Positions 1-64,000 of a stretch of DNA of 64,000 nucleotides are shown one piece after another. The notes beneath the pieces were generated by a model. It saw only the letters and a list, made by a program, of their open reading frames with translations, was not told the DNA's origin and did no database searches. Each line of letters opens with the position of its first letter. The first letter of the stretch is position 1. The stretch lies in contig NC_021499.1 in assembly GCF_000412695.1 (NCBI RefSeq), positions 5,766,001 to 5,830,000 on the forward strand, in the 5' to 3' direction. Position numbers and translations under genes: made by a program. This stretch comes from Pseudomonas resinovorans NBRC 106553 (GTDB lineage Bacteria; Pseudomonadota; Gammaproteobacteria; Pseudomonadales; Pseudomonadaceae).

Positions 1-2
1 GG

Positions 3-512
3 GCCCGCCTGATGGACTTGCTGCAGCGCTACCGCGATTGCCTGGACCAGGCTGCGCGCCTCTACCATTGCCAGTTGCTGACCCTCAACGACGGCAGCAG
101 CCTGATGCTCTTCCACAGCCGGGACGGTGGCGAGGACTACCTGACCCATGCCGTCTGCTGTGGCGAACTGATGCGCGCCCTCGGCCACGCCCTGCAGATC
201 GAGGTGGCCGACAGCGGCATCACCCTGCAGCTGCAACTGGGCCTGACCCTGGGCGACGACCTCTTCGGCCTCGGCCAGGGCGACCTGCTGCTCAACGACA
301 CCACCCAGAACGCCCTCGCGCTGTGCCAGCACAGCCGCAACCTGCTGCTGGTGGAACGCGCCATCGCTGACGACGACCTGCTGCGCCAGCGCGCCCGCAT
401 CCGCTCCATCAGCAGCCCGGAAGGCGCCAGCTGCGTCGAACGCCTGCTGGAGCCCTACCCCTCGCTGCTGGAACGCCAGCTGTCGCGCATGCACGAAGCC
501 CGCGCGCACTGA
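3..512 (+). CDS. C-terminal part of a cyclase-like protein (partial)
   Basis: The frame is open through the left edge, so this is the last ~170 residues of a longer protein whose start lies outside the window. An internal ATG at base 12 is unlikely to be the start. The visible part looks like a degenerate class III nucleotide cyclase fold: a helix with a QRYRDCLDQAARLYHCQ-like pattern, a strand LLTLNDGSSLMLFHS, then a long helix and LQLQLGLTLGDD. The usual metal-binding aspartates are not clearly kept, so catalysis is doubtful. From gene order it may correspond to the P. aeruginosa gene on the serB side of parC, a membrane protein sometimes annotated AhpA/YtjB-like; that match is from memory. 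A strong terminator follows directly. Confidence 0.5.
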   Translation, partial: ARLMDLLQRYRDCLDQAARLYHCQLLTLNDGSSLMLFHSRDGGEDYLTHAVCCGELMRALGHALQIEVADSGITLQLQLGLTLGDDLFGLGQGDLLLNDTTQNALALCQHSRNLLLVERAIADDDLLRQRARIRSISSPEGASCVERLLEPYPSLLERQLSRMHEARAH

Positions 513-524
513 ACCTCCCGCTGA

Positions 525-554
525 TGAAAAAGCCCGCAGTTGCGGGCTTTTTCA
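525..554. terminator. Bidirectional intrinsic terminator
   Basis: A perfect 14-bp inverted repeat (TGAAAAAGCCCGCA, GT loop, TGCGGGCTTTTTCA) starts 12 bases after the stop codon of the first gene. The GC core with flanking A and T runs makes it a terminator on either strand. Confidence 0.9.
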
Positions 555-612
555 TGCCGCCATTCCAGACCAACGGGGCCGAGCTGATCTCCGATTGATT
601 GAAGGGGGGCGT

Positions 613-696
613 GTAGGTTGTGGCTGAGCTATGCGAAGCCCAACGTTCGGCCTGCCTGGGGAATCGTTGGGTTTCGCTGCGCTCTACCCAACCTAC
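613..696. repeat. 84-bp MITE-like inverted repeat
   Basis: The left arm (613-645) begins GTAGGTTG and ends AAGCCCAACG. The right arm (665-696) is its imperfect reverse complement, running from CGTTGGGTTTCGC to CCCAACCTAC. A 19-base spacer separates them. Sequences of the type GTAGGTTGGGTAGAGCG recur between genes in many gammaproteobacteria as far as I recall. It contains no credible ORF, and the gap 555-863 holds no gene. It looks like a non-autonomous palindromic repeat. Confidence 0.6.
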
Positions 697-776
697 AGGA
701 GAGCCATCATCCGTCACTCGGTACAAGGGGGATGATGCTTTTCCATCCACCAGCGGCGCTATGCAGGGCATCGAAT

Positions 777-802
777 GGTGGACCGGTGAAGCGTGGTCCA
801 CC
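777..802. repeat. 8-bp inverted repeat GGTGGACC / GGTCCACC
   Basis: Perfect 8-bp arms at 777-784 and 795-802 with a 10-base spacer, inside the gene-free stretch 555-863. It could be a small repeat element or a structured RNA remnant. No regulator site is recognised. Confidence 0.45.
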
Positions 803-828
803 CTGCAACCGGTATGACGGCTTGCATC

Positions 829-848
829 GCGATTGAAATCGCTCCTAC
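829..848 (+). repeat. REP-like palindrome
   Basis: GCGATTGAAATCGCTCCTAC is a short palindrome followed by CTCCTAC, the same layout as copies near 16260, 20140, 20220 and 52770 in this window. It matches the general shape of Pseudomonas REP sequences (palindromic core followed by GCTCCTACA). Confidence 0.6.
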
Positions 849-863
849 CGGTTATCCATAGGC

Positions 864-893
864 ATGAAAAAGCCCGCAAATAGCGGGCTCTTT
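864..893 (-). terminator. Terminator of the parE-parC-pqiC-like unit
   Basis: AGCCCGC (871-877) and GCGGGCT (883-889) form a 7-bp stem with a 5-base loop. Read on the minus strand it is followed by TTTTTCAT, a proper U-tract. It sits about 20 bases beyond the stop codon of the lipoprotein gene at 911. Confidence 0.85.
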
Positions 894-910
894 CCAGGCG
901 TGCTGCGCAC

Positions 911-1621
911 TCAGAAGCGGAACACTTCCACATCGGTACGCACCGGCGCCGCCATGGGGATCTTCGGCGGTTGCGGTTCCTTGGCCTTGGCCGGCGCCGC
1001 AGGCGCGGCCGGTTTGCGCACGGGCTCGACGGCCACCGGCTGACCTTCCAGCGGCTTGACCGCGGCGGCCAGTTGCTCGGCCAGTTGCTGCAGCAGTTCG
1101 CTCTGGGCACGCACCTGGTCGGCGGAAGTGCCGGCATGGCTCTCTTCCAGGCGCACCAGGCGGCTGTCACGCAGTTGGCCGGCGCGGTCCAGCAGGCGCC
1201 ATTGCGCCTCCAGCACTGCCGGACGCTGCGGGCCGGAGTCCAGGCGGCTGATGGTCAGCAGCACCTGCACTTCGGGCGTGAAGCCGGGGTTACCCGGGGC
1301 CAGCACCAGACGTTGGCTGTCCAGGCGCCAGGACAGCTGACGCAACAGAACCTGGTCGATATCCGCGGCCAGGCTACCGGCCCAGCGGCCATCCGGCGCA
1401 GCGGTCAGGCTGCCGTCGGGCTGACGTTGCAGCAGGGTTTCACGCTGCAGGTAGTCGGCCACGGTCACCGGGCCGAGCAGAACCTGAATCCCGGCATTCT
1501 TGGAGGGCACCTCCGGGGTGCCGGCATCCAGCTGGAACATCGGGACGGGGGGGCTATGTACACAACCGGCCAGCCCCAGGAGGCTGGCCAGCATCAAAGC
1601 CAGGGGAAAACGCATGATCAT
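911..1621 (-). CDS. PqiC/YmbA-like ABC transport auxiliary lipoprotein
   Basis: A 236-residue outer-membrane lipoprotein. The start at 1621 gives MIMRFPLALMLASLL and then the lipobox LAGC. An upstream ATG at 1684 would bury the signal peptide behind about 20 implausible residues. The middle part, with HSPPVPMFQLDAG, VLLGPVTVADYLQRE and the strand pattern around VQVLLTISRLD, resembles the DUF330/PqiC family, which contacts MCE-type lipid transporters such as PqiB. The C-terminus has a Pro/Ala/Lys-rich extension (about residues 195-222) that makes it longer than a typical PqiC (~190). No MCE or permease genes are next to it, so its partner is encoded elsewhere. It lies 142 bases after parC and may have its own promoter. 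Confidence 0.7.
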   Translation of the reverse strand: MIMRFPLALMLASLLGLAGCVHSPPVPMFQLDAGTPEVPSKNAGIQVLLGPVTVADYLQRETLLQRQPDGSLTAAPDGRWAGSLAADIDQVLLRQLSWRLDSQRLVLAPGNPGFTPEVQVLLTISRLDSGPQRPAVLEAQWRLLDRAGQLRDSRLVRLEESHAGTSADQVRAQSELLQQLAEQLAAAVKPLEGQPVAVEPVRKPAAPAAPAKAKEPQPPKIPMAAPVRTDVEVFRF

Positions 1622-1763
1622 CAATCTCACCCACGGCTGCCTCGTGAGCAGCCTGCAGTCGCATTCGTTCGTCTTCGCCGCCATCCGGAGCGGCGAGGGG
1701 ACATATCATCCGTCAATGTGGCGCTGGACTCCAGAGCCCCACGTCAATTCGCTGTCGCCGGAC

Positions 1764-4022
1764 TCAGGCCACCGGTTCCACCTGTAGCGCGTCGACTCGC
1801 TGGAACCCGCGCGGGAGCTTGTTGCCACGGCGTCCGCGCTCGCCCTTGTAGTGCTCCAGGTCATCGGCCTTGAGCGACAGGGTGCGCTTGCCGGCCTGCA
1901 GAACCAGGGTCGCGCCGGCCGGCAATACCGCCAGGTCCGTCAGGTATTCCTCACGGCTGGCGACGCGATCGCCGGGGATGCCGATGATCTTGTTGCCCTT
2001 GCCCTTGGCCAGCTGCGGCAGGTCGGCGACCTTGAACAGTAGCAGGCGACCTTCGGTGGTGACGGCGGCCAGCCAGTCCTCCTCGACGCTCTGCACCGGG
2101 CGCGGCGGCACCACCTTGGCGCCGTTCGGCAAGCTGAGCAGGGCCTTGCCGGCCTTGTTCTTGGCCTGCAGGTCGGCGCCCTTGACCACGAAGCCATAGC
2201 CGGCGTCGGAAGCGATCACGTAGGTGGCGTCATCCTCGGGCAGCAGCACGCAGTCGAAGTTTGCGCCCGGCGGAGGCGTCAGCTTGCCGGTGAGCGGCTC
2301 GCCCTGGCCACGGGCCGAGGGCAGCGAATGCGCCGCCAGGGAATAGCTGCGGCCGGTGGAGTCGATGAACACCGCGTACTGGTTGGAACGCCCTGGCGCC
2401 GCGGCCTTGAAGCCATCGCCGGCCTTGTAGGAGAGACCGGTCGCATCGATATCGTGGCCCTTGGCGCAACGCACCCAACCCTTCTCGGAGAGCACCACGG
2501 TCACCGGCTCGGTCGGCATCAGTTCGGTTTCCGACAGGGCGCGGGCTTCGGCGCGGGCGACTATCGGCGAGCGGCGAGCATCGCCGTAGGTCTCGGCGTC
2601 CTTGATCAGTTCGTCACGCACCAGCTTCTTCAGCTTGCTGTCGCTGCCCAGCAGCGTCTGCAGCTTTTTCTGTTCCTTCAGCAGTTCGTCCTGCTCGCCA
2701 CGGATCTTCATCTCTTCCAGGCGGGCCAGTTGGCGCAGACGGGTGTCGAGAATGTAGTCGGCCTGGATCTCGGTGAGATCGAAGCGCGCCATCAGGACCT
2801 GCTTGGGTTGGTCCTCGGTGCGGATGATGTGGATCACTTCATCCAGGTTGAGGAAGGCGATCAGCAAACCGTCCAACAGGTGCAGGCGCTTCTCCACCTT
2901 GTCCAGGCGGAACTGCAGGCGGCGGCGCACGGTGCCGATGCGGTAGGTCAGCCACTCGCTGAGCAGGGTGCGCAGGTCCTTGACCTGGGGCTTGCCGTCC
3001 AGGCCGATGACGTTGGTGTTGACCCGGTAGCTCGACTCCAGGTCGGTGGTGGCGAACAGGTGCTGCATCAGTTCGTCGGCATCGACACGGTTGGAGCGCG
3101 GGATGATGACGATACGGGTGGGGTTCTCGTGGTCCGACTCGTCGCGCAGGTCGGCCACCATGGGAAGCTTCTTGGCCTGCATCTGGCCGGCGATCTGCTC
3201 CAGCACCTTGGAGCCGGACACCTGGTGGGGCAGCGCGGTGACCACGATGTCGCCATCTTCCACCCGGTAAACGGCACGCATGCGCACCGAGCCACGGCCG
3301 GTCTCGTAGATCTTCAGCAGATCGGCGCGCGGGGTGATGACTTCCGCCTCGGTGGGGAAGTCCGGGCCCAGGATGTGTTCGCAGAGCTGCTCGACCGTGG
3401 CACTTGGCTCGTCGAGCAGGCGCACGCAGGCGGCCGCCACTTCTCGCAGGTTATGCGGCGGTACGTCGGTGGCCATGCCGACGGCGATGCCGGTGGTGCC
3501 GTTGAGCAGCAGGTTGGGCAGGCGCGCCGGCAGGGTCGCCGGCTCGTTCAGGGTGCCGTCGAAGTTCGGTACCCAGTCCACGGTGCCCTGGCCGAGCTCC
3601 GAGAGCAGCACTTCCGAGTAGCGCGACAGGCGCGCCTCGGTGTAGCGCATGGCGGCGAAGGACTTGGGATCGTCAGGCGCACCCCAGTTGCCCTGGCCGT
3701 CCACCAGGGTGTAGCGGTAGCTGAAGGGCTGGGCCATCAGCACCATGGCTTCGTAGCAGGCGGAATCGCCGTGGGGATGGAACTTGCCGAGTACGTCGCC
3801 GACGGTACGCGCCGACTTCTTGTGCTTGGAGTCGGCGTCCAGGCCCAGCTCGCTCATGGCGTAGATGATGCGCCGCTGTACGGGTTTCAGACCGTCGCCG
3901 ATATGCGGCAGGGCACGGTCCATGATCACGTACATGGAATAGTTGAGGTAGGCCTGTTCGGTGAAATCGGCCAGGGAGCGGCGTTCGACGCCCTCCAGGC
4001 TCAGATCGAGGGATTCGCTCAT
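1764..4022 (-). CDS. parC: DNA topoisomerase IV subunit A
   Basis: The 752-residue ParC breaks and rejoins DNA and, with ParE, decatenates daughter chromosomes. The breakage-reunion domain fills the first ~490 residues. The active-site tyrosine is Y127 in the [10 protein letters not shown] motif. The quinolone-resistance region reads [12 protein letters not shown], with S87 and E91, the wild-type residues in P. aeruginosa numbering, so there is no classical ParC resistance mutation. The C-terminal half holds the beta-pinwheel repeats (for example [13 protein letters not shown] and [13 protein letters not shown]), shorter than in GyrA as expected. It lies 7 bases after the retropepsin gene, and parE is two genes upstream in the same run, so both subunits are probably co-transcribed. 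Confidence 0.98.
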
Positions 4023-4029
4023 GCGTGCC

Positions 4030-4554
4030 TCACGGAGAAGTGACTTGGCGCAGCACCAGGGTGCCGTCGCGCTGGGTGAATTCGAGTTGTTTCAGGGCGC
4101 TCATGCCGAGCAGCACCTCGTCGCCGTCCATGCCCGGCACGATGATCGCCGGTACCTGGGTCAGCCGGATGTCTCCCAGGCGCAGTTCCTGCAACTGGGT
4201 GCGATGGCCGGTGACGCGACCGTTGGCGGTGCTCAGGGTGACCGCGGAGCCGGGCGCGAGCCCAAGCCGCCCGGCCAGCGCCGCGGGCACCGCCACCTGG
4301 GTGGCGCCGGTATCGAGGAGGAAGGTCACGTCCTGGCCGTCGATCCGGCCGTCCAGCAGGTAGTGCCCTTGCCGGCTGCTGGCCAGGCGCACCTCGACGT
4401 AACCATCGCCGTGCACCGACGCGGGCGCACGGTTGGGGTTGTGCTGGCGATCTTCCCAGATGCCGAAAAAGCGCGCGGCCAGGAGCAGGCCGATGCCCCA
4501 GGCGAGCACCAGCATGACCCTTCCCGCGCGTTTTCCCGGCGCCTGCGTGGTCAT
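4030..4554 (-). CDS. Membrane-anchored retropepsin-like aspartic protease
   Basis: A 174-residue protein with a basic N-terminus (residues 1-12), one membrane segment ([18 protein letters not shown], ~13-30) and a single-domain retropepsin fold. The catalytic motif is [13 protein letters not shown] at about residues 78-90, and ALAGRLGL follows as in the bacterial clan AA family (TIGR02281 type). The end of the domain reads [13 protein letters not shown], the usual LLGM(S/D)FL-type element. Such proteins likely work as dimers in the periplasm; substrates are unknown. Its start overlaps the stop of the upstream esterase-like gene by ATGA (4551-4554), and parC follows 7 bases later, so it sits inside the topoisomerase IV operon. 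A link to DNA topology is not implied. Confidence 0.85.
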
Positions 4555-5534
4555 TTCGCGCTCCAGCCGCCCTTGGGTGTGGAAAAGCGCCAGACGATGG
4601 GTCGACGCTCACCATCGGCGCGAGCCTTGCCGCCGTTGTCCAGGCCGATCCAGGCGCCGTCGGCGTCGACCCACAGGCCTTCGGCGACGCCGAAGGGCAC
4701 GCCGTAGCGGCGGGTGTCGGCCAGGGCCTCTTCAGCGAAGGACCAGCAACGTTCCACCTCGCCATTGCTCGGCTTGCGCCGGCAGACCCGGTGCGCCAGG
4801 CGCTCCAGGGTGAAGAGCTTTTCATCGAAGTAGGCGACGTCGGCGAAGTCCCGGGGCATCCGCTGTTCGCTGCCCATGGGCGCCGGCGGACGCTCGGTAC
4901 CGGCTTCGCTGAAGATCACGCAGCCGCCGGAGCAACGCCAGGTGGACTGCTGGCGGTGCACCACCATCAGGCCGCGACGCTCGCGCTCGGCGGCAAGCCA
5001 GAGACGATCCCCCTTGGGATCGACGGCGACGCCTTCCAGTAAAGCGTTGAAGTGCAGCAACATGCCGCTGGCGCGGGCCTGGCGGACCAGGTTCTCCGGC
5101 AGCAGCATCCAGTTGGGCTCGCCGCTCACGGGCACCTGCAGCACCGTCGCGTGGGCCTCGCTCACCAGGTAGCGGTTACCGGAGGCATCGCAGCTGATGC
5201 CCTCGAAATCCAGGTCGTTGCCCCGCAGCATGCTGATGGCCCAGGAACGCGCACGCACGCCCCAAGGCAGGTTGCTCGGCGGCGGTGGCGGCGCGTGGAA
5301 GATCTCGGCCTCGGCCTGGAGCACGCCACCGATGGGTGTGAGCCGATAGAGCTGGTTATCCACCCGGTCGGACACCGCCAGCAGGTCGGTGCCGCAACGG
5401 GCGAGGCCGGACAGGTTGCCCTGGGGCATGCCGTCCACCGGGTATTCGGCGGCCAGGCGCAGCTGCTCCAGGTCGTCGGCGGCCCAGAGCGGTGCAGCGA
5501 ACATCAGGCCGAGGAGGAGGAGCGCACTCCTCAC
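4551..5534 (-). CDS. Secreted esterase-like/phytase-like beta-propeller protein
   Basis: A 327-residue protein with a signal peptide (MRSALLLLGLMFAAPLWAAD, cleavage probably after AWA/LWA near residue 18). The rest resembles the 'esterase-like activity of phytase' family (PF13449): GNLSGLARCGTDLLAVSDR near residue 40, DLDFEGISCDASGNRYLVSE near 105, then AEGLWVDADGAWIGLDNGG near the end. Repeated D-G turns suggest a beta-propeller. The start overlaps the parE stop by ATGA (5531-5534) and its own stop overlaps the retropepsin start, so translation is probably coupled along parE-this gene-retropepsin-parC. The substrate is unknown; phytase or phosphodiester hydrolysis is only a family-level guess. 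Confidence 0.75.
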   Translation of the reverse strand: MRSALLLLGLMFAAPLWAADDLEQLRLAAEYPVDGMPQGNLSGLARCGTDLLAVSDRVDNQLYRLTPIGGVLQAEAEIFHAPPPPPSNLPWGVRARSWAISMLRGNDLDFEGISCDASGNRYLVSEAHATVLQVPVSGEPNWMLLPENLVRQARASGMLLHFNALLEGVAVDPKGDRLWLAAERERRGLMVVHRQQSTWRCSGGCVIFSEAGTERPPAPMGSEQRMPRDFADVAYFDEKLFTLERLAHRVCRRKPSNGEVERCWSFAEEALADTRRYGVPFGVAEGLWVDADGAWIGLDNGGKARADGERRPIVWRFSTPKGGWSAK

Positions 5535-7420
5535 ACCATGACCTCGGCCAGGTTGCCCTTGGACTCCAGCCAGGACTTGCGGTCGCCGGCGCGCTTCTTC
5601 GCCAGCAGCATGTCCATGATTTCCACCGTGCCTTCGGTGTCTTCCAGGGTCAGCTGGACCAGGCGGCGGGTGTTCGGGTCCATGGTGGTTTCGCGCAGCT
5701 GCGGCGGGTTCATCTCGCCCAGGCCCTTGAATCGGGTGACCTGCGGCTTGCCGCGTTTCTTCTCCGCCACCAGGCGGTCGAGGATACCGTCGCGCTCGGC
5801 GTCATCCAGGGCGTAGTAGATTTCCTTGCCCAGGTCGATGCGGTACAGCGGCGGCATGGCCACGTAGACGTTGCCGGCTTCCACCAGCGGGCGGAAGTGG
5901 CGGACGAACAAGGCGCAGAGCAGCGTGGCGATGTGCAGGCCGTCGGAGTCGGCATCGGCGAGGATGCAGATCTTGCCGTAGCGCAGCTGGGTCAGGTCGG
6001 CGGCGCCGGGATCGACGCCGATGGCGACGGCGATGTCGTGGACTTCCTGGGAAGCCAGGACTTCGCCACCGTCGACTTCCCAGGTGTTCAGGATCTTGCC
6101 GCGCAGGGGCATGATCGCCTGGAATTCCTTGTCCCGCGCCTGCTTGGCCGAGCCGCCGGCGGAGTCGCCCTCCACCAGGAAGAGTTCCGAGCGCATGGGG
6201 TCCTGCCCGGCGCAGTCGGCCAGCTTGCCGGGCAGCGCCGGGCCCTGGGTCACGCGCTTGCGCTCGACCTTCTTGCTCGCCTTCAGGCGACGGCCGGCGT
6301 TGCTGATGGCCAGTTCGGCCAGCTGCATGCCCAGTTCCGGGTGGGCGTTGAGCCAGAGGCTGAAGGCATCCTTGACCACCCCGGAGACGAAGGCGGCCGC
6401 CTCGCGGGAGGACAGGCGCTCCTTGGTCTGGCCGGAGAATTGCGGTTCCTGCAGCTTCATCGAGAGCACGAAGGCAATGCGCTCCCAGACATCCTCGGGC
6501 GCCAGCTTCACCCCACGGGGCAGCAGGTTGCGGAACTCGCAGAACTCGCGCATGGCGTCCAGCAGGCCCTGGCGCAAGCCGTTGACGTGGGTGCCGCCCT
6601 GGGCGGTAGGGATCAGGTTGACATAGCTTTCCTGGACGCTGTCGCCACCCTCGGGCAGCCACAGCAGCGCCCAGTCCACGGCTTCCTTGTTACCGGCCAG
6701 GCTGCCGCAGAACGGCTCGCTCGGCAGCCGCTCGAACTCGCTGACCGCGTCCACCAGGTAGGAACGCAGTCCGTCCTCGTAGTGCCACTCGACCTTCTCG
6801 CCGCTGGCCTTGTCCTCGAAGGTGACCAGCAGCCCCGGGCAGAGCACGGCCTTGGCCTTGAGCACATGCTTGAGGCGGCTGACGGAGAACTTGTGGGAGT
6901 CGAAGTACTTGGCGTCCGGCCAGAAGTGCACGCTGGTGCCGGTGTTGCGCTTGCCGACCGTGCCGATGACTTCCAGCTCGCTGGCCTTGAAGCCGTCGGC
7001 GAAGGTCATCAGGTACTCGCTGCCTTCGCGCTTGACCCGCACTTCGACGCGGGTCGACAGGGCGTTCACCACCGAGATGCCCACGCCGTGGAGGCCGCCG
7101 GAGAACTGGTAGTTCTTGTTGGAGAACTTGCCGCCGGCGTGCAGCTTGGTGAGGATCAGCTCGACGCCGGGCACCCCTTCTTCGGGGTGGATATCCACCG
7201 GCATGCCGCGGCCGTCGTCGATCACCTGCAGGGAGTTGTCCTCATGGAGGATCACCTGCACGCTCTTGGCGTGGCCGGCCAGGGCCTCGTCCACACTGTT
7301 GTCGATGACTTCCTGGGCCAGGTGGTTCGGGCGGCTGGTGTCGGTGTACATGCCCGGGCGCTTGCGCACCGGGTCGAGGCCGGAGAGGACTTCGATGGCA
7401 TCCGCGTTGTAAGTAGCCAT
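5531..7420 (-). CDS. parE: DNA topoisomerase IV subunit B
   Basis: The 629-residue ATPase subunit of topoisomerase IV. The GHKL ATP-binding domain shows EVIDNSVDEALAGHA (Asn of motif N1), DDGRGMPVDIHPE and GLHGVGISVVNALS in the first ~125 residues. The TOPRIM domain has EGDSAGGSAKQARD, PLRGKILN and the metal motif ILADADSDGLHI. The C-terminus has KGLGEMNPPQLRETTM, the family signature before the tail. Length is normal. It follows yqiA by 14 bases and its stop overlaps the next start, placing it in the middle of the operon cpdA-yqiA-parE-esterase-retropepsin-parC, the arrangement known in other pseudomonads. Confidence 0.98.
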   Translation of the reverse strand: MATYNADAIEVLSGLDPVRKRPGMYTDTSRPNHLAQEVIDNSVDEALAGHAKSVQVILHEDNSLQVIDDGRGMPVDIHPEEGVPGVELILTKLHAGGKFSNKNYQFSGGLHGVGISVVNALSTRVEVRVKREGSEYLMTFADGFKASELEVIGTVGKRNTGTSVHFWPDAKYFDSHKFSVSRLKHVLKAKAVLCPGLLVTFEDKASGEKVEWHYEDGLRSYLVDAVSEFERLPSEPFCGSLAGNKEAVDWALLWLPEGGDSVQESYVNLIPTAQGGTHVNGLRQGLLDAMREFCEFRNLLPRGVKLAPEDVWERIAFVLSMKLQEPQFSGQTKERLSSREAAAFVSGVVKDAFSLWLNAHPELGMQLAELAISNAGRRLKASKKVERKRVTQGPALPGKLADCAGQDPMRSELFLVEGDSAGGSAKQARDKEFQAIMPLRGKILNTWEVDGGEVLASQEVHDIAVAIGVDPGAADLTQLRYGKICILADADSDGLHIATLLCALFVRHFRPLVEAGNVYVAMPPLYRIDLGKEIYYALDDAERDGILDRLVAEKKRGKPQVTRFKGLGEMNPPQLRETTMDPNTRRLVQLTLEDTEGTVEIMDMLLAKKRAGDRKSWLESKGNLAEVMV

Positions 7421-7434
7421 GGATTCCCTTTCAG

Positions 7435-8052
7435 TCAGAGGTCGGAAAAGTCGATGTCACGCCACAGCTGCGCGGGCAGGCCGGCGAAGGCCAGCAAAGC
7501 GGGCAGATGGGCGGGGAAGTTCTGGAAACCGTGGTCGCCGCCGGCCTCGATGCGCAGGGCACAAGCGCGGTAGTAGCGCTCCGCCTGGCGGTAGTCGAGG
7601 GTCTCGTCGGCCGTCTGCAACCAGACCTGGTAACGCAGCGGGTCCCGTGGTGGCGGCACTTCCAGTTCGGCCAATGCCATCACGTGCTCCAGCGTCAGCT
7701 CCCAGGTTTCGTCGCTGTAGTAATTCTTCTGTGGCCCGAGCCGGCCGTCGAACAGCCGGTGCGGAGCCACAGCCGGGTTGATCAGCACGGCCGAAAGGCC
7801 GTGGCGCTCGGCCAGGTGGGTCGCATAGTAGCCGCCCAGGGAGCTGCCGACCAGCACCGGGCGCCCCAGCTCGGCGATGGCCGCTTCGAGCTGCGCGATG
7901 GCTTGGCGTGGGTGGTGGTGCAGGGCCGGTACCCGCAGGCGCTCGGCCAGTCCCAGGCGCTGCATGAGCGCATCGAGCTGGCGCGCCTTGTGCGAGGCAG
8001 GCGAGCTGTTGAAACCGTGGATATAGAGAAGACTGGGTGAGGAGCTGGACAC
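7435..8052 (-). CDS. yqiA: YqiA-type alpha/beta-hydrolase (esterase)
   Basis: A 205-residue small alpha/beta-hydrolase. The start is GTG at 8052, preceded by CAGGAAGCCGC, a good ribosome site. Upstream codons in this frame are read-through of cpdA and do not look like protein. The protein opens SSSSPSLLYIHGFNSSP (oxyanion region), the nucleophile elbow is GSSLGGYYATHLA around residue 70, and the catalytic His is in GGDHGFQNF near the C-terminus. In E. coli and Pseudomonas this gene lies between cpdA and parE, as here. E. coli YqiA hydrolyses short acyl-CoA and p-nitrophenyl esters; its natural substrate is unknown. Confidence 0.9.
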   Translation of the reverse strand: MSSSSPSLLYIHGFNSSPASHKARQLDALMQRLGLAERLRVPALHHHPRQAIAQLEAAIAELGRPVLVGSSLGGYYATHLAERHGLSAVLINPAVAPHRLFDGRLGPQKNYYSDETWELTLEHVMALAELEVPPPRDPLRYQVWLQTADETLDYRQAERYYRACALRIEAGGDHGFQNFPAHLPALLAFAGLPAQLWRDIDFSDL

Positions 8053-8110
8053 GCGGCTTCCTGACAGGTCGAGGGAAAGGAGTACTTCTTGCCGTGCAAC
8101 GGCGCGAAGG

Positions 8111-8926
8111 TCAATAACCCTTGACGCTGTAGTCCACCTCGAAGTCGATGCCGGTGACCCGGGAAACCCCGGTTTCCACGCTGCCGTCGCGGGCCAGGCG
8201 CAACCAGCGGTAGCCGGGTGCCTCGTTGCCCACGCAGAAATCCTCGCTGCCCGGCGCGAACTGCACGCAGGTGGACGGCGAGGCCAGCAGGCGCACGCCG
8301 TTGCGCAGTTGGTCGAACTCCTGGTGGACGTGCCCCCAGAGCAGCGCACGCACCTGTGGATAACGATCCAGCACGGCGAACAGGCTGTCGGCGTTGCGTA
8401 CGCCGATCGGGTCCATCCAGGTGCAGCCTATGGGCACCGGATGATGGTGGAAGCTGACCAGCACATGGCGCTCGCCGGCGCCCTGGAGGGCGTCTTCCAG
8501 GAGCTTGAGCTGCTCGGCGGGGAAATGTCCGGGCACGGCGCCGGCAATGGTGGAATCCAGCAGGACCAGGCGCCAGTGGGGGAAATCGACTATGGGTTCG
8601 AGGGCGTCGGAGCCGGCGCAGACATCGCGCATCACCGGCACTTCGTCGTGGTTGCCGGGGAACCAGCGGGCCGGCGCGGGAATGCCCGCCGCCATGTCGC
8701 GGAAAGCTTCGTAGGATTCGACCGAACCATCCTGGGAGAGGTCGCCGGTAGCAAGCACCAGATCGATGCGCGGTTGCTCCTGCAGCACCTGCTCGATCAC
8801 CCGCCGCAGGCTGTCGCGGGTCTCCATGCCCAGCAGCTTGCCGTCCGCTTCGGCGAACAGGTGGCTGTCGGAGAGCTGCACCAGCAGCACCGACTCGTCA
8901 GCGGCGTGGGGGAGTGGACTGGGCAA
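8111..8926 (-). CDS. cpdA: 3',5'-cyclic AMP phosphodiesterase
   Basis: A 271-residue class III cyclic nucleotide phosphodiesterase that hydrolyses cAMP to AMP and so sets Vfr activity in Pseudomonas. Calcineurin-type metal motifs are intact: QLSDSHLF, ATGDLSQDGS, FPGNHDE, SFHHHPVP and WGHVHQEF. I chose the TTG at 8926 because AAGGAG lies exactly 6 bases upstream. The TTG at 8944 has no such site, and no ATG is available before the first motif. A rare TTG start may limit translation. The C-terminal residues after the metallophosphatase core carry a CVGNEAPGYRWL segment typical of CpdA. It sits 58 bases upstream of yqiA and 105 bases after the DUF1249 gene. Confidence 0.95.
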   Translation of the reverse strand: MPSPLPHAADESVLLVQLSDSHLFAEADGKLLGMETRDSLRRVIEQVLQEQPRIDLVLATGDLSQDGSVESYEAFRDMAAGIPAPARWFPGNHDEVPVMRDVCAGSDALEPIVDFPHWRLVLLDSTIAGAVPGHFPAEQLKLLEDALQGAGERHVLVSFHHHPVPIGCTWMDPIGVRNADSLFAVLDRYPQVRALLWGHVHQEFDQLRNGVRLLASPSTCVQFAPGSEDFCVGNEAPGYRWLRLARDGSVETGVSRVTGIDFEVDYSVKGY

Positions 8927-9031
8927 GGCCTTCTCCTTGGGCAAGGTGGTCCAATTATGGTTGCTGCGCGCACAAGGGGTAAACCCGCGAAGCGGGAATG
9001 GTTCACAGTTACTCGCAGTGGATCGCGCCGA

Positions 9032-9481
9032 TCAGAGGGACACGGGCTCCAGCTCGTGGCCGCAGGCCAGGCAATGGCTCAGCCACTCGCCGAGGAAGAG
9101 ATTCAACTGGCTCTTCTCATCGGGCTGGTGCATGTCGGCGTTGGGATAGGGATACACGCTACGAATGCGCCGTGCATTCTCGGCACCGACCACTTCGGCC
9201 ATGCGCGCGTCATGGTAGACCCGCACTTCCAGCTGCGGCGCCGGCAACCAGGGCAGGCTGTGCTCCTGGCGCACCCGCAGGGTGGTGGTATAGGGACAGG
9301 CGTCGACCACTTCCAGGGTCAGCACGCCGAGCAGGCGCTCGCCCTGGCTCAACGCGACGCGCCGGGAGCCACGCACCTCGCGCATCTGCGGGAGCAGACG
9401 CATCAGGCGCGCGTAGTTCGCCTCGCAGGCTGCTTGCAGCCCGACGAGATCGACCCGGTAGCGATCGCGCAACAGATTCAC
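9032..9481 (-). CDS. DUF1249 (YqiB-like) protein
   Basis: A 149-residue protein of the DUF1249 family, found beside nudF and cpdA in many gammaproteobacteria (E. coli YqiB). I place the start at the GTG at 9481, which overlaps the nudF stop (GTGA, 9478-9481) and has AGGGGGT about 8 bases upstream. An earlier in-frame GTG at 9487 is too close to that site. The protein begins NLLRDRYRVDLVGLQAACE and contains ANYARLMRLLPQM and LEVRVYHDARMAEV. Function is not established; a role near ADP-ribose or cAMP metabolism is inferred only from the neighbours. Confidence 0.85.
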   Translation of the reverse strand: MNLLRDRYRVDLVGLQAACEANYARLMRLLPQMREVRGSRRVALSQGERLLGVLTLEVVDACPYTTTLRVRQEHSLPWLPAPQLEVRVYHDARMAEVVGAENARRIRSVYPYPNADMHQPDEKSQLNLFLGEWLSHCLACGHELEPVSL

Positions 9482-10095
9482 GTCCACAACCCCCTGACTT
9501 CGGCACGGTTCAGCGCCAGCCACTGCAGGGCCAGCATACTTGCGGCATTGTCCAGCCGCCCTTCACGCATCAGGGCCAGGGCGTCTTCCAGCGGCATCAC
9601 ATGCACGCGGATGTCTTCGCCCTCTTCCGCCAGCCCGTGTACGCCGCCCGCGCCGTCACTGTCGCAACGCCCGAGGAACAGGTGCACACGTTCGTTCGAA
9701 CCCCCTGGTGAAGGATAGTAGGTGGTGATCGGCCAGAGTGAAGTCAACTGCAGATCGGCCTCTTCAACGGCTTCCCGACGGGCGACCTCTTCCGGTTCCT
9801 CGTCCTTGTCGATCAGCCCCGCGACCAGCTCCAGCAACCAGGGGTTCTCGCTCTTGCCGTAGGCGCCGACCCGGAACTGTTCGATCAGCACCACCTGGTC
9901 ACGCTGCGGATCATAGGGCAGAACACAGACCGCATCATGACGGACGAAGAGTTCCCGATGGATGACCGGCCCCATGGCACCGGAGAACTGCCGATGACGC
10001 AGGCTCAGTCGGTCCAGACGGTAAAAACCCTGGAAACAGGTTTCCTGCTCGACTATTTCAACGGCGTCCGGATCCGGCTTGAACGTTTCGGTCAT
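9478..10095 (-). CDS. nudF: ADP-ribose pyrophosphatase (Nudix hydrolase)
   Basis: A 205-residue Nudix enzyme that splits ADP-ribose into AMP and ribose 5-phosphate. The Nudix box spans about residues 94-116: G at the start, E six residues on, then RREAVEEADL. All metal-binding glutamates of REUxEE are present, but the usual Gly near the end of the box (EEAGL) is Asp here (EEADL). The upstream part has VLIEQFRVGAYGKSENPWLLE, the ADPRase-specific region, and the end has SPGGSNERVHLFLG. It is the first gene of the minus-strand run leading to parC and overlaps the next gene by 4 bases. Its promoter must lie in 10096-10283, opposite the DUF3298 gene. Confidence 0.93.
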   Translation of the reverse strand: MTETFKPDPDAVEIVEQETCFQGFYRLDRLSLRHRQFSGAMGPVIHRELFVRHDAVCVLPYDPQRDQVVLIEQFRVGAYGKSENPWLLELVAGLIDKDEEPEEVARREAVEEADLQLTSLWPITTYYPSPGGSNERVHLFLGRCDSDGAGGVHGLAEEGEDIRVHVMPLEDALALMREGRLDNAASMLALQWLALNRAEVRGLWT

Positions 10096-10283
10096 GGGCG
10101 GTTCTCACTCACTGTTGGAAGGCTTCGATCCGCGCATCCTACGCCTTGGCCGCATGGGGCGCAGCCTCTTTGCAGATGGCTCGCAGGCTGGGAAGATGCG
10201 CGGCGAAACCGTGCCGCGCGGCCGCCGAACTCATGGCCGCGAGCGCAGTCGAAGCCTGCACGTTCCGGAACCCGTCCCAGAAG

Positions 10284-11033
10284 ATGAAGCCGATGCCTTT
10301 TGCCAGACTCCTTGCCGCCGCCAGCCTCGGCGCCCTGCTCAGCGCCTGCCAGATGCTCCCCGGCGGACACGACAAGCTGGAACCGCAGCGCCATGCCTGG
10401 GAACACCTCAAACCCGGCTGCCAGGGCGACACCTGCCCGCTGGTGAACATCGACGCCATCAGCTTCGAGGACGAGCCCGAGCTCAACGCCCTGATCAACC
10501 GGCGCCTGCTGCAGATGACCCAGGACAGCCCGGACGCGCCGCTGCCGGCCTCCTTCCAATCCTATGAAAGGGACTTCCTCGCCAGCGCCGAGCCGGGCTG
10601 GAGCAGCTACCTGCAGGCCAAGGTGCTGGAAGAGCACGACAAGCTGGTGCTGGTGGAGCTGTCCAGCTACCTCTTCACCGGCGGCGCCCATGGCATGCCG
10701 GGACGCGGATTCATCAACTACGACCGCAAGCTGGAAAAACCGCTGAGCCTCGGCGACATGCTGCTTCCCGGCCAGGAAGAGGCCTTCTGGAAGGTGGCCG
10801 AACAGGCCCACCGCCGCTGGCTGGCAACCAACAAGCTGGACCAGGACCCGGAATTCGCCAGGACCTGGCCCTTCGAGCGCACCGACAACATCGGCCTCGG
10901 CTACGGCGCCATGCTGCTCAAGTACGACGTCTACACCATCGCGCCCTACTCCAGCGGCCACCCGGAGCTGCGCATCCCCTACCCGCAGCTCAACGGAATA
11001 CTGAAGCCCCAGTATTTCCCCGGACGCGGCTGA
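10284..11033 (+). CDS. DUF3298-domain lipoprotein (RsiV-like fold)
   Basis: A 249-residue lipoprotein. The ATG at 10284 gives MKPMPFARLLAAASLGALL then the lipobox LSAC (Cys about residue 22). A longer frame starting at 10146 adds 46 residues with no protein character. The mature part has CPLVNIDAISFEDEPELNALINRRL, KVLEEHDKLVLVELSSYLFTGGAHG and a C-terminal half with LSLGDMLLPGQEEAFWKVAE and KYDVYTIAPYSSGHPELRIPY, the order seen in PdaC/RsiV-like DUF3298 proteins. It probably sits in the outer membrane facing the periplasm; function is unknown. The last 44 bases overlap the end of the convergent cytX gene. Confidence 0.8.
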   Translation: MKPMPFARLLAAASLGALLSACQMLPGGHDKLEPQRHAWEHLKPGCQGDTCPLVNIDAISFEDEPELNALINRRLLQMTQDSPDAPLPASFQSYERDFLASAEPGWSSYLQAKVLEEHDKLVLVELSSYLFTGGAHGMPGRGFINYDRKLEKPLSLGDMLLPGQEEAFWKVAEQAHRRWLATNKLDQDPEFARTWPFERTDNIGLGYGAMLLKYDVYTIAPYSSGHPELRIPYPQLNGILKPQYFPGRG

Positions 11034-12291
11034 AGCGCCCCAGCACGAGTTGCAACCCGCCGGCCACCAGCAGCGCCGGCAGGGTGGCGCCCAGCTCCGG
11101 CCAATGGTTGGCCAGCACGTGGTAGGTGGCTACGCCGCAGGCCCAGGCCACCAGGGTATCCCAGCGCAGCAGGACACGCGGCGCCAGCTCGATGCGGCGA
11201 CGGCGCAGGATGAAGTGATCCACCAGCACCACGCCGAACAGCGGCGCGAACACCGAGCCGATCAGCAGCAGGAAGTTCTGGTACTTGGCCAAGGGTGCGA
11301 ACCAGGCGATCAAGGTGCAGAGCACGCCGATGGCCAGAGCCAGGTGCTCCACCTTCAGCGGCACCAGGATGCCGGTGGAGACCGCCGCCGAATGGATGTC
11401 GGCGAAAGCCTTCTCCGACTCGTCCAACAGGATGAGCAGCAGCGGAATCCCCATGCCGGCTCCGGCCAGGGCCAGTAGCAGGGCGTTGGCGTCACTGGCC
11501 TCGGCGAACGCCAGGGTGTAGGCCACGCCCAGGCCCATCAGCCACAGGCAGCCGATGAAGAAGCCCAGCGCGGAACCCACGAACACCCCGCCGCCACGGC
11601 GACCGAAGCGCGAGTAGTCGGCAATCAGCGGCAGCCAGGACAGCGGCATGGCGATGGCGATGTCGAAGCCCAGGGCAAAGGACATGGAGCCATCGCCGGC
11701 ACGCGCCATCAGGGCCGACAGGTCGGCACGGTTGAACAGGTCCCAGGTCAGCCAGACGCAGGCGCCCAGCAGCAGCCAGATGCCCCAGCGGCGCAGGATG
11801 CGACGCACGAAGGCGAGCGGGCCGGCCACGGCCAGCAGGGTGGCCAGGGCGCCGAACACCAGGGTCCAGAGGACCGGCGAAGCCAACAGGCTGCCCTCCC
11901 CCAGTCCGCGAGCGGCCAGCAGGCTGGCGGCGTCACGCATCACGATGATCTCGAAGGCCCCCCAACCCACCAGTTGCAGCAGGTTGAGCACGGCCGGCAG
12001 GGTCGCGCCGGCCGAACCCAGGCTGAGCTTGAGCGAGGCCATGGAGGAAAGGCCGGTGTCGCTGCCGATCATGGCCGCCGAACCCAGCAGCAGCACGCCG
12101 ACGCCAGTGCCGAGCAGAATCGCCAGCAGCGCGTCGCTGAAACCCAGACCGGGCGCCAGCAGCGCGCCGGTCTGCAGCACCATCAGGCCGAGGCCGAGGG
12201 AGAACCAGAGGGAAAACAGATCACGCGTGCCCAGCACGCGCTGGTCGAAGGCGACCGGGATGGACGGTGAATAGCTGGTTGGAGTGTTCAC
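10990..12291 (-). CDS. cytX: Hydroxymethylpyrimidine transporter CytX (NCS1 family)
   Basis: A 433-residue inner-membrane permease of the nucleobase:cation symporter-1 family with about twelve hydrophobic segments, beginning SLWFSLGLGLMVLQTGALL. The family name CytX applies to members linked to thiamine genes and thought to import the pyrimidine HMP. Supporting features are QLVGWGAFEIIVMRDAASLL (TM3-4), SWLPLIADYSRFGRRGGG and FGVVLVDHFILRRRR near the end. It lies 127 bases downstream of thiC on the same strand, so it is probably read from the TPP-riboswitch promoter, pairing HMP synthesis with HMP uptake. Its 3' end overlaps the convergent DUF3298 gene by 44 bases. Confidence 0.88.
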   Translation of the reverse strand: MNTPTSYSPSIPVAFDQRVLGTRDLFSLWFSLGLGLMVLQTGALLAPGLGFSDALLAILLGTGVGVLLLGSAAMIGSDTGLSSMASLKLSLGSAGATLPAVLNLLQLVGWGAFEIIVMRDAASLLAARGLGEGSLLASPVLWTLVFGALATLLAVAGPLAFVRRILRRWGIWLLLGACVWLTWDLFNRADLSALMARAGDGSMSFALGFDIAIAMPLSWLPLIADYSRFGRRGGGVFVGSALGFFIGCLWLMGLGVAYTLAFAEASDANALLLALAGAGMGIPLLLILLDESEKAFADIHSAAVSTGILVPLKVEHLALAIGVLCTLIAWFAPLAKYQNFLLLIGSVFAPLFGVVLVDHFILRRRRIELAPRVLLRWDTLVAWACGVATYHVLANHWPELGATLPALLVAGGLQLVLGRFSRVRGNTGASVFR

Positions 12292-12342
12292 TTGGCAGAG
12301 GCCCTGGATGGACTGTCGTTATGGTTATGGCCACAAACCGCG

Positions 12343-12398
12343 AAGCCGGGCACGAGGCCCGGCTTGCGGCGTGTTGTGACGGGGCGGCGCCCCATCAC
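12343..12398 (-). promoter_or_regulatory. Two hairpins between thiC and cytX
   Basis: Stem 1 is AAGCCGGGC (12343-12351) with GCCCGGCTT (12357-12365), a perfect 9-bp stem with a 5-base loop. Stem 2 is GTGA/TCAC plus GGGGC/GCCCC (12376-12398). Neither has a good U-tract on the minus strand, so they may be partial terminators or mRNA-stabilising hairpins that set the thiC:cytX ratio. Confidence 0.5.
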
Positions 12399-12418
12399 GG
12401 TCACACGGGAGCTTGTAC

Positions 12419-14496
<2,078 letters not shown>

Positions 14497-14721
14497 CTCG
14501 CGCAGTCTAAACAAGCTCGTCGGATAAAACCAACCCGGTGGTCAGAATAATGTGACTGGCGCGTCGCGAAATGACGTAAGTCCCGGGTGCGACAACCCTA
14601 TTGTTGCAGGCAGGCAACATAGCTTGCCGCAAACTACACTCCTGCCGCTGCCGGGGCATATTGACCCGCCCCGAGCAGCCCCGTAGCCTTGCCCCCGACA
14701 CCCCCGAATCCAGGATTGATC

Positions 14722-16161
14722 ATGCTGCGCAGACTCTCGCTGGCCATCGCCGTGGCATCCGCCTTTGCCGGAACCGCCTGGGCCGTAGATGCCCCCCTGT
14801 CAGCCAAGACGGACCTCGTGACCGTCTACAAGGACGCTGTCGACAATAACGCCGACCTCGCTGCTTCCCGCGCCAACTATGAAGCGCTGCGCGAAGCCGT
14901 GCCCCAGGCCCGCTCCGGACTGCTGCCGCAGATCAATGGCGGCGCCACGATGAACAACACCCGGACCGAGCTGGACGAACCCTCCAGTACGCTGTCGCGC
15001 AGCGGTAACGCCTACCAGGCGACCCTGAGCCAGCCGATCTTCCGCGCCGACCGCTGGTTCCAGCTCAAGGCCGCGGAGTCCACGACCGAACAGGCCTCCC
15101 TGGACTTCTCCGCGACCCAGCAGAACCTGATCCTGCAGACCGCCGAAACCTACTTCGCCGTGCTCCGCGCCCAGGACAACCTGGCCGCCACCCGCGCCGA
15201 GGAAGCGGCCTTCAAGCGCCAGCTCGACCAGGCCAACGAACGCTTCGATGTGGGCCTTTCGGACAAGACCGACGTCCTGGAAGCCCAGGCCGGGTTCGAC
15301 ACTTCCCGCGCCAACCGCCTGGTTGCCGAACGCGCCGTGGATGACGCCTTCCAGGCCCTGGTCACCCTGACCAACCGCGAATACAACTCGATCGAAGGCA
15401 TGCTCCACACCCTGCCGATCGTGGAACCGGTGCCCAACGACGCCAAGGCCTGGGTCGACACCGCCGCCCTGCAGAACCTCAACCTGCAGGCCGCCAACTT
15501 CGCCGTCGACGCCGCCGAAGAGACCCTGCGCCAGCGCAAGGCCGGCCATGCGCCGACCCTGGACGCGGTGGCCAGCTACCAGAAAGGCGACAACGACAGC
15601 CTCGGCTTCAGCAACACCGGCAGCAGCGACCAGCGCTTTGGCGGCGACGTCGAGCAACGCAGCCTCGGCCTGCAGCTGAACATCCCGATCTACAGCGGCG
15701 GCCTGACCAGCTCCCAGGTGCGCGAGTCCTACCAGCGCCTGAACCAGACCGAACAGCAGCGTGAAAGCCTGCGCCGCAACGTGGTGCAGAACACCCGCAA
15801 CTTCCATCGCGCGGTGAACACCGACGTCGAGCAGGTGAAGGCCCGCAAGCAGTCGATCATTTCCAACCAGAGCGCCCTGGAAGCCACCGAAATCGGCTAC
15901 CAGGTGGGTACCCGCAACATCGTCGACGTGCTCGACGCGCAGCGCCAGCTGTTCAGCTCGGTGCGCGACTACAACAACGCCCGCTACGACTACATCCTCG
16001 ACAACCTGCGCCTGAAACAGGCCGCCGGCACCCTCAGCCCGGGCGACCTGCAGGCCCTGGCCAACTACCTCAAGCCCGACTACGACCCGGACAAGGACTT
16101 CCTCCCGCCGGACCTGGCCAAGGCGGCGGAAGCCAGCCTGCACGGCGACCCGGAATACTGA
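14722..16161 (+). CDS. tolC: TolC-family outer-membrane efflux channel
   Basis: A 479-residue TolC-type channel of type I secretion and efflux. The ATG at 14722 follows CAGGATTGATC. A signal peptide (MLRRLSLAIAVASAFAGTAWA) is probably cleaved before VDAPLS. The two OEP repeats are visible: the first with ETYFAVLRAQDNLAATRAEE and DVGLSDKTDVLEAQAGFD, the second with VQNTRNFHRAVNTDVEQVKA and YQVGTRNIVDVLDAQRQLF. The latter is the classic TolC signature. Synteny beside thiC matches P. aeruginosa opmH/tolC (PA4974, from memory). It is single-gene: the divergent thiC leader lies upstream and a strong terminator follows. Confidence 0.93.
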   Translation: MLRRLSLAIAVASAFAGTAWAVDAPLSAKTDLVTVYKDAVDNNADLAASRANYEALREAVPQARSGLLPQINGGATMNNTRTELDEPSSTLSRSGNAYQATLSQPIFRADRWFQLKAAESTTEQASLDFSATQQNLILQTAETYFAVLRAQDNLAATRAEEAAFKRQLDQANERFDVGLSDKTDVLEAQAGFDTSRANRLVAERAVDDAFQALVTLTNREYNSIEGMLHTLPIVEPVPNDAKAWVDTAALQNLNLQAANFAVDAAEETLRQRKAGHAPTLDAVASYQKGDNDSLGFSNTGSSDQRFGGDVEQRSLGLQLNIPIYSGGLTSSQVRESYQRLNQTEQQRESLRRNVVQNTRNFHRAVNTDVEQVKARKQSIISNQSALEATEIGYQVGTRNIVDVLDAQRQLFSSVRDYNNARYDYILDNLRLKQAAGTLSPGDLQALANYLKPDYDPDKDFLPPDLAKAAEASLHGDPEY

Positions 16162-16180
16162 GTTCCAGCACCATGAGAAA

Positions 16181-16206
16181 GCCCGGCAGCGATGCCGGGC
16201 TTTTTT
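16181..16206 (+). terminator. tolC terminator
   Basis: A perfect 8-bp stem, GCCCGGCA (16181-16188) and TGCCGGGC (16193-16200), has a GCGA loop and six T residues directly after it. It sits 19 bases beyond the tolC stop codon. Confidence 0.93.
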
Positions 16207-16240
16207 GTTGGGGTTCCGTGTGATCTGAAACCACGCAGGC

Positions 16241-16274
16241 CTCTGGCCTGTTTCGCGAATGAATTCGCTCCTAC
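16241..16274 (+). repeat. REP-like palindrome overlapping a stop codon
   Basis: GGCCTGTTTCGCGAATGAATTCGCTCCTAC-type sequence: a GCGAATGAATTCGC palindrome then TCCTAC. The final CTA (16271-16273) is the reverse complement of the TAG that ends the solute-binding protein gene. The same motif occurs near 52770, and in inverted form near 20145. Confidence 0.65.
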
Positions 16275-17344
16275 TTCTTCGCCGCCCAGGCGTTGAAGCG
16301 CTGCTCCAGGTCCTCGCCGTGGTCGGTCCAGAACTCCACGTCCATGGGCAGTGCCTGGGCCATGTTCTGCGGTGAGCTGGGCAGCCAGCCGGTCAGTTGC
16401 GGATCGAGGCGGTCGAAGGTCTGCTGATTGACCGGGCCGTAGGGAATGCGTTTCACGTAGTCGGCCTGGTTTTCCGCCTTGTTGATGAAGGCGATCAGCT
16501 GCTGGGCGCGGTCGACGTGCTTCGAGCCCTTGATGATCGCCCAGTAGTCCATGCCGTAAAGGCTATCCGGCCAGACCACGGCGAAGTTGTTCCCCTCCTG
16601 GTGGGCCGCGGCGATGCGTCCGCTGTACACCGAGGTCATGGTCACGTCGCCGGCCGCCAGCCACTGCACCGGCTGTGCACCGGCTTCCCACCACTGGATG
16701 TGCGGCTTGAGCTGGTCCAGCTTGGCGAAGGCCCGCTCCACACCGGCTGGAGTGGCCAGCAACTTGTAGACATCCTCGCGCTTCACGCCATCGGCCAGCA
16801 GGGCGAACTCCAGGTTGTACACCGCGCGCTTGCGCAGGCCGCGTTTGCCGGGGAAGCGCTGCACGTCCCAGAAGTCCGCCCAGGAGGTCGGCGCCGCAGC
16901 CAGCTTACCGGCGTCATAGGCCAGGGCCACGCTCCAGACCATGGCAGCCGAGCCGCATTCATGGGCGGCATCGGCGATCAGCTGGTCTGCCCCGCCGATG
17001 CGCTGCCAGTCCAGCCGCTCGAACATGCCCTCGTCACAGCCGCGCGCCAGGTCCGGCGCCTCGATTTCCACCAGGTCCCAATCGACGCTGCCGGTGTCGC
17101 TCATCACCTTGATCCGCGCCATCTCGCCGTTGTACTCGCCCTCGGTCAGCGGCGCGCCACTGGCCTTGGCGAACGGTTTGAAGAAGGCGTCGCTCAGGGC
17201 CTTCTGCCCCGCTCCGCCGTAGCCCACCACCACCATGTTGTCCGCCGCCTGGGCCACCCCCAGGGTGGACACCAGGGCAAGGCCGGCGAGAACGCCGAAG
17301 GAAGGTCGCGCAAGGTTCGGGTGAGGAACTCGGGAATGCCGCAT
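16271..17344 (-). CDS. Orphan periplasmic solute-binding protein (PotD/PotF-like)
   Basis: A 357-residue extracellular solute-binding protein. The ATG at 17344 has GAGGAGAAG 6 bases upstream. The signal peptide includes FGVLAGLALVSTLGVAQAAD with cleavage after AQA near residue 32. The mature part resembles polyamine or quaternary-amine binding proteins: MVVVGYGGAGQKALSDAFFK, VDWDLVEIEAPDLARGCDEG, APTSWADFWDVQRFPGKRG, and GDVTMTSVYSGRIAAA. No permease or ATPase gene is adjacent, so it must use a transporter encoded elsewhere or act as a sensor. It is divergent from the amine-dehydrogenase-like gene across a 157-base gap carrying dyad sequences. Its stop codon lies inside a REP-like element. 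Confidence 0.85.
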   Translation of the reverse strand: MRHSRVPHPNLARPSFGVLAGLALVSTLGVAQAADNMVVVGYGGAGQKALSDAFFKPFAKASGAPLTEGEYNGEMARIKVMSDTGSVDWDLVEIEAPDLARGCDEGMFERLDWQRIGGADQLIADAAHECGSAAMVWSVALAYDAGKLAAAPTSWADFWDVQRFPGKRGLRKRAVYNLEFALLADGVKREDVYKLLATPAGVERAFAKLDQLKPHIQWWEAGAQPVQWLAAGDVTMTSVYSGRIAAAHQEGNNFAVVWPDSLYGMDYWAIIKGSKHVDRAQQLIAFINKAENQADYVKRIPYGPVNQQTFDRLDPQLTGWLPSSPQNMAQALPMDVEFWTDHGEDLEQRFNAWAAKK

Positions 17345-17414
17345 GGTGCTTCTCCTCTTGTTGTTGTGATGAAGCTGGCCCGATTCGGGCTGACTCGAAG
17401 CTAAGTCAGGCACA

Positions 17415-17450
17415 AGTAAAAAAACAAGTTGATTTTTTACTGTCGGTAAA
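17415..17450. promoter_or_regulatory. Overlapping AT-rich dyads in a divergent promoter region
   Basis: AGTAAAAAA (17415-17423) and TTTTTTACT (17433-17441) are perfect 9-bp arms around a 9-base spacer. The right arm also takes part in TTTAC-TGTCG-GTAAA (17436-17450). This is the most AT-rich stretch for several kb and lies between the binding protein and the flavoenzyme, so it is a candidate operator for the XRE-cupin regulator encoded at 19519. Confidence 0.55.
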
Positions 17451-17501
17451 TTCCTATGACAAAACAAGAACAAGTCGGCCGCCAGGTCCAGAGGAGCCTC
17501 C

Positions 17502-19457
17502 ATGTCCAGCGTTACCTTCCCGCATCTCTTCGAGCCGCTGGAAATCCGCGGCAAACGCCTGAAGAACCGGATCATGTCCAGCGGCCACGACACCTCCATG
17601 CCCGCCGACAACCTGGTCAACGAGCAGCTCATCGCCTACCACCGGGCCCGCGCCAAGGGCGGCGTCGGCCTGATCGTGCTGCAGGTGGCCGGGGTCCACG
17701 ACAGCGCGCGCTACACCTCCCATGTGCTGATGGCCACCGATGACGCCTGCATCGAGGGCTACCGGCGCCTGGCCGAGGCCTGTCACGCCGAGGGCACCGT
17801 GGTGCTGTCCCAGGTCTTCCACCCGGGTCGGGAAATCATGGAATCCAGCGACGGCCTGCTGACGGTGGCCTGGTCCGCCTCCGCCTCGCCCAACGAGCGT
17901 TTCCGCGTGATGCCCCGGGCCCTGGACCAGGCGATGATCGACGAGATAGTCGCCGGGTACGGCGCCGCCGCCCGGCGCCTCTGCGCGGCCGGGCTGGACG
18001 GAGTGGAGATAGTCGCCAGCCACGGCTACCTGCCGGCGCAGTTCCTCAACCCACGGGTGAACCAGCGTGACGACGGCTACAACGGCGACCTGGACGCACG
18101 CCTGCGCTTCCTCCGCGAAATCATCCAGTCGGTGCGCGACAACTGCTCGGAGGACTTCATCGTCGGGATGCGCATCTCCGCCGATGAACGCGACCCGGAA
18201 GGCCTGACCGAGGACGAGACCCTGGCGGCGGCGCTGTCCCTGCAAGGGCAACTCGACTACCTGCACCTGGTGGCCGGAACCTCGGCGTCCCTCGGCGGCG
18301 CCATCCACATCGTGCCGCCCATGGCCATCGAAGCCGCCTACCTGGCCCCCACCGCCGGCAGCTTCAAGGCGCGCCTGGGCATCCCGCTGTTCGTCACCGG
18401 ACGGATCAACCAGCCCCAGGAAGCCGAGGCCATACTCGCCCGCGGTCAGGCCGATGTCTGCGGCATGACCCGCGCGCTGATCTGCGACCCGCAGATGCCG
18501 AACAAGGCCTCCGCAGGCCGCAGCGACGACGTGCGCGCCTGCATCGCCTGCAACCAGGCGTGCATCGGGCACTTCCACCGTGGCTATCCGATTTCCTGCA
18601 TCCAGCACCCGGAAACCGGCCGCGAACTGACCTACGACCAGCCCAGACCGGCAACCGTGCGCAAGCGCGTGATGGTGGTGGGTGGCGGCCCGGCCGGCAT
18701 GAAGGCTGCCGCAGTGGCGGCCCGGCGCGGTCACGAGGTGACCCTCTTCGAGGCCGCCGGCCAACTCGGCGGCCAGGTCCAGCTGGCGCAGTTGCTGCCG
18801 CGCCGCGCCGAGTTCGGCGGCATCGTCACCAACCTGCAACGGGAGATGGAGCTGGCCGGCGTGCAGGTGCGGCGCAATACCCGCGTCGACCGTGCGCTGG
18901 TGGAGCTCGAGCGTCCCGACCTGGTGATCATCGCCACCGGCGCCAAGCCCTACTGGCCGGCCTTCGAGCGCGGCGGCGAGCTGCAAGTGGTGGACGCCTG
19001 GCAGGTACTGCGAGGTGAAGTGCAACCGGGCCGTTCGGTACTGGTGACCGACTGGCGCGGTGACTGGATCGCCCCCGGCATCGCCGAGCGTCTGGCGCGC
19101 GAGGGCCACTCGGTTCGCCTGGCGGTGAACGGCACCCATTGCGGCGAGAGCCTGCCGCTCTACGTGCGCGACCACATGGCCGGGGAGCTGCACAAGCTGG
19201 GCATCCCGATCACGCCCTATGCGCGCCTCTACGGTTGCGACGACAACACGGTGTACATGATGCACGCGAGCTGCGGCGAGCCGATGCTGTTCGAGGAGGT
19301 GGATACCCTGGTGCTCTGCCAGGGCCACCAGCCGGTGGACGACCTGGGCAGCGAACTGGAAGGCCTGGTGGCGTTCCGCCGCATCGGCGACTGCCTGGCG
19401 CCACGCACGGTGGAAGAGGCGATCTACGAGGGATTGAAGCTGGCCTGGGACATCTGA
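17502..19457 (+). CDS. Trimethylamine-dehydrogenase-like Fe-S flavoenzyme
   Basis: A 651-residue enzyme of the FMN/4Fe-4S/FAD family that includes trimethylamine dehydrogenase, histamine dehydrogenase, 2,4-dienoyl-CoA reductase and N-methyl amino acid demethylases. The N-terminal old-yellow-enzyme barrel covers about residues 1-330 (LFEPLEIRGKRLKNRI at the start, EIVASHGYLPAQFLNPRVNQ in the middle). The cluster motif is CIACNQACIG followed by a fourth Cys in YPISC, about residues 347-366. The C-terminal dinucleotide fold starts VMVVGGGPAGMKAAAVAARR near residue 390. The start has GAGGAG 8 bases upstream. The neighbours (amine-type binding protein, XRE-cupin regulator) suggest oxidation of an N-methylated or other amine. 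The substrate is not known; a dienoyl-CoA reductase is less likely from context. Confidence 0.85.
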   Translation: MSSVTFPHLFEPLEIRGKRLKNRIMSSGHDTSMPADNLVNEQLIAYHRARAKGGVGLIVLQVAGVHDSARYTSHVLMATDDACIEGYRRLAEACHAEGTVVLSQVFHPGREIMESSDGLLTVAWSASASPNERFRVMPRALDQAMIDEIVAGYGAAARRLCAAGLDGVEIVASHGYLPAQFLNPRVNQRDDGYNGDLDARLRFLREIIQSVRDNCSEDFIVGMRISADERDPEGLTEDETLAAALSLQGQLDYLHLVAGTSASLGGAIHIVPPMAIEAAYLAPTAGSFKARLGIPLFVTGRINQPQEAEAILARGQADVCGMTRALICDPQMPNKASAGRSDDVRACIACNQACIGHFHRGYPISCIQHPETGRELTYDQPRPATVRKRVMVVGGGPAGMKAAAVAARRGHEVTLFEAAGQLGGQVQLAQLLPRRAEFGGIVTNLQREMELAGVQVRRNTRVDRALVELERPDLVIIATGAKPYWPAFERGGELQVVDAWQVLRGEVQPGRSVLVTDWRGDWIAPGIAERLAREGHSVRLAVNGTHCGESLPLYVRDHMAGELHKLGIPITPYARLYGCDDNTVYMMHASCGEPMLFEEVDTLVLCQGHQPVDDLGSELEGLVAFRRIGDCLAPRTVEEAIYEGLKLAWDI

Positions 19458-19468
19458 GTGTCCTTGCC

Positions 19469-19497
19469 GATCGCGGCTGCCATACAATGCCGCGATC
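19469..19497. promoter_or_regulatory. 9-bp dyad ahead of the XRE-cupin gene
   Basis: GATCGCGGC (19469-19477) and GCCGCGATC (19489-19497) are perfect inverted arms with an 11-base spacer. They lie between the flavoenzyme stop and the regulator's ribosome site. No U-tract follows, so this is either an operator or a processing hairpin. Confidence 0.4.
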
Positions 19498-19518
19498 CCG
19501 TGCCCCATGGAGGGAACC

Positions 19519-20109
19519 ATGAGCCCCAGCCTGCCATCGCCGAACGCCAACGCCGAGAGCCAGTTCCTCGGCACGCGCATCCGCGCGCTGCGCAAACGCC
19601 GGGGCCTGACCCTCAGCGAGCTGGCCGAGCAGAGCAAGCTCACCGCCGGCTACATCAGCCAACTGGAACGCAACCTGGCGTACCCCTCGATCCCGGCGTT
19701 GTTCAACATCGCCCGCAGCCTGGGCGTGACCATCCAGTGGTTCTTCGCCAGCGAGGCGCCCACCGACGACGCCGACCGTGGCTACGTGGTGCGCCGCAAC
19801 GCCCGTACCAGCCTGCATTACGAAGACGGCATCACCGACGAGCTGCTCAGCCCACAGCCCTTGCGCCAGCTGGAAATGCTCCACTCGCGCTTTCCGCCAG
19901 GCACCTACAGCGAAGAGAGCTACAGCCACGAAGGCGAGGAAGCCGGCTATGTGCTGGCCGGCGAGTTCGAGCTCTGGGTGGGCGAGCGCCACTTCCGCCT
20001 GCAGGAAGGGGACAGTTTCAGCTTCTCGAGCCAGGAACCGCACCGCTATGGCAATCCGGGCGACAAGGATGCGCTGATCCTGTGGGTCATCACCCCGCCG
20101 ACCTTCTGA
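19519..20109 (+). CDS. XRE-family regulator with C-terminal cupin
   Basis: A 196-residue one-component regulator. The ATG at 19519 has GGAGGGAACC directly upstream; an ATG four codons earlier has no such site. Residues ~13-70 form the XRE helix-turn-helix (IRALRKRRGLTLSELAEQSK and TAGYISQLERNLAYPSIPAL). Residues ~115-190 form a cupin_2 barrel (YSHEGEEAGYVLAGEFELWV, GDSFSFSSQEPHRYGNPG). This is the PuuR-like design, where the cupin senses a small ligand, often an amine. It lies 61 bases after the flavoenzyme on the same strand and probably controls this mini-locus. Confidence 0.9.
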   Translation: MSPSLPSPNANAESQFLGTRIRALRKRRGLTLSELAEQSKLTAGYISQLERNLAYPSIPALFNIARSLGVTIQWFFASEAPTDDADRGYVVRRNARTSLHYEDGITDELLSPQPLRQLEMLHSRFPPGTYSEESYSHEGEEAGYVLAGEFELWVGERHFRLQEGDSFSFSSQEPHRYGNPGDKDALILWVITPPTF

Positions 20110-20132
20110 TCCCCGCTATCTGCAGGACCTTC

Positions 20133-20232
20133 TCTGTGGGGGCGAATTCATTCGCCAAGCAAGCCGAAGGCCTGCCTCGACACGCCCAGCGGGGCAGCTT
20201 CGCTACCCATGGCGATTGAAATCGCCCCTACA
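20133..20232. repeat. Inverted pair of REP-like palindromes (BIME-like)
   Basis: The first copy is in minus orientation: its reverse complement reads GGCGAATGAATTCGCCCCCA. The second copy, GGCGATTGAAATCGCCCCTA at 20211-20230, is in plus orientation. They are about 60 bases apart between two convergent genes, the standard placement for paired REP units. Confidence 0.65.
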
Positions 20233-20244
20233 AGAGCGATTCCC

Positions 20245-21513
20245 TTATCCGAGCAATCGCGCGATCCCGCCCAGCAGCCGCTCCAACGCTCCCTGGTTGG
20301 CCCTGAGTACACTCAGGCCCGCCTCACGCATGGCGGTCGCCCCCGCCGGCTCGGCCCAGAGCCGCTCCACTCGGGTGGCCAACTCCCCGGCATCGGCCAC
20401 CTCGGCCAGGGCGCCGGCATCGCGCAGCTGCGCGGCGATCTCGAGGAAGTTGAACAGATGCGGCCCCGACAGCACCGGCTTGCCCAGCGCCGCCGGTTCC
20501 AGCAGGTTGTGGCCGCCACTGGGCACCAGGCTGCCGCCGACGAAGGCGATATCGGCCAGGGCATAGAGGAACAGCAGTTCACCCATGGTGTCGCCCAGCA
20601 GCACCTGGGTTTGCGCGGCGACCGCCTCGCCGCTGGAGCGGCGCACCGTGGCCAGACCCTCGCGGCGGCACAGCTCGAACACCGGACCGAAGCGCTCGGG
20701 ATGGCGCGGCACCAGGATCAGCAAGGCGTCCGGTCGCTGCGCCAGCAGGGCCTTGTGGGCCGCGAGGACTATCTCGTCCTCGCCGGCATGGGTGCTGGCG
20801 GCGATCCACACCGGGCGCGCCTCGGCGCCCCACTGACCGCGCAGCTCGGCCGCGCGCCGGGGTAGCGCCGGGTCGATGCGCAGGTCGTACTTGATCGAAC
20901 CGGTCACCGCCACGCAGTCCGGGCGTGCGCCGAGTGCGCGGAAGCGCGCGGCCTCGGCCTCGGTCTGCACCGCGATCCAGCTCAGTTCCGCCAGCATGGG
21001 CGCGGTGAGCTTGGCGAAGCGCCCATAGCCACGGGCCGAGCGCTCGGACAGGCGTGCGTTGGCCAGCACCACGGGAACGCCGCGGCGAGCGCACTGGTGG
21101 ATGTGGTTGGGCCAGAGCTCGGTTTCCATGATCACCGCGAGCTTGGGCCGGACCCGCGCGAGGAAGCGCGCCGCCGCCCAGGGCAGGTCGTAGGGCAGGT
21201 AGCAGTGCTGCACGCGATCGCCGAACAGGGCGCGGATTCGCTCCGAACCGGTCGGGGTCATGCAGGTGATGGTGATCGGCAGCTCCGGGTGGCGCTCCAG
21301 CAAGGCGCGGACCATTGGCGCCGCGGCAATGCTCTCGCCCACCGACACGGCATGCACCCAGATCCCGCCGGGGCGGACGTCCGGCAGCCCCAGGGCGAAG
21401 CGCTCGCCAACTCGCTTGGCGTAGGCCGGCGCCCGCCAGGCGCGCCAGGCCAGACGCAGGGCCACCAGGGGCAGGCCGAGATGGAACAGCAGGGTATAGA
21501 GGGTGCGATTCAT
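20245..21513 (-). CDS. waaA: Kdo transferase (3-deoxy-D-manno-octulosonic acid transferase)
   Basis: A 422-residue GT30 enzyme at the inner face of the cytoplasmic membrane that transfers Kdo from CMP-Kdo to lipid IVA. It starts with a membrane-associating helix (LYTLLFHLGLPLVALRLAWRA). Conserved blocks are IWVHAVSVGESIAAAP (with the base Glu), TCMTPTGSERIRALF, VIMETELWPNHIHQC and ANARLSERSARGYGRF in the N-terminal half. SLVPSGGHNLLEPAALGKPV in the C-terminal half is the CMP-Kdo site. Placement near hldE and msbA fits the LPS region of P. aeruginosa (PA4988, from memory). Confidence 0.96.
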   Translation of the reverse strand: MNRTLYTLLFHLGLPLVALRLAWRAWRAPAYAKRVGERFALGLPDVRPGGIWVHAVSVGESIAAAPMVRALLERHPELPITITCMTPTGSERIRALFGDRVQHCYLPYDLPWAAARFLARVRPKLAVIMETELWPNHIHQCARRGVPVVLANARLSERSARGYGRFAKLTAPMLAELSWIAVQTEAEAARFRALGARPDCVAVTGSIKYDLRIDPALPRRAAELRGQWGAEARPVWIAASTHAGEDEIVLAAHKALLAQRPDALLILVPRHPERFGPVFELCRREGLATVRRSSGEAVAAQTQVLLGDTMGELLFLYALADIAFVGGSLVPSGGHNLLEPAALGKPVLSGPHLFNFLEIAAQLRDAGALAEVADAGELATRVERLWAEPAGATAMREAGLSVLRANQGALERLLGGIARLLG

Positions 21514-21594
21514 GGGCAGTGCGCCTGGCCGGACTGGCTGCGGATGATACCTGACAAGCGACTGCTCAACGGCAGCCCGACGGGAAATAGGCGC

Positions 21595-22479
21595 TCAACC
21601 CATGGCTTGAAGGTGCTCGGCCAGGCTATCACCCAGCCAGAGGGCCGCCGGCCCCGGAACCTCGTCGCGACGGCAGACCAGCTCCACCACCAGCGAGGGT
21701 GGCGTCCAGTCGCTGCGCAGCTCCACCAACTGCCCCTGGTAGGCCGGATACTGGGCCACGTGGCGCGGCAACCAGGCCCAGCCCAGGCCGCGCATCAGCA
21801 GCTCGGCCATCACGTAGAAGCTGTCGGCGCGCCAGACCTGCGGGCCGAACTGCTCGCCGCCGGGGTAATGGCTGTCCTGGGGCGACATGAGGATCTGCCG
21901 GTATCGCGCCAACTCGCGGCGCTCGGCAAAGGCCCGTCTGGCCAGGGGATGGCTGGCACCGCAGACGGTGACCATCTCGATGGTTCCCAGGCGCTGGCGT
22001 TCCAGGGCGTCGGGCATCTGCTCGTGGTGGAACAGCAGGCCCAGGTCCGCGCGGCGCTCCAGCAGCTTGCGCGCCACCTCGCCCTGAGCGCTGCTGGCCA
22101 ACTGCACTTCCAGCATGGGGAAGGCCGTGCCCAGGGCTTCCAGGCTGGCCAGCACCGGCTGGTAGGGCATGGCCTCGTCCAGGGCCAGACGCAGACGCGC
22201 CTCCTCGCCGCGCGCCAGCCCCAAGGCGCGGCCATCCAGCCGCTGGCACTGGCGCAACACTTCGCGGGCTTCCTCCAGCAGCGCCGCGCCGGCCAGCGTC
22301 AGGCGCGGCTGGCGCCCGCTGCTACGCTCGAACAGCTGCACGCCGAGGTCCTCCTCCAGCAACGCAATGGCACTGCTCACGGCCGACTGGGCACGCCGCA
22401 GCCGCCGCGCCACGGCGGAAAAGGACTGGCCTTCGGCGACGCCGACGAACAGGCGAATCTGTTCCAGGTTCCATTGCAT
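21595..22479 (-). CDS. LysR-family transcriptional regulator
   Basis: A 294-residue LTTR when started at the ATG at 22479 (MQWNLEQIRLFVGVAEGQSF). A TTG at 22488 has GGAGA a few bases ahead and is a possible alternative. The winged helix spans residues 1-60 with FSAVARRLRRAQSAVSSAIALLEEDLGVQLFER. The rest is the periplasmic-binding-like effector domain. It is divergent from the SMR exporter gene with a short shared promoter region (22480-22571), the usual arrangement for a LysR protein and its target. The effector is unknown. Confidence 0.92.
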   Translation of the reverse strand: MQWNLEQIRLFVGVAEGQSFSAVARRLRRAQSAVSSAIALLEEDLGVQLFERSSGRQPRLTLAGAALLEEAREVLRQCQRLDGRALGLARGEEARLRLALDEAMPYQPVLASLEALGTAFPMLEVQLASSAQGEVARKLLERRADLGLLFHHEQMPDALERQRLGTIEMVTVCGASHPLARRAFAERRELARYRQILMSPQDSHYPGGEQFGPQVWRADSFYVMAELLMRGLGWAWLPRHVAQYPAYQGQLVELRSDWTPPSLVVELVCRRDEVPGPAALWLGDSLAEHLQAMG

Positions 22480-22571
22480 GGCGGGCAACCCATCTCCAAA
22501 GCAGATAGGTAATCACTTTATCCCATCGCCCGAAGACTTAGAATTCACGTCATTGCACTGGAGGCACGACC

Positions 22572-22904
22572 ATGACCGGCTACATCTACCTCGCTATCGC
22601 CATCATCGCCGAAGTGGTCGCCACCACCTCGCTGAAGTCCGTCGACGGCTTCAACAAGCCCGTGCCCCTGATTCTGGTGATCGTCGGCTACGCCGTGGCC
22701 ATCTGGCTGCTGACGCTGGTGGTACGCAGCATTCCGGTGGGTATCGCCTACGCCATCTGGGCGGGTCTGGGCATCGTGCTGGTGAGCGTCGCCGCCCTGG
22801 TGCTCTACCAGCAGAAGCTTGATATCCCGGCCATGCTGGGCATGGGGATGATCGTCTCGGGCGTCGTGGTCATCCAGCTGTTCAGCGGCAGCACCGGCCA
22901 CTGA
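22572..22904 (+). CDS. emrE: Small multidrug resistance (SMR) exporter, EmrE-like
   Basis: A 110-residue inner-membrane protein with four transmembrane helices. The essential membrane Glu of the SMR family is in helix 1 (AIAIIAEVVATTSLKS, Glu14 by position). Helix 3 has the signature VGIAYAIWAGLGIVLVS and helix 4 contains MLGMGMIVSGVVVIQLFS. It works as an antiparallel dimer exchanging protons for cationic drugs or quaternary ammonium compounds. The ribosome site GGAGG lies 9 bases ahead. The divergent LysR gene is its probable regulator. P. aeruginosa EmrE (PA4990) sits in the same place. Confidence 0.93.
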   Translation: MTGYIYLAIAIIAEVVATTSLKSVDGFNKPVPLILVIVGYAVAIWLLTLVVRSIPVGIAYAIWAGLGIVLVSVAALVLYQQKLDIPAMLGMGMIVSGVVVIQLFSGSTGH

Positions 22905-22975
22905 GAGCCTGCTGCGCGTCGCGCGACGACAGGGGCGCTATACTGCGCCCCTGTTTTTTCCAGGCGCCCTCCCCC

Positions 22976-24151
22976 ATGGCTGAATCCCTTTCCACCGATG
23001 TCCTCATCCTCGGCGGCGGCATCGCCGGCCTCTGGCTCAACGCCCGCCTGCGCCAGCAGGGCTTCGCCACCCTGCTGGTGGAGAACGCCAGCCTGGGCGG
23101 CGAGCAGAGCGTGAAATCCCAGGGGATCATCCACGGCGGCGCCAAGTACGCCCTGCACGGCGCCCTGACCGGCGCCTCCGAAGCCATCGCCGACATGCCG
23201 CGCCGCTGGCGCGAAGCCCTGGCCGGCAACGGCGAGCTGGACCTCACCGGCGTACGCCTGCTCTCCGATGCGCATTACCTCTGGTCCCCCGGCACCCTGG
23301 CCGGCAACCTCACCAGTTTCTTCGCCAGCAAGGCCGTGCGCGGCCGCGTCGACCAGGTCAAGGGCGACGCCCTGCCACCGGCGCTGCAGCACCCGAAATT
23401 CAAGGGCAAGGTCTATCGCCTGGCCGAGCTGGTGCTGGACGTACCCAGCCTGATCGCCCGCCTGGCGGAGCTTGCCGGAGATGGCCTGCTGGCCGCCCGC
23501 GAGATCGAGCCCCTGCACGAAGACGGACAACTGGCCGGCCTGCGCATCGATGGTCGCGCAGTCCGCGCCCAGCGCATCGTCCTCAGCGCCGGCGCCGGCA
23601 ACCAGGCACTGCTGCAGACCCTGGGCCTGAGCCAGCCGGCCATGCAGCGCCGCCCGCTGCACATGGTGATGGTCAAGGCGCCCAGCCTGAAGCCGCTTTA
23701 CGCCCACTGCCTGGGCGGCGGCCCCAAGCCGCGCGTCACCGTCACCAGCCACCCGGCCGCCGATGGCCAGTGGGTCTGGTACCTGGGTGGCGACCTGGCC
23801 GAGGCCGAAGGTGTGGCCCGCAACGAGGCCGAGCAGATCGCCGCTGCGGAACAGGAACTGCGCCAGCTGCTGCCCTGGATCGACCTGTCCACCGCCCAGT
23901 GGGCGACCTTGCGGGTGGATCGCGCCGAGCCTGCGCAGTCCGGCCTGGTGCGTCCGGACAACGCCTTCCTCAGCGAGCAGGGCAACCTGCTGGTGGGCTG
24001 GCCGACCAAGCTGGCCCTAGCCCCGGACTTCGCGGACCGCGTGTTGGCGGCCTTCGAGCGTGACGGCTTGCGTCCGTCCGCCAACCCGCCCTTGCCCGCC
24101 CTACCCCGCCCACCCGTGGCGCAACCGGCCTGGGAGGAACTCCTGGGATGA
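22976..24151 (+). CDS. FAD-dependent oxidoreductase (DAO-like)
   Basis: A 391-residue soluble flavoprotein with an N-terminal Rossmann motif (VLILGGGIAGLWLNARLRQQ, residues ~10-29) and GGEQSVKSQGIIHGGAKYAL, the second conserved block of glycine oxidase/glycerol-3-phosphate dehydrogenase-type DAO enzymes. RIVLSAGAGNQALLQTLGL is a later FAD contact. The substrate cannot be told. The next gene, an aldo-keto reductase, overlaps its stop by 4 bases, so the two are translationally coupled and may act on related carbonyl or hydroxy compounds. The ribosome site ahead of the ATG is weak. Confidence 0.85.
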   Translation: MAESLSTDVLILGGGIAGLWLNARLRQQGFATLLVENASLGGEQSVKSQGIIHGGAKYALHGALTGASEAIADMPRRWREALAGNGELDLTGVRLLSDAHYLWSPGTLAGNLTSFFASKAVRGRVDQVKGDALPPALQHPKFKGKVYRLAELVLDVPSLIARLAELAGDGLLAAREIEPLHEDGQLAGLRIDGRAVRAQRIVLSAGAGNQALLQTLGLSQPAMQRRPLHMVMVKAPSLKPLYAHCLGGGPKPRVTVTSHPAADGQWVWYLGGDLAEAEGVARNEAEQIAAAEQELRQLLPWIDLSTAQWATLRVDRAEPAQSGLVRPDNAFLSEQGNLLVGWPTKLALAPDFADRVLAAFERDGLRPSANPPLPALPRPPVAQPAWEELLG

Positions 24152-24957
24152 ACGGCCTGCACGATTTCCACCGCCCCCTGGGCGACACCGGCCTGGTGGT
24201 TTCCCCCCTGGGCCTGGGCACCGTCAAGCTTGGCCGCGACCAGGGGGTGAAGTACCCCGCGGGCTTCACCATTCCCGACGACTTCGAGGCCCGCCAGCTA
24301 CTGAACCTGGCCCGCGAGCTGGGTATCAACCTGATCGATACCGCACCGGCCTATGGCCGCAGCGAGGAGCGACTCGGTCCCTTGCTGCGTGGCCAGCGCC
24401 AGGACTGGGTGATCGTCAGTAAGGTCGGCGAGGAGTTCGAGGGCGGCGTTTCCAGCTTCAACTTCAGCGCCGAACACGCGCGATTCTCCGTGGAACGCAG
24501 CTTGAAACGCCTGGAAACCGACTTCATCGACCTGGTACTGGTGCATTCCGACGGCAACGACCTGGCCATCCTGCAGGACAGCGGGGTCTATGAGGCCCTC
24601 GCCGAACTCAAGCAGGCCGGCAAGATCCGCGCCTTCGGCCTGTCCGGCAAGACCGTGGAGGGCGGCCTGCTGGCCCTGCAACAAGGCGATTGCGCCATGG
24701 TCACCTACAACCTCAACGAGCAGGCCGAGAAGCCGGTGCTCGACTTCGCGGCGCAACAGCACAAGGGCATCCTGATCAAGAAGGGCCTGGCCAGCGGCCA
24801 CGCCTGCCTGGACGCGGGCGTCGACCCGGTGCGCGCCAGCTTCGAACTGATCTTCGATCACCCTGGAGTGACCAGCGCGATAATCGGGACCATCAATCCG
24901 CTGCATCTGTCCCATAATGTCGCGACGGCCGCCGCGGTTATCGGGGGTCGTTGCTAG
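24148..24957 (+). CDS. Aldo/keto reductase
   Basis: A 269-residue (alpha/beta)8-barrel oxidoreductase. The ATG overlaps the previous stop (ATGA). The AKR catalytic set is present: Asp in NLIDTAPAYGRSEERLG, Tyr in the same segment, Lys in VIVSKVGEEFEG and His in DLVLVHSDGNDL. It is shorter than a typical AKR (~300) and lacks some of the C-terminal cofactor loop, but SAIIGTINPLHLSHNV at the end is typical. NADPH-dependent reduction of a carbonyl is the likely reaction; the substrate is unknown. Confidence 0.9.
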   Translation: MNGLHDFHRPLGDTGLVVSPLGLGTVKLGRDQGVKYPAGFTIPDDFEARQLLNLARELGINLIDTAPAYGRSEERLGPLLRGQRQDWVIVSKVGEEFEGGVSSFNFSAEHARFSVERSLKRLETDFIDLVLVHSDGNDLAILQDSGVYEALAELKQAGKIRAFGLSGKTVEGGLLALQQGDCAMVTYNLNEQAEKPVLDFAAQQHKGILIKKGLASGHACLDAGVDPVRASFELIFDHPGVTSAIIGTINPLHLSHNVATAAAVIGGRC

Positions 24958-24981
24958 CCGACCCCTAACGAAGGAGCCGAC

Positions 24982-25887
24982 ATGCCGCGAATCCTCGCCC
25001 GCAAGGACCCAAGCGCGTTCAAGACCCTTCCACTGCACGTCGAAGCCGGAGCCGACTCCCTGAGCTACCAGAGCCTGGGGCGACCGCTCAACTTCACCCA
25101 GATGCTGGAGCGCCGTCGCCCGGTACAGGTCAACGACAACCAGCGCTTCGCGGTGGAACTGGCGAACCTCGGCGTCTCGGTACGGCTGACCCTGAACCTG
25201 CAGGGCCGCGACTACTGGCTGCTGGTGCGCCAGCGCCGGCAGGATCGCGGCGACACCGTGCTCAAGCTGATTTCCGGCTACGTGCCGGCCCATGAACTGA
25301 ACCTGCCGCTGCTGACCGCCATCCAGGAAGTGGCCGAGGAATGCCTGATCGAGACGCCGGAAGGCTGGCTCGCCGGGCGTTTCGCCGATACCTGGCTACC
25401 CACCCCCTACCAGCGCCAGCTGCGCTATCGCGAAGCCTGCCACTTCCGCCTCAGCCCGCTCTCCGGTGCGGCGCGGCCGGTGCGCAACGGCAAGCTGACC
25501 CTGCTGGAGCGGCCCCAGGCCTATGTCCACCTGCCCACCGCCTCCCTGCAACTGGTCTACGACCTGCGCCTGGAGCTACCACGGGACAGTCACCAGATCA
25601 GCCTCTTCCACGTCGACGAAGTCCTCCAGGACGGCCAGTTGCTGGCCAGCCTGGAACGACGTCGACCCGATATCTACCTGCTGCCGCTACACCAGGGCCT
25701 GCCCACTGGCGATCTGCTGACCCTGCGCAACGGCGAGTTCAAGGAAACCAGCACCCGAGGCATCTGGCTCTCGGAAAGTTTCGCCGAGCAGGACGGCTGG
25801 CTGGTGCACGAGGAACGGGTGCGCTGGCGGGACTGGCTGGCGCGGGTGGGAACGGCCCGACCGATGGGAAAGCGGCTCGCGTGTTGA
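24982..25887 (+). CDS. Nudix-like protein of unknown function
   Basis: A 301-residue cytoplasmic protein with an AAGGAG ribosome site. The centre has VLKLISGYVPAHELNLP followed by LLTAIQEVAEECLIE. This resembles a Nudix box (G-x5-E ... REUxEExGU) with two extra residues, Gln for Arg and no final Gly. Metal-binding glutamates appear kept (QEVAEE). Flanking strands such as YWLLVRQRRQDRGDTV also suit a Nudix fold. I recall homologues in Pseudomonas annotated 'metal ABC transporter ATPase', but no Walker A or ABC signature is visible, so that label looks wrong. It ends in a cysteine. Convergent with hldE. Confidence 0.6.
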   Translation: MPRILARKDPSAFKTLPLHVEAGADSLSYQSLGRPLNFTQMLERRRPVQVNDNQRFAVELANLGVSVRLTLNLQGRDYWLLVRQRRQDRGDTVLKLISGYVPAHELNLPLLTAIQEVAEECLIETPEGWLAGRFADTWLPTPYQRQLRYREACHFRLSPLSGAARPVRNGKLTLLERPQAYVHLPTASLQLVYDLRLELPRDSHQISLFHVDEVLQDGQLLASLERRRPDIYLLPLHQGLPTGDLLTLRNGEFKETSTRGIWLSESFAEQDGWLVHEERVRWRDWLARVGTARPMGKRLAC

Positions 25888-25890
25888 AAC

Positions 25891-25976
25891 CCGGGGCGCA
25901 CAAGGCGCCCCAGCGAGAGTGAGCCGGCACCCCGGCTCAGCTTGGTTCTTTGGCGCCCCCGCATTGGGCGCCAGCG
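25891..25976. terminator. Hairpin cluster between convergent genes
   Basis: Three GC-rich palindromes lie in the 93-base gap: GGGGCGC-acaag-GCGCCCC, GAGCCGG-caccCCGGCTC and GGCGCCC-ccgcatt-GGGCGCC. None has a long U-tract, but together they can stop transcription in both directions between the Nudix-like gene and hldE. Confidence 0.55.
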
Positions 25977-25980
25977 GGGA

Positions 25981-27402
25981 TCACTTGCTGCGGATCTTCT
26001 CGACAATCGCGGTGGTGGAGCTGTTCTCCACCAGGCCGAGAACCTTCACTTCGCCACCATAGGCACGCACGATGTCGGCGCCGACCACCTGGTCGATACC
26101 GTAGTCGCCGCCCTTGACCAGCACATCGGGCTTGACCTGGGCGAGCAGGCGCTCGGGGGTGTCCTCGGAGAAGCTCACCACCCAATCCACGGCACCCAGG
26201 CCGGCCATCACGGCCATGCGCCGGTCGACGCTGTTGATCGGGCGACCCGGCCCTTTCAGGCGGCTGACCGAAGCGTCGTCGTTGACCGCCAGCACCAGGC
26301 GATCACCTTGGGCGCGGGCCTGTTCCAGGTAGGTCACATGACCGGCGTGGAGAATGTCGAAGCAGCCATTGGTGAAGACGATCTTCTCGCCATGGGCGCG
26401 AGCGTCCTCGATGGCCACCAACAGTTGGTCGAGACTCAGCACGCCACGCTCGGAACCCTGCGAGCGCTGCACGGCACGGCGCAGCTCTGGCGCGCTGATG
26501 GCGGCGGTACCCAGCTTGCCGACCACGATGCCGGCGGCGAGGTTGGCCAGGGCCACCGCGCTGGGCAGTTCCTCGCCGGCGGCCAGGGAGGCGGCCAGGG
26601 TGGAAATCACCGTGTCGCCGGCACCGGTGACGTCGAATACTTCGCGGGCGCGGGCCGGCAGGTGCAGCGGGGAATGATCCGGACGCAGCAGGGTCATGCC
26701 ATGCTCGCCACGGGTGACCAGTAGCGCGCCCAGTTCCAGCTCCCGCATCAGGCCCGCGCCCTTGGCGACCAGTTCGGCCTCATCGGCGCAGCGCCCGACG
26801 ATGGCTTCGAACTCGCTGAGGTTCGGGGTGATCAGGCTGGCGCCACGGTAGATACTGAAATCCTTGCCCTTGGGGTCGGCCAGCACCGGTACGCCACGAC
26901 GGCGAGCGGCCTGGATCAGCGCCTGGTGGTTCTGCAGCGCGCCCTTGCCGTAGTCGGACAGCACCAGCACCTTGGCCTGGGGCAACAGGCATTCGACCTC
27001 GGTGACCAGGGCCTCGGCGTCGGTGGCGAAGGCTTCCTCGAAATCCATGCGCAGCAATTGCTGGTGACGGCTCATGACCCGCAGTTTGACGATGGTCGGC
27101 TGCTCGGCGTGGCGCTGGAAATGCACGTCAACACCTGCGGCATTGAGGCTGTCGGCCAGGCTCTCGGCCGCTTCGTCGACGCCGGTGATGCCCACCAGCA
27201 TGGCAGGAGCGCCCAGGGCGGCGATGTTCAAGGCGACGTTGGCGGCACCGCCGGGACGGTCCTCAACTTGCTCGACCTTGACCACGGGCACCGGCGCCTC
27301 GGGCGAAATGCGCGAGGTGCCGCCATGCCAGTAACGGTCAAGCATGACGTCGCCCACCACCAGAACGGGGGCCTGATCGAATCGGGGCATGGACAGCTTC
27401 AT
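25981..27402 (-). CDS. hldE: Bifunctional heptose kinase/adenylyltransferase
   Basis: A 473-residue two-domain enzyme of ADP-heptose synthesis. The N-terminal PfkB-type kinase (about 1-320) phosphorylates heptose 7-phosphate at C1; it has [28 protein letters not shown] and the anion hole [16 protein letters not shown]. The C-terminal nucleotidyltransferase (about 345-473) has [20 protein letters not shown] with the HxGH motif and [12 protein letters not shown]. The ATG at 27402 is preceded by GGAGACTCC; the longer frame to 27441 lacks a ribosome site. It supplies ADP-heptose to WaaC and WaaF. It lies downstream of msbA on the same strand. Confidence 0.97.
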
Positions 27403-27515
27403 GGAGTCTCCGGACGTCAAAAACGGCGCGGATAATACCATAGCAGCCGGGCGGGCCGAGGGCAGGGATCACGAGCCTGGCGGCACGCACCCTGCCGATT
27501 GGCCGGAAGCTATGA

Positions 27516-29312
27516 TCAACCCGCGTCCGACTGGGACTCCTCGGCGAACTGGTTGGCGTGCAGACGGGCATAGTAGCCGTTCAGCGCCAGCAGCTCGGCG
27601 TGGCTGCCGCGCTCGACGATGCGCCCCTGGTCCATCACCAGGATCAGGTCCGCCTTCTCGATGGTGGACAGGCGGTGGGCGATCACCAGCGTGGTGCGGC
27701 CATCCATGACGCGATCCAGCGCGGCCTGGATATGCCGCTCGGACTCGGTGTCCAGGGCCGAAGTGGCCTCGTCCAGCACCAGCACCGGCGCGTTCTTCAG
27801 CAAGGCCCGGGCGATGGCCAGACGCTGGCGCTGTCCGCCGGAAAGCAGCACGCCGTTCTCACCCACTTCGGTGTCGAAGCCATGGGGCAGCTTGTCGACG
27901 AATTCCTTGGCGTAGGCGGCCTCGGCGGCCTTCTCGACCTCCTCCCGCGGCGTGCCTGCCAGGTCGCCATAGGCGATGTTGTTGGCCACCGAGTCGTTGA
28001 ACAGGGTCACCTGCTGGGTGACCAAGGCGATATGGCTGCGCAGGTTGCGCAGGCGATAGTCCTCGATATCCACACCATCCAGCAGGATCTGCCCTTGTTC
28101 ATGGTGGTAGAAACGCGGAATCAGGTTGGCCAAGGTGGACTTGCCGCTGCCGGAGCGCCCAACCAGGGCAATCATCTGGCCAGGCTCGGCCGCAAAGCTG
28201 ATGTCCTGCAGCACGGGCTTGTCGGTGCCGGGGTAGCGGAAACTCAGGTTGCGCACTTCCAGGCGGCCACCGACCCGCTCCCGCTCGACCGTGCCGCGAT
28301 CCTCCTCCGGCGTCTCGTCCAGCTGCTCGAAGATGCTTTCGGCGCCCGCCAGTCCCTTTTGGATGGTCGAGCTGACTTCGCTCAACTGGCGAATCGGTTT
28401 CGGCAATAGTCCCGCCAGCGTGATGTAGGCCACCAGGTCGCCCGCCGAGGCATCGCCACGCAGGAACAACACCAGGAACATCAGCAGCGCCATACCGCTG
28501 TAGATCACCAGTTGCAGCATCGGGGTATAAACGGCGCCGGTCTTGATCATCCGCAGTTGCTTTTCCGTGTTGCCGATACTGGCATCCAGAAAACGCTGCT
28601 GTTCGTAGGGTTCGCCACCGAAGCTGCGCACCACCCGGTAACCCTGAATGGCCTCCGACGAGATGTGCATGACATCCCCCATCGCTACCTGGATCTTCTT
28701 GCTCTGTTTGCGGAATTTCTTGCTGGCACTGCTGACCATCAACGCGATCAACGGCAGGATGGCGACCATGACCAGCGTCAGCTTCCAGTTCATCCAGAGC
28801 AGCGAGGCAAACAGGAAGATCACCGTCATGCCCTCGCGAATCACCACTTTTATCGCATCGGTGGCAGCACCGGTGACCATGGTCACGTTGAAGGTGATAC
28901 GGGAGATCAGGTGCCCCGAGTTGTTGCTGTCGAAATATCGATTGGGCAAGCACATCAACTGGTTGAACAACGCCACCCGCAGGTCGTGCACAAGGCCGAG
29001 CGAGACCCTGGCCAGGTAGAAGTTGCCGAGGAACGAACCGATACCCTGCCAGAGCGCAATCAGGACTATGAGTATCGGTACGGCCTGTACCAGATCCATG
29101 TCCCGCAGGTAGGGAATCTTCGGAAACAATACGACGTGGGGGTTGGCCAGGCCGTCGACGAAGTACTTGAGCATGTAGCCCAGCATCGGCTGGGTCGAAG
29201 CAAAGATCAGGAACCCGAGGAGGCTGAGCAGAAAGAGCCCCACGTACGGCCTGACGTAGCGCAGCAACCGTAGATAAACCCGGAGATCTGATTGCTGGTT
29301 AGAATTGGCCAC
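27516..29312 (-). CDS. msbA: Lipid A export ATP-binding/permease protein
   Basis: A 598-residue homodimeric ABC exporter that flips core-lipid A across the inner membrane. Six TM helices fill residues ~20-330 (first YVGLFLLSLLGFLIFAS). The nucleotide-binding domain has Walker A GRSGSGKS, a Q-loop in HIALVTQQVTLFNDSV, the signature LLSGGQRQRLAIARAL, Walker B VLVLDEATSALDTES and the H-loop IAHRLST. The gene is divergent from the kinase-fold gene at 29345 with only 32 bases between start codons, so the two promoters must overlap or lie in coding sequence. Confidence 0.97.
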   Translation of the reverse strand: MANSNQQSDLRVYLRLLRYVRPYVGLFLLSLLGFLIFASTQPMLGYMLKYFVDGLANPHVVLFPKIPYLRDMDLVQAVPILIVLIALWQGIGSFLGNFYLARVSLGLVHDLRVALFNQLMCLPNRYFDSNNSGHLISRITFNVTMVTGAATDAIKVVIREGMTVIFLFASLLWMNWKLTLVMVAILPLIALMVSSASKKFRKQSKKIQVAMGDVMHISSEAIQGYRVVRSFGGEPYEQQRFLDASIGNTEKQLRMIKTGAVYTPMLQLVIYSGMALLMFLVLFLRGDASAGDLVAYITLAGLLPKPIRQLSEVSSTIQKGLAGAESIFEQLDETPEEDRGTVERERVGGRLEVRNLSFRYPGTDKPVLQDISFAAEPGQMIALVGRSGSGKSTLANLIPRFYHHEQGQILLDGVDIEDYRLRNLRSHIALVTQQVTLFNDSVANNIAYGDLAGTPREEVEKAAEAAYAKEFVDKLPHGFDTEVGENGVLLSGGQRQRLAIARALLKNAPVLVLDEATSALDTESERHIQAALDRVMDGRTTLVIAHRLSTIEKADLILVMDQGRIVERGSHAELLALNGYYARLHANQFAEESQSDAG

Positions 29313-29344
29313 TCTCGATCCCTTTAGCTACGCAGAGAAAATTG

Positions 29345-29962
29345 ATGCGGATTGTACCAGCGAAAGAATTACAGCTGTGGCTCGCCCAGGGCGAGGTACT
29401 GGAAAAGGACGGGCGCGGCCCCAAGGTCCTGCGCCAGCCGGACGGCCAGCTGCTGAAGATCTTCCGCCCACGCCGACGGCTCTGGCTCGCCCGCCTGCGC
29501 CCCGCCGCGCAGCGCTTCGCACGCAATGCCGAGCGGCTCACCGAGCGCGGCATTGCTACCCCCCGAATCAGCGAATGCATGTGGCTCGAGCGCTCCGAGG
29601 CGGTCAGCGCCTGTTTCTATGCCCCGCTGCCAGGCCGTTCGCTGGATCAGCTGTATCGCAACAAGCGCCAGGAGTTCGATGAATTTCTGCCCGAGCTGGC
29701 CGATTTCATCCACACCCTGCACCAGCGCGGCATCTACTTCCGCTCGCTGCACCTGGGCAACATCCTGCGCCTGCCGGAGGGCGGCTTCGGCCTGATCGAC
29801 TTCCTGGACATGCACTTCAAGCGCGGCCCGCTCAGTGCCCGCCTGGCCCGCCGCAACCTGCAGCACCTCAGGAGCTACCTGCACCGCAGCCAGATCAACG
29901 ACTTCCCATGGCAGCGGCTGCTGCAGGCCTATGGACATGCCCTGCCCGAGGCCGGCAAGTGA
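29345..29962 (+). CDS. WaaP/Kdo-kinase-like fold protein of the LPS locus
   Basis: A 205-residue protein resembling the lipopolysaccharide-kinase group (PA4998-like by position, often labelled toluene tolerance protein). The ATG at 29345 is used here; a TTG one codon earlier is possible. The N-lobe has LEKDGRGPKVLRQPDGQLLKIF, with a candidate ATP-binding Lys. The catalytic loop reads YFRSLHLGNIL, where a normal kinase has H-x-D; the Asp is Ser and only the Asn is kept. The metal loop LIDFLDM is present. It may be a weak or inactive kinase. It lies at the start of the core-oligosaccharide block and is convergent with waaL. Confidence 0.75.
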   Translation: MRIVPAKELQLWLAQGEVLEKDGRGPKVLRQPDGQLLKIFRPRRRLWLARLRPAAQRFARNAERLTERGIATPRISECMWLERSEAVSACFYAPLPGRSLDQLYRNKRQEFDEFLPELADFIHTLHQRGIYFRSLHLGNILRLPEGGFGLIDFLDMHFKRGPLSARLARRNLQHLRSYLHRSQINDFPWQRLLQAYGHALPEAGK

Positions 29963-30010
29963 TCGACGCCAGAGATAAGTGGCCTCCGGCGTGATTCGCT
30001 GAACCCGAGG

Positions 30011-31219
30011 TCAGACGCTTGGCGGACCACCGGGAGTCGGAGTGGATGCTGCCCCGCCCAGCTTCCCCTGCCGGGCCAGGGTATCTATCACCAGTACCAG
30101 TGCCAGGGGCAGCCAGGTCACGAACCAGATGGGCGAGGGTTTAACCCAGGGGGCGATGCCTTCCGTCAGCACCACGAGCCCCGAGTACAACCACAGGCCG
30201 ACCGCCGCTTCGCCCATCGCGGAGTGCCGGTGCGTGAACGCTCGCCATCCCGCCCAGCACCAGAGCCCAATCCATAGCAGCAGTCCCAGGACACCGAACC
30301 TGATACCGATATCCAGGAACATGTTATGGGGGTGTCTTGAACCAACTTTAAGAGTTGCGACTTTGATCCAGTATTCTTGGAAGCCGACGCCGTGGACCCA
30401 GTTATCCAGCAATAGCGAAAGCCCCCCGAGCCATAACTCTGGTCGGTAAGAGAGGCCTCGACTCAGAAGAAGAGTTGGCTTGACGAATACGACCACAATT
30501 AATAACAACACGGACATAGCGGCCATCACGTAGGCAGCCCTGTTCCGCAACAGAACACCTGTTCCGAGGAAAGACAGCACCAGGCATAGCCAGACCCAGC
30601 GGCTTTGATTGAAGTACAGAAAAACTAGATAGCCCAACAAGGCGATCAGTACTACCACAATGACACTTGCGCCCCGCCTAATCTCCAGCCACAGCATCGC
30701 AGTCAGGATAGCCAGGGCCCCGCATGCCTGCGCGACAGGAATCACCACTCGCCATACGCCCAGTGATGCTACCCGATACCCGAGAAAATGCCCCTGCACC
30801 CAGTAGACATATAGGCAGGTAACCCCTGCAGCAAGCCCCCCCAGAACGCCGCAAAGCAGCAGGAAATCCCGGAAGCGCTCCTTGAGATGCATAGCGGCAA
30901 CCAGGATCCCCAGCAGGCTGAACGCCACGTAGAAGGGTAACTTGAACTCGCGCGCGTCCTCCCAGCCATCAATAGTCATGAGCAGGACAAATATGTACCA
31001 GGCGGAAATAGCGATATAAAGCCAGAAAAACAACTTATGAATCGGTGGATAGCCTTTGCGGAACAAGCAGAAATGCACGAACGCCGGCAGCCACAGGAAA
31101 AATATTATCGCCCGATGATAGAAAGAGTTGTTCGGCAGAACCCATGGCCCAAACAACAAGAAGAGCACGCCAACCACAGCGAACCGGGAAAGCCAAACCC
31201 CCAAATTTTCCTTACTCAT
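30011..31219 (-). CDS. waaL: O-antigen ligase
   Basis: A 402-residue polytopic inner-membrane protein with about eleven hydrophobic segments and a larger periplasmic loop, the layout of WaaL/Wzy_C proteins. The loop contains LSYRPELWLGGLSLLLDN and HGVGFQEYW, and GSRHPHNMFLDIGIRFG carries the conserved His of the ligase motif (H-x-H/N-x-x-L). It joins undecaprenyl-linked O-antigen to the lipid A-core on the periplasmic side. ATG at 31219 was chosen; a GTG two codons earlier is possible. Base composition is visibly lower in GC than the flanks, as is the upstream glycosyltransferase. It is the last gene of the minus-strand LPS run. Confidence 0.88.
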   Translation of the reverse strand: MSKENLGVWLSRFAVVGVLFLLFGPWVLPNNSFYHRAIIFFLWLPAFVHFCLFRKGYPPIHKLFFWLYIAISAWYIFVLLMTIDGWEDAREFKLPFYVAFSLLGILVAAMHLKERFRDFLLLCGVLGGLAAGVTCLYVYWVQGHFLGYRVASLGVWRVVIPVAQACGALAILTAMLWLEIRRGASVIVVVLIALLGYLVFLYFNQSRWVWLCLVLSFLGTGVLLRNRAAYVMAAMSVLLLIVVVFVKPTLLLSRGLSYRPELWLGGLSLLLDNWVHGVGFQEYWIKVATLKVGSRHPHNMFLDIGIRFGVLGLLLWIGLWCWAGWRAFTHRHSAMGEAAVGLWLYSGLVVLTEGIAPWVKPSPIWFVTWLPLALVLVIDTLARQGKLGGAASTPTPGGPPSV

Positions 31220-31228
31220 AATCACGAC

Positions 31229-32236
31229 TTACTTATCTTTTATATTGTGTTTTGTTAGCGCACCAAAGTATGCCCTAGCACAGTTCAAATAACCAAAATC
31301 CCTGGCAATGCGCAGCAACTCACCCCCATCCAGGAAACCAGCCAGCCGAATTCTCGCCTGTATTTCGGACTTCTTTCTCTTGAATGAACGATTCCTGTTC
31401 TTTTTTTCGAGGAGTTCCATCTCCCTCATCACGAATCCGTAGAATCGCTCATCACCCTCCGCACGAATCCGGGCGGCTTCCTGGGCGACTTTTTCATAGA
31501 TGGTTTCGATATAGCTGGAGAAATCCAGTTTCTGCGTGGCGCTGGCTGGATGAACCCTGGTCAATGCGATCGCCTGCGGATCATCCAGGAAAGAGATATG
31601 GGCTCCACGCAGAATGCAGCGCAACCAATAATCCCAGTCCTCCAAGGCGCGCATGCCCACATCGAAGTAACCGACTTTTTCAATCAGCGACTTTCTCACC
31701 ACCGCCGCATGAATGGCCATGTTGTTGCCCCTGACAAAAACAGGGAAAGCCGCTTCGTAGCGTCCATCTATCACCTTCGACCACTCCTCGGTCGAGGTCA
31801 GATCGAGCTTTGTGAAGAGCCGATTCGCACGCAGATCCTCGAAATAGCGGAAGCGCGAATAGGATATGTCCACATGCGGGTTTTCCTTGAAGTGCCGGAC
31901 ATGAGCCATCAATTTGGCGGGCATTATCAGATCATCTGCATCGAGGAACAGCAGGTAGTCCCCTTGTGCGAGCCTTATGCCGGCATTCTTCGCCGCTGAC
32001 GTCCCTGCATTCGGCTGGTGCACATAGCGGACCCGAGGGTCCGCGACCACCAGCCGTTCGGCGACTTCTTCCGAATCATCGGTGGAGCCGTCGTCGACGA
32101 TGATGGCTTCCCAGTTCTGGTAGCTCTGTCCCCGCAAGCTTTCGATCGTCTGCTCGAGAAAGCGCCCGTAGTTGTAGCACGGGATAATGACGGAAACCTT
32201 GTGCTCCACCGACTGCGGTGACGTTACCTGCGTCAT
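31229..32236 (-). CDS. Family 2 glycosyltransferase
   Basis: A 335-residue GT-A fold enzyme: VSVIIPCYNYGRFLEQTIES at the N-terminus (nucleotide site), VDDGSTDDSEEVAERL, and the metal motif in DYLLFLDADDLIMPAKL (DxD about residue 100). ALEDWDYWLRCI supplies the ED base region. The C-terminal third is rich in charged residues (ELLEKKNRNRSFKRKKSE). It lies 9 bases upstream of waaL and shares its lower GC. By position next to waaL it could do the job of the rhamnosyltransferase WapR of P. aeruginosa, but sequence identity to WapR was not established, so no symbol is given. Confidence 0.88.
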   Translation of the reverse strand: MTQVTSPQSVEHKVSVIIPCYNYGRFLEQTIESLRGQSYQNWEAIIVDDGSTDDSEEVAERLVVADPRVRYVHQPNAGTSAAKNAGIRLAQGDYLLFLDADDLIMPAKLMAHVRHFKENPHVDISYSRFRYFEDLRANRLFTKLDLTSTEEWSKVIDGRYEAAFPVFVRGNNMAIHAAVVRKSLIEKVGYFDVGMRALEDWDYWLRCILRGAHISFLDDPQAIALTRVHPASATQKLDFSSYIETIYEKVAQEAARIRAEGDERFYGFVMREMELLEKKNRNRSFKRKKSEIQARIRLAGFLDGGELLRIARDFGYLNCARAYFGALTKHNIKDK

Positions 32237-32237
32237 G

Positions 32238-33116
32238 TCATCCTCTACGGAACAGCATTCGCAAGAGCCCGCGCAGGGTCTTCATGTTCCAGGCGCGCAA
32301 GGGAATATCACGTAACAGGGTCCTGGCCAGTTCGGGGTCGACACCCGCGCACTTGAGCAGCATCGAGTTGCGGAACTGCGCACAGACCCGGGCGTAGTCC
32401 GGATGATCGCTGAAGCGCTCGTAGGTACGCAGCACGTTCTCCACCATGAACCGATAGTTCTTGTAGGTGTTGCTGCCATGTACCCGATAGAGCGCCAACG
32501 GCTCCCCGAGGATATCGATGAAATAGCCGGCTCGGGTGATCTTCAGTTCGATCATCAGGTCCTCGAGCCTGACCTCCGGATCGAAGCCGCCGACCCGCTC
32601 CAGCGCCTCGCGCCGGAACAGCAGTGTCGGAGCCGGGGCGCCTGGCTTGCGATTGAGGAACACATCCTCGAAGTCCAGTCGGCGCTGCGGCGGCACGCGG
32701 TCCTTGTCGCCAGGCCGTCCCTCTCCATCGATGATCCGGATGCCTCCCGCGCAGATCCCCACCTCCGGCTTGTCCGCCATGTAGGCGACCTGCGTGGCGA
32801 TGCGCTCGGACAGCATGATGTCGTCCGAACCGAAAGGTGCGATCAGGCTCCCCTTCGCCCGTGCGATGGTGTCGTTGAGGGTTCTCGAGAGCCCCTGGTT
32901 GGCCTGGGCGCGAAAATCGAAGCCATGAACCGCCTGCAATGCCTGGATACGCGCCACGCTATCGTCGCGCGAGCCATCGTCCACCACCAGCAGCTCGATG
33001 TTCGGGTAGCTCTGCCCCAGCACGCTGAGAATGCTCTCCTCGATGTAGGGGGCATGGTTGTAGGAAGCGATGATCACGCTTACCAGCGGCTGCTGGCCAT
33101 TGCTCATGGAAGACAT
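32238..33116 (-). CDS. Family 2 glycosyltransferase
   Basis: A 292-residue GT-A enzyme: LVSVIIASYNHAPYIEESIL near residue 10, VVDDGSRDDSVARIQAL, and FGSDDIMLSERIATQV, where the DxD is SDD. GFDPEVRLEDLMIELKIT holds the ED base region. The C-terminus is short and basic (LRGLLRMLFRRG). Its stop is one base before the next gene's start, so the two glycosyltransferases are translated together. An alternative ATG three codons in (33107) is possible. Donor and acceptor sugars cannot be told; LPS core or O-antigen assembly is inferred from position. Confidence 0.87.
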   Translation of the reverse strand: MSSMSNGQQPLVSVIIASYNHAPYIEESILSVLGQSYPNIELLVVDDGSRDDSVARIQALQAVHGFDFRAQANQGLSRTLNDTIARAKGSLIAPFGSDDIMLSERIATQVAYMADKPEVGICAGGIRIIDGEGRPGDKDRVPPQRRLDFEDVFLNRKPGAPAPTLLFRREALERVGGFDPEVRLEDLMIELKITRAGYFIDILGEPLALYRVHGSNTYKNYRFMVENVLRTYERFSDHPDYARVCAQFRNSMLLKCAGVDPELARTLLRDIPLRAWNMKTLRGLLRMLFRRG

Positions 33117-33126
33117 GCAGTAGGAC

Positions 33127-34083
33127 TCAGAATGGATTTAGCCGGGCCCAGAACTCCCGCCAGGGGGTCAGGGGCTCGGGCGACGGCCAGGGCTCTTCTA
33201 GCACTTTCATGAGGTGCTCGGCCAGCCGTAGATGGGAAAGGTGCCGTTCGGTGAAATGCCGTCCGTTCTCGGCAATGGTCCGCGCCAGTTCGGGGTCCTG
33301 GCGTAGCCGGACCAGATGCCCGCGCAACTCCTCGACGCTGGAATAGAGCAGCAGGTGAACGCCATCCTCCAGGCCTATGGCCGGTTCCTCGCGGCCCTGG
33401 CGCCAGGCCAGCAGAACGCATCCACAGGCCATCGCCTCGAAGTTCTTCGCCATGTACTCGTTCAGCCCGACATCGGCACTGACGAAGTAGCGTATGCGGT
33501 TCAGCATCTGCCGGTAGGGCTCGCCGGGTGGCGTTCGCAGCAACTGCAGCGCGTCCTCGGCGGCCAGGCGATCCAGAAGGCGCTTGCGCTCCTGGTAGGC
33601 GGCGCTCGCGGTCCGGCCGATGAAACCCAGCTCGATGTCCCGCTCCAGGTGCTCGGAGAAGATCACCTGCGGGTCATAGCCCTTGGGGATGAAGTGGACG
33701 TTGAAGCCCTCGCGCGTCAGGCGCTCGGCCACGCTGGCACCGGTCACGACGATCCGCGCATTGGGCAGGGCCCGGTAGAAGCGACTGAAGCATCCGCGCC
33801 AACGGGAGGTCTCGAGGTAGTTCTGGCAGGCGTCCTCCTCGTAGATCAGGAGGCCTGGGATCCGTCTCAGGAAGCGGGTCTGGCGCCGAATGTTCTTGAA
33901 ATGCAGGTCCACCAGTACGCGGTCGTAGGTGGCGAGGTCGACCTGCCGCAACGTACCGCGCAGATCGCGCTGTGCTTCCTTGTCGAGGATTTTCAGGTCG
34001 AGGTCCAGCTGTCCGCCCAGATGCTCGTAGACCCGGGAAAAGTCAGGTTCCCGCCCTGCGGAGCTGAGCGCAAGGACCTTCAT
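33127..34083 (-). CDS. GT-B glycosyltransferase of the LPS locus
   Basis: A 318-residue protein started at the ATG (34083) that overlaps the upstream stop (ATGA). It begins MKVLALSSAGREPDFSRVYE and looks like a GT-B fold with a group 1 C-terminal half: NVHFIPKGYDPQVIF, GFIGRTASAAYQERKRLLD and VSADVGLNEYMAKNFEAMACGC, the last being the donor-binding E-x7-E-like region. The middle (YEEDACQNYLETSRWRGCF) is similar to the CgeB/spore-type Glyco_trans_1_2 group. It may be the counterpart of P. aeruginosa Ssg (PA5001), a surface-sugar glycosyltransferase; that match is a guess from position. Confidence 0.75.
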   Translation of the reverse strand: MKVLALSSAGREPDFSRVYEHLGGQLDLDLKILDKEAQRDLRGTLRQVDLATYDRVLVDLHFKNIRRQTRFLRRIPGLLIYEEDACQNYLETSRWRGCFSRFYRALPNARIVVTGASVAERLTREGFNVHFIPKGYDPQVIFSEHLERDIELGFIGRTASAAYQERKRLLDRLAAEDALQLLRTPPGEPYRQMLNRIRYFVSADVGLNEYMAKNFEAMACGCVLLAWRQGREEPAIGLEDGVHLLLYSSVEELRGHLVRLRQDPELARTIAENGRHFTERHLSHLRLAEHLMKVLEEPWPSPEPLTPWREFWARLNPF

Positions 34084-34994
34084 TTTCCTGGCAGCCCCCA
34101 CAGGCGTATCGCCTTGCGGGTGTAGGACCACTTGAACAGTACTCGCCAATCCGTCCGCAGCGCCTCGCGGTAGTAGTCGCGGGCACCACTCTTCTCACCG
34201 GCCAGCAGGCAGGTGCGGAACAGCGACAGGCAGCGCTGGGCGCGGTAGGCGGGCTTGAGCGATTGCAGGCCCGCCGGGAGCTTGAGGAATACCTCGTCCA
34301 CCAGGGTCAGGCCAACCTTGCGCGCGGCCTCGGCGTTGTGGCGCAGGCTGCCGGGATGCTTGTGGATGCGCGCCAGCATCAGGTCGAGGACTTCCACTTG
34401 GCGCTGGGTCAGGCAATAGGCGAACACCGGGATATCTTCGCTGTGGCGCAGGTGCTCGGGATAGGGCCGTTCCAGCAGCAGCTCGCGCAGGAACACGCAG
34501 GAGCCGTGACCGAGGCCGATGTCCTTGTCCAGCAGGTAACCCCTGAGGCGTTGCAACGCATCGCCAGGCACAGTGCTGGCGGGGTGGGCGCGCTCGCGTC
34601 CATCCGGCTGTACCGCCACATGGCCGGCCAGCCAGAGGCCGACGTCCGGCTGCTGGCGCAGGCGCTCGCACAGGCTGGGGAGCGTATCGGGCACCAACTC
34701 ATCGTCGGCGTCCAGCAGCAGGACGTAGCGTCCCTGGGCAAGTTGCACGCCGTTGTTGCGTGCGGCCGAGGGGCCGGCGTTGGTCTGGCGCACGCACTGG
34801 AAGGCCGCGCCATGGCGTTGGCTCAAAGCGGCACAAACCGCCGGGGTGTCGTCGGTGGAGCCGTCATCCACCACCCAGAGTTCGACCTCCGAGGTGGCTT
34901 GGGCCAGCACCGACTCCACGGCACGCGGGAGCACGCCCGCGTAGTTGTAGGTAGGGATGACGACGCTAAGCAGCGGCTTAGCCGACATTGTCAT
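34080..34994 (-). CDS. Family 2 glycosyltransferase
   Basis: A 304-residue GT-A enzyme with LLSVVIPTYNYAGVLPRAVE at the N-terminus, VVDDGSTDDTPAVCAAL, the metal motif in RYVLLLDADDELVPDTLP and HSEDIPVFAYCL as the ED region. The start at 34994 has AAGGA upstream and overlaps the carbamoyltransferase stop by 17 bases. It probably adds a sugar to the outer core; P. aeruginosa has several comparable enzymes here. Donor unknown. Confidence 0.87.
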   Translation of the reverse strand: MTMSAKPLLSVVIPTYNYAGVLPRAVESVLAQATSEVELWVVDDGSTDDTPAVCAALSQRHGAAFQCVRQTNAGPSAARNNGVQLAQGRYVLLLDADDELVPDTLPSLCERLRQQPDVGLWLAGHVAVQPDGRERAHPASTVPGDALQRLRGYLLDKDIGLGHGSCVFLRELLLERPYPEHLRHSEDIPVFAYCLTQRQVEVLDLMLARIHKHPGSLRHNAEAARKVGLTLVDEVFLKLPAGLQSLKPAYRAQRCLSLFRTCLLAGEKSGARDYYREALRTDWRVLFKWSYTRKAIRLWGLPGK

Positions 34995-36735
34995 ACCAAT
35001 CCTTGCCTTCCTTGACGACGAGGATGTCTTCCATGATCAGGTACTGCAGGTCCGAGCCGTAGAACATGTTCAGCGCGTCGGTGGGCGAGCAGATCATCGG
35101 CTCGCCGCGACGGTTGAGGGAGGTGTTCAGGGACACGCCGTTGCCGGTGAGGACTTCCAGTTCCTTCATCAGGTCGTACCAGCGCGGGTTGTGGCGGCGC
35201 TCCAGCACCTGGGCGCGGGACGTGCCGTCCTCGTGCACCACTTCGCCCACGCGGTTCTTCCATTCGTCGTTGACCTCGAAGGTGAAGGTCATGAACGGCG
35301 ACGGGTGGTCGACCTTGAGCATCTGCGCCGCGACCGTATCCAGCATCGACGGGCAGAAGGGGCGCCAGCGCTCGCGGAACTTGATCTGTTCGTTGATGCG
35401 ATCGGCCACGCCGGCCACGCTCAGGCAGCCGATGATGGAGCGGCCGCCGAGGGCGCGCGGGCCGAACTCCATGCGGCCCTGGAACCAGGCCACCGGGTTG
35501 GCGTCGACCATGATCCGGGCGATCCGCTGCGGGGTGTTGTCGATGCGCTTGAACACCGGCTTCTGCGGGTGACGGGCGCAGGCGGCGATCACGTCCTCGT
35601 TGCTGAAGGACGGGCCGAGGTAGACGTGCTCCATCTTCTCCACCGGCACGCCGCGCTTGACCGAGACATAAGCGGCGGCGCCCACGGAGGTGCCGGCGTC
35701 GCCGGAGGCCGGCTGGACGAACAGCTCCTTCACTTCCGGACGGGCGATGATCTTCTGGTTCAGCTTGACGTTCAGCGCGCAACCGCCGGCAAAGGCGATC
35801 TTGCCGGTCTCGCGGATGATGTCGCCTAGGTAGTAGTCCATCATCTCCAGCGCCAGCTTCTCGAACAGGGCCTGCATGCTGGCGGCGTAGTGGATGTAGG
35901 GGTCGTCAGCGATGTCGCCCTGGCGTTTCGGACCCAGCCACTCGATCAGCTTGGGCGAGAAGTAGAAGCCCTTGCCGTTTTCCTTGTAGCGACGGAAGCC
36001 GATCACGTTGGCGTAGTCGGTGTTGATGGTCAGCTCGCCGTTCTCGAACTTGGCCAGGCGCGAGAAATCGTACTTGGCGGCGTCACCGTAGGGCGCCATG
36101 CCCATGACCTTGAACTCGCCGTCGAGCATCTCGAAGCCGAGGTACTCGGTGATCGCGCCATAGAGGCCACCGAGGGAGTCCGGATCGAAGAACTCCTTGA
36201 TCTTGTGGATCTTGCCGTTCTCGCCCCAGCCGAAGAAGGTGGTGGCGTACTCGCCCTTGCCGTCGATCCCGAGGATCGCGGTCTTCTCCTTGAAGCCGGA
36301 GCAGTGGTAGGCACTGGAGGCGTGGGCCAGGTGGTGCTCCACCGGCTCGATCTTCACCTTCTTGGCGTCGAAGCCCAGTTGCTCCAGGCACCAGACGATC
36401 TTCTTGCGGTAGCGCTTGTAGCGGCGGTTGCCCATGAGAATGGCGTCCAGCGCGCGATCCGGGGCGTACCAGTAGCGCTTGGCGTAGTGCCAGCGGGCCT
36501 TGCCGAACAGGCTGATGGGGGCGAAGGGAATGGCCACCACGTCGACGTCGGAGGGCTTGATGCCGGCCTGCTCCAGGCAGAACTTGGCCGACTCGTAGGG
36601 CATGCGATTCTTCGCGTGCTTGTCGCGCACGAAGCGCTCTTCTTCGGCGGCCGCGATCAGCTTGCCGTCGATGTAGAGCGCGGCGGAGGGATCATGGCTG
36701 AGAGCGCCGGAAAGGCCGAGAATCGTCAGTGCCAC
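34978..36735 (-). CDS. wapO: LPS-core carbamoyltransferase (NodU/TobZ family)
   Basis: A 585-residue carbamoyltransferase. The start is GTG at 36735 with AGAGG about 9 bases ahead; the longer frame to 36897 is shadow sequence from the kinase gene. The N-terminal YrdC-independent ASKHA-like domain has ILGLSGALSHDPSAALYIDG, EEERFVRDKHAKNRMP and EHHLAHASSAYHCSGF, the His pair that binds metal and carbamoyl phosphate in TobZ. ILGIDGKGEYATTFFG is the phosphate loop. The C-terminal carbamoyl-transfer domain has GRMEFGPRALGGRSIIG. In P. aeruginosa the equivalent (PA5005, called wapO as I recall) carbamoylates heptose II of the inner core. Confidence 0.82.
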   Translation of the reverse strand: MALTILGLSGALSHDPSAALYIDGKLIAAAEEERFVRDKHAKNRMPYESAKFCLEQAGIKPSDVDVVAIPFAPISLFGKARWHYAKRYWYAPDRALDAILMGNRRYKRYRKKIVWCLEQLGFDAKKVKIEPVEHHLAHASSAYHCSGFKEKTAILGIDGKGEYATTFFGWGENGKIHKIKEFFDPDSLGGLYGAITEYLGFEMLDGEFKVMGMAPYGDAAKYDFSRLAKFENGELTINTDYANVIGFRRYKENGKGFYFSPKLIEWLGPKRQGDIADDPYIHYAASMQALFEKLALEMMDYYLGDIIRETGKIAFAGGCALNVKLNQKIIARPEVKELFVQPASGDAGTSVGAAAYVSVKRGVPVEKMEHVYLGPSFSNEDVIAACARHPQKPVFKRIDNTPQRIARIMVDANPVAWFQGRMEFGPRALGGRSIIGCLSVAGVADRINEQIKFRERWRPFCPSMLDTVAAQMLKVDHPSPFMTFTFEVNDEWKNRVGEVVHEDGTSRAQVLERRHNPRWYDLMKELEVLTGNGVSLNTSLNRRGEPMICSPTDALNMFYGSDLQYLIMEDILVVKEGKDWYDNVG

Positions 36736-36739
36736 GGGG

Positions 36740-38197
36740 TTAGCCTCTTTCAGGGCAGGTGCCTGGCACCTGCGGTAAACGTTTATCCAGTAGCTGGTGC
36801 AGCGTCGATTCGGCCGGCCAATTGCGCAGGAAACGCGCGCGGTCACGGGCATAGGCCCGGGCGAAACTCCGCGCGCTGCGATGCTGGCACACGGCATCGA
36901 GGTCGATCAGGGTCCAGCGGCCGTCGTGCCAGAACAGGTTGTTACCCTTGAAGTCGCCATGGCTGATGCGCTCGCGAATGAGCGCACAGAACAAGCGGTC
37001 GAGGGCCTGCAGTTCGGCTTCCGGTGGAGCACCAGCCCCGTCCGGGTCGTCCAGATAGGGTCGAAAACGGGCGATTATATCTTGCCCGGAGAGATATTCG
37101 GTAATCAGGTAGGCGCCGCCGCGCAGCCAGAGGAAACGTCGCTCGAGCACCGCCAGCGGACGCGGCGTGGCGATGCCGAGGAATTCGAGGCGATTGCCTT
37201 CGCGCCAGCTGTGCCAGGCCCGGCTCGGACGCCAGAAGCGCGTCAGCCAGTGCGTCAGGCCCTTGATGTTGTAGCGCTTGACCAGCAGCTTGCGCCCGCC
37301 AGCCTCTACCTCGGCCACCGTGGCGGTGGCGCCCCGCTTCAGCGACCGGCCCTGCTCCAGGGCCGCATCCGGCGCATCCAGCAGGCCGGCGAGGGCTTGC
37401 TCGGACTCGCGCCGCACCGCCCGCAGGCCAAAGGCGCCGCGAATCACGCTGAACAGGCTGCAATCGCGGGCGACCTTGTTCATGTAGTCGCCCAGGCGCC
37501 AGCGCCGCACCCGGGCGATCTCCTTCTGCAAGGCTTCCAGCGGCAGCGCGTGCTCACAGTTGACCAGCAGGTACTGCACCAGCAGCTCTTCGAGGTAGGG
37601 ATCGAGCTCGGCGGGCAACTGGGCGAAAAACACCCCCAGGTTGGCCAGGACCTTGTCCCGGGCGAGCGGCGAGCCGGGGGTTACGGCGCGGATGCCGCCA
37701 CCGTCGATCACCTGCAGCTTGCCGCCATGGCGCAGCAGGTTGTCCAGGTGAAGGTCTTCCTGAGCCAGTCCGGCCAGGTGAAGTCGGGCGATCGCCCCCA
37801 GGGCTTCGCCCAGCACCAGTTGCTGGCCGTCGGACAGGGGCGCCTCGCGCTCGACCTGGCGCCAGGCATCCCACAGGCTCTGCGCCGAATCCAGGTACTC
37901 GAACAGCAGCCAACCGCCTTGTCCGGCCAGCTGCCCTTCACTCAGCAGGGCCGGAGACTCGATGCCCTGCTCGTGCAGGGCGCGGGTGCCGGCCAGTTCG
38001 CGTTGAAAGTGCCGTTCGGCACGGCCGCCCACCAGCAGCTTGGCCAGTACCCGGCGCCCCTGCCACAACGCCACGCCGACGTAGCGCTGGCCGGGCAGCA
38101 CGCGCAGGAGGCTCTGCAGCTCGAGGCCGCCAGCGATATCCAGGCGGATGGGCAACGACGGCGTACGCCCCGCCTGGGCCAGTTCGGCCAGGGTCAT
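36740..38197 (-). CDS. Tandem kinase-fold protein of the LPS core locus
   Basis: A 485-residue protein built of two kinase-like domains. Domain 1 (about 1-235) has a catalytic loop GLAQEDLHLDNLL and a metal loop KLQVIDGGGIRAV. Domain 2 (about 265-480) has KRGATATVAEVEAGGRKLLVKRY as the nucleotide loop and ISHGDFKGNNLFWHDGRW then TLIDLDAV, the classic H-G-D...N / D pattern. Both domains keep the catalytic Asp, so two phosphorylations or a kinase plus regulatory half are possible. It overlaps the preceding kinase gene by 4 bases and lies 4 bases before the carbamoyltransferase. Likely substrate is heptose or another core sugar; not proved. Confidence 0.8.
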   Translation of the reverse strand: MTLAELAQAGRTPSLPIRLDIAGGLELQSLLRVLPGQRYVGVALWQGRRVLAKLLVGGRAERHFQRELAGTRALHEQGIESPALLSEGQLAGQGGWLLFEYLDSAQSLWDAWRQVEREAPLSDGQQLVLGEALGAIARLHLAGLAQEDLHLDNLLRHGGKLQVIDGGGIRAVTPGSPLARDKVLANLGVFFAQLPAELDPYLEELLVQYLLVNCEHALPLEALQKEIARVRRWRLGDYMNKVARDCSLFSVIRGAFGLRAVRRESEQALAGLLDAPDAALEQGRSLKRGATATVAEVEAGGRKLLVKRYNIKGLTHWLTRFWRPSRAWHSWREGNRLEFLGIATPRPLAVLERRFLWLRGGAYLITEYLSGQDIIARFRPYLDDPDGAGAPPEAELQALDRLFCALIRERISHGDFKGNNLFWHDGRWTLIDLDAVCQHRSARSFARAYARDRARFLRNWPAESTLHQLLDKRLPQVPGTCPERG

Positions 38198-38949
38198 GGG
38201 CGCTGATCCTTGCTGCGACGACGAGCGCCCAGGCGCCCCAGCCAGTCGCTGACTTCGGCCGAGTCGCCCGGACGCCCCAGGTAGGCGGACAGGAGCTCGC
38301 GCACCTCAGACTCGCCCCAGGCATCGGCACGACGCACCAGGGTTTCCAGGTCCTTGATCCGGTCGCGGCGGCCGAGCAGCAGTGGCCGGGTCTTTTCCAG
38401 GTCGATCAGGCAGGCCTCGAAGCCCGCCCCGCTCTCGCGCAGGAAGACGTGCTTGGGGTAGAAGCAGCCATGCATCTGACCGGCGTTGTGCAGGCGCAGC
38501 GCCAGCTCCGCCACGGCGGCGATGATGGCCGAACGCTGCGCGGCGCCGGCTCCGGCCCAGTGTTCCAGCCAACCGGCCAGCTCGCGCCAGCCGTCCAGGG
38601 CGCGGGTGACCAGGATGGCGCGACGCTCGCCGCTGACGCTGCGGGCACCGAAGTACGCCGCCTGCAGCGCCGGAATCCCCAGCTTCTGGTAACGCCGGAT
38701 ATTGCGGAATTCGCGGGCGAAGGTGGGCTCGCCAAAGGGGTGCAGCAGGTTGCGGCTGAAGAAGTTGCTCTGCCGCTTGAGGTAGTACGCGGCGCCGTCC
38801 AGGTCCAGGCGGAACACGCTGCTCCAACCACCCCGACCGGTATTGGGGGCGTCCACCGCCTCCAGGCGCAGCGCCCAGAGCGCATCGAAGTTGTCCAGGC
38901 CGTTGCGGGCGAGCATCTCGCGGTCGGCCGCAGCGATGAAGTCGTTCAT
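38194..38949 (-). CDS. InaA-family LPS kinase-like protein
   Basis: A 251-residue kinase-fold protein of the InaA type. The nucleotide lobe has RGGWSSVFRLDLDGAAYYLKRQ with the ATP-binding Lys. The catalytic loop reads QMHGCFYPKHVFL: the Asp is Cys and the Asn is His, as I recall for InaA homologues, so normal phosphotransfer is uncertain. The metal loop is CLIDLEKTRP. It overlaps neighbours on both sides by 4 bases (ATGA), inside the tightly packed run waaC-waaG-waaP-wapP-this gene-tandem kinase. A function in core phosphorylation is inferred from position. Confidence 0.82.
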   Translation of the reverse strand: MNDFIAAADREMLARNGLDNFDALWALRLEAVDAPNTGRGGWSSVFRLDLDGAAYYLKRQSNFFSRNLLHPFGEPTFAREFRNIRRYQKLGIPALQAAYFGARSVSGERRAILVTRALDGWRELAGWLEHWAGAGAAQRSAIIAAVAELALRLHNAGQMHGCFYPKHVFLRESGAGFEACLIDLEKTRPLLLGRRDRIKDLETLVRRADAWGESEVRELLSAYLGRPGDSAEVSDWLGRLGARRRSKDQRP

Positions 38950-39683
38950 TCGCGTCCCTCGAAGAACTTGAGGATCTGCCGTACCCGGCGCTTGTCGCTG
39001 CTGCGCAGGCGCGGACGGTCACGGTATTGCAGGTAGAAACGCAGGCGCTGGGTACGGCTGAGGTGGTACTTGGCCACCTTGTCCAGGCAGGCCAGGTCCT
39101 TGATCACCCGGTAGTGCAGGAAGGGGCCCCACCAGAAGGTGCCGGTCGGGCAGTCGATCAGGAACAGGTCGCCCTGCTCGTCCACCAGCAGGTTGCGCCA
39201 CTTCAGGTCGTTGTGGGCGAACCCGTGCCGGTGTAGCTGCCGGGTGGCCTTGGCCAACTGGCGGCTGACCCGGTCGACCCAGCGTGAATCGGCCAGGCGC
39301 GGATCGCCCAGCTTGGCCATTTCTGCCATGTCCACGGTGCCCTTGAGCTCGCGGGTGATCAGCGCGCCACGGTGGAAGGCGCCGGCGCGGCGCTCCTGAC
39401 CCCAGCCCACCAGCGGCGCGGTCGGGATGCCCCACTTGCTGAAGTGCTTGAGGTTCTGCCATTCGGCCTTGACCCGTGGCCGGCCGAACCAGCGGCGCAG
39501 GCCCTTGCCCGCGCCCCAGTAGCGCTTGACGTAGTAACGCACGCCACGGTGCTCGACCCGCAGCACTTCGGACAGCGGATCACCGGTGATCCAGTCGCCT
39601 TCCAGGGCGAACACCTTGTCGAGGTCGCCGAAGCGCGCGGCGATATCGGCATCCAGCCCCTCGGCGAGTTTCCAATGACTCAC
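38946..39683 (-). CDS. wapP: LPS core kinase WapP-like
   Basis: A 245-residue lipopolysaccharide kinase. The start is GTG at 39683, overlapping the waaP stop (GTGA, 39680-39683). The longer frame to 40262 is antiparallel shadow of waaP. Motifs are intact: VRYYVKRYWGAGKGLRRWFG (ATP-binding Lys), GFAHNDLKWRNLLVDEQG (catalytic Asp and Asn) and LFLIDCPTGTFW (metal Asp). In P. aeruginosa the gene after waaP at this place is called wapP, as far as I recall. It is expected to phosphorylate inner-core heptose together with WaaP. Confidence 0.83.
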   Translation of the reverse strand: MSHWKLAEGLDADIAARFGDLDKVFALEGDWITGDPLSEVLRVEHRGVRYYVKRYWGAGKGLRRWFGRPRVKAEWQNLKHFSKWGIPTAPLVGWGQERRAGAFHRGALITRELKGTVDMAEMAKLGDPRLADSRWVDRVSRQLAKATRQLHRHGFAHNDLKWRNLLVDEQGDLFLIDCPTGTFWWGPFLHYRVIKDLACLDKVAKYHLSRTQRLRFYLQYRDRPRLRSSDKRRVRQILKFFEGRE

Positions 39684-40495
39684 GCCTCTCCTCCTCCGGC
39701 GTACTTGCGCTCGTAGCGCGAGAGCAGGCGCGCGGCCTTCTCCTCGAGCCAGGCCAACAGGCGGCTCTCGTCCCGCAGCACCTGGCGCAGCGGCTGGCGG
39801 AAATAGGCCTTGAGGAAGCGCAGCTTGTCGCGTCGGGTCAGGCCGATGTTCAGGGCCGAGAAGTACAGCCCGGCCAGGTCCTTGTCGCGCCAGCGCACGG
39901 GCGTGGCGGCTCGGGTCTGGGCACGGTGCAGGTCGATCAGCGACAGCTTGAAGTCGTCGGCGCTGACCGGTCGATCCGTGTGCAGCAGGAAATGGCAGAT
40001 GTAGCAGTCGCGGTGATTGACCCCGGCCCGGTGCATGGTGCCGGTCATCCGCGCCACTTCGTCGATCAGCGCCCACTTCAGGCGCAGCGGCGGCGGGTTG
40101 CGCGGCCAGTCGACACAGAAGTCCTCGAGGCTGACGGTGGGCGCCAGCTCTTCGGTGACGATGAAGGAGTGCTGGCGCGCCGGGTTGCCGCCGCGCTCGC
40201 CAAAGGCCACGGCGGTCATGGTCGGCACGTCCGCCTCGTGCAGGCGCCGGATGGCCGCCCACTCCTGGCCGGCGCCGAGCACCGGGGCCTTGGCGGTGAC
40301 CAGATTCTTGACGATCTCGGCCCAGCCGATGCCACGGTGGATCTTGACGAAGTAGCCGCGGCCCTCGACCTCGGTGCGCAGGGTGCGACGGCCTTCCAGC
40401 TCGCGGTAGACCTGGCCCTGCAGCGCTTCCACGGCGGCGAAGGCATCACGCCCGGCCCAGAGGCGCTCGAAGGGTTCCTTCAGCACTAGCTTCAT
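39680..40495 (-). CDS. waaP: Lipopolysaccharide core heptose(I) kinase
   Basis: A 271-residue kinase that phosphorylates heptose I of the inner core, essential in P. aeruginosa. Features: FVKIHRGIGWAEIVKNLVTA with the ATP-binding Lys, IVTEELAPTVSLEDF in the hinge, the catalytic loop GVNHRDCYICHFLLHTD (Asp equal to E. coli D162) and LSLIDLHRAQTR as the metal loop. Length is normal for WaaP/RfaP (~268). It overlaps waaG and the wapP gene by 4 bases on either side. Confidence 0.95.
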   Translation of the reverse strand: MKLVLKEPFERLWAGRDAFAAVEALQGQVYRELEGRRTLRTEVEGRGYFVKIHRGIGWAEIVKNLVTAKAPVLGAGQEWAAIRRLHEADVPTMTAVAFGERGGNPARQHSFIVTEELAPTVSLEDFCVDWPRNPPPLRLKWALIDEVARMTGTMHRAGVNHRDCYICHFLLHTDRPVSADDFKLSLIDLHRAQTRAATPVRWRDKDLAGLYFSALNIGLTRRDKLRFLKAYFRQPLRQVLRDESRLLAWLEEKAARLLSRYERKYAGGGEA

Positions 40496-41613
40496 GGGCG
40501 CTCCGCGAGAATCACGTCCGCCGCGTGCTGCGGCATGCTGTAGAGGTCGGCGCTGTCGGCGAAGGCCAGGCCATTGGCGCCCCAGCGCGCACGCGCCGCC
40601 GAGTCGGCGAGCATCTCGGCGAGCAGCTGATTGAGCGCGTCCTGCTCGAAGGGGCTCGGCAGCACGCGGCCGCTGTCCGCCTCGGCGATGTAGTGGGCGT
40701 AGCCGCAGACGTCGGTGACCAGCACCGGCAGCCCCGCCACCAGCGCTTCCAGCAAAACGGTGCCGGTGTTTTCGTTGTAGGCCGGATGGATCAGCAGGTC
40801 GGCGCCCAGCAGGAAGCGCGGGATATCGCTGCGGCCCTTGAGGATGTCCACCTGGTCGGAAATGCCCAGGGCCTTCATCTGTAGCAGGAAGGGCTTGGGG
40901 TCGTCCTGGCCGATGACGATCAGCCGGACGCGTTTCTTCAATTCGCGGGGCAGCGCGGCCACGGCCTTGAGGCTGCGGTCCAGGCCCTTGGTCTTGAAGC
41001 CGGAACCGATCTGCACCAGCAGCAGGTCGTCATCCGCCAGCTTGAACTCACGGCGGAACTCGGCGCGGATCTCGCCGGCGTTGGCCGGGGCACGGCGGTC
41101 GGCGGCGATGCCCGGGGGCAGCAGGTGGAAGCGCCCGGCCGGGGTGGCGTAATGCTTGACGAAGAGCGGCTGCTGCACCTCGGAGATCATCAGCACCTCC
41201 GTCTTCGACTCGGGGGCGAACACCGCACGCTCGTAGTCGGAGAAGTGCTTGTAGCGGCCCCAGCGGCGGTAAAGGCCATTGCGCAGGGTCTGCGCCTTGT
41301 CCTCGAAGCAGGGGTCGGCGGCGTAGTAGACGTCCAGGCCCGGCATCTTGTTGAAGCCGATCACCCGCTCCACCGGCCGGCGCGCCAGGTCGGCCTCGAC
41401 CCAGGCGGTGAATTTCTCGTTGCGCTTGTGGTTGAACAGCGCCTTGACCGGCGCGATCAGCACTTCGAAGCCGTCCGGGACCTCGCCTTCCCAGATCATG
41501 GTGTAGACGCGAATGGCATGCCCACGACGCTGGCACTCCAGGGCGATGCGCATGAAGTCACGCTGCAGGCCACCGAAGGGGAAGTATTTGTAGAGCACGA
41601 ATGCCAGTTGCAT
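40492..41613 (-). CDS. waaG: LPS core glucosyltransferase I
   Basis: A 373-residue GT4 enzyme (GT-B fold) that adds the first outer-core hexose to heptose II in enterics; in Pseudomonas the sugar is galactosamine by family knowledge. Motifs: LAFVLYKYFPFGGLQRDFMR (acceptor side), GFNKMPGLDVYYAADPCF and HPAYNENTGTVLLEALVAGL (E-x7-E donor site). The start shares one base with the waaC stop (TGATG at 41611-41615). Length is normal. Confidence 0.95.
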   Translation of the reverse strand: MQLAFVLYKYFPFGGLQRDFMRIALECQRRGHAIRVYTMIWEGEVPDGFEVLIAPVKALFNHKRNEKFTAWVEADLARRPVERVIGFNKMPGLDVYYAADPCFEDKAQTLRNGLYRRWGRYKHFSDYERAVFAPESKTEVLMISEVQQPLFVKHYATPAGRFHLLPPGIAADRRAPANAGEIRAEFRREFKLADDDLLLVQIGSGFKTKGLDRSLKAVAALPRELKKRVRLIVIGQDDPKPFLLQMKALGISDQVDILKGRSDIPRFLLGADLLIHPAYNENTGTVLLEALVAGLPVLVTDVCGYAHYIAEADSGRVLPSPFEQDALNQLLAEMLADSAARARWGANGLAFADSADLYSMPQHAADVILAERP

Positions 41614-42674
41614 CAGTGGTTATCCTCGGTCAGCAGCAGGGCTTCCAGTTGAGTCGCCACACGCTGCGGATTCAGCCGGGTAAAACATAGCGGCTGTTCG
41701 CGCGCCAGGTCGAACAGACGGGCGTCCTCCGCCGTCGGCTTGTAGGCGCAGGTCTTCTTCAGGCATGGCGCACAGGGGAAGTCGCTGCCCAGGTGGATCT
41801 GCGAGCGCCCGTAGGCGCCGGTGAAGCCCGGGTTGGTCGGGCCATAGAGCGACAGGGTCGGCACGTCCAGCGCGGCGGCCAGGTGGCCGAGGCCGGTGTC
41901 CACGGCAACACAGGCGCGGGCGCCAGCCACCACCTTGGCCATCCCCGCCAGGGATAATCTGGGGAGCACGGCGGCGTTTTCCAAGCCTTCGGCGATGCGC
42001 TCGGCGCGCTGCTTCTCCGACTCGTTGCCCCAGGGCAGGCGCACATGCCAGCCGTGGTCGCAGGCGCGCTCGGTGAGTTCGCGCCAGTATTTTTCCGGCC
42101 AGTGCTTGGTGTCCCAGGTGGTGCCGTGAAGGAACAGCAGGTAGGGCGCGCCGCTCTCGGCGTCCGCCAACTGGGCGCGATTCAGGCCGTAGTTGCCGAC
42201 ACCTTCGGGCACCTTGTAATCCAGGGCCTGGGCGAACAGCTGGCGCACGCGCTCGACGGCGTGCTGCCCCCAGGCCACCGGGTAACGGCGGTCGTAGAAG
42301 CGGCTGGCCAGCGGTTCACGGGCGGAATCGCGGTCCAGCCCCACCACCGGCGCCTTGGTGTAACGGGTCAGCAGGGCGCTTTTGAGCAGCCCCTGGGCAT
42401 CGATCACCAGGTCGTAGCGGGTTTCCCGCAGGCGCCGCTTGAAGCGTCGCCATTCACCACTGCGCAGGGTCTGCCAGACATTCTTGCGCCAGCGGCGGAT
42501 GGCCACCGGGATGACCTGGGCCACCGCGGGGTGCCAGGCGGGGATTTCAGCGAAGCCTTCCTCCACCACCCAGTCGAACTGGATGCCGGGAATCGCCCGC
42601 GCGGCATCGGTCAACGCCGGCAGGGTATGGATGACATCGCCCAGGGAGGAGGTCTTGATCAGCAGTACCCGCAC
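41613..42674 (-). CDS. waaC: LPS heptosyltransferase I
   Basis: A 353-residue GT9 enzyme that moves heptose from ADP-heptose to Kdo I. It opens MRVLLIKTSSLGDVIHTLPA, with the catalytic Asp in LGDVIHTLPAL, and has FDWVVEEGFAEIPAWHP and VAVDTGLGHLAAALDVPTLS, the ADP-heptose site. GPTNPGFTGAYG follows. Its ATG is directly beside the waaF stop (42675). Confidence 0.96.
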   Translation of the reverse strand: MRVLLIKTSSLGDVIHTLPALTDAARAIPGIQFDWVVEEGFAEIPAWHPAVAQVIPVAIRRWRKNVWQTLRSGEWRRFKRRLRETRYDLVIDAQGLLKSALLTRYTKAPVVGLDRDSAREPLASRFYDRRYPVAWGQHAVERVRQLFAQALDYKVPEGVGNYGLNRAQLADAESGAPYLLFLHGTTWDTKHWPEKYWRELTERACDHGWHVRLPWGNESEKQRAERIAEGLENAAVLPRLSLAGMAKVVAGARACVAVDTGLGHLAAALDVPTLSLYGPTNPGFTGAYGRSQIHLGSDFPCAPCLKKTCAYKPTAEDARLFDLAREQPLCFTRLNPQRVATQLEALLLTEDNH

Positions 42675-43718
42675 TCAGCGACTCTCCACCAGTTCCAGCG
42701 GGTCCGGCACCAGGCGGTCCAGGGCCTCGATCACCGGACGCGGCTTGAGCTCGCGCAAGCAGTTGTAGTGGCCGAAGCGGCAGGTGCGCTCGAAGCAGGG
42801 ACTGCATTCCAGGCCCAGGCGGACGATTTCCACCTGTTCCGCCAGCGGCGGGGTGAACTGCGGCGACGTGGAGCCGTAGACCGCCACCAGCGGGCGCGCC
42901 AGGGCGGCGGCCACGTGCATCAGGCCGGAGTCGTTGGAGACCACGGCGCTGGCGCAGGACATCAGGTCGATCGCCTCGGCCAGGCTGGTTTCGCCGGAGA
43001 GGTTGACCGCTTCTTCGCGCAGGCCCGGGATCAGCCGCATGCGAATGTCTTCGCCGCCGGGGTGGTCGTTCTTCGAACCGAACAGCCAGACCTGCCAGCC
43101 CGCGCGGATCTTCAGCTCGGCCACCTTGGCGTAATGCTCGGCCGGCCAGCGCTTGGCCTCACCGAACTCGGCACCCGGGCAAAGCGCCAGGACCGGACGG
43201 TCCAGGCCGAGGCTGAACTTGGCCAGCGCGGCGTCACGGCTGGCCGGATCGATCTGCAGCGACGGGCGCGGATAGGGCTTGGGCAGCTCGGCGTCGGGCT
43301 CGAATGCCAGGGCCATGAAGCGCTCGATCATCAGCGGGTGGCGCTGTTTATCGAGGACGCGGATGTCGTTCAGCAGGCCGTAGCGCATCTCGCCTTTCCA
43401 GCCCGTGCGCTTGGGTATGCCGGCGAACCAGGGCACCAGCGCCGACTTCAGCGAGTTGGGCAGGAGAATGGCCTGGTCGTACCGGCCGGCCAGGGATTTG
43501 CCGATCTTGCGCCGGCTGGCGATATCCAGCACGCCATGGCCGATGGGGAAACTCAGCGCCTGGCGGACTTCCGGCATGCGCTCGAGGATGGGCCGGCTCC
43601 ACTCGGGCGCCAGCACGTCGATTTCGCAGCCGGGATGGCGGGCTTTCAGGCACTGGAAGAGTGTCTGCGCCATCACCATGTCGCCGACCCAGGAGGGACC
43701 TACGATCAGAATCTTCAT
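42675..43718 (-). CDS. waaF: LPS heptosyltransferase II
   Basis: A 347-residue GT9 enzyme that adds the second heptose. The ATG at 43718 gives MKILIVGPSWVGDMVMAQTL, the normal WaaF N-terminus; 14 extra codons upstream have no ribosome site. Other motifs: VLALCPGAEFGEAKRWPAEHY, VVSNDSGLMHVAAALARPLV and YGSTSPQFTPPL, which with CSPCFERTCRFGHYNCL at the C-terminus are typical. First gene of the minus-strand run reaching waaL; the promoter must lie in 43719-43810 or read through from ilvE. Confidence 0.96.
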   Translation of the reverse strand: MKILIVGPSWVGDMVMAQTLFQCLKARHPGCEIDVLAPEWSRPILERMPEVRQALSFPIGHGVLDIASRRKIGKSLAGRYDQAILLPNSLKSALVPWFAGIPKRTGWKGEMRYGLLNDIRVLDKQRHPLMIERFMALAFEPDAELPKPYPRPSLQIDPASRDAALAKFSLGLDRPVLALCPGAEFGEAKRWPAEHYAKVAELKIRAGWQVWLFGSKNDHPGGEDIRMRLIPGLREEAVNLSGETSLAEAIDLMSCASAVVSNDSGLMHVAAALARPLVAVYGSTSPQFTPPLAEQVEIVRLGLECSPCFERTCRFGHYNCLRELKPRPVIEALDRLVPDPLELVESR

Positions 43719-43743
43719 AAGGGCAGCTTCAAGCCTGAATAGA

Positions 43744-43791
43744 CAAGCCGCAAGCTCCAAGCGGTGACGTCCACTTGTAGCTTGCGGCTTG
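43744..43791. repeat. 13-bp inverted repeat between ilvE and waaF
   Basis: CAAGCCGCAAGCT (43744-43756) and AGCTTGCGGCTTG (43779-43791) are perfect inverted arms around 22 bases. Similar GCAAGCT/AGCTTGC palindromes are scattered between Pseudomonas genes, so this is probably a REP-type repeat. It can also act as a hairpin separating ilvE from the LPS operon. Confidence 0.6.
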
Positions 43792-43810
43792 CCGCGTGCA
43801 GCTCAGTTGA

Positions 43811-44734
43811 TTACTTGACCAGGGTGCGCCACTCGGCGTGGGCGGACGTCTTGCCGGACACCAGGTCGAAGTAGGCTTTCTGCAGCTTCTCGGTCACCGG
43901 ACCGCGACGGCCGATGCCGATCTTGCGGCCGTCCACTTCGCGGATCGGGGTGACTTCAGCGGCGGTACCGGTGAAGAAGGCTTCGTCGGCGATGTACACC
44001 TCGTCACGGGTGATGCGCTTCTCGACGAGCTTGTAGCCATGCTCTTCGGCCAGGCGCAGCACGGTGTTGCGGGTGATGCCGTTGAGGCAGGCGGTCACTT
44101 CGGGGGTGTAGATCACACCGTCCTTGATGATGAAGATGTTCTCGCCGGAACCTTCGGCCACGTAGCCTTCGGGGTCGAGCATCATGGCTTCGTCGGCGCC
44201 GCCGGAAATGGCTTCCTGCAGGGCCAGCATGGAGTTGATGTAGGCGCCGTTGGACTTGGCGCGGGTCATCGAGATGTTCACGTGGTGGCGGGTGAAGGAG
44301 CTGGTGCGCACCTTGATGCCCTGCTGCAGGGCTTCTTCGCCCATGTAGGCGCCCCAGTTCCAGGCGGCGACGATCACGTGGACCTTCAGGCCGGTGGCGC
44401 GCAGGCCCATGCCTTCGCTTCCGTAGAACACCATCGGGCGGATGTAGGCGCTTTCCAGGTTGTTCTCGCGCACGGCGGCACGGGTGGCCTCGTTGATCTC
44501 GTCCTTGGTGTACGGGATCTGCATGTTCATGATGTGCGCGGAGTCGAACAGGCGGTCGGTGTGCGCCTGCAGGCGGAAGATGGCGGTGCCTTCCGGCGTG
44601 TCGTAGGCACGCACGCCTTCGAACACGCCCATGCCGTAGTGCAGGGTGTGGGTCAGGACGTGGGTGGTCGCTTCGCGCCACGGCACCAGTTCGCCGTCAT
44701 ACCAGATCACGCCATCACGGTCGGCCATCGACAT
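43811..44734 (-). CDS. ilvE: Branched-chain amino acid aminotransferase
   Basis: A 307-residue fold-type IV PLP aminotransferase interconverting Leu/Ile/Val and their 2-oxo acids with glutamate. The PLP-binding Lys is K160 in SMTRAKSNGAYINSML. The phosphate-binding part is EGSGENIFIIKDGVIYTPE and the signature continues through CLNGITRNTVLRLAEE. Early motifs HTLHYGMGVFEGVRAY fit IlvE rather than D-amino acid transferases. Length is as E. coli IlvE (309). It sits between glnE and waaF, as in P. aeruginosa (PA5013). Confidence 0.97.
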   Translation of the reverse strand: MSMADRDGVIWYDGELVPWREATTHVLTHTLHYGMGVFEGVRAYDTPEGTAIFRLQAHTDRLFDSAHIMNMQIPYTKDEINEATRAAVRENNLESAYIRPMVFYGSEGMGLRATGLKVHVIVAAWNWGAYMGEEALQQGIKVRTSSFTRHHVNISMTRAKSNGAYINSMLALQEAISGGADEAMMLDPEGYVAEGSGENIFIIKDGVIYTPEVTACLNGITRNTVLRLAEEHGYKLVEKRITRDEVYIADEAFFTGTAAEVTPIREVDGRKIGIGRRGPVTEKLQKAYFDLVSGKTSAHAEWRTLVK

Positions 44735-44776
44735 ATTGCCAGCTCCTCAAGAATTCGATTGGTTCAGCCATTCGAG

Positions 44777-47710
44777 TCAGTTCAAGCCCAACTCGCGCCA
44801 GATCCGCATCACGCCTCGGCGCTCCGCATGGAACTGATCCCCACTCACCACCCCCGGCTGCTTTTGCAGCGCCTGGCGGTGAGCCGCTGAACGATAGGCT
44901 TTGTAGGCTTCCTGCAGCAGGCGAACCTCGTCGCCGGCCAGCAGGCTTGCCTGCTCCAGGCCATCCAGAATGCGGATGTTATCGGTGTAACGGACCAGCG
45001 AAGGGTGCTGTCGCGACCAGGCCAGGGCGGCATATTGCACCATAAATTCGATATCGACGATACCGCCGGCATCCTGCTTCAGATCGAAGGAGGCCGCGGC
45101 CTCGAAGGCATTCGGGCCACTTCCGGCTGCGGTTTCGCGGGTCCCCAGGTTGCCGCGCATCTTCGCCCGCATCTCGCTGACCTCGGCCCTGAGCTTGTCC
45201 AGGTCGCGCTCGCGACCGAGCACGGCCAGGCGCACCTGCTCGAAGGCGCTGGCGACCCGGGGCGACCCCACCAGCACCCGCGCACGCACCAGCGCCTGGT
45301 GTTCCCAGGTCCAGGCCTCGTTCTCCTGGTAGCGCTGGAAGGCGCCGAGGGAACTGACCAGCAGGCCCGCCGCGCCGGAAGGACGCAGGCGCATGTCCAC
45401 CTCGTAGAGTGCGCCGGAGGTGGTCTGGGTGGTCAGCAGGTGGATGATGCGCTGCCCCAGCCGGGTGAAGAACTGCGCGCCGTCGATGGGCTTGGCGCCG
45501 TCGGTCTCGGCCTGGGGGTCGCCGTCGTGGATGAACACCAGGTCCAGGTCGGAGCCATGGCCGAACTCCAGGCCGCCCACCTTGCCGTAGCCGACGATGA
45601 CGAAGTCCGGATCGCAGAGGCTGCCATCGGCGCGCTTGGGCGTGCCGTACTTGGCCACGGTCTGGCGCCAGGTCAGCGCCAGCACCTGGTCGAGAATGGC
45701 CTCGGCCAGCCAGGTCAGGTAGTCGCTGACCTTCATCAACGGCAGGGTGCCGGCGATTTCCGAGGCCGCGACGCGCAGGCTGTGGGCCAGCTTGAAGTGA
45801 CGCAGGGCCTCCATCTGCTGTTCCAGGTCATCCTCGGGAATCCGCGTGAGGCGCTCGCGCAGCTCGGCGGCCAGCTCCGGCGCCAATGGCGGACGGTAGA
45901 GGCGGCCCTCGTTGAGCAACTCGTCGAGCAGCAGCGGGAAACGGGTGATCTGCTCGGCGATCCAGGGGCTGGCGCCGCACAGCTCGATCAGGCGCTGCAG
46001 GGCACCGGGGTTCTCGGTCAGCAGCACCAGGTAGGCGGAACGCCGCGCCACCTTTTCCACCATCGGCAGCACCCGTTCCAGCACCAGGTCGGGATTGCGG
46101 TGCTCCGCGGTCAGGTTGAGCAGGCGTGGGATGAACGCGTCCAGGCGCTCGCGGCCGAGCCGCTGCATGGCGCGCACCTGCGGTCCGTTGCGCAGGTCGG
46201 TGAGACGGCGCCAGGCCACGGCGGGCTCGGCAAAGCCGGACTCGCCCAGCTGGCGACAGGCACTTTCCTCGTCCAGGGCCTCTTCCCACAGCGGCAGCCA
46301 TTCGCCACCGATGCAGCCTTCGCTGCCGCCGCCCTCTTCTTCATCGGGATCGGCGATCACCTGCTGGAAGTGCCATTCCACCCGGCCGCGCCAGTGCATC
46401 AGGCGCTCGTGGAAGGCCGCCCAATCATCGAAGCCCATGATGAAGGCGACGCGGGCGCGATCCAGGTCGCTATCCGGCAGCATCTGGGTCTGGCGATCGG
46501 CGATGGCTTGCAGCGCGTGCTCGGTATAGCGGAGGAACTCGTAGCCCTCCTTCATTTCCGCCACCACCGGCGGCGGCAGGTAGCCCTGGCCCTCCAGGGT
46601 ATCCAGCACCTTCAGCAAGGGTCGCTGCTGCAGGCTGAGGTCGCGGCCGCCATGGATCAGCTGGAAGGCCTGGGCGATGAACTCCACCTCGCGGATACCG
46701 CCGGAGCCGAGCTTGACGTTCTCGGTCATGCCCTTGCGCCGCACTTCCTGCTGGATCAGCTGCTTCATCGAACGCAGCGCCTCGATGGCGGAGAAGTCCA
46801 GGTAGCGGCGGTAGACGAAGGGTCTGAGCATCTGCAGCAACTGGGCGCCGGCGGCCTGGTCGCCGCCCACCACCCGCGCCTTGATCATCGCGTAGCGTTC
46901 CCAGTCGCGCCCCTGGTCCTGGTAGTACTGCTCCAGGGCGTTGAAGCTGAACACCAGCGGACCGGACGAGCCGTAGGGGCGCAGGCGCATGTCCACCCGG
47001 AAGACGAAACCGTCGACGGTGATGGCGTCCAGCGCCTTGATCAGCCGCTGGCCGAGGCGGGTGAAGAACTCCTGATTGTCCAGGGCGCGCTTGGCCCCTT
47101 CGGTCTCGCCGCCCTCGGGGTAGCCGAAGATCAGGTCGATGTCCGAGGACAGGTTCAGCTCGAAGGCACCCAGCTTGCCCATGCCCAGTACCACCAGGTG
47201 CTGCGGTTGGCCGGAGCGATGGCCGATAGGTGTGCCGAACTGCGCGCAATGGCGGCTGTAGAGCCAGTGGTAGGCCAGGTCGATGCTGGCATCCGCCAGG
47301 TCGGACAGGTCGCGGCAGGTTTCCGCCAGGTCGGCCTGGCGCGTCAGGTCGCGCCAGATGATGCGCAACTGCTGGCGATTACGATAGCGGCGCAGGCGGC
47401 GACCGAGGTCGTCCTCCTCCGTGCAGTCTTCCAGCAGTTCGGCGACCTGGGCACGCAATTCGCCGGACGCCAGGGACCGTTCGAGTTCACCGGAGGCGGC
47501 CAGCGCCAGCAGCATGGCCGGATCACGCTGGGACTGCTCGGCAACGAAATCACTGGCGGCGGCGACGCGGGCGAAGGCCTCCTGCCGCTCATCGGGCCAA
47601 TCGGCGAATGCCTGGTCGTGCTCGGCAAGGGCGCTGCGGAAGGTGAAAAGCGCGCGATCGGCGCTGGGCTGGAGGTTGGCCGGGAGGGCGGCCAGCGGCG
47701 GCAGGCTCAT
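44777..47710 (-). CDS. glnE: Glutamine synthetase adenylyltransferase/deadenylase
   Basis: A 977-residue bifunctional enzyme that adds AMP to, and removes it from, glutamine synthetase in response to PII state and glutamine. Two nucleotidyltransferase domains are visible. The N-terminal deadenylase has LNLSSDIDLIFGYPEGG near residue 180, the C-terminal adenylylase has EFGHGSDLDLVFIHDGDP near residue 720. Each keeps the G-S/S-D-x-D metal pair. The helical PII-responsive parts lie between. The start at 47710 is the only one giving the usual length (~980). Gene order glnE-ilvE is conserved in pseudomonads. Confidence 0.97.
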   Translation of the reverse strand: MSLPPLAALPANLQPSADRALFTFRSALAEHDQAFADWPDERQEAFARVAAASDFVAEQSQRDPAMLLALAASGELERSLASGELRAQVAELLEDCTEEDDLGRRLRRYRNRQQLRIIWRDLTRQADLAETCRDLSDLADASIDLAYHWLYSRHCAQFGTPIGHRSGQPQHLVVLGMGKLGAFELNLSSDIDLIFGYPEGGETEGAKRALDNQEFFTRLGQRLIKALDAITVDGFVFRVDMRLRPYGSSGPLVFSFNALEQYYQDQGRDWERYAMIKARVVGGDQAAGAQLLQMLRPFVYRRYLDFSAIEALRSMKQLIQQEVRRKGMTENVKLGSGGIREVEFIAQAFQLIHGGRDLSLQQRPLLKVLDTLEGQGYLPPPVVAEMKEGYEFLRYTEHALQAIADRQTQMLPDSDLDRARVAFIMGFDDWAAFHERLMHWRGRVEWHFQQVIADPDEEEGGGSEGCIGGEWLPLWEEALDEESACRQLGESGFAEPAVAWRRLTDLRNGPQVRAMQRLGRERLDAFIPRLLNLTAEHRNPDLVLERVLPMVEKVARRSAYLVLLTENPGALQRLIELCGASPWIAEQITRFPLLLDELLNEGRLYRPPLAPELAAELRERLTRIPEDDLEQQMEALRHFKLAHSLRVAASEIAGTLPLMKVSDYLTWLAEAILDQVLALTWRQTVAKYGTPKRADGSLCDPDFVIVGYGKVGGLEFGHGSDLDLVFIHDGDPQAETDGAKPIDGAQFFTRLGQRIIHLLTTQTTSGALYEVDMRLRPSGAAGLLVSSLGAFQRYQENEAWTWEHQALVRARVLVGSPRVASAFEQVRLAVLGRERDLDKLRAEVSEMRAKMRGNLGTRETAAGSGPNAFEAAASFDLKQDAGGIVDIEFMVQYAALAWSRQHPSLVRYTDNIRILDGLEQASLLAGDEVRLLQEAYKAYRSAAHRQALQKQPGVVSGDQFHAERRGVMRIWRELGLN

Positions 47711-47814
47711 GGTCTATCCTTTATGGGCTGCGGGCCGAGGCTACGCCCGCAGTTGACGCAGCGGTGGCGGAACAGCTCTAGAGCGGGGCTTCCAGCTGAC
47801 CACACCGCATAGTC

Positions 47815-47881
47815 TGTAGTTTTACTACTAAAGATTGTATCCAGAGGGCTGAAACCTTCGTCGATTTGTAGTAAAACTACA
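47815..47881. promoter_or_regulatory. Twin 15-bp dyads upstream of aceE
   Basis: TGTAGTTTTACTACT (47815-47829) and TGTAGTAAAACTACA (47867-47881) each have the form TGTAGT-N3-ACTAC(A/T). Their centres are 52 bases apart, five turns of B-DNA. They lie in the 280-base divergent gap between glnE and aceE, 110 bases before the aceE ATG. This is a strong candidate operator for a dimeric repressor that can loop DNA. The shape recalls HexR/RpiR-type and GntR-type sites but the exact regulator is not known to me. Confidence 0.7.
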
Positions 47882-47990
47882 CGAGCCCGGTTCTACCCCC
47901 GGCAACAAGAATTTCGCCGCGACCGCCCCACAAGGCCGGCCGTGACCACTGGCATCCGATTCTGGAAGCCTTTCCGCCCTGGAGCAAGCC

Positions 47991-50636
47991 ATGCAAGACC
48001 TCGATCCCGTCGAAACCCAGGAATGGCTGGATTCCCTGGAATCTGTACTCGACAAAGAAGGCGAAGATCGCGCGCACTACCTGCTGACCCGCATGGGTGA
48101 GCTGGCGACCCGCAGCGGTACCCAACTGCCGTACGCCATCACCACGCCGTATCGCAACAGCATTCCCGTCACCCATGAAGCACGCATGCCCGGCGACCTG
48201 TTCATGGAACGCCGCATCCGCTCCATGGTGCGCTGGAACGCCCTGGCCATGGTGATGCGCACCAACCTGAACGACCCGGACCTGGGCGGTCACATTTCCA
48301 GCTTCGCGTCCTCGGCCACCCTGTACGACATCGGCTTCAACTACTTCTTCCAGGCTCCCACCGAGGAGCACGGCGGCGACCTGATCTTCTACCAGGGCCA
48401 CGCCTCCCCCGGCATCTACGCCCGCGCCTTCCTCGAAGGCCGCATCACCGAAGACCAGATGATCAACTTCCGCCAGGAAGTGGACGGCAAGGGCCTGTCT
48501 TCCTACCCGCACCCCTGGCTGATGCCGGACTTCTGGCAGTTCCCCACCGTGTCCATGGGCCTCGGCCCGATCCAGGCGATCTACCAGGCGCGCTTCATGA
48601 AGTACCTGGAAAGCCGCGGCTTCATCCCCGCCGGCAAGCAGAAGGTCTGGTGCTTCATGGGCGACGGCGAGTGCGACGAGCCCGAATCCCTCGGCGCCAT
48701 CTCCCTGGCCGGCCGCGAGAAGCTGGACAACCTGATCTTCGTCATCAACTGCAACCTGCAGCGCCTCGACGGCCCGGTTCGCGGCAACGGCAAGATCATC
48801 CAGGAACTCGAAGGCGTCTTCCGCGGCGCCCAGTGGAACGTCAACAAGGTGGTCTGGGGCCGCTTCTGGGACCCGCTGTTCGCCAAGGACACCACTGGCG
48901 CCCTGCAGCGCCGCATGGACGAAGTGGTCGACGGCGAGTACCAGAACTACAAGGCCAAGGACGGCGCGTACGTCCGCGACAACTTCTTCAACAGCCCGGA
49001 GCTCAAGGACATGGTCAAGGACCTGTCCGATGACGAGATCTGGAAGCTCAACCGTGGCGGCCACGACCCCTACAAGGTCTATGCGGCCTACCACCAGGCG
49101 GTCAACCACAAGGGCCAGCCCACCGTCATCCTGGCCAAGACCATTAAGGGTTACGGCACCGGCGCGGGCGAAGCGCAGAACACCGCCCACAACACCAAGA
49201 AGGTCGACGTCGAGAGCCTGAAGCAGTTCCGCGACCGCTTCGACATCCCGGTCAACGACGCCGACCTGGAGAAACTGCCCTTCTACCGTCCGCAGGAAGG
49301 CAGCGCCGAGTACAAGTACCTGCACGGCCGCCGCGCCGCGCTGGGCGGCTACGTGCCGCAGCGCCGGGTCAACAGCTTCAGCATCCCGACGCCGCCACTG
49401 GAAACCCTCAAGGCCATCCTCGACGGCTCCGGCGATCGTGAAATCTCCACCACCATGGCCTTCGTGCGCATCCTGGCGCAGCTGGTCAAGGACAAGGAAC
49501 TGGGCCAGCGCATCGTCCCGATCATCCCGGACGAAGCCCGCACCTTCGGCATGGAAGGCATGTTCCGCCAGTTGGGCATCTACTCCTCGGTCGGCCAGCT
49601 CTACGAGCCGGTGGATAAGGACCAGGTGATGTTCTACAAGGAGGACAAGAAGGGCCAGATCCTCGAAGAAGGCATCAACGAAGCGGGCGCCATGTCCTCC
49701 TTCATCGCTGCCGGCACCTCCTACAGCAACCACAACCAGCCGATGCTGCCGTTCTACATCTTCTATTCGATGTTCGGCTTCCAGCGTATCGGCGACCTGG
49801 CCTGGGCGGCCGGCGACAGCCGCACCCGCGGCTTCCTGATCGGCGGCACCTCGGGCCGTACCACCCTGAACGGCGAAGGCCTGCAGCACGAGGACGGTCA
49901 CAGCCACATCATGGCGGCCACCATCCCCAACTGCCGCACCTACGACCCCACCTACGGCTACGAGCTGGCGGTGATCGTGCGTGAAGGCATCCGCCAGATG
50001 ACCGAAGAGCAGCAGAACGTCTTCTACTACATCACCGTGATGAACGAGGCCTACCAGCAGCCCGCCCTGCCGGCCGGCGCCGAGGAAGGCATCATCAAGG
50101 GCATGTACCTGCTCGAAGAGGACAAGAAGGACGCCGCGCACCACGTGCAACTGCTGGGTTCGGGCACCATCCTGCGCGAAGTCCGCGAAGCGGCGAAGAT
50201 CCTCCGCGAAGAGTTCAACGTCGCCGCCGACGTCTGGAGCGTCACCAGCTTCAACGAACTGCGCCGCGAAGGCCTGGCGGTCGAGCGTCACAACCGCCTG
50301 CATCCGGAGCAGAAGCCCAAGCAGACCTACGTCGAGCAGTGCCTGTCCGGCCGCAAAGGTCCGGTCGTGGCCTCCACCGACTACATGAAGCTGTTCGCCG
50401 ACCAGATCCGCCAGTGGGTCCCGAGCAAGGAATACAAGGTCCTCGGCACCGACGGCTTCGGCCGCAGCGACAGCCGCAAGAAACTGCGCCACTTCTTCGA
50501 AGTGGACCGCAACTGGGTAGTCCTGGCGACCCTGGAAGCCCTGGCAGACCGCGGCGAGATCGAACCCAAGGTAGTGGCCGAAGCCATCGCCAAGTTCGGT
50601 ATCGATCCTGAAAAACCCAACCCGCTGGACTGCTGA
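47991..50636 (+). CDS. aceE: Pyruvate dehydrogenase E1 component (homodimeric)
   Basis: An 881-residue alpha2-type E1 that decarboxylates pyruvate on thiamine diphosphate and acetylates the lipoyl groups of AceF. The ThDP motif runs from FMGDGECDEPESLGAI to FVINCNLQRLDGP (residues ~220-260). The active-site region HVNKVVWGRFW-like and GHDPYKVYAAYHQAVNH follow. PFYIFYSMFGFQRIGDLAW and GGTSGRTTLNGEGLQHEDG in the Pyr domain are typical. Length is as for gammaproteobacterial AceE (~885). Followed 11 bases later by aceF. Confidence 0.98.
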   Translation: MQDLDPVETQEWLDSLESVLDKEGEDRAHYLLTRMGELATRSGTQLPYAITTPYRNSIPVTHEARMPGDLFMERRIRSMVRWNALAMVMRTNLNDPDLGGHISSFASSATLYDIGFNYFFQAPTEEHGGDLIFYQGHASPGIYARAFLEGRITEDQMINFRQEVDGKGLSSYPHPWLMPDFWQFPTVSMGLGPIQAIYQARFMKYLESRGFIPAGKQKVWCFMGDGECDEPESLGAISLAGREKLDNLIFVINCNLQRLDGPVRGNGKIIQELEGVFRGAQWNVNKVVWGRFWDPLFAKDTTGALQRRMDEVVDGEYQNYKAKDGAYVRDNFFNSPELKDMVKDLSDDEIWKLNRGGHDPYKVYAAYHQAVNHKGQPTVILAKTIKGYGTGAGEAQNTAHNTKKVDVESLKQFRDRFDIPVNDADLEKLPFYRPQEGSAEYKYLHGRRAALGGYVPQRRVNSFSIPTPPLETLKAILDGSGDREISTTMAFVRILAQLVKDKELGQRIVPIIPDEARTFGMEGMFRQLGIYSSVGQLYEPVDKDQVMFYKEDKKGQILEEGINEAGAMSSFIAAGTSYSNHNQPMLPFYIFYSMFGFQRIGDLAWAAGDSRTRGFLIGGTSGRTTLNGEGLQHEDGHSHIMAATIPNCRTYDPTYGYELAVIVREGIRQMTEEQQNVFYYITVMNEAYQQPALPAGAEEGIIKGMYLLEEDKKDAAHHVQLLGSGTILREVREAAKILREEFNVAADVWSVTSFNELRREGLAVERHNRLHPEQKPKQTYVEQCLSGRKGPVVASTDYMKLFADQIRQWVPSKEYKVLGTDGFGRSDSRKKLRHFFEVDRNWVVLATLEALADRGEIEPKVVAEAIAKFGIDPEKPNPLDC

Positions 50637-50647
50637 GGAGACGCATT

Positions 50648-52633
50648 GTGAGTGAATTGATTCGCGTACCCGACATCGGCGGCGGCGAAGGTGAAGTGAT
50701 CGAGCTGTTCGTCAAGGTTGGCGACCGCATCGAAGCCGACCAGAGCGTGCTGACCCTGGAGTCCGACAAGGCCTCCATGGAAATCCCGGCCCCCAAGGCC
50801 GGCGTGGTCAAGAGCCTGAAGGTCAAGCTGGGCGACCGCCTGAAGGAAGGCGACGAACTGCTGGAGCTGGAAGTCGAGGGTGCCGCCGCCGCGGCGCCCG
50901 CGCAGGCTCCCGCCGCCGCACCCAAGGCCGAAGCGCAACCCGCTGCGGCGCCGGCTCCGGCTGCCGCTCCGGCCGCCACCGGCTCCAGCGTGCAGGACGT
51001 CTTCGTTCCGGACATCGGCACCGACGGCAAGGTCAAGGTCATCGAAGTCCTGGTGAAGGCCGGTGACACCGTCGCCGCCGAGCAGTCCCTGATCACCCTG
51101 GAGTCCGACAAGGCCTCCATGGAGATCCCCTCCCCCGCCGCTGGCGTGGTGGAGAGCGTGGTCGTGCAACTGGACGCCGAAGTCGGCACCGGTGACCTGA
51201 TCGTCAAGCTCAAGGTTGCTGGCGCCGCGCAGGCACCAGCACCGGCACCGGCCCAGGCCGCAGCCCCTGCCGCAGCTCCCGCTCCCGCCGCAGCCGCACC
51301 GGTCGCCACCGGTTCCAGCGTCCAGGACGTCCGCGTCCCGGACATCGGCACCGATGGCAAGGTCAAGGTCATCGAAGTGCTGGTGAAAGCTGGCGACAGC
51401 GTCTCCGCCGAGCAGTCGCTGATCACCCTGGAGTCCGACAAGGCCTCCATGGAGATCCCCTCCCCCGCCGCCGGCGTGGTGGAGAGCGTCGAGGTCAAGC
51501 TGGACAGCGAAGTCAGCACCGGCGACCTGATCCTCAAGCTCAAGGTCGCGGGCGCAGCACCGGCAGCCGCTCCGGCCCAAGCCGCCGAGCAGCCGGTGCA
51601 CCGCGTTCCGGAAGGCGCCCATCCGGTCGCTGCCGCCGAGGTCAGCGCCATCGCTTCCCTGGCCGCTGCCGCCGCGAGCACCACCGGCGTACCGGCACGC
51701 TCCAGCGGCGCCAAGGTCCATGCCGGCCCTGCGGTTCGCCAGCTGGCCCGCGAGTTCGGCGTCGAGCTGAGCGCCGTGCCGGCCACCGGCCCCCATGGCC
51801 GTGTGGTCAAGGAAGACGTGCAGGCCTACGTCAAGGCCATGATGCAGAAGGCCAAGGAAGCTCCGGCCGCTGCCGCCGCCGGCGCAACCGGCGGTGCCGG
51901 CATCCCGCCGATCCCGGTGGTGGACTTCAGCAAGTTCGGTGAAATCGAAGAAGTGGCCATGACCCGCCTGATGCAGGTCGGCGCCGCCAACCTGCATCGC
52001 AGCTGGCTCAACGTGCCCCACGTGACCCAGTTCGATTCGGCCGACATCACCGAGCTGGAAGCCTTCCGTGTAGCCCAGAAGGCCGTGGCCGAGAAGGCTG
52101 GCGTCAAGCTGACCGTCCTGCCACTGCTGCTCAAGGCCTGCGCCTACCTGCTCAAGGAACTGCCGGACTTCAACAGCTCCCTGGCCCCCAGCGGCAAGGC
52201 ACTGATCCGCAAGAAGTACGTGCACATCGGCTTCGCCGTGGACACGCCGGATGGCCTGCTGGTACCGGTGATCAAGAACGTCGACCAGAAGAGCCTGCTG
52301 CAACTGGCTGCCGAAGCCGCGGCCCTGGCGGAAAAAGCCCGGACCAAGAAACTTTCGGCCGACGACATGCAGGGCGCCTGCTTCACCATCTCCAGCCTCG
52401 GCCACATTGGCGGCACCGGCTTCACGCCGATCGTCAACGCGCCCGAAGTGGCGATCCTCGGTGTCTCCAAGGCCGCGATGCAGTCGGTATGGGACGGCGA
52501 GGCCTTCCAGCCGCGCCTGATGCTGCCGCTGTCGCTGTCCTACGACCACCGCGTGATCAACGGCGCCGCCGCCGCGCGCTTCACCAAGCGTCTCGGCGAC
52601 GTGCTGGCGGATATCCGCACCATGCTGCTGTAA
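50648..52633 (+). CDS. aceF: Pyruvate dehydrogenase E2 component (dihydrolipoyl acetyltransferase)
   Basis: A 661-residue E2 with three lipoyl domains, starting at GTG (50648) after GAGGAGACGC. Each lipoyl domain has the ESDKASMEIP motif with the lipoylated Lys, about residues 42, 158 and 268. Ala/Pro-rich linkers join them. A peripheral-subunit-binding domain (KVHAGPAVRQLAREFGVEL, ~355) recruits E1/E3. The C-terminal catalytic domain ends SYDHRVINGAAAARF; the active-site box has Asn where many E2s have Asp (HRVIDG), which is also known for Azotobacter E2p. It forms the core of the complex. Domains 2 and 3 are nearly identical at the DNA level. Confidence 0.98.
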   Translation: MSELIRVPDIGGGEGEVIELFVKVGDRIEADQSVLTLESDKASMEIPAPKAGVVKSLKVKLGDRLKEGDELLELEVEGAAAAAPAQAPAAAPKAEAQPAAAPAPAAAPAATGSSVQDVFVPDIGTDGKVKVIEVLVKAGDTVAAEQSLITLESDKASMEIPSPAAGVVESVVVQLDAEVGTGDLIVKLKVAGAAQAPAPAPAQAAAPAAAPAPAAAAPVATGSSVQDVRVPDIGTDGKVKVIEVLVKAGDSVSAEQSLITLESDKASMEIPSPAAGVVESVEVKLDSEVSTGDLILKLKVAGAAPAAAPAQAAEQPVHRVPEGAHPVAAAEVSAIASLAAAAASTTGVPARSSGAKVHAGPAVRQLAREFGVELSAVPATGPHGRVVKEDVQAYVKAMMQKAKEAPAAAAAGATGGAGIPPIPVVDFSKFGEIEEVAMTRLMQVGAANLHRSWLNVPHVTQFDSADITELEAFRVAQKAVAEKAGVKLTVLPLLLKACAYLLKELPDFNSSLAPSGKALIRKKYVHIGFAVDTPDGLLVPVIKNVDQKSLLQLAAEAAALAEKARTKKLSADDMQGACFTISSLGHIGGTGFTPIVNAPEVAILGVSKAAMQSVWDGEAFQPRLMLPLSLSYDHRVINGAAAARFTKRLGDVLADIRTMLL

Positions 52634-52671
52634 ACCTTGCTATTCGCGAGCGCGTCACGCTCGTACCTCAA

Positions 52672-52700
52672 CCCCGCCCCCCTGAGGCGGGGTTTTTTTT
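52672..52700 (+). terminator. aceEF terminator
   Basis: CCCCGCC (52672-52678) and GGCGGGG (52686-52692) form a 7-bp stem, and eight T residues follow. A second small hairpin, CGAGCG-cgtca-CGCTCG (52647-52663), lies just upstream. Confidence 0.92.
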
Positions 52701-52750
52701 GGCTGTTTTTGGCCAACGACCCCGTTCGCGACGGGGGACACGGGCCGCTG

Positions 52751-52780
52751 GCGGCCCTTCGCGAATGAATTCGCTCCTAC
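52751..52780 (+). repeat. REP-like palindrome
   Basis: CCTTCGCGAATGAATTCGCTC-type palindrome ending TCCTAC, the same core as the copy at 16251-16274. The rest of the 334-base gap (52634-52967) holds the aceF terminator, this repeat and a region with no ORF of its own. Confidence 0.65.
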
Positions 52781-52967
52781 GCAAAGCAGATTGTGCCAGT
52801 GGCCGACATGGCGGCTCGTGATGGGTGAATGAGACCCCCTTCACCCTCGTCGCGGCGGCAATCGCCGGCGTGCTTGCCAGTGCCATCATCATGATGCACC
52901 CTTGCCCGATGCTTTGAAGAAGTAGGCCGGACCCTCTACCGGCCAGGAAGTGGAAGCCCAGCGCCCG

Positions 52968-55664
52968 ATGAAGAGCCATCCCGATGCCGCCAGCCGTACG
53001 GTGGCCGAGATAGTGACGCAATTGCCTGTCCCCTCGCGGCTGGGCTTGATGCGTTTCGAGCGGCTCAATGAGGCCAGTTGGGCGATGCTGTACCTGGACC
53101 CGACCTGCGAACGCAACCTCGGCCTGCCGGCCAGCGAACTCTGCGCCCTGATCGATTCCCCCTATGCCAGCCTGATGGAGCCGGAAAGCCGTTATCGCCT
53201 GCACGACGACGTGCAGCTGCAACTGGCCAGGCAGCCCCACTACTCCATCGAGTACACCCTGCATACGCCCAACGGCCCCTTGCGCCTGCTGGAGATGGGC
53301 GAGCCGTTCCAGCAACACGGGCGCCAGCTGTTGCACGGCTACCTGCTGACGGCAGGCGACGCCGCCGACCACAAGGACAACCTGAAGCACCTCGAGCTGG
53401 AGGAGCAGAACCACAAGCTGCGCTCCTCCCTGGAGCACTACCAACGCTCCCAGGACGACCATGTCCAGCACCTGATCCGCTCCCGCGCGCAGCAGAGCCT
53501 GATCGTGCGCCTGGCGCGCCACCGCTACAGCTCCAGCCATCCGGCGGAGGAAGCGGCGCAACTGATCACCCAGGCCGCCTGCGAGACCTACGACGTGGCT
53601 CGCGCCGGCATCTGGCTGCTCGAAGGCAACCAACTGGCCGCCGTCAGCCTGTTCCGCCGCGACGAGGACCACCACGAGCACCCGCGGGCCATGGACATGA
53701 GCCAGTACCCGCTGTACCTCGAAGCCCTGCACAGCGGCCGCGCCATCGACGCCCATGTCGCCCAGCAGGACCCCCGCACCCGCGAACTGACCCAGAGCTA
53801 CCTGAAGCCCCAGGGCGTCACCGCCATGCTCGACGCCAGCATCCGCATCGGCGGTGAAGTGGTCGGCGTGCTCTGCCTGGAGCACATCGGCGCGCCACGG
53901 GTCTGGCAGAGCGACGAGATCGCCTTCGCCGGGGAGCTCGCCGACCAGTTCGCACAAGTGCTGGTGAACCAGCAGCGCCGCCACGCCACGAGCGCCCTGC
54001 ACCTGTTCCAGCGCGCCGTCGAGCAGAGCGCCAGCGCCTTCCTGCTGGTGGACCGCGACGGCCTGGTTGAGTACGTCAACCCGAGCTTCACCGCCATTAC
54101 CCAGTACAGCGCCGACGAGGTCCACGGCCGTCGCCTGTCCGACCTGCCGGCGCTCGAGAACCTCAGCGATCTGCTGTTCGACACCAGCGCCGGCCTCGCC
54201 GCCTGCAACAGCTGGCAGGGCGAGTTCCGCAGCCGGCGCAAGAACCTCGAGCCCTACTGGGGCCAACTGTCGATATCCAAGGTGTTCGGCGAGGAAGGCG
54301 AGCTCACCCACTACATCGGCATCTACGAGGACGTCACCCAGAGCAAGCTGGCCCAGCAGCGCATCGAAAAGCTGGCCTACACCGACAACCTCACCGGGCT
54401 GGTCAACCGTCCCTATTTCATCCGCACCCTCGAAGAGCGCTTCCACAGCGACCGCGACACACCGCTCTGCCTGCTGCTGGTGGACATCGACAACTTCAAG
54501 CGGATCAACGACAGCCTCGGCCACCAGACCGGCGACAAGCTGCTGGTGAGCCTGGCCCGGCGCCTGCGCAACAGCCTCTCCCCCAACGGTATCCTCGCGC
54601 GCTTTGCCAGCAACGAATTCGCCGTGCTGCTGGACGGCGCCGACCTGGAGAGCGGCCAACGCATCGCCGCCCAGGTCCTGCAGACCCTCGACAAGCCCCT
54701 GTTCGTCGACAACCAGCTGATCAGCGTGACCGGCTCCCTGGGCCTGGCCTGCGCGCCCCAGCACGGGCGCGACCCGCAGACCCTGATGAAGCACGCGGGC
54801 CTGGCCCTGCACAAGGCCAAGGCCAACGGCAAGCACCAGCTGCAGCTGTTCACCGAGGCCCTGAACGCCGAGGCCAGCTACAAGCTCTTCGTCGAGAACA
54901 ACCTGCGCCGGGCCCTGGCGCAGAACGAGCTGGAAGTCTTCTATCAGCCCAAGCTGTGCCTCAAGAGCGGCAACCTGCTGGGCATGGAGGCGCTGCTGCG
55001 CTGGCACCACCCGGAACGGGGCATGATCAGCCCGGACCAGTTCATCAGCGTGGCGGAAGAAACCGGCATGATCATCCCCATCGGCAAATGGGTGATCCGC
55101 GAGGCCTGCCGCATGAGCAAGCGCCTGACCGCCGCGGGCCTCGGCGACTTGCAGGTGGCGATCAACCTGTCGCCCAAGCAGTTCAGCGACCACGACCTGG
55201 TGGGCTCCATCGCCGCCATCCTCCACGAGGAACAACTGCCGCCCGAGCGCCTGGAACTGGAACTCACCGAAGGCCTGCTGCTGGAGGCCACCGACGATAC
55301 CCGCCACCAGCTCAACCGCCTGAAGAGCCTGGGCCTGACCCTGGCCATGGACGATTTCGGCACCGGCTATTCGTCGCTGAGCTACCTGAAGAAATTCCCC
55401 ATCGATGTGATCAAGATCGATCGCAGCTTCATCAAGGACATCCCCGACAGCCAGGACGACAAGGAGATCACCTCGGCGGTGATCGCCATGGCCCACAAGC
55501 TCAAGCTGAAGGTCGTCGCCGAAGGCATCGAAACCGCCGCCCAGCTCGGTTTCCTGCGTCGCCAGCATTGCGACGTCGGCCAGGGCTACCTCTTCGACAA
55601 GCCGATTTCCGGCAAGCACCTGTTCGAGAACCTCGGCCGCTACCCCTGCCGCAAAGGCGCCTGA
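52968..55664 (+). CDS. dipA: Cyclic-di-GMP phosphodiesterase DipA (PAS-GAF-PAS-GGDEF-EAL)
   Basis: An 898-residue signalling protein matching P. aeruginosa DipA (PA5017, ~899 residues). Order: PAS-like region (~25-130), GAF (~190-335), PAS/PAC (~350-465), GGDEF (~470-635) and EAL (~645-895). The GGDEF motif is ASNEF, so it is not a cyclase. The EAL half is intact: [47 protein letters not shown] and [12 protein letters not shown]. DipA lowers c-di-GMP and is needed for biofilm dispersion by family knowledge. I use the ATG at 52968 because it gives the DipA length. A GTG at 52950 has AGGA too close. Soluble; no TM segments. Confidence 0.9.
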
Positions 55665-55734
55665 ACGGACGTTGATCAACACCGGTCCAATCGGGGTAAC
55701 ATCGGGGTCCACTGCAATTCCGAGGAAAAGGCCG

Positions 55735-56382
55735 ATGGTCCTGCGTTCGCAAATACTCGCCCACAAACTCGAGCTGCCCGAGGCCGCCCAGGCCCTGCCG
55801 GGCCGCGAAACGCCGATGCCGGTGCCGAATGCCCACTACATCAGTGGCCGCCCGTTGCAGGGTCCCTTCCCCACTGGCCTGGCGATGGCGCAGTTCGCCC
55901 TGGGTTGTTTCTGGGGCGCCGAGCGGCGTTTCTGGCAACAACCCGGCGTCTGGACCACGGCGGTGGGCTATGCCGGCGGTATCACCCCGAACCCCACCTA
56001 CGAGGAAGTCTGCTCCGGCCTCACCGGCCACACCGAAGTGGTGCTGGTGGTGTTCGACCCGCTGCAGATCAGCTTCGAAAACCTGCTGAAGGTGTTCTGG
56101 GAAGCCCACAATCCGACCCAGGGCATGCGCCAGGGCAACGATGTCGGCACCCAGTACCGTTCGGCCATCTACTGCTACGACGCGGCCCAGCTCAGCGCCG
56201 CCCGGGCCAGCAAGGAACACTTCCAGGCCGAGCTGGAGAAGTCCGGCTTCGGCGAGATCACCACCGAGATCGACGAGGCCCCCACCTTCTATTACGCCGA
56301 GGCCTATCACCAGCAGTACCTGGGCAAGAACCCCGGCGGCTATTGCGGTCTCGGCGGCACCGGCGTCTGCCTGCCGGAGTAA
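55735..56382 (+). CDS. msrA: Peptide-methionine (S)-S-oxide reductase A
   Basis: A 215-residue repair enzyme that reduces methionine-S-sulfoxide. The ATG at 55735 has GAGGAAAAGG 6 bases upstream. The catalytic motif is [13 protein letters not shown] at about residue 53-65, and the resolving cysteines are in the C-terminal [11 protein letters not shown] tail. [18 protein letters not shown] and GHTEVV are other family blocks. The N-terminal ~45 residues ([20 protein letters not shown]) form the usual extension of pseudomonad MsrA. Confidence 0.96.
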
Positions 56383-56442
56383 CCGCCAGCCAGTGAAAAC
56401 CCACGGGGCGGGCCTTGACCCGCCCCGTTGCGTATCCGGCGA

Positions 56443-57282
56443 TCAGCTTTCCGCGATCAACCAATCCACTTGCCAACCACCCTGGCTCTGCGCCAGGTGC
56501 TGCGCCAGCCAGGGCAAGGTCTGCTTCAATTCTTCCTCGAGCCCCCACGGCGGGTTGGCGATGGCCAGCCCGGAGCCGTTCAGCCCCAGGGCGTTATCCA
56601 CGGCGTGGACCCGCAGCTCCACGCGCAGCAGCTTGGGCGCACCGCTGGCCTGCAGGCCCTGGTAGAAGCGCTTGAGCTGACGCTGGTCCTTGATCGGGTA
56701 CCAGATGGCCACGACTGTCTGGCGCATGCGGCCGATGGCTTCCTGCAACGCGGTAACGCAGCGTTCCAGCTCGTCGGCCTTCTCGAAGGGCGGGTCGATC
56801 AGCATCAGCGCTCGCTTCTCCGGCACCGGCAGCAGCGCCCGGGGCACGTGCCAGCCTTCCCCCAGGTTCACTGCCACGCGACGGTCGCCGGCCATGTTGT
56901 CCTTCAGCAGCAGGCCGTCTTCCGGGTGCTTCTCGTTCAACCGCAGGCGGTCCTGGGGCCGGCTCAGGTGCCGCGCCACTTCCGGCGAGCCCGGGTAGTA
57001 GCGCAGCTCGCCGTCCGGGTTCAGCGCGCGGATGACCTCCAGGTAGTCGGCCATGGGCGCCGGCGTGTCCGGCAGGCCCCAGAGGCGGCCGATGCCGTCG
57101 CGCCATTCGTCGGTGCGGCTGGCCTCACTTCCCAACAAGTCGTACAGCCCCACCCCGGCATGGGTATCGAGGTAGGCGAATGGGGCCTCCTTGCGCGACA
57201 GCAGGGCGATCAGGCGGGCCAGGGTGAAGTGTTTGAGCACGTCGGCGTGGTTGCCGGCGTGGAAGGCATGGCGGTAGTTCAT
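56443..57282 (-). CDS. rlmJ: 23S rRNA (adenine2030-N6)-methyltransferase
   Basis: A 279-residue class I SAM methyltransferase that methylates A2030 of 23S rRNA. The ATG at 57282 gives MNYRHAFHAGNHADVLKHFT, the RlmJ N-terminus; GAGGACC lies a few bases ahead. The catalytic motif is LMLIDPPFEKADE (DPPF), and the SAM loop includes PFAYLDTHAGVGLYDL. GSGLAIANPPWGLEEEL at the C-terminus is also typical. Single gene, convergent with msrA. Confidence 0.95.
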   Translation of the reverse strand: MNYRHAFHAGNHADVLKHFTLARLIALLSRKEAPFAYLDTHAGVGLYDLLGSEASRTDEWRDGIGRLWGLPDTPAPMADYLEVIRALNPDGELRYYPGSPEVARHLSRPQDRLRLNEKHPEDGLLLKDNMAGDRRVAVNLGEGWHVPRALLPVPEKRALMLIDPPFEKADELERCVTALQEAIGRMRQTVVAIWYPIKDQRQLKRFYQGLQASGAPKLLRVELRVHAVDNALGLNGSGLAIANPPWGLEEELKQTLPWLAQHLAQSQGGWQVDWLIAES

Positions 57283-57418
57283 AGGAGGTCCTCGCAAGGC
57301 CCGCATTCTACCAGTCCGTGCCTCACCACGGCTTCACCCCCTTTATCACGCTCGTCGATGTTGGTAGGCGGCTTTCATTCACCGACCTAGACTCGGCTGA
57401 TTCCACCGGAGAGCGACC

Positions 57419-59221
57419 ATGTCCGAGACCCTGCTCAGTTCCCGCAACCTGGCCTTCGAACTCTACGAAGTGCTGGACGCCGAAGCCCTGACCCAGCGCG
57501 AGCGCTTCGCCGATCACAACCGCGAAACCTTCGACGCCGCCCTGGGCACCGCCCGCAGCATCGCCGAGAAATTCTTCGCCCCGCACAACCGCAAGGGCGA
57601 CGAGCATGAGCCGGAGTACGTCAACGGCGCCGCCACCCTGATCCCGGAAGTGAAGCCCGCGGTGGATGCCTTCCTCGAGGCCGGCTTCCTCAACGCCACC
57701 CGCAGCTTCGAGCAAGGCGGCATGCAGCTGCCGACCCTGCTGTCGCAAGCCTGCTTCGCGCATTTCCAGGCGGCCAACGTCGGCAGCTCGGCCTACCCCT
57801 TCCTGACCATGGGCGCGGCCAACCTGATCGAGAGCTTCGGCAGCGACCAGCAGAAGCAGCGCTTCCTGCAGCCGATGATCGACGGCCGCTTCTTCGGCAC
57901 CATGGCCCTCACCGAGCCCCACGCCGGCTCGTCCCTGTCGGACATCCGCACCCGTGCCGAACCGGCTGGCGACGGCAGCTACCGCATCAAGGGCAACAAG
58001 ATCTTCATCTCCGGCGGCGACCACCCGCTGTCGGAGAACATCGTGCACATGGTGCTGGCCAAGCTGCCGGACGCACCGCCCGGGGTGAAGGGCATCTCGC
58101 TGTTCATCGTGCCCAAGTTCCTGGTCAACGACGACGGTTCCCTGGGCAAGCGCAACGACGTGATCCTCGCTGGCCTGTTCCACAAGATGGGCTACCGGGG
58201 CACCACCTCCACCGCGCTGAACTTCGGCGATAACGGCGAGTGCGTCGGCTACCTGGTCGGCCAGCCCCACGCCGGCCTGTCCTATATGTTCCAGATGATG
58301 AACGAAGCCCGTATCGGCGTCGGCATGGGCGCGGTCATGCTCGGCTACGCCGGCTACCTCTACTCCCTGGAATACGCCCGCGAACGCCCGCAAGGTCGCC
58401 TACCGGACGGCAAGGACCCGACCTCGCCGCAGGTGTCGATCATCCAGCACGCAGACGTACGACGCATGCTGCTGACCCAGAAGGCCTATGTGGAAGGCGC
58501 CTTCGACCTCGGCCTGTATTCCGCGCGGCTGTTCGACGACACCCAGACCCTCGCCACCGAGGAGGAGCGCCGCCAGGCCCACGAACTGCTCGACCTGCTG
58601 ACCCCCATCGTCAAATCCTGGCCCTCGGAGTTCTGCCTCAAGGCCAACGAACTGGCCATCCAGATCCTCGGCGGCCACGGCTACACCCGCGAGTACCCGG
58701 TGGAGCAGTACTACCGCGACAACCGCCTGAACCCCATCCACGAAGGCACCCACGGCATCCAGTCCCTCGACCTGCTGGGCCGCAAGCTGGTGCAGAACAA
58801 GGGCGCCGGCCTCAAGCAACTGACCCGACTGATCCAGGGCTGCTGCGAGCGCGCCGCCGAGTACGACTCCCTGAACGCCCTGCGCCAGCCGCTGGAACAG
58901 CTGATGACGCGCCTGTCCGAGGTCACCCTGGCGCTGCTCGGCGACCTGATGCAGGGCAAGGTCAACCAGGCCCTGGCCAACTCGGCGCTGTACCTCAAGG
59001 TCTTCGGCCACGCCGTGATCGGCTGGCGCTGGCTGGAACAGGCGATCCGCGCCGAACAGGGCCTGGCCCTCGGCAACCCGGCGGACGTCGACTTCTACCA
59101 GGGCAAGCTGCAGGCCGCGCGCTACTTCCTCACCTGGGAAGTGCCCGGCTGCCACCACGAACTGGCCCTGCTCGAAGCCCGCGACGACACCTGCCTGGCG
59201 ATGCAGGACAGCTGGTTTTGA
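57419..59221 (+). CDS. Acyl-CoA dehydrogenase (long FadE-type)
   Basis: A 600-residue flavoprotein that oxidises acyl-CoA to enoyl-CoA. The core ACAD fold has GTMALTEPHAGSSLSDIRTR (FAD/acyl contact), YRIKGNKIFISGGDHPLSEN, and AIQILGGHGYTREYPVEQYY with NRLNPIHEGTHGIQSLDLLG, where the catalytic Glu lies (YYRD...HEGT). It is longer than medium-chain enzymes, with an extra C-terminal domain (about 475-600) as in DUF-type ACADs common in Pseudomonas. The ribosome site GGAGAG is 6 bases ahead. Monocistronic, with a terminator right after it. Confidence 0.92.
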   Translation: MSETLLSSRNLAFELYEVLDAEALTQRERFADHNRETFDAALGTARSIAEKFFAPHNRKGDEHEPEYVNGAATLIPEVKPAVDAFLEAGFLNATRSFEQGGMQLPTLLSQACFAHFQAANVGSSAYPFLTMGAANLIESFGSDQQKQRFLQPMIDGRFFGTMALTEPHAGSSLSDIRTRAEPAGDGSYRIKGNKIFISGGDHPLSENIVHMVLAKLPDAPPGVKGISLFIVPKFLVNDDGSLGKRNDVILAGLFHKMGYRGTTSTALNFGDNGECVGYLVGQPHAGLSYMFQMMNEARIGVGMGAVMLGYAGYLYSLEYARERPQGRLPDGKDPTSPQVSIIQHADVRRMLLTQKAYVEGAFDLGLYSARLFDDTQTLATEEERRQAHELLDLLTPIVKSWPSEFCLKANELAIQILGGHGYTREYPVEQYYRDNRLNPIHEGTHGIQSLDLLGRKLVQNKGAGLKQLTRLIQGCCERAAEYDSLNALRQPLEQLMTRLSEVTLALLGDLMQGKVNQALANSALYLKVFGHAVIGWRWLEQAIRAEQGLALGNPADVDFYQGKLQAARYFLTWEVPGCHHELALLEARDDTCLAMQDSWF

Positions 59222-59240
59222 AACCATTTCTAGTTTTCAT

Positions 59241-59268
59241 GCCCCGCGCACATGCGGGGCTTTTTTTT
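59241..59268 (+). terminator. Terminator of the acyl-CoA dehydrogenase gene
   Basis: GCCCCGC (59241-59247) and GCGGGGC (59254-59260) form a 7-bp stem with a 6-base loop, and eight T residues follow. Start is 19 bases after the stop codon. Confidence 0.93.
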
Positions 59269-59384
59269 GGTTCTTTTTTCATTCCGGGGGCAGGTGCCCA
59301 CGCTGAATTGGTCGTTTTGTGTGATGGTTCTGGCTGACCCCCAGTCTGCGGATGCTTCCCTCTTCCGAACGCGGCCCGCCCCAG

Positions 59385-59408
59385 CCCCTCTCCCTGAATG
59401 GAGAGGGG
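59385..59408. repeat. 9-bp hairpin CCCCTCTCC / GGAGAGGGG
   Basis: Perfect 9-bp arms at 59385-59393 and 59400-59408 with a CTGAAT loop. Similar CCCCTCTCCC...GGGAGAGGGG palindromes are widespread between genes in Pseudomonas and Xanthomonas by my recollection. It belongs to the 694-base gene-free gap 59222-59915. Confidence 0.55.
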
Positions 59409-59513
59409 TGACTCGCGCCGGCGAGGTAAAGTAGTCCTGATGCCTGATCGGCCCTGACATGAAGCAATGAAGATGACGCCGCGCAAAGCGCCCCTTCAGG
59501 AGGCCGAGCGGAA

Positions 59514-59689
59514 TCCTTGCGGAGGGGGACGAGCGGCATGGATGCCGCGAGAGGCGCGCGGGGCCATGGATGGCCCCTCGCGCCGTGTCCCCGGAGCAAG
59601 GATGGAGCAAGGGGACCCCGGCGAAGCCGGGGCCGGATGCAGGGGCAAGCGTTTTGCTTCCTTTTAGGCGACTGTAAAAGGGAGTCGCC
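59514..59689. other. Structured multi-hairpin element, possibly a non-coding RNA or repeat
   Basis: An outer stem pairs TCCTTGC+GGGGAC (59514-59530) with GTCCCC+GCAAGGA (59587-59602). Inside are two hairpins that share a CATGGATG tip: GCGGCAT/ATGCCGC (59533-59548) and GGCGCG-c-GGGGCCAT/ATGGCCCC-t-CGCGCC (59553-59584). Then comes CCCCGGC-gaa-GCCGGGG (59616-59632). Last, CCTTTTA (59660-59666)/TAAAAGG (59675-59681) and GGCGACT (59667-59673)/AGTCGCC (59683-59689) are interleaved, so only one of the two stems can form at a time unless a very tight pseudoknot is allowed. Long open frames here on both strands look like shadow of the palindromes. Strand and transcription are unknown. Confidence 0.6.
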
Positions 59690-59915
59690 CGGGAGGGCGA
59701 AACAGAAACCCGCCGCCCGCTCGGCAATGAGCCGGGCAACAAAACCTCCCAACCGACCTGAACTTCCCACCATCAACCCCCCCGGAAATTCCTCCGAATT
59801 TATGCCAATCCACGCTTGCGGCCCGTTCCGGGTAGCAGGTTAGAATCCCGCTGGCATGCACACTGCATGCACCCCTCCCAGCATCACCCCCCACACTTTG
59901 CAGGAGCTTCGACAC

Positions 59916-61658
59916 GTGGATGCAGCCACCATCAATAGCCTGTTCCTGATCGGCGCGTTGCTGGTCGGCGCAAGCATCCTGGTGAGCTCGGTTTCCTCGC
60001 GCCTGGGTATCCCGATCCTGGTCATCATCCTCGCCGTGGGCATGGTCGCCGGCGTCGACGGACCGGGCGGCATCGGCTTCAGCAACTACCCGCTGGCCTA
60101 CCTGGTGGGCAACCTGGCGCTGGCCATCATCCTGCTGGACGGCGGCCTGCGCACCCGGGTGTCGAGCTTCCGCGTGGCCCTCTGGCCGGCCTTGTCCCTG
60201 GCCACGGTGGGCGTGCTGATCACCACCGGGCTGACCGGCATGGTCGCCGCCTGGCTGTTCGACCTGGACATGATGCAGGGCCTGCTGATCGGCGCCATCG
60301 TCGGCTCCACCGACGCCGCGGCGGTGTTCTCTCTGCTCGGCGGCAAAGGGCTCAACGAACGGGTCACCGCCACCCTGGAAATCGAATCCGGCAGCAACGA
60401 CCCGATGGCGGTGTTCCTCACCGTCACCCTGATCGACATGTTGGTAAAGGGGCAGAGCGAGTTCAGCTTCGCCTTCCTCGGCCACCTGTTGCGCGAATTC
60501 GGCATCGGCACCCTGGTCGGCCTCGGTGGCGGCTGGCTGCTGCTCAACCTGATCAATCGCATCAACCTGCCCAACGGGCTCTACCCCCTGCTGGTGGTCA
60601 GCGGCGGCCTGCTGATCTTCGCACTGACCAACACCCTGCATGGCAGTGGCATCCTCGCCGCCTATATCTGCGGCCTGGTGCTGGGCAACCAGCCGATCCG
60701 CTCGCGCCACAGCATCCTGCACATGCTCGACGGCATGGCCTGGCTGGCGCAGATCGGCATGTTCCTGGTCCTCGGCCTGCTGGTCACGCCCCACGACCTG
60801 CTGCCCATCGCCGTCCCGGCCCTGGGCCTGGCCCTGTGGATGATCGTCGTCGCCCGCCCGCTGTCGGTGTTCGTCGGCCTGGCGCCGTTCCGCGCCTTCC
60901 ACAACCGCGAGAAAGTCTTCATCGCCTGGGTCGGCCTGCGCGGCGCCGTGCCGATCATCCTCGCGGTGTTCCCGATGATGGCCGGCCTGCCCCACGCGCA
61001 GCTCTACTTCAACCTGGCCTTCTTCATCGTCCTGGTCTCCCTGCTGGTACAGGGCGCCAGCCTGCCGGTGGCCGCCAGGTTGCTGCGGGTCACCGTGCCG
61101 CCGGAGCCGGCGCCCATCTCCCGCGCCGGCCTGGAAGTACACCCCACCAGCGAGTGGGAACTGTTCGTCTACCGCCTGGGCGCCGAGAAATGGTGCATCG
61201 GCGCGGCCCTGCGTGAACTGAAGATGCCCGAAGGGACCCGCATCGCCGCGCTGTTCCGTGGCAAGGAACTGCTGCACCCCTCGGGCAGTACCACCCTGGA
61301 AGCCGGCGACATCCTCTGCGTGGTTGGCCACGAACACGACCTGCCGTCACTCGGCAAGCTGTTCAGCCAGGCACCGCAGCGCGGGCTGGACCTGCGCTTC
61401 TTCGGCGACTTCGTGCTGGAAGGCGACGCCCAGCTGTCCGCCGTGGCCTCGCTCTACGGCCTCAAGCTGGGCGAGCAGGACGGCCACCAGCCCCTGGGCC
61501 GCTTCATTGCCCACGAGATCGGCGGCGAGCCGGTGGTGGGCGACCAGGTGGAATGGAACGGCCTGACCTGGACCGTTGCTCTGATGGAAGGGAACAAGGT
61601 GCGCAAAGTGGGCGTCAAATTCCCCGAAGGTCAGGGTCGCCCGGGGCTATTCCTCTAG
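59916..61658 (+). CDS. K+/H+ antiporter of the CvrA/NhaP2 type
   Basis: A 580-residue CPA1-family antiporter. The start is GTG at 59916 with CAGGAG 9 bases ahead; the frame to 59856 has no ribosome site. About twelve TM helices fill residues ~5-390, with [14 protein letters not shown] and [18 protein letters not shown] as the ion-binding D/ND region. The soluble C-terminus holds a TrkA-C (RCK_C) domain ([17 protein letters not shown] through [18 protein letters not shown]) and a CorC/HlyC-like tail. It likely exports K+ against H+ at high turgor or pH. P. aeruginosa PA5021 is at this position. A NhaP2-type name fits but is not certain. Confidence 0.88.
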
Positions 61659-61825
61659 GGCGACCGCTCTGGAACGGCCATTTTCGAGCCTTCAGGCACC
61701 CCGCCATGGACTCCGCGTGTACACCCCCGCACGAACCCGAATCACTACCGCTCGTGCCGGGCGGCCCCGCAAGGCGCGCCCTGGCATATCATTAGCCGCA
61801 TTTGAACCCGAGCTGCCTGATCGCG

Positions 61826-64000
61826 ATGATTGCTTCCTTGCGCACCTTTTTCGCTGCCGCCGTGCTGGGCCTCTGCCTCGCCCCGACTTACCTGCAAGCC
61901 GCGCCCGTCGCAGGCGCCGCCCTGCCCAAGGCCTCGCCCGCCGCCAGCAAGCCCGCCGAAGGCGAAGCCGCGGCCAAGCCCTCGATCGAGGAGCAGACCC
62001 AGACCTTCGTCGCCAACCAGCAGGAAAGCGAGGCGAGCCTCGCCGCCCTCAAGCGCCAGCTGAGCGATGCGCCCCGCCTGATCAGCGAATCCCAGCGCGA
62101 ACTGACGCGCCTGAAGAGCAGCCCGCCGGTGCCGGTGAAAGAGCGTTACGGCAAATCCGAACTCACCCAGCTGGAAAAACTGCTGGACGAGCGCAGCAAC
62201 CAGCTGGCCGAGATGCAGAAGGCGCTGGCTGAAGCCAACAGCCTGATCATCACCTCCCAGACCCGCCCGGAACGCGCCCAGGCCGAGATCAGCAGCAATC
62301 AGACGCGCACCCAGCAGATCGGCATCATCCTCAAGTCCGGCAAGGACGCGGGCAAGGCCGTTACCGAGGAACAGCGCCCCCTCCTCAACGCCGAACTGAC
62401 CGCCCTCGCCGCCCAGACCGAGTTGCGCCGCGAGGAACTGGCCGGCAACAGCCTGCTGCAGGATCTCGGCAACAGCCGCCGCGACCTGCTGGCCGAGCGC
62501 ATCCGCCGCCTGGAACAGGAAACCCAGGACCTGCAGCTGCTGATCAACGACATGCGCCGGGAAAGTTCCGAGCAGACCGTCGCCGAGCTCTCCCGCGATG
62601 CCGAGAAGGCCACGCCGGACAGCGTTCTGGCGAAGGAAAACGACATCAACCTGAAGATGTCCGACTACCTGCTGCGCGCCACCGACCGCCTCAATGAACT
62701 GACCCAGCAGAACCTGCAGACACGCCAGCAGCTGGACAACCTCAGCCAGGCCGACCAGGCCCTGGAAGAGCAGATCAGCGTGCTCAAGGGCAGCCTGCTG
62801 CTGTCCAAGATCCTCTACCAGCAGCGGCAGGCCTTGCCCAAACTGCACCTGGACAAGGACCTGGCGAACGACATCGGCGATATCCGCCTCTACCAGTTCG
62901 AGCTCAACCAGCAGCGCGACAAGCTGGCCAATCCCCAAGCCTATGTCGACAACCTGCTCGCCGAGCAGCCGGCGGAGCAGGTCACCCCTGAATTGCGCGC
63001 CACCCTGACCAACCTGATCAGCACCCGTGGCGAACTGCTCGATCGCCTCAGCCGCGAACTGAACACGCTGCTCAACGAATCCATCACCCTGCAACTCAAC
63101 CAGAAACAGCTGCAGGAAACCTCCCAGGCGCTGCGCAACACCCTCGACGAGCAGATGTTCTGGATTCCCAGCAACAAGCCGCTGGACCTCTCCTGGCTGA
63201 AAACCGCACCGCACCTGCTGGAGAAGCAGCTGCAGGAAATGCCCTGGGGCGCAGGGGTACGCGAGCTGGGCGAAGGCCTGGTGGACCGTCCCTGGCTGTT
63301 CCTGCCACTGTTGCTGACCATCGGCGCGCTGCTGTGGAAACGCCGCTACATCCACGCCCGTCTCCACGAGATCAACCAGGACGTCGGCCACTTCAAGCGT
63401 GACAGCCAGCTGCACACCCCGCTGGCCCTGCTGTTGACCGTGCTCCTGGCGTTGCCGGTGGGCCTGGGGCTGTCGCTCTGCGGCTATGCCCTGCAGATGG
63501 ACGCCCGTGGTCAGAACGCGACCCTGGGTGCCGCGCTGTTCGAGATGGCCCAGGCCTGGATGGTGTTCTACACCCTCTACCGCGTGCTCGCGCCCGGCGG
63601 CATCGCCGAGCTGCACTTCGGCTGGGACCGCCCGCAAGTCGCCTTCCTGCGTGGCCAGATCCGCCGCCTCGGCGGCGTGGTCATGGCCCTGGTGGCCATC
63701 GTCACTGTCGCCGAGCACCAGCCCGCCGCCCTGGCCGAAGACATCATCGGGATAATGGTGGTGCTCAGCTGCTACACGCTGATGACCCTGGTACTGAGCA
63801 ACCTGCTGCTGGCCGAACCCATGCGCGAGCAGACCTCGCCCTTCCGCCTGCTCATCGGCGTGGGCTTCACCCTGCTGCCGCTGGGCTTCATCGTCGCCGT
63901 GGGCTTCGGCTACTACTACACCTCCCTCAAGCTTACCGACCGCCTGATCATCACCCTCTACCTGCTGATCGTGGTGCTGTTGGTGGAAGCCACCTTCGTC
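61826..64000 (+). CDS. mscK: Mechanosensitive channel MscK/KefA-like, N-terminal part
   Basis: The frame from the ATG at 61826 stays open to the last base of the window: 725 codons seen, with the C-terminal MscS pore domain outside. A signal peptide (MIASLRTFFAAAVLGLCLAP) is followed by an Ala/Pro/Lys-rich stretch. Then comes a long periplasmic coiled coil (~50-440, for example LAALKRQLSDAPRLISESQR and LLAERIRRLEQETQDLQLLI), the MscS_porin domain. From about residue 490 there are membrane segments (PWLFLPLLLTIGALLW, TPLALLLTVLLALPVGLGL). This matches the ~1100-residue K+-regulated channel MscK. The ribosome site is weak. Adjacent to the K+/H+ antiporter, both being turgor-related. Confidence 0.9.
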   Translation, partial: MIASLRTFFAAAVLGLCLAPTYLQAAPVAGAALPKASPAASKPAEGEAAAKPSIEEQTQTFVANQQESEASLAALKRQLSDAPRLISESQRELTRLKSSPPVPVKERYGKSELTQLEKLLDERSNQLAEMQKALAEANSLIITSQTRPERAQAEISSNQTRTQQIGIILKSGKDAGKAVTEEQRPLLNAELTALAAQTELRREELAGNSLLQDLGNSRRDLLAERIRRLEQETQDLQLLINDMRRESSEQTVAELSRDAEKATPDSVLAKENDINLKMSDYLLRATDRLNELTQQNLQTRQQLDNLSQADQALEEQISVLKGSLLLSKILYQQRQALPKLHLDKDLANDIGDIRLYQFELNQQRDKLANPQAYVDNLLAEQPAEQVTPELRATLTNLISTRGELLDRLSRELNTLLNESITLQLNQKQLQETSQALRNTLDEQMFWIPSNKPLDLSWLKTAPHLLEKQLQEMPWGAGVRELGEGLVDRPWLFLPLLLTIGALLWKRRYIHARLHEINQDVGHFKRDSQLHTPLALLLTVLLALPVGLGLSLCGYALQMDARGQNATLGAALFEMAQAWMVFYTLYRVLAPGGIAELHFGWDRPQVAFLRGQIRRLGGVVMALVAIVTVAEHQPAALAEDIIGIMVVLSCYTLMTLVLSNLLLAEPMREQTSPFRLLIGVGFTLLPLGFIVAVGFGYYYTSLKLTDRLIITLYLLIVVLLVEATFV

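Follow-up and report, generated by a model that had tools for sequence, protein, structure and literature searches.

A dispersed structured repeat of the TwoAYGGAY kind in Pseudomonas resinovorans with conserved, putatively Rsm-binding hairpin loops

Results

The Element at the Locus

What lies near the end of the 64,000-nt stretch of the Pseudomonas resinovorans NBRC 106553 genome analyzed here (the window)? Positions 59514 to 59689, 176 bases singled out by an initial annotation, are part of one copy of a dispersed, probably noncoding repeat. A terminator-like hairpin (59241-59260) stands between the upstream gene and this element, the parts of which are as follows.

~59435..~59738 (+): element with its 5' and 3' extensions, from an alignment of 57 own-genome copies
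59490..59703 (+): universal element, 214 bp, GCCCC ... GGGCGAAAC, from the conservation profile of copies outside the own genome
59490..59646 (+): core domain, 157 nt, closed by GCCCC/GGGGC (59490-59494 with 59642-59646); covariance model R1
59497..59503 (+): CAGGAGG, nearly invariant, opposite CCGGATG; modeled as two short helices flanking GGA/GGA
59513..59603 (+): outer stem around both hairpins, 13 bp (59513-59520/59596-59603 plus 59524-59528/59588-59592), with two-sided helix changes
59533-59538/59543-59548 (+): hairpin 1, tip CATGGATG
59537..59544 (+): loop 1, CATGGATG (pattern CANGGANG)
59553-59558/59579-59584 plus 59560-59566/59571-59577 (+): hairpin 2, tip CATGGATG
59565..59572 (+): loop 2, CATGGATG (pattern CANGGANG)
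59616..59632 (+): hairpin CCCCGGC-GAA-GCCGGGG, arms 59616-59622/59626-59632
59633..59639 (+): CCGGATG, nearly invariant, pairs in the model with 59497-59503
59657..59684 (+): 3' stem, pair 1 (below) plus three more pairs; covaries
59685..59700 (+): terminal hairpin TCGCCC-GGGA-GGGCGA, taking bases of pair 2 (below)

The boundaries of the universal element come from a profile of 229 retained cores; copies from other genomes show no conservation outside 59490-59703 (183 copies; 60 sampled for the 3' side). The 5' extension from ~59435 and the 3' extension to ~59738 are common to most own-genome copies. The initial annotation had described the two-part outer stem, two hairpins with the same tip, the CCCCGGC/GCCGGGG hairpin, and two interleaved 7-bp pairs (59660-59666/59675-59681, here pair 1, and 59667-59673/59683-59689, pair 2), and all of these are present in the sequence. 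It overlooked the GCCCC/GGGGC closing helix, the terminal hairpin, and the true extent of the element.

Copies vary in detail. The 59616-59632 hairpin reads GTTTGGC/GCCAAAC in many others, and some carry inserts of 14, 15, or ~58 bases. The ~58-base insert is optional and sits at ~59522/59523 (loci L011, L025, L027, L034, L038, L054, and L059); in L013 it seems to replace both GGA hairpins. Directly 5' of many copies stands one of two unrelated palindromic repeats, of the CCCCTCTCCC or the GGTATCGCTTCGCTCAACCCATCC type; in the window such a repeat lies at ~59380-59410.

Copy Number, Distribution, and Presence at the Locus

How widespread is the element? Covariance model R1 gave 67 matches at E <= 0.001 in the P. 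resinovorans genome, every one of them on contig C1, and 63 scored above 60 bits; the element is thus not single copy. The 176 bases alone, used as a query, gave at least 41 matches, with 40 of 99 candidates scored. Matches occurred in 17 of 18 genomes of the genus, the own genome included, and, under strict filters, in 119 of 198 genomes and 12 of 19 genera of a family sample and in 10 of 321 genomes of a class sample, two of which belong to the family. Among the matches listed, the exact pattern is hosted by Pseudomonas alcaligenes, P. otitidis, P. resinovorans, P. indica, P. nitroreducens, and several Stutzerimonas. Plasmids yielded one partial match, and the phages searched yielded none. 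The initial annotation had suggested a shared structured repeat at many sites, and this holds for Pseudomonas and some other gammaproteobacteria, with compensatory changes. At the margins of the distribution, distant copies (L178 and L179) are followed by several CTGGCGGGCGGAACC-type repeats, and in L180, from another family, copies of a distant relative stand in tandem with a spacing of ~600 bp.

The window copy is absent from the same place in relatives. In all 15 relatives that retain both flanking anchors, the anchors stand 212-358 bp apart vs. 695 here, and none has a core match; two more relatives were left out, the downstream anchor being absent from the stretch compared.

Relation to TwoAYGGAY

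Is the element a known RNA? At gathering level, the only Rfam match in the window is a TPP riboswitch (14393-14499, minus strand). The element itself matches RF01731, TwoAYGGAY, at 59526..59590 (plus strand) with 42.5 bits, against a gathering cut-off of 43. When an E-value threshold is applied instead, matches appear at five of six loci, all on the element strand (42.5-45.5 bits; L013 gives none), the four besides the window copy reaching 43.4-45.5 bits and sister copies overall 43.4-48.8. RF01731 matched 35 of 398 genomes in a phylum sample, 28 of them over the cut-off (the own genome among these), and 0 of 14 control genomes. The window's family accounts for 17 of the 35; of the remaining 18, 10 have at least three matches, with no more than six scored in any genome. 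The RNA therefore tends to be multi-copy in these gammaproteobacteria.

The window copy and most own-genome matches seen align with RF01731 model positions 45-113 only and leave the Rfam outer stem unmatched, whereas some matches in other genomes extend over positions 1-168. Gardner and Eldai's group reportedly predicted that TwoAYGGAY binds CsrA. The available text of PMC4333381 presents CsrA binding as a prediction and calls the outer stem poorly conserved. In the openly accessible literature covered, judged by listings, abstracts, and excerpts, we found no description of TwoAYGGAY as a dispersed repeat.

RNA-Level Structure

Do the helices reflect selection on RNA, on DNA, or on a protein? 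The region 59500-59700 folds better than shuffled sequences on both strands (z = -5.55 on plus, -6.99 on minus; none of 200 shuffles reached so low a value on either strand). Covariation was assessed on 65 of 80 cores plus the window copy, whose row starts one base early and lacks the last C. In these 66 cores, pairing holds in 98.8% of cells; two-sided change is seen in 17 pairs vs. a shuffled mean of 10.7 and in 212 cells vs. 72.7, the shuffles ignoring relatedness. Sliding the partner by 1-3 columns lowers pairing to 36-49%, a drop to be read with caution, since any structure built from the same sequences will outdo its slid versions by construction. The outer stem's two sides are separated by 86 columns and have 0.67 bit in common; the nested stem of hairpin 2 shares 0.90 bit within itself and 0.24-0.35 bit with either outer-stem side. 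Within helices, G-U pairs outnumber A-C combinations 74 to 14. Together with the compensatory changes, this excess points to plus-strand RNA rather than duplex DNA, and it disfavors a DNA cruciform as the main form, one of the possibilities raised in the initial annotation. Among the closest orthologous pairs, helix changes break pairing more often than they keep it (16 vs. 7).

The 3' module bears on another early suggestion, a switch between two mutually exclusive 3' stems. Fifty-one own-genome rows were used from the 57 collected, six being partial, broken, or mis-set. All seven bases of pair 1 pair in 39 of the 51, with changes on both sides kept, and some of the 12 exceptions look like alignment shifts. 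For pair 2, full pairing is seen in just 18 of the 51, with uncompensated mismatches, and the bases of this pair belong to the terminal hairpin, which is better kept (complete in 35 copies, with five of six pairs in the other 16). The first of the two stems thus stands, as a covarying one; the second falls away, and we therefore reject the switch.

A coding function is not favored by these comparisons. In the 51 own-genome copies, which share one ancestor, a minus frame is most often open (41 of 51), and each of the six stays open more often than it does after shuffling; frames alone do not decide the matter. That shared ancestry, lengths that differ from 214 by a non-multiple of three in 18 of the 51 copies, and covariation pointing to RNA are what weigh against a gene here.

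Conservation of the Hairpin Loops

Both window loops read ATGGAT and fit CANGGANG, which we take to be the RsmE/CsrA hairpin consensus. The initial annotation had named the CATGGATG tips and missed their tie to CsrA/Rsm-type loops. Among 302 unique copies, conservation of each fixed letter of CANGGANG is 99.0-100%, in loop 1 as in loop 2. At the first N of loop 2, 168 unique copies have T, 105 have G, 13 have A, and 2 have C; because of the G class, not all copies are strictly AYGGAY. The loops lie ~28 nt apart, a layout that would suit one CsrA/RsmA-family dimer.

How far does this conservation depend on the way in which copies were found? Some loci had been chosen by their loops, and the counts were repeated without those copies. 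In two sets of loci a loop regular expression matched 12 of 15 and 12 of 19, numbers that, being pattern-selected, give no measure of loop conservation. Both loops are intact in 159 of 168 unique copies that were not pattern-chosen, and nine lack one or both. Ten loci taken without the pattern filter include GGA-tipped hairpins that are intact, others that are shorter, and, in L190, none; in some distant copies (L181, L182, and L185) one of the two loops has lost a base.

Loop letters are also stable in place. Across 27 orthologous pairs (mean flank identity 88%; not all independent), no change was seen in 324 comparisons of fixed loop positions, and 11 were seen in 105 comparisons of N positions. 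Other columns changed in 8 of 940 cases where conserved at >=97%, 89 of 1,241 at 85-97%, and 308 of 1,465 where weaker, so that other highly conserved columns are nearly as still as the fixed loop positions. In the 10 pairs with neither member chosen by loop pattern, 0 of 120 comparisons of fixed loop letters showed a change vs. 15.7 expected at flank divergence.

A Two-Armed Unit

Are copies arranged at random with respect to one another? Among 120 named loci, all picked for holding a copy and some mutually orthologous, 44 of 53 pairs of neighboring copies within 1 kb are head-to-head, 9 are tandem, and none is tail-to-tail. Head-to-head pairs closer than 500 bp number 58, and in 15 of them the spacing is 90-99 bp; many of the close spacers resemble one another, and the arm leaders fall into two kinds. 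In a relative, one of the two arms of a pair of this sort is missing. Because of this orientation, spacing, and one-arm absence, the data suggest a two-armed unit of ~520 bp. Arm identity is 74%, the same within units as between them. At two loci, L042 and L055, the 5' end of the element is preceded by a copy of the 3' module in inverted orientation, which resembles the remnant of a second arm.

Signs of a mobilizing machinery were sought around these units. Flanking ORFs came from a codon-score caller, and inspection of the 25 largest clusters of 689 such ORFs, by eye and not by family search, showed no recurrent transposase or reverse transcriptase. No exact ends, terminal repeats, or target-site duplication were established, because the flanks of element-free sites are too diverged to fix the ends. 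REP mobilization by RAYT enzymes is a poor fit: Y1 genes (PF01797) occur in 18 of 18 genus genomes, with three matches in the zero-copy genome, in counts that do not tell REP-specific RAYTs apart.

Genomic Context, Promoters, and CsrA Genes

Where do copies sit relative to genes? By a simple gene caller, 27 of 53 copies lie between convergent genes, 2 between divergent genes, and the others in tandem contexts, 11 sense and 13 antisense; this lack of strand bias between tandem genes led us to discard a sense 3'-UTR element. A consensus scan found no promoter-like site in window positions 59200-59900, and no excess of GacA boxes or sigma-70 sites upstream of 260 copies, and a GacA-controlled small RNA gene with its own promoter was set aside for lack of signal. 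No terminator-like site was found inside the element on the plus strand.

CsrA-family matches were present in 18 of 18 genus genomes. Of the three in the own genome, one falls under the cut-off and another lies on the second, smaller contig (C2, 112859-113014; 72.8 bits), for which no element copy is listed. Copy numbers, which are lower bounds (at least the value given), correlate with CsrA paralogues (Spearman 0.61), but genome size correlates too (0.56 and 0.61), and we draw no link from this relation.

Discussion

What might such a repeat do? Judged from comparative sequence evidence, it is a real, widespread structured RNA repeat of the TwoAYGGAY kind that most likely binds Rsm, and the CsrA/Rsm-type loops CATGGATG are the likeliest key to its function. 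In the reading that we favor, and consider probable with modest confidence, the plus-strand RNA would fold into a TwoAYGGAY-type domain exposing two CANGGANG hairpin loops and capture Rsm dimers, and the dispersed copies together would form a low-level sink for Rsm protein. We infer that the RNA arises most likely by read-through from neighboring genes, because no promoter of its own was found. Several results speak against this reading: the lack of promoter or GacA-box signal, the lack of strand preference beside tandem genes, the terminator-like hairpin upstream of the window copy, helix decay in close orthologous pairs, and the copies with missing or shortened loops.

Much of the same evidence would fit a selfish, nonautonomous mobile element, for which the unit would be the head-to-head pair of ~520 bp and single arms derivative. 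The RNA structure and Rsm-type motif would then serve the element's own spread or silencing, and single copies would matter little to the host. We regard this as possible but rather unlikely: it is favored by the excess of head-to-head pairs, the recurrent 90- to 99-bp spacing with similar spacers, the absence of one arm of a pair in a relative and of the window copy in all 15 informative relatives, the decaying helices, and the missing strand bias, but it must contend with fixed loop letters that stay unchanged in place across 27 orthologous pairs, with no linked enzyme in sight, and with ends and target duplication that were not established. The two ideas could also be combined. A two-armed mobile RNA element that multiplies CsrA/Rsm sites, such that repeat load would set the level of free regulator and the regulator would act back on the RNA, would account at once for the strict conservation of the loops, for the inverted pairs, and for how widely Pseudomonadaceae carry the repeat; we put this forward as a speculation, a shade less credible to us than the selfish element.

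Two further readings dispense with Rsm. A transcription barrier or terminator-like spacer, in which the RNA hairpin cluster is used irrespective of Rsm, would account for the preference for convergent over divergent gene pairs, but generic avoidance of promoters explains that placement too, the element lacks an internal plus-strand terminator-like site, and its loop letters are far stricter than a terminator needs; we think it improbable. Lower still, and very hard to sustain, is a DNA-level signal such as a cruciform or a single-strand hairpin bound by protein: that both strands fold better than shuffles and that copies form inverted pairs would agree with it, but the G-U/A-C asymmetry and an Rfam match confined to one strand do not.

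We know of no tested function for TwoAYGGAY in Rfam. In the present comparison its relatives recur throughout the genomes of many Pseudomonadaceae, their Rsm-type loops nearly invariant, and a repeat that could be taken for clutter may distribute sites to which the global regulator CsrA/Rsm would bind. If Rsm binding is true, repeat content joins a central regulatory circuit, and published pull-downs—e.g., unexplained intergenic Rsm targets in P. putida—can be reread. The two-armed unit, in turn, offers a defined object for seeking a mobilizing enzyme.

How does the element compare with known systems? Like REP and REPIN sequences of Pseudomonas it is dispersed, intergenic, and found as inverted doublets, but with ~214 bp per arm it is unlike those repeats, for which the available text gives some 20-40 bp (PMC3733652). 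Closer in size, copy number, and intergenic location, compared by description only, are the families R200 (320 bp, 47 copies in P. fluorescens SBW25), R26 (352 bp, 20 copies in Pf0-1), and, in P. putida, Ppu-1 (617 bp, 39 members; PMC2267715), as given in the accessible parts of their descriptions. The excerpted account of Rsm targets in P. putida KT2440 includes a "long palindromic region" (PMC7937890). The intergenic targets there are placed beside copies of ISPpu8, which belongs to the IS4 family and measures 1419 bp (PMC3056050), and downstream of PP_3547. Judged by description only, Ppu-1 and this palindromic region may be the same kind of thing as our element. With the sponge RNAs CsrB and RsmX-Y-Z it shares GGA hairpin loops suited to CsrA-family dimers, and RF01731 belongs to the same Rfam clan as RsmY (CL00106); unlike them, it has only two canonical loops and many copies, and no promoter or GacA box was found in our scans. 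The nearest likeness is to TwoAYGGAY itself, with its two AYGGAY-type terminal loops and sister copies over the gathering cut-off; the difference, relative to the available descriptions of that RNA, is that here the two loops belong to a larger domain, one that includes a 3' hairpin module, and recur as a high-copy dispersed repeat.
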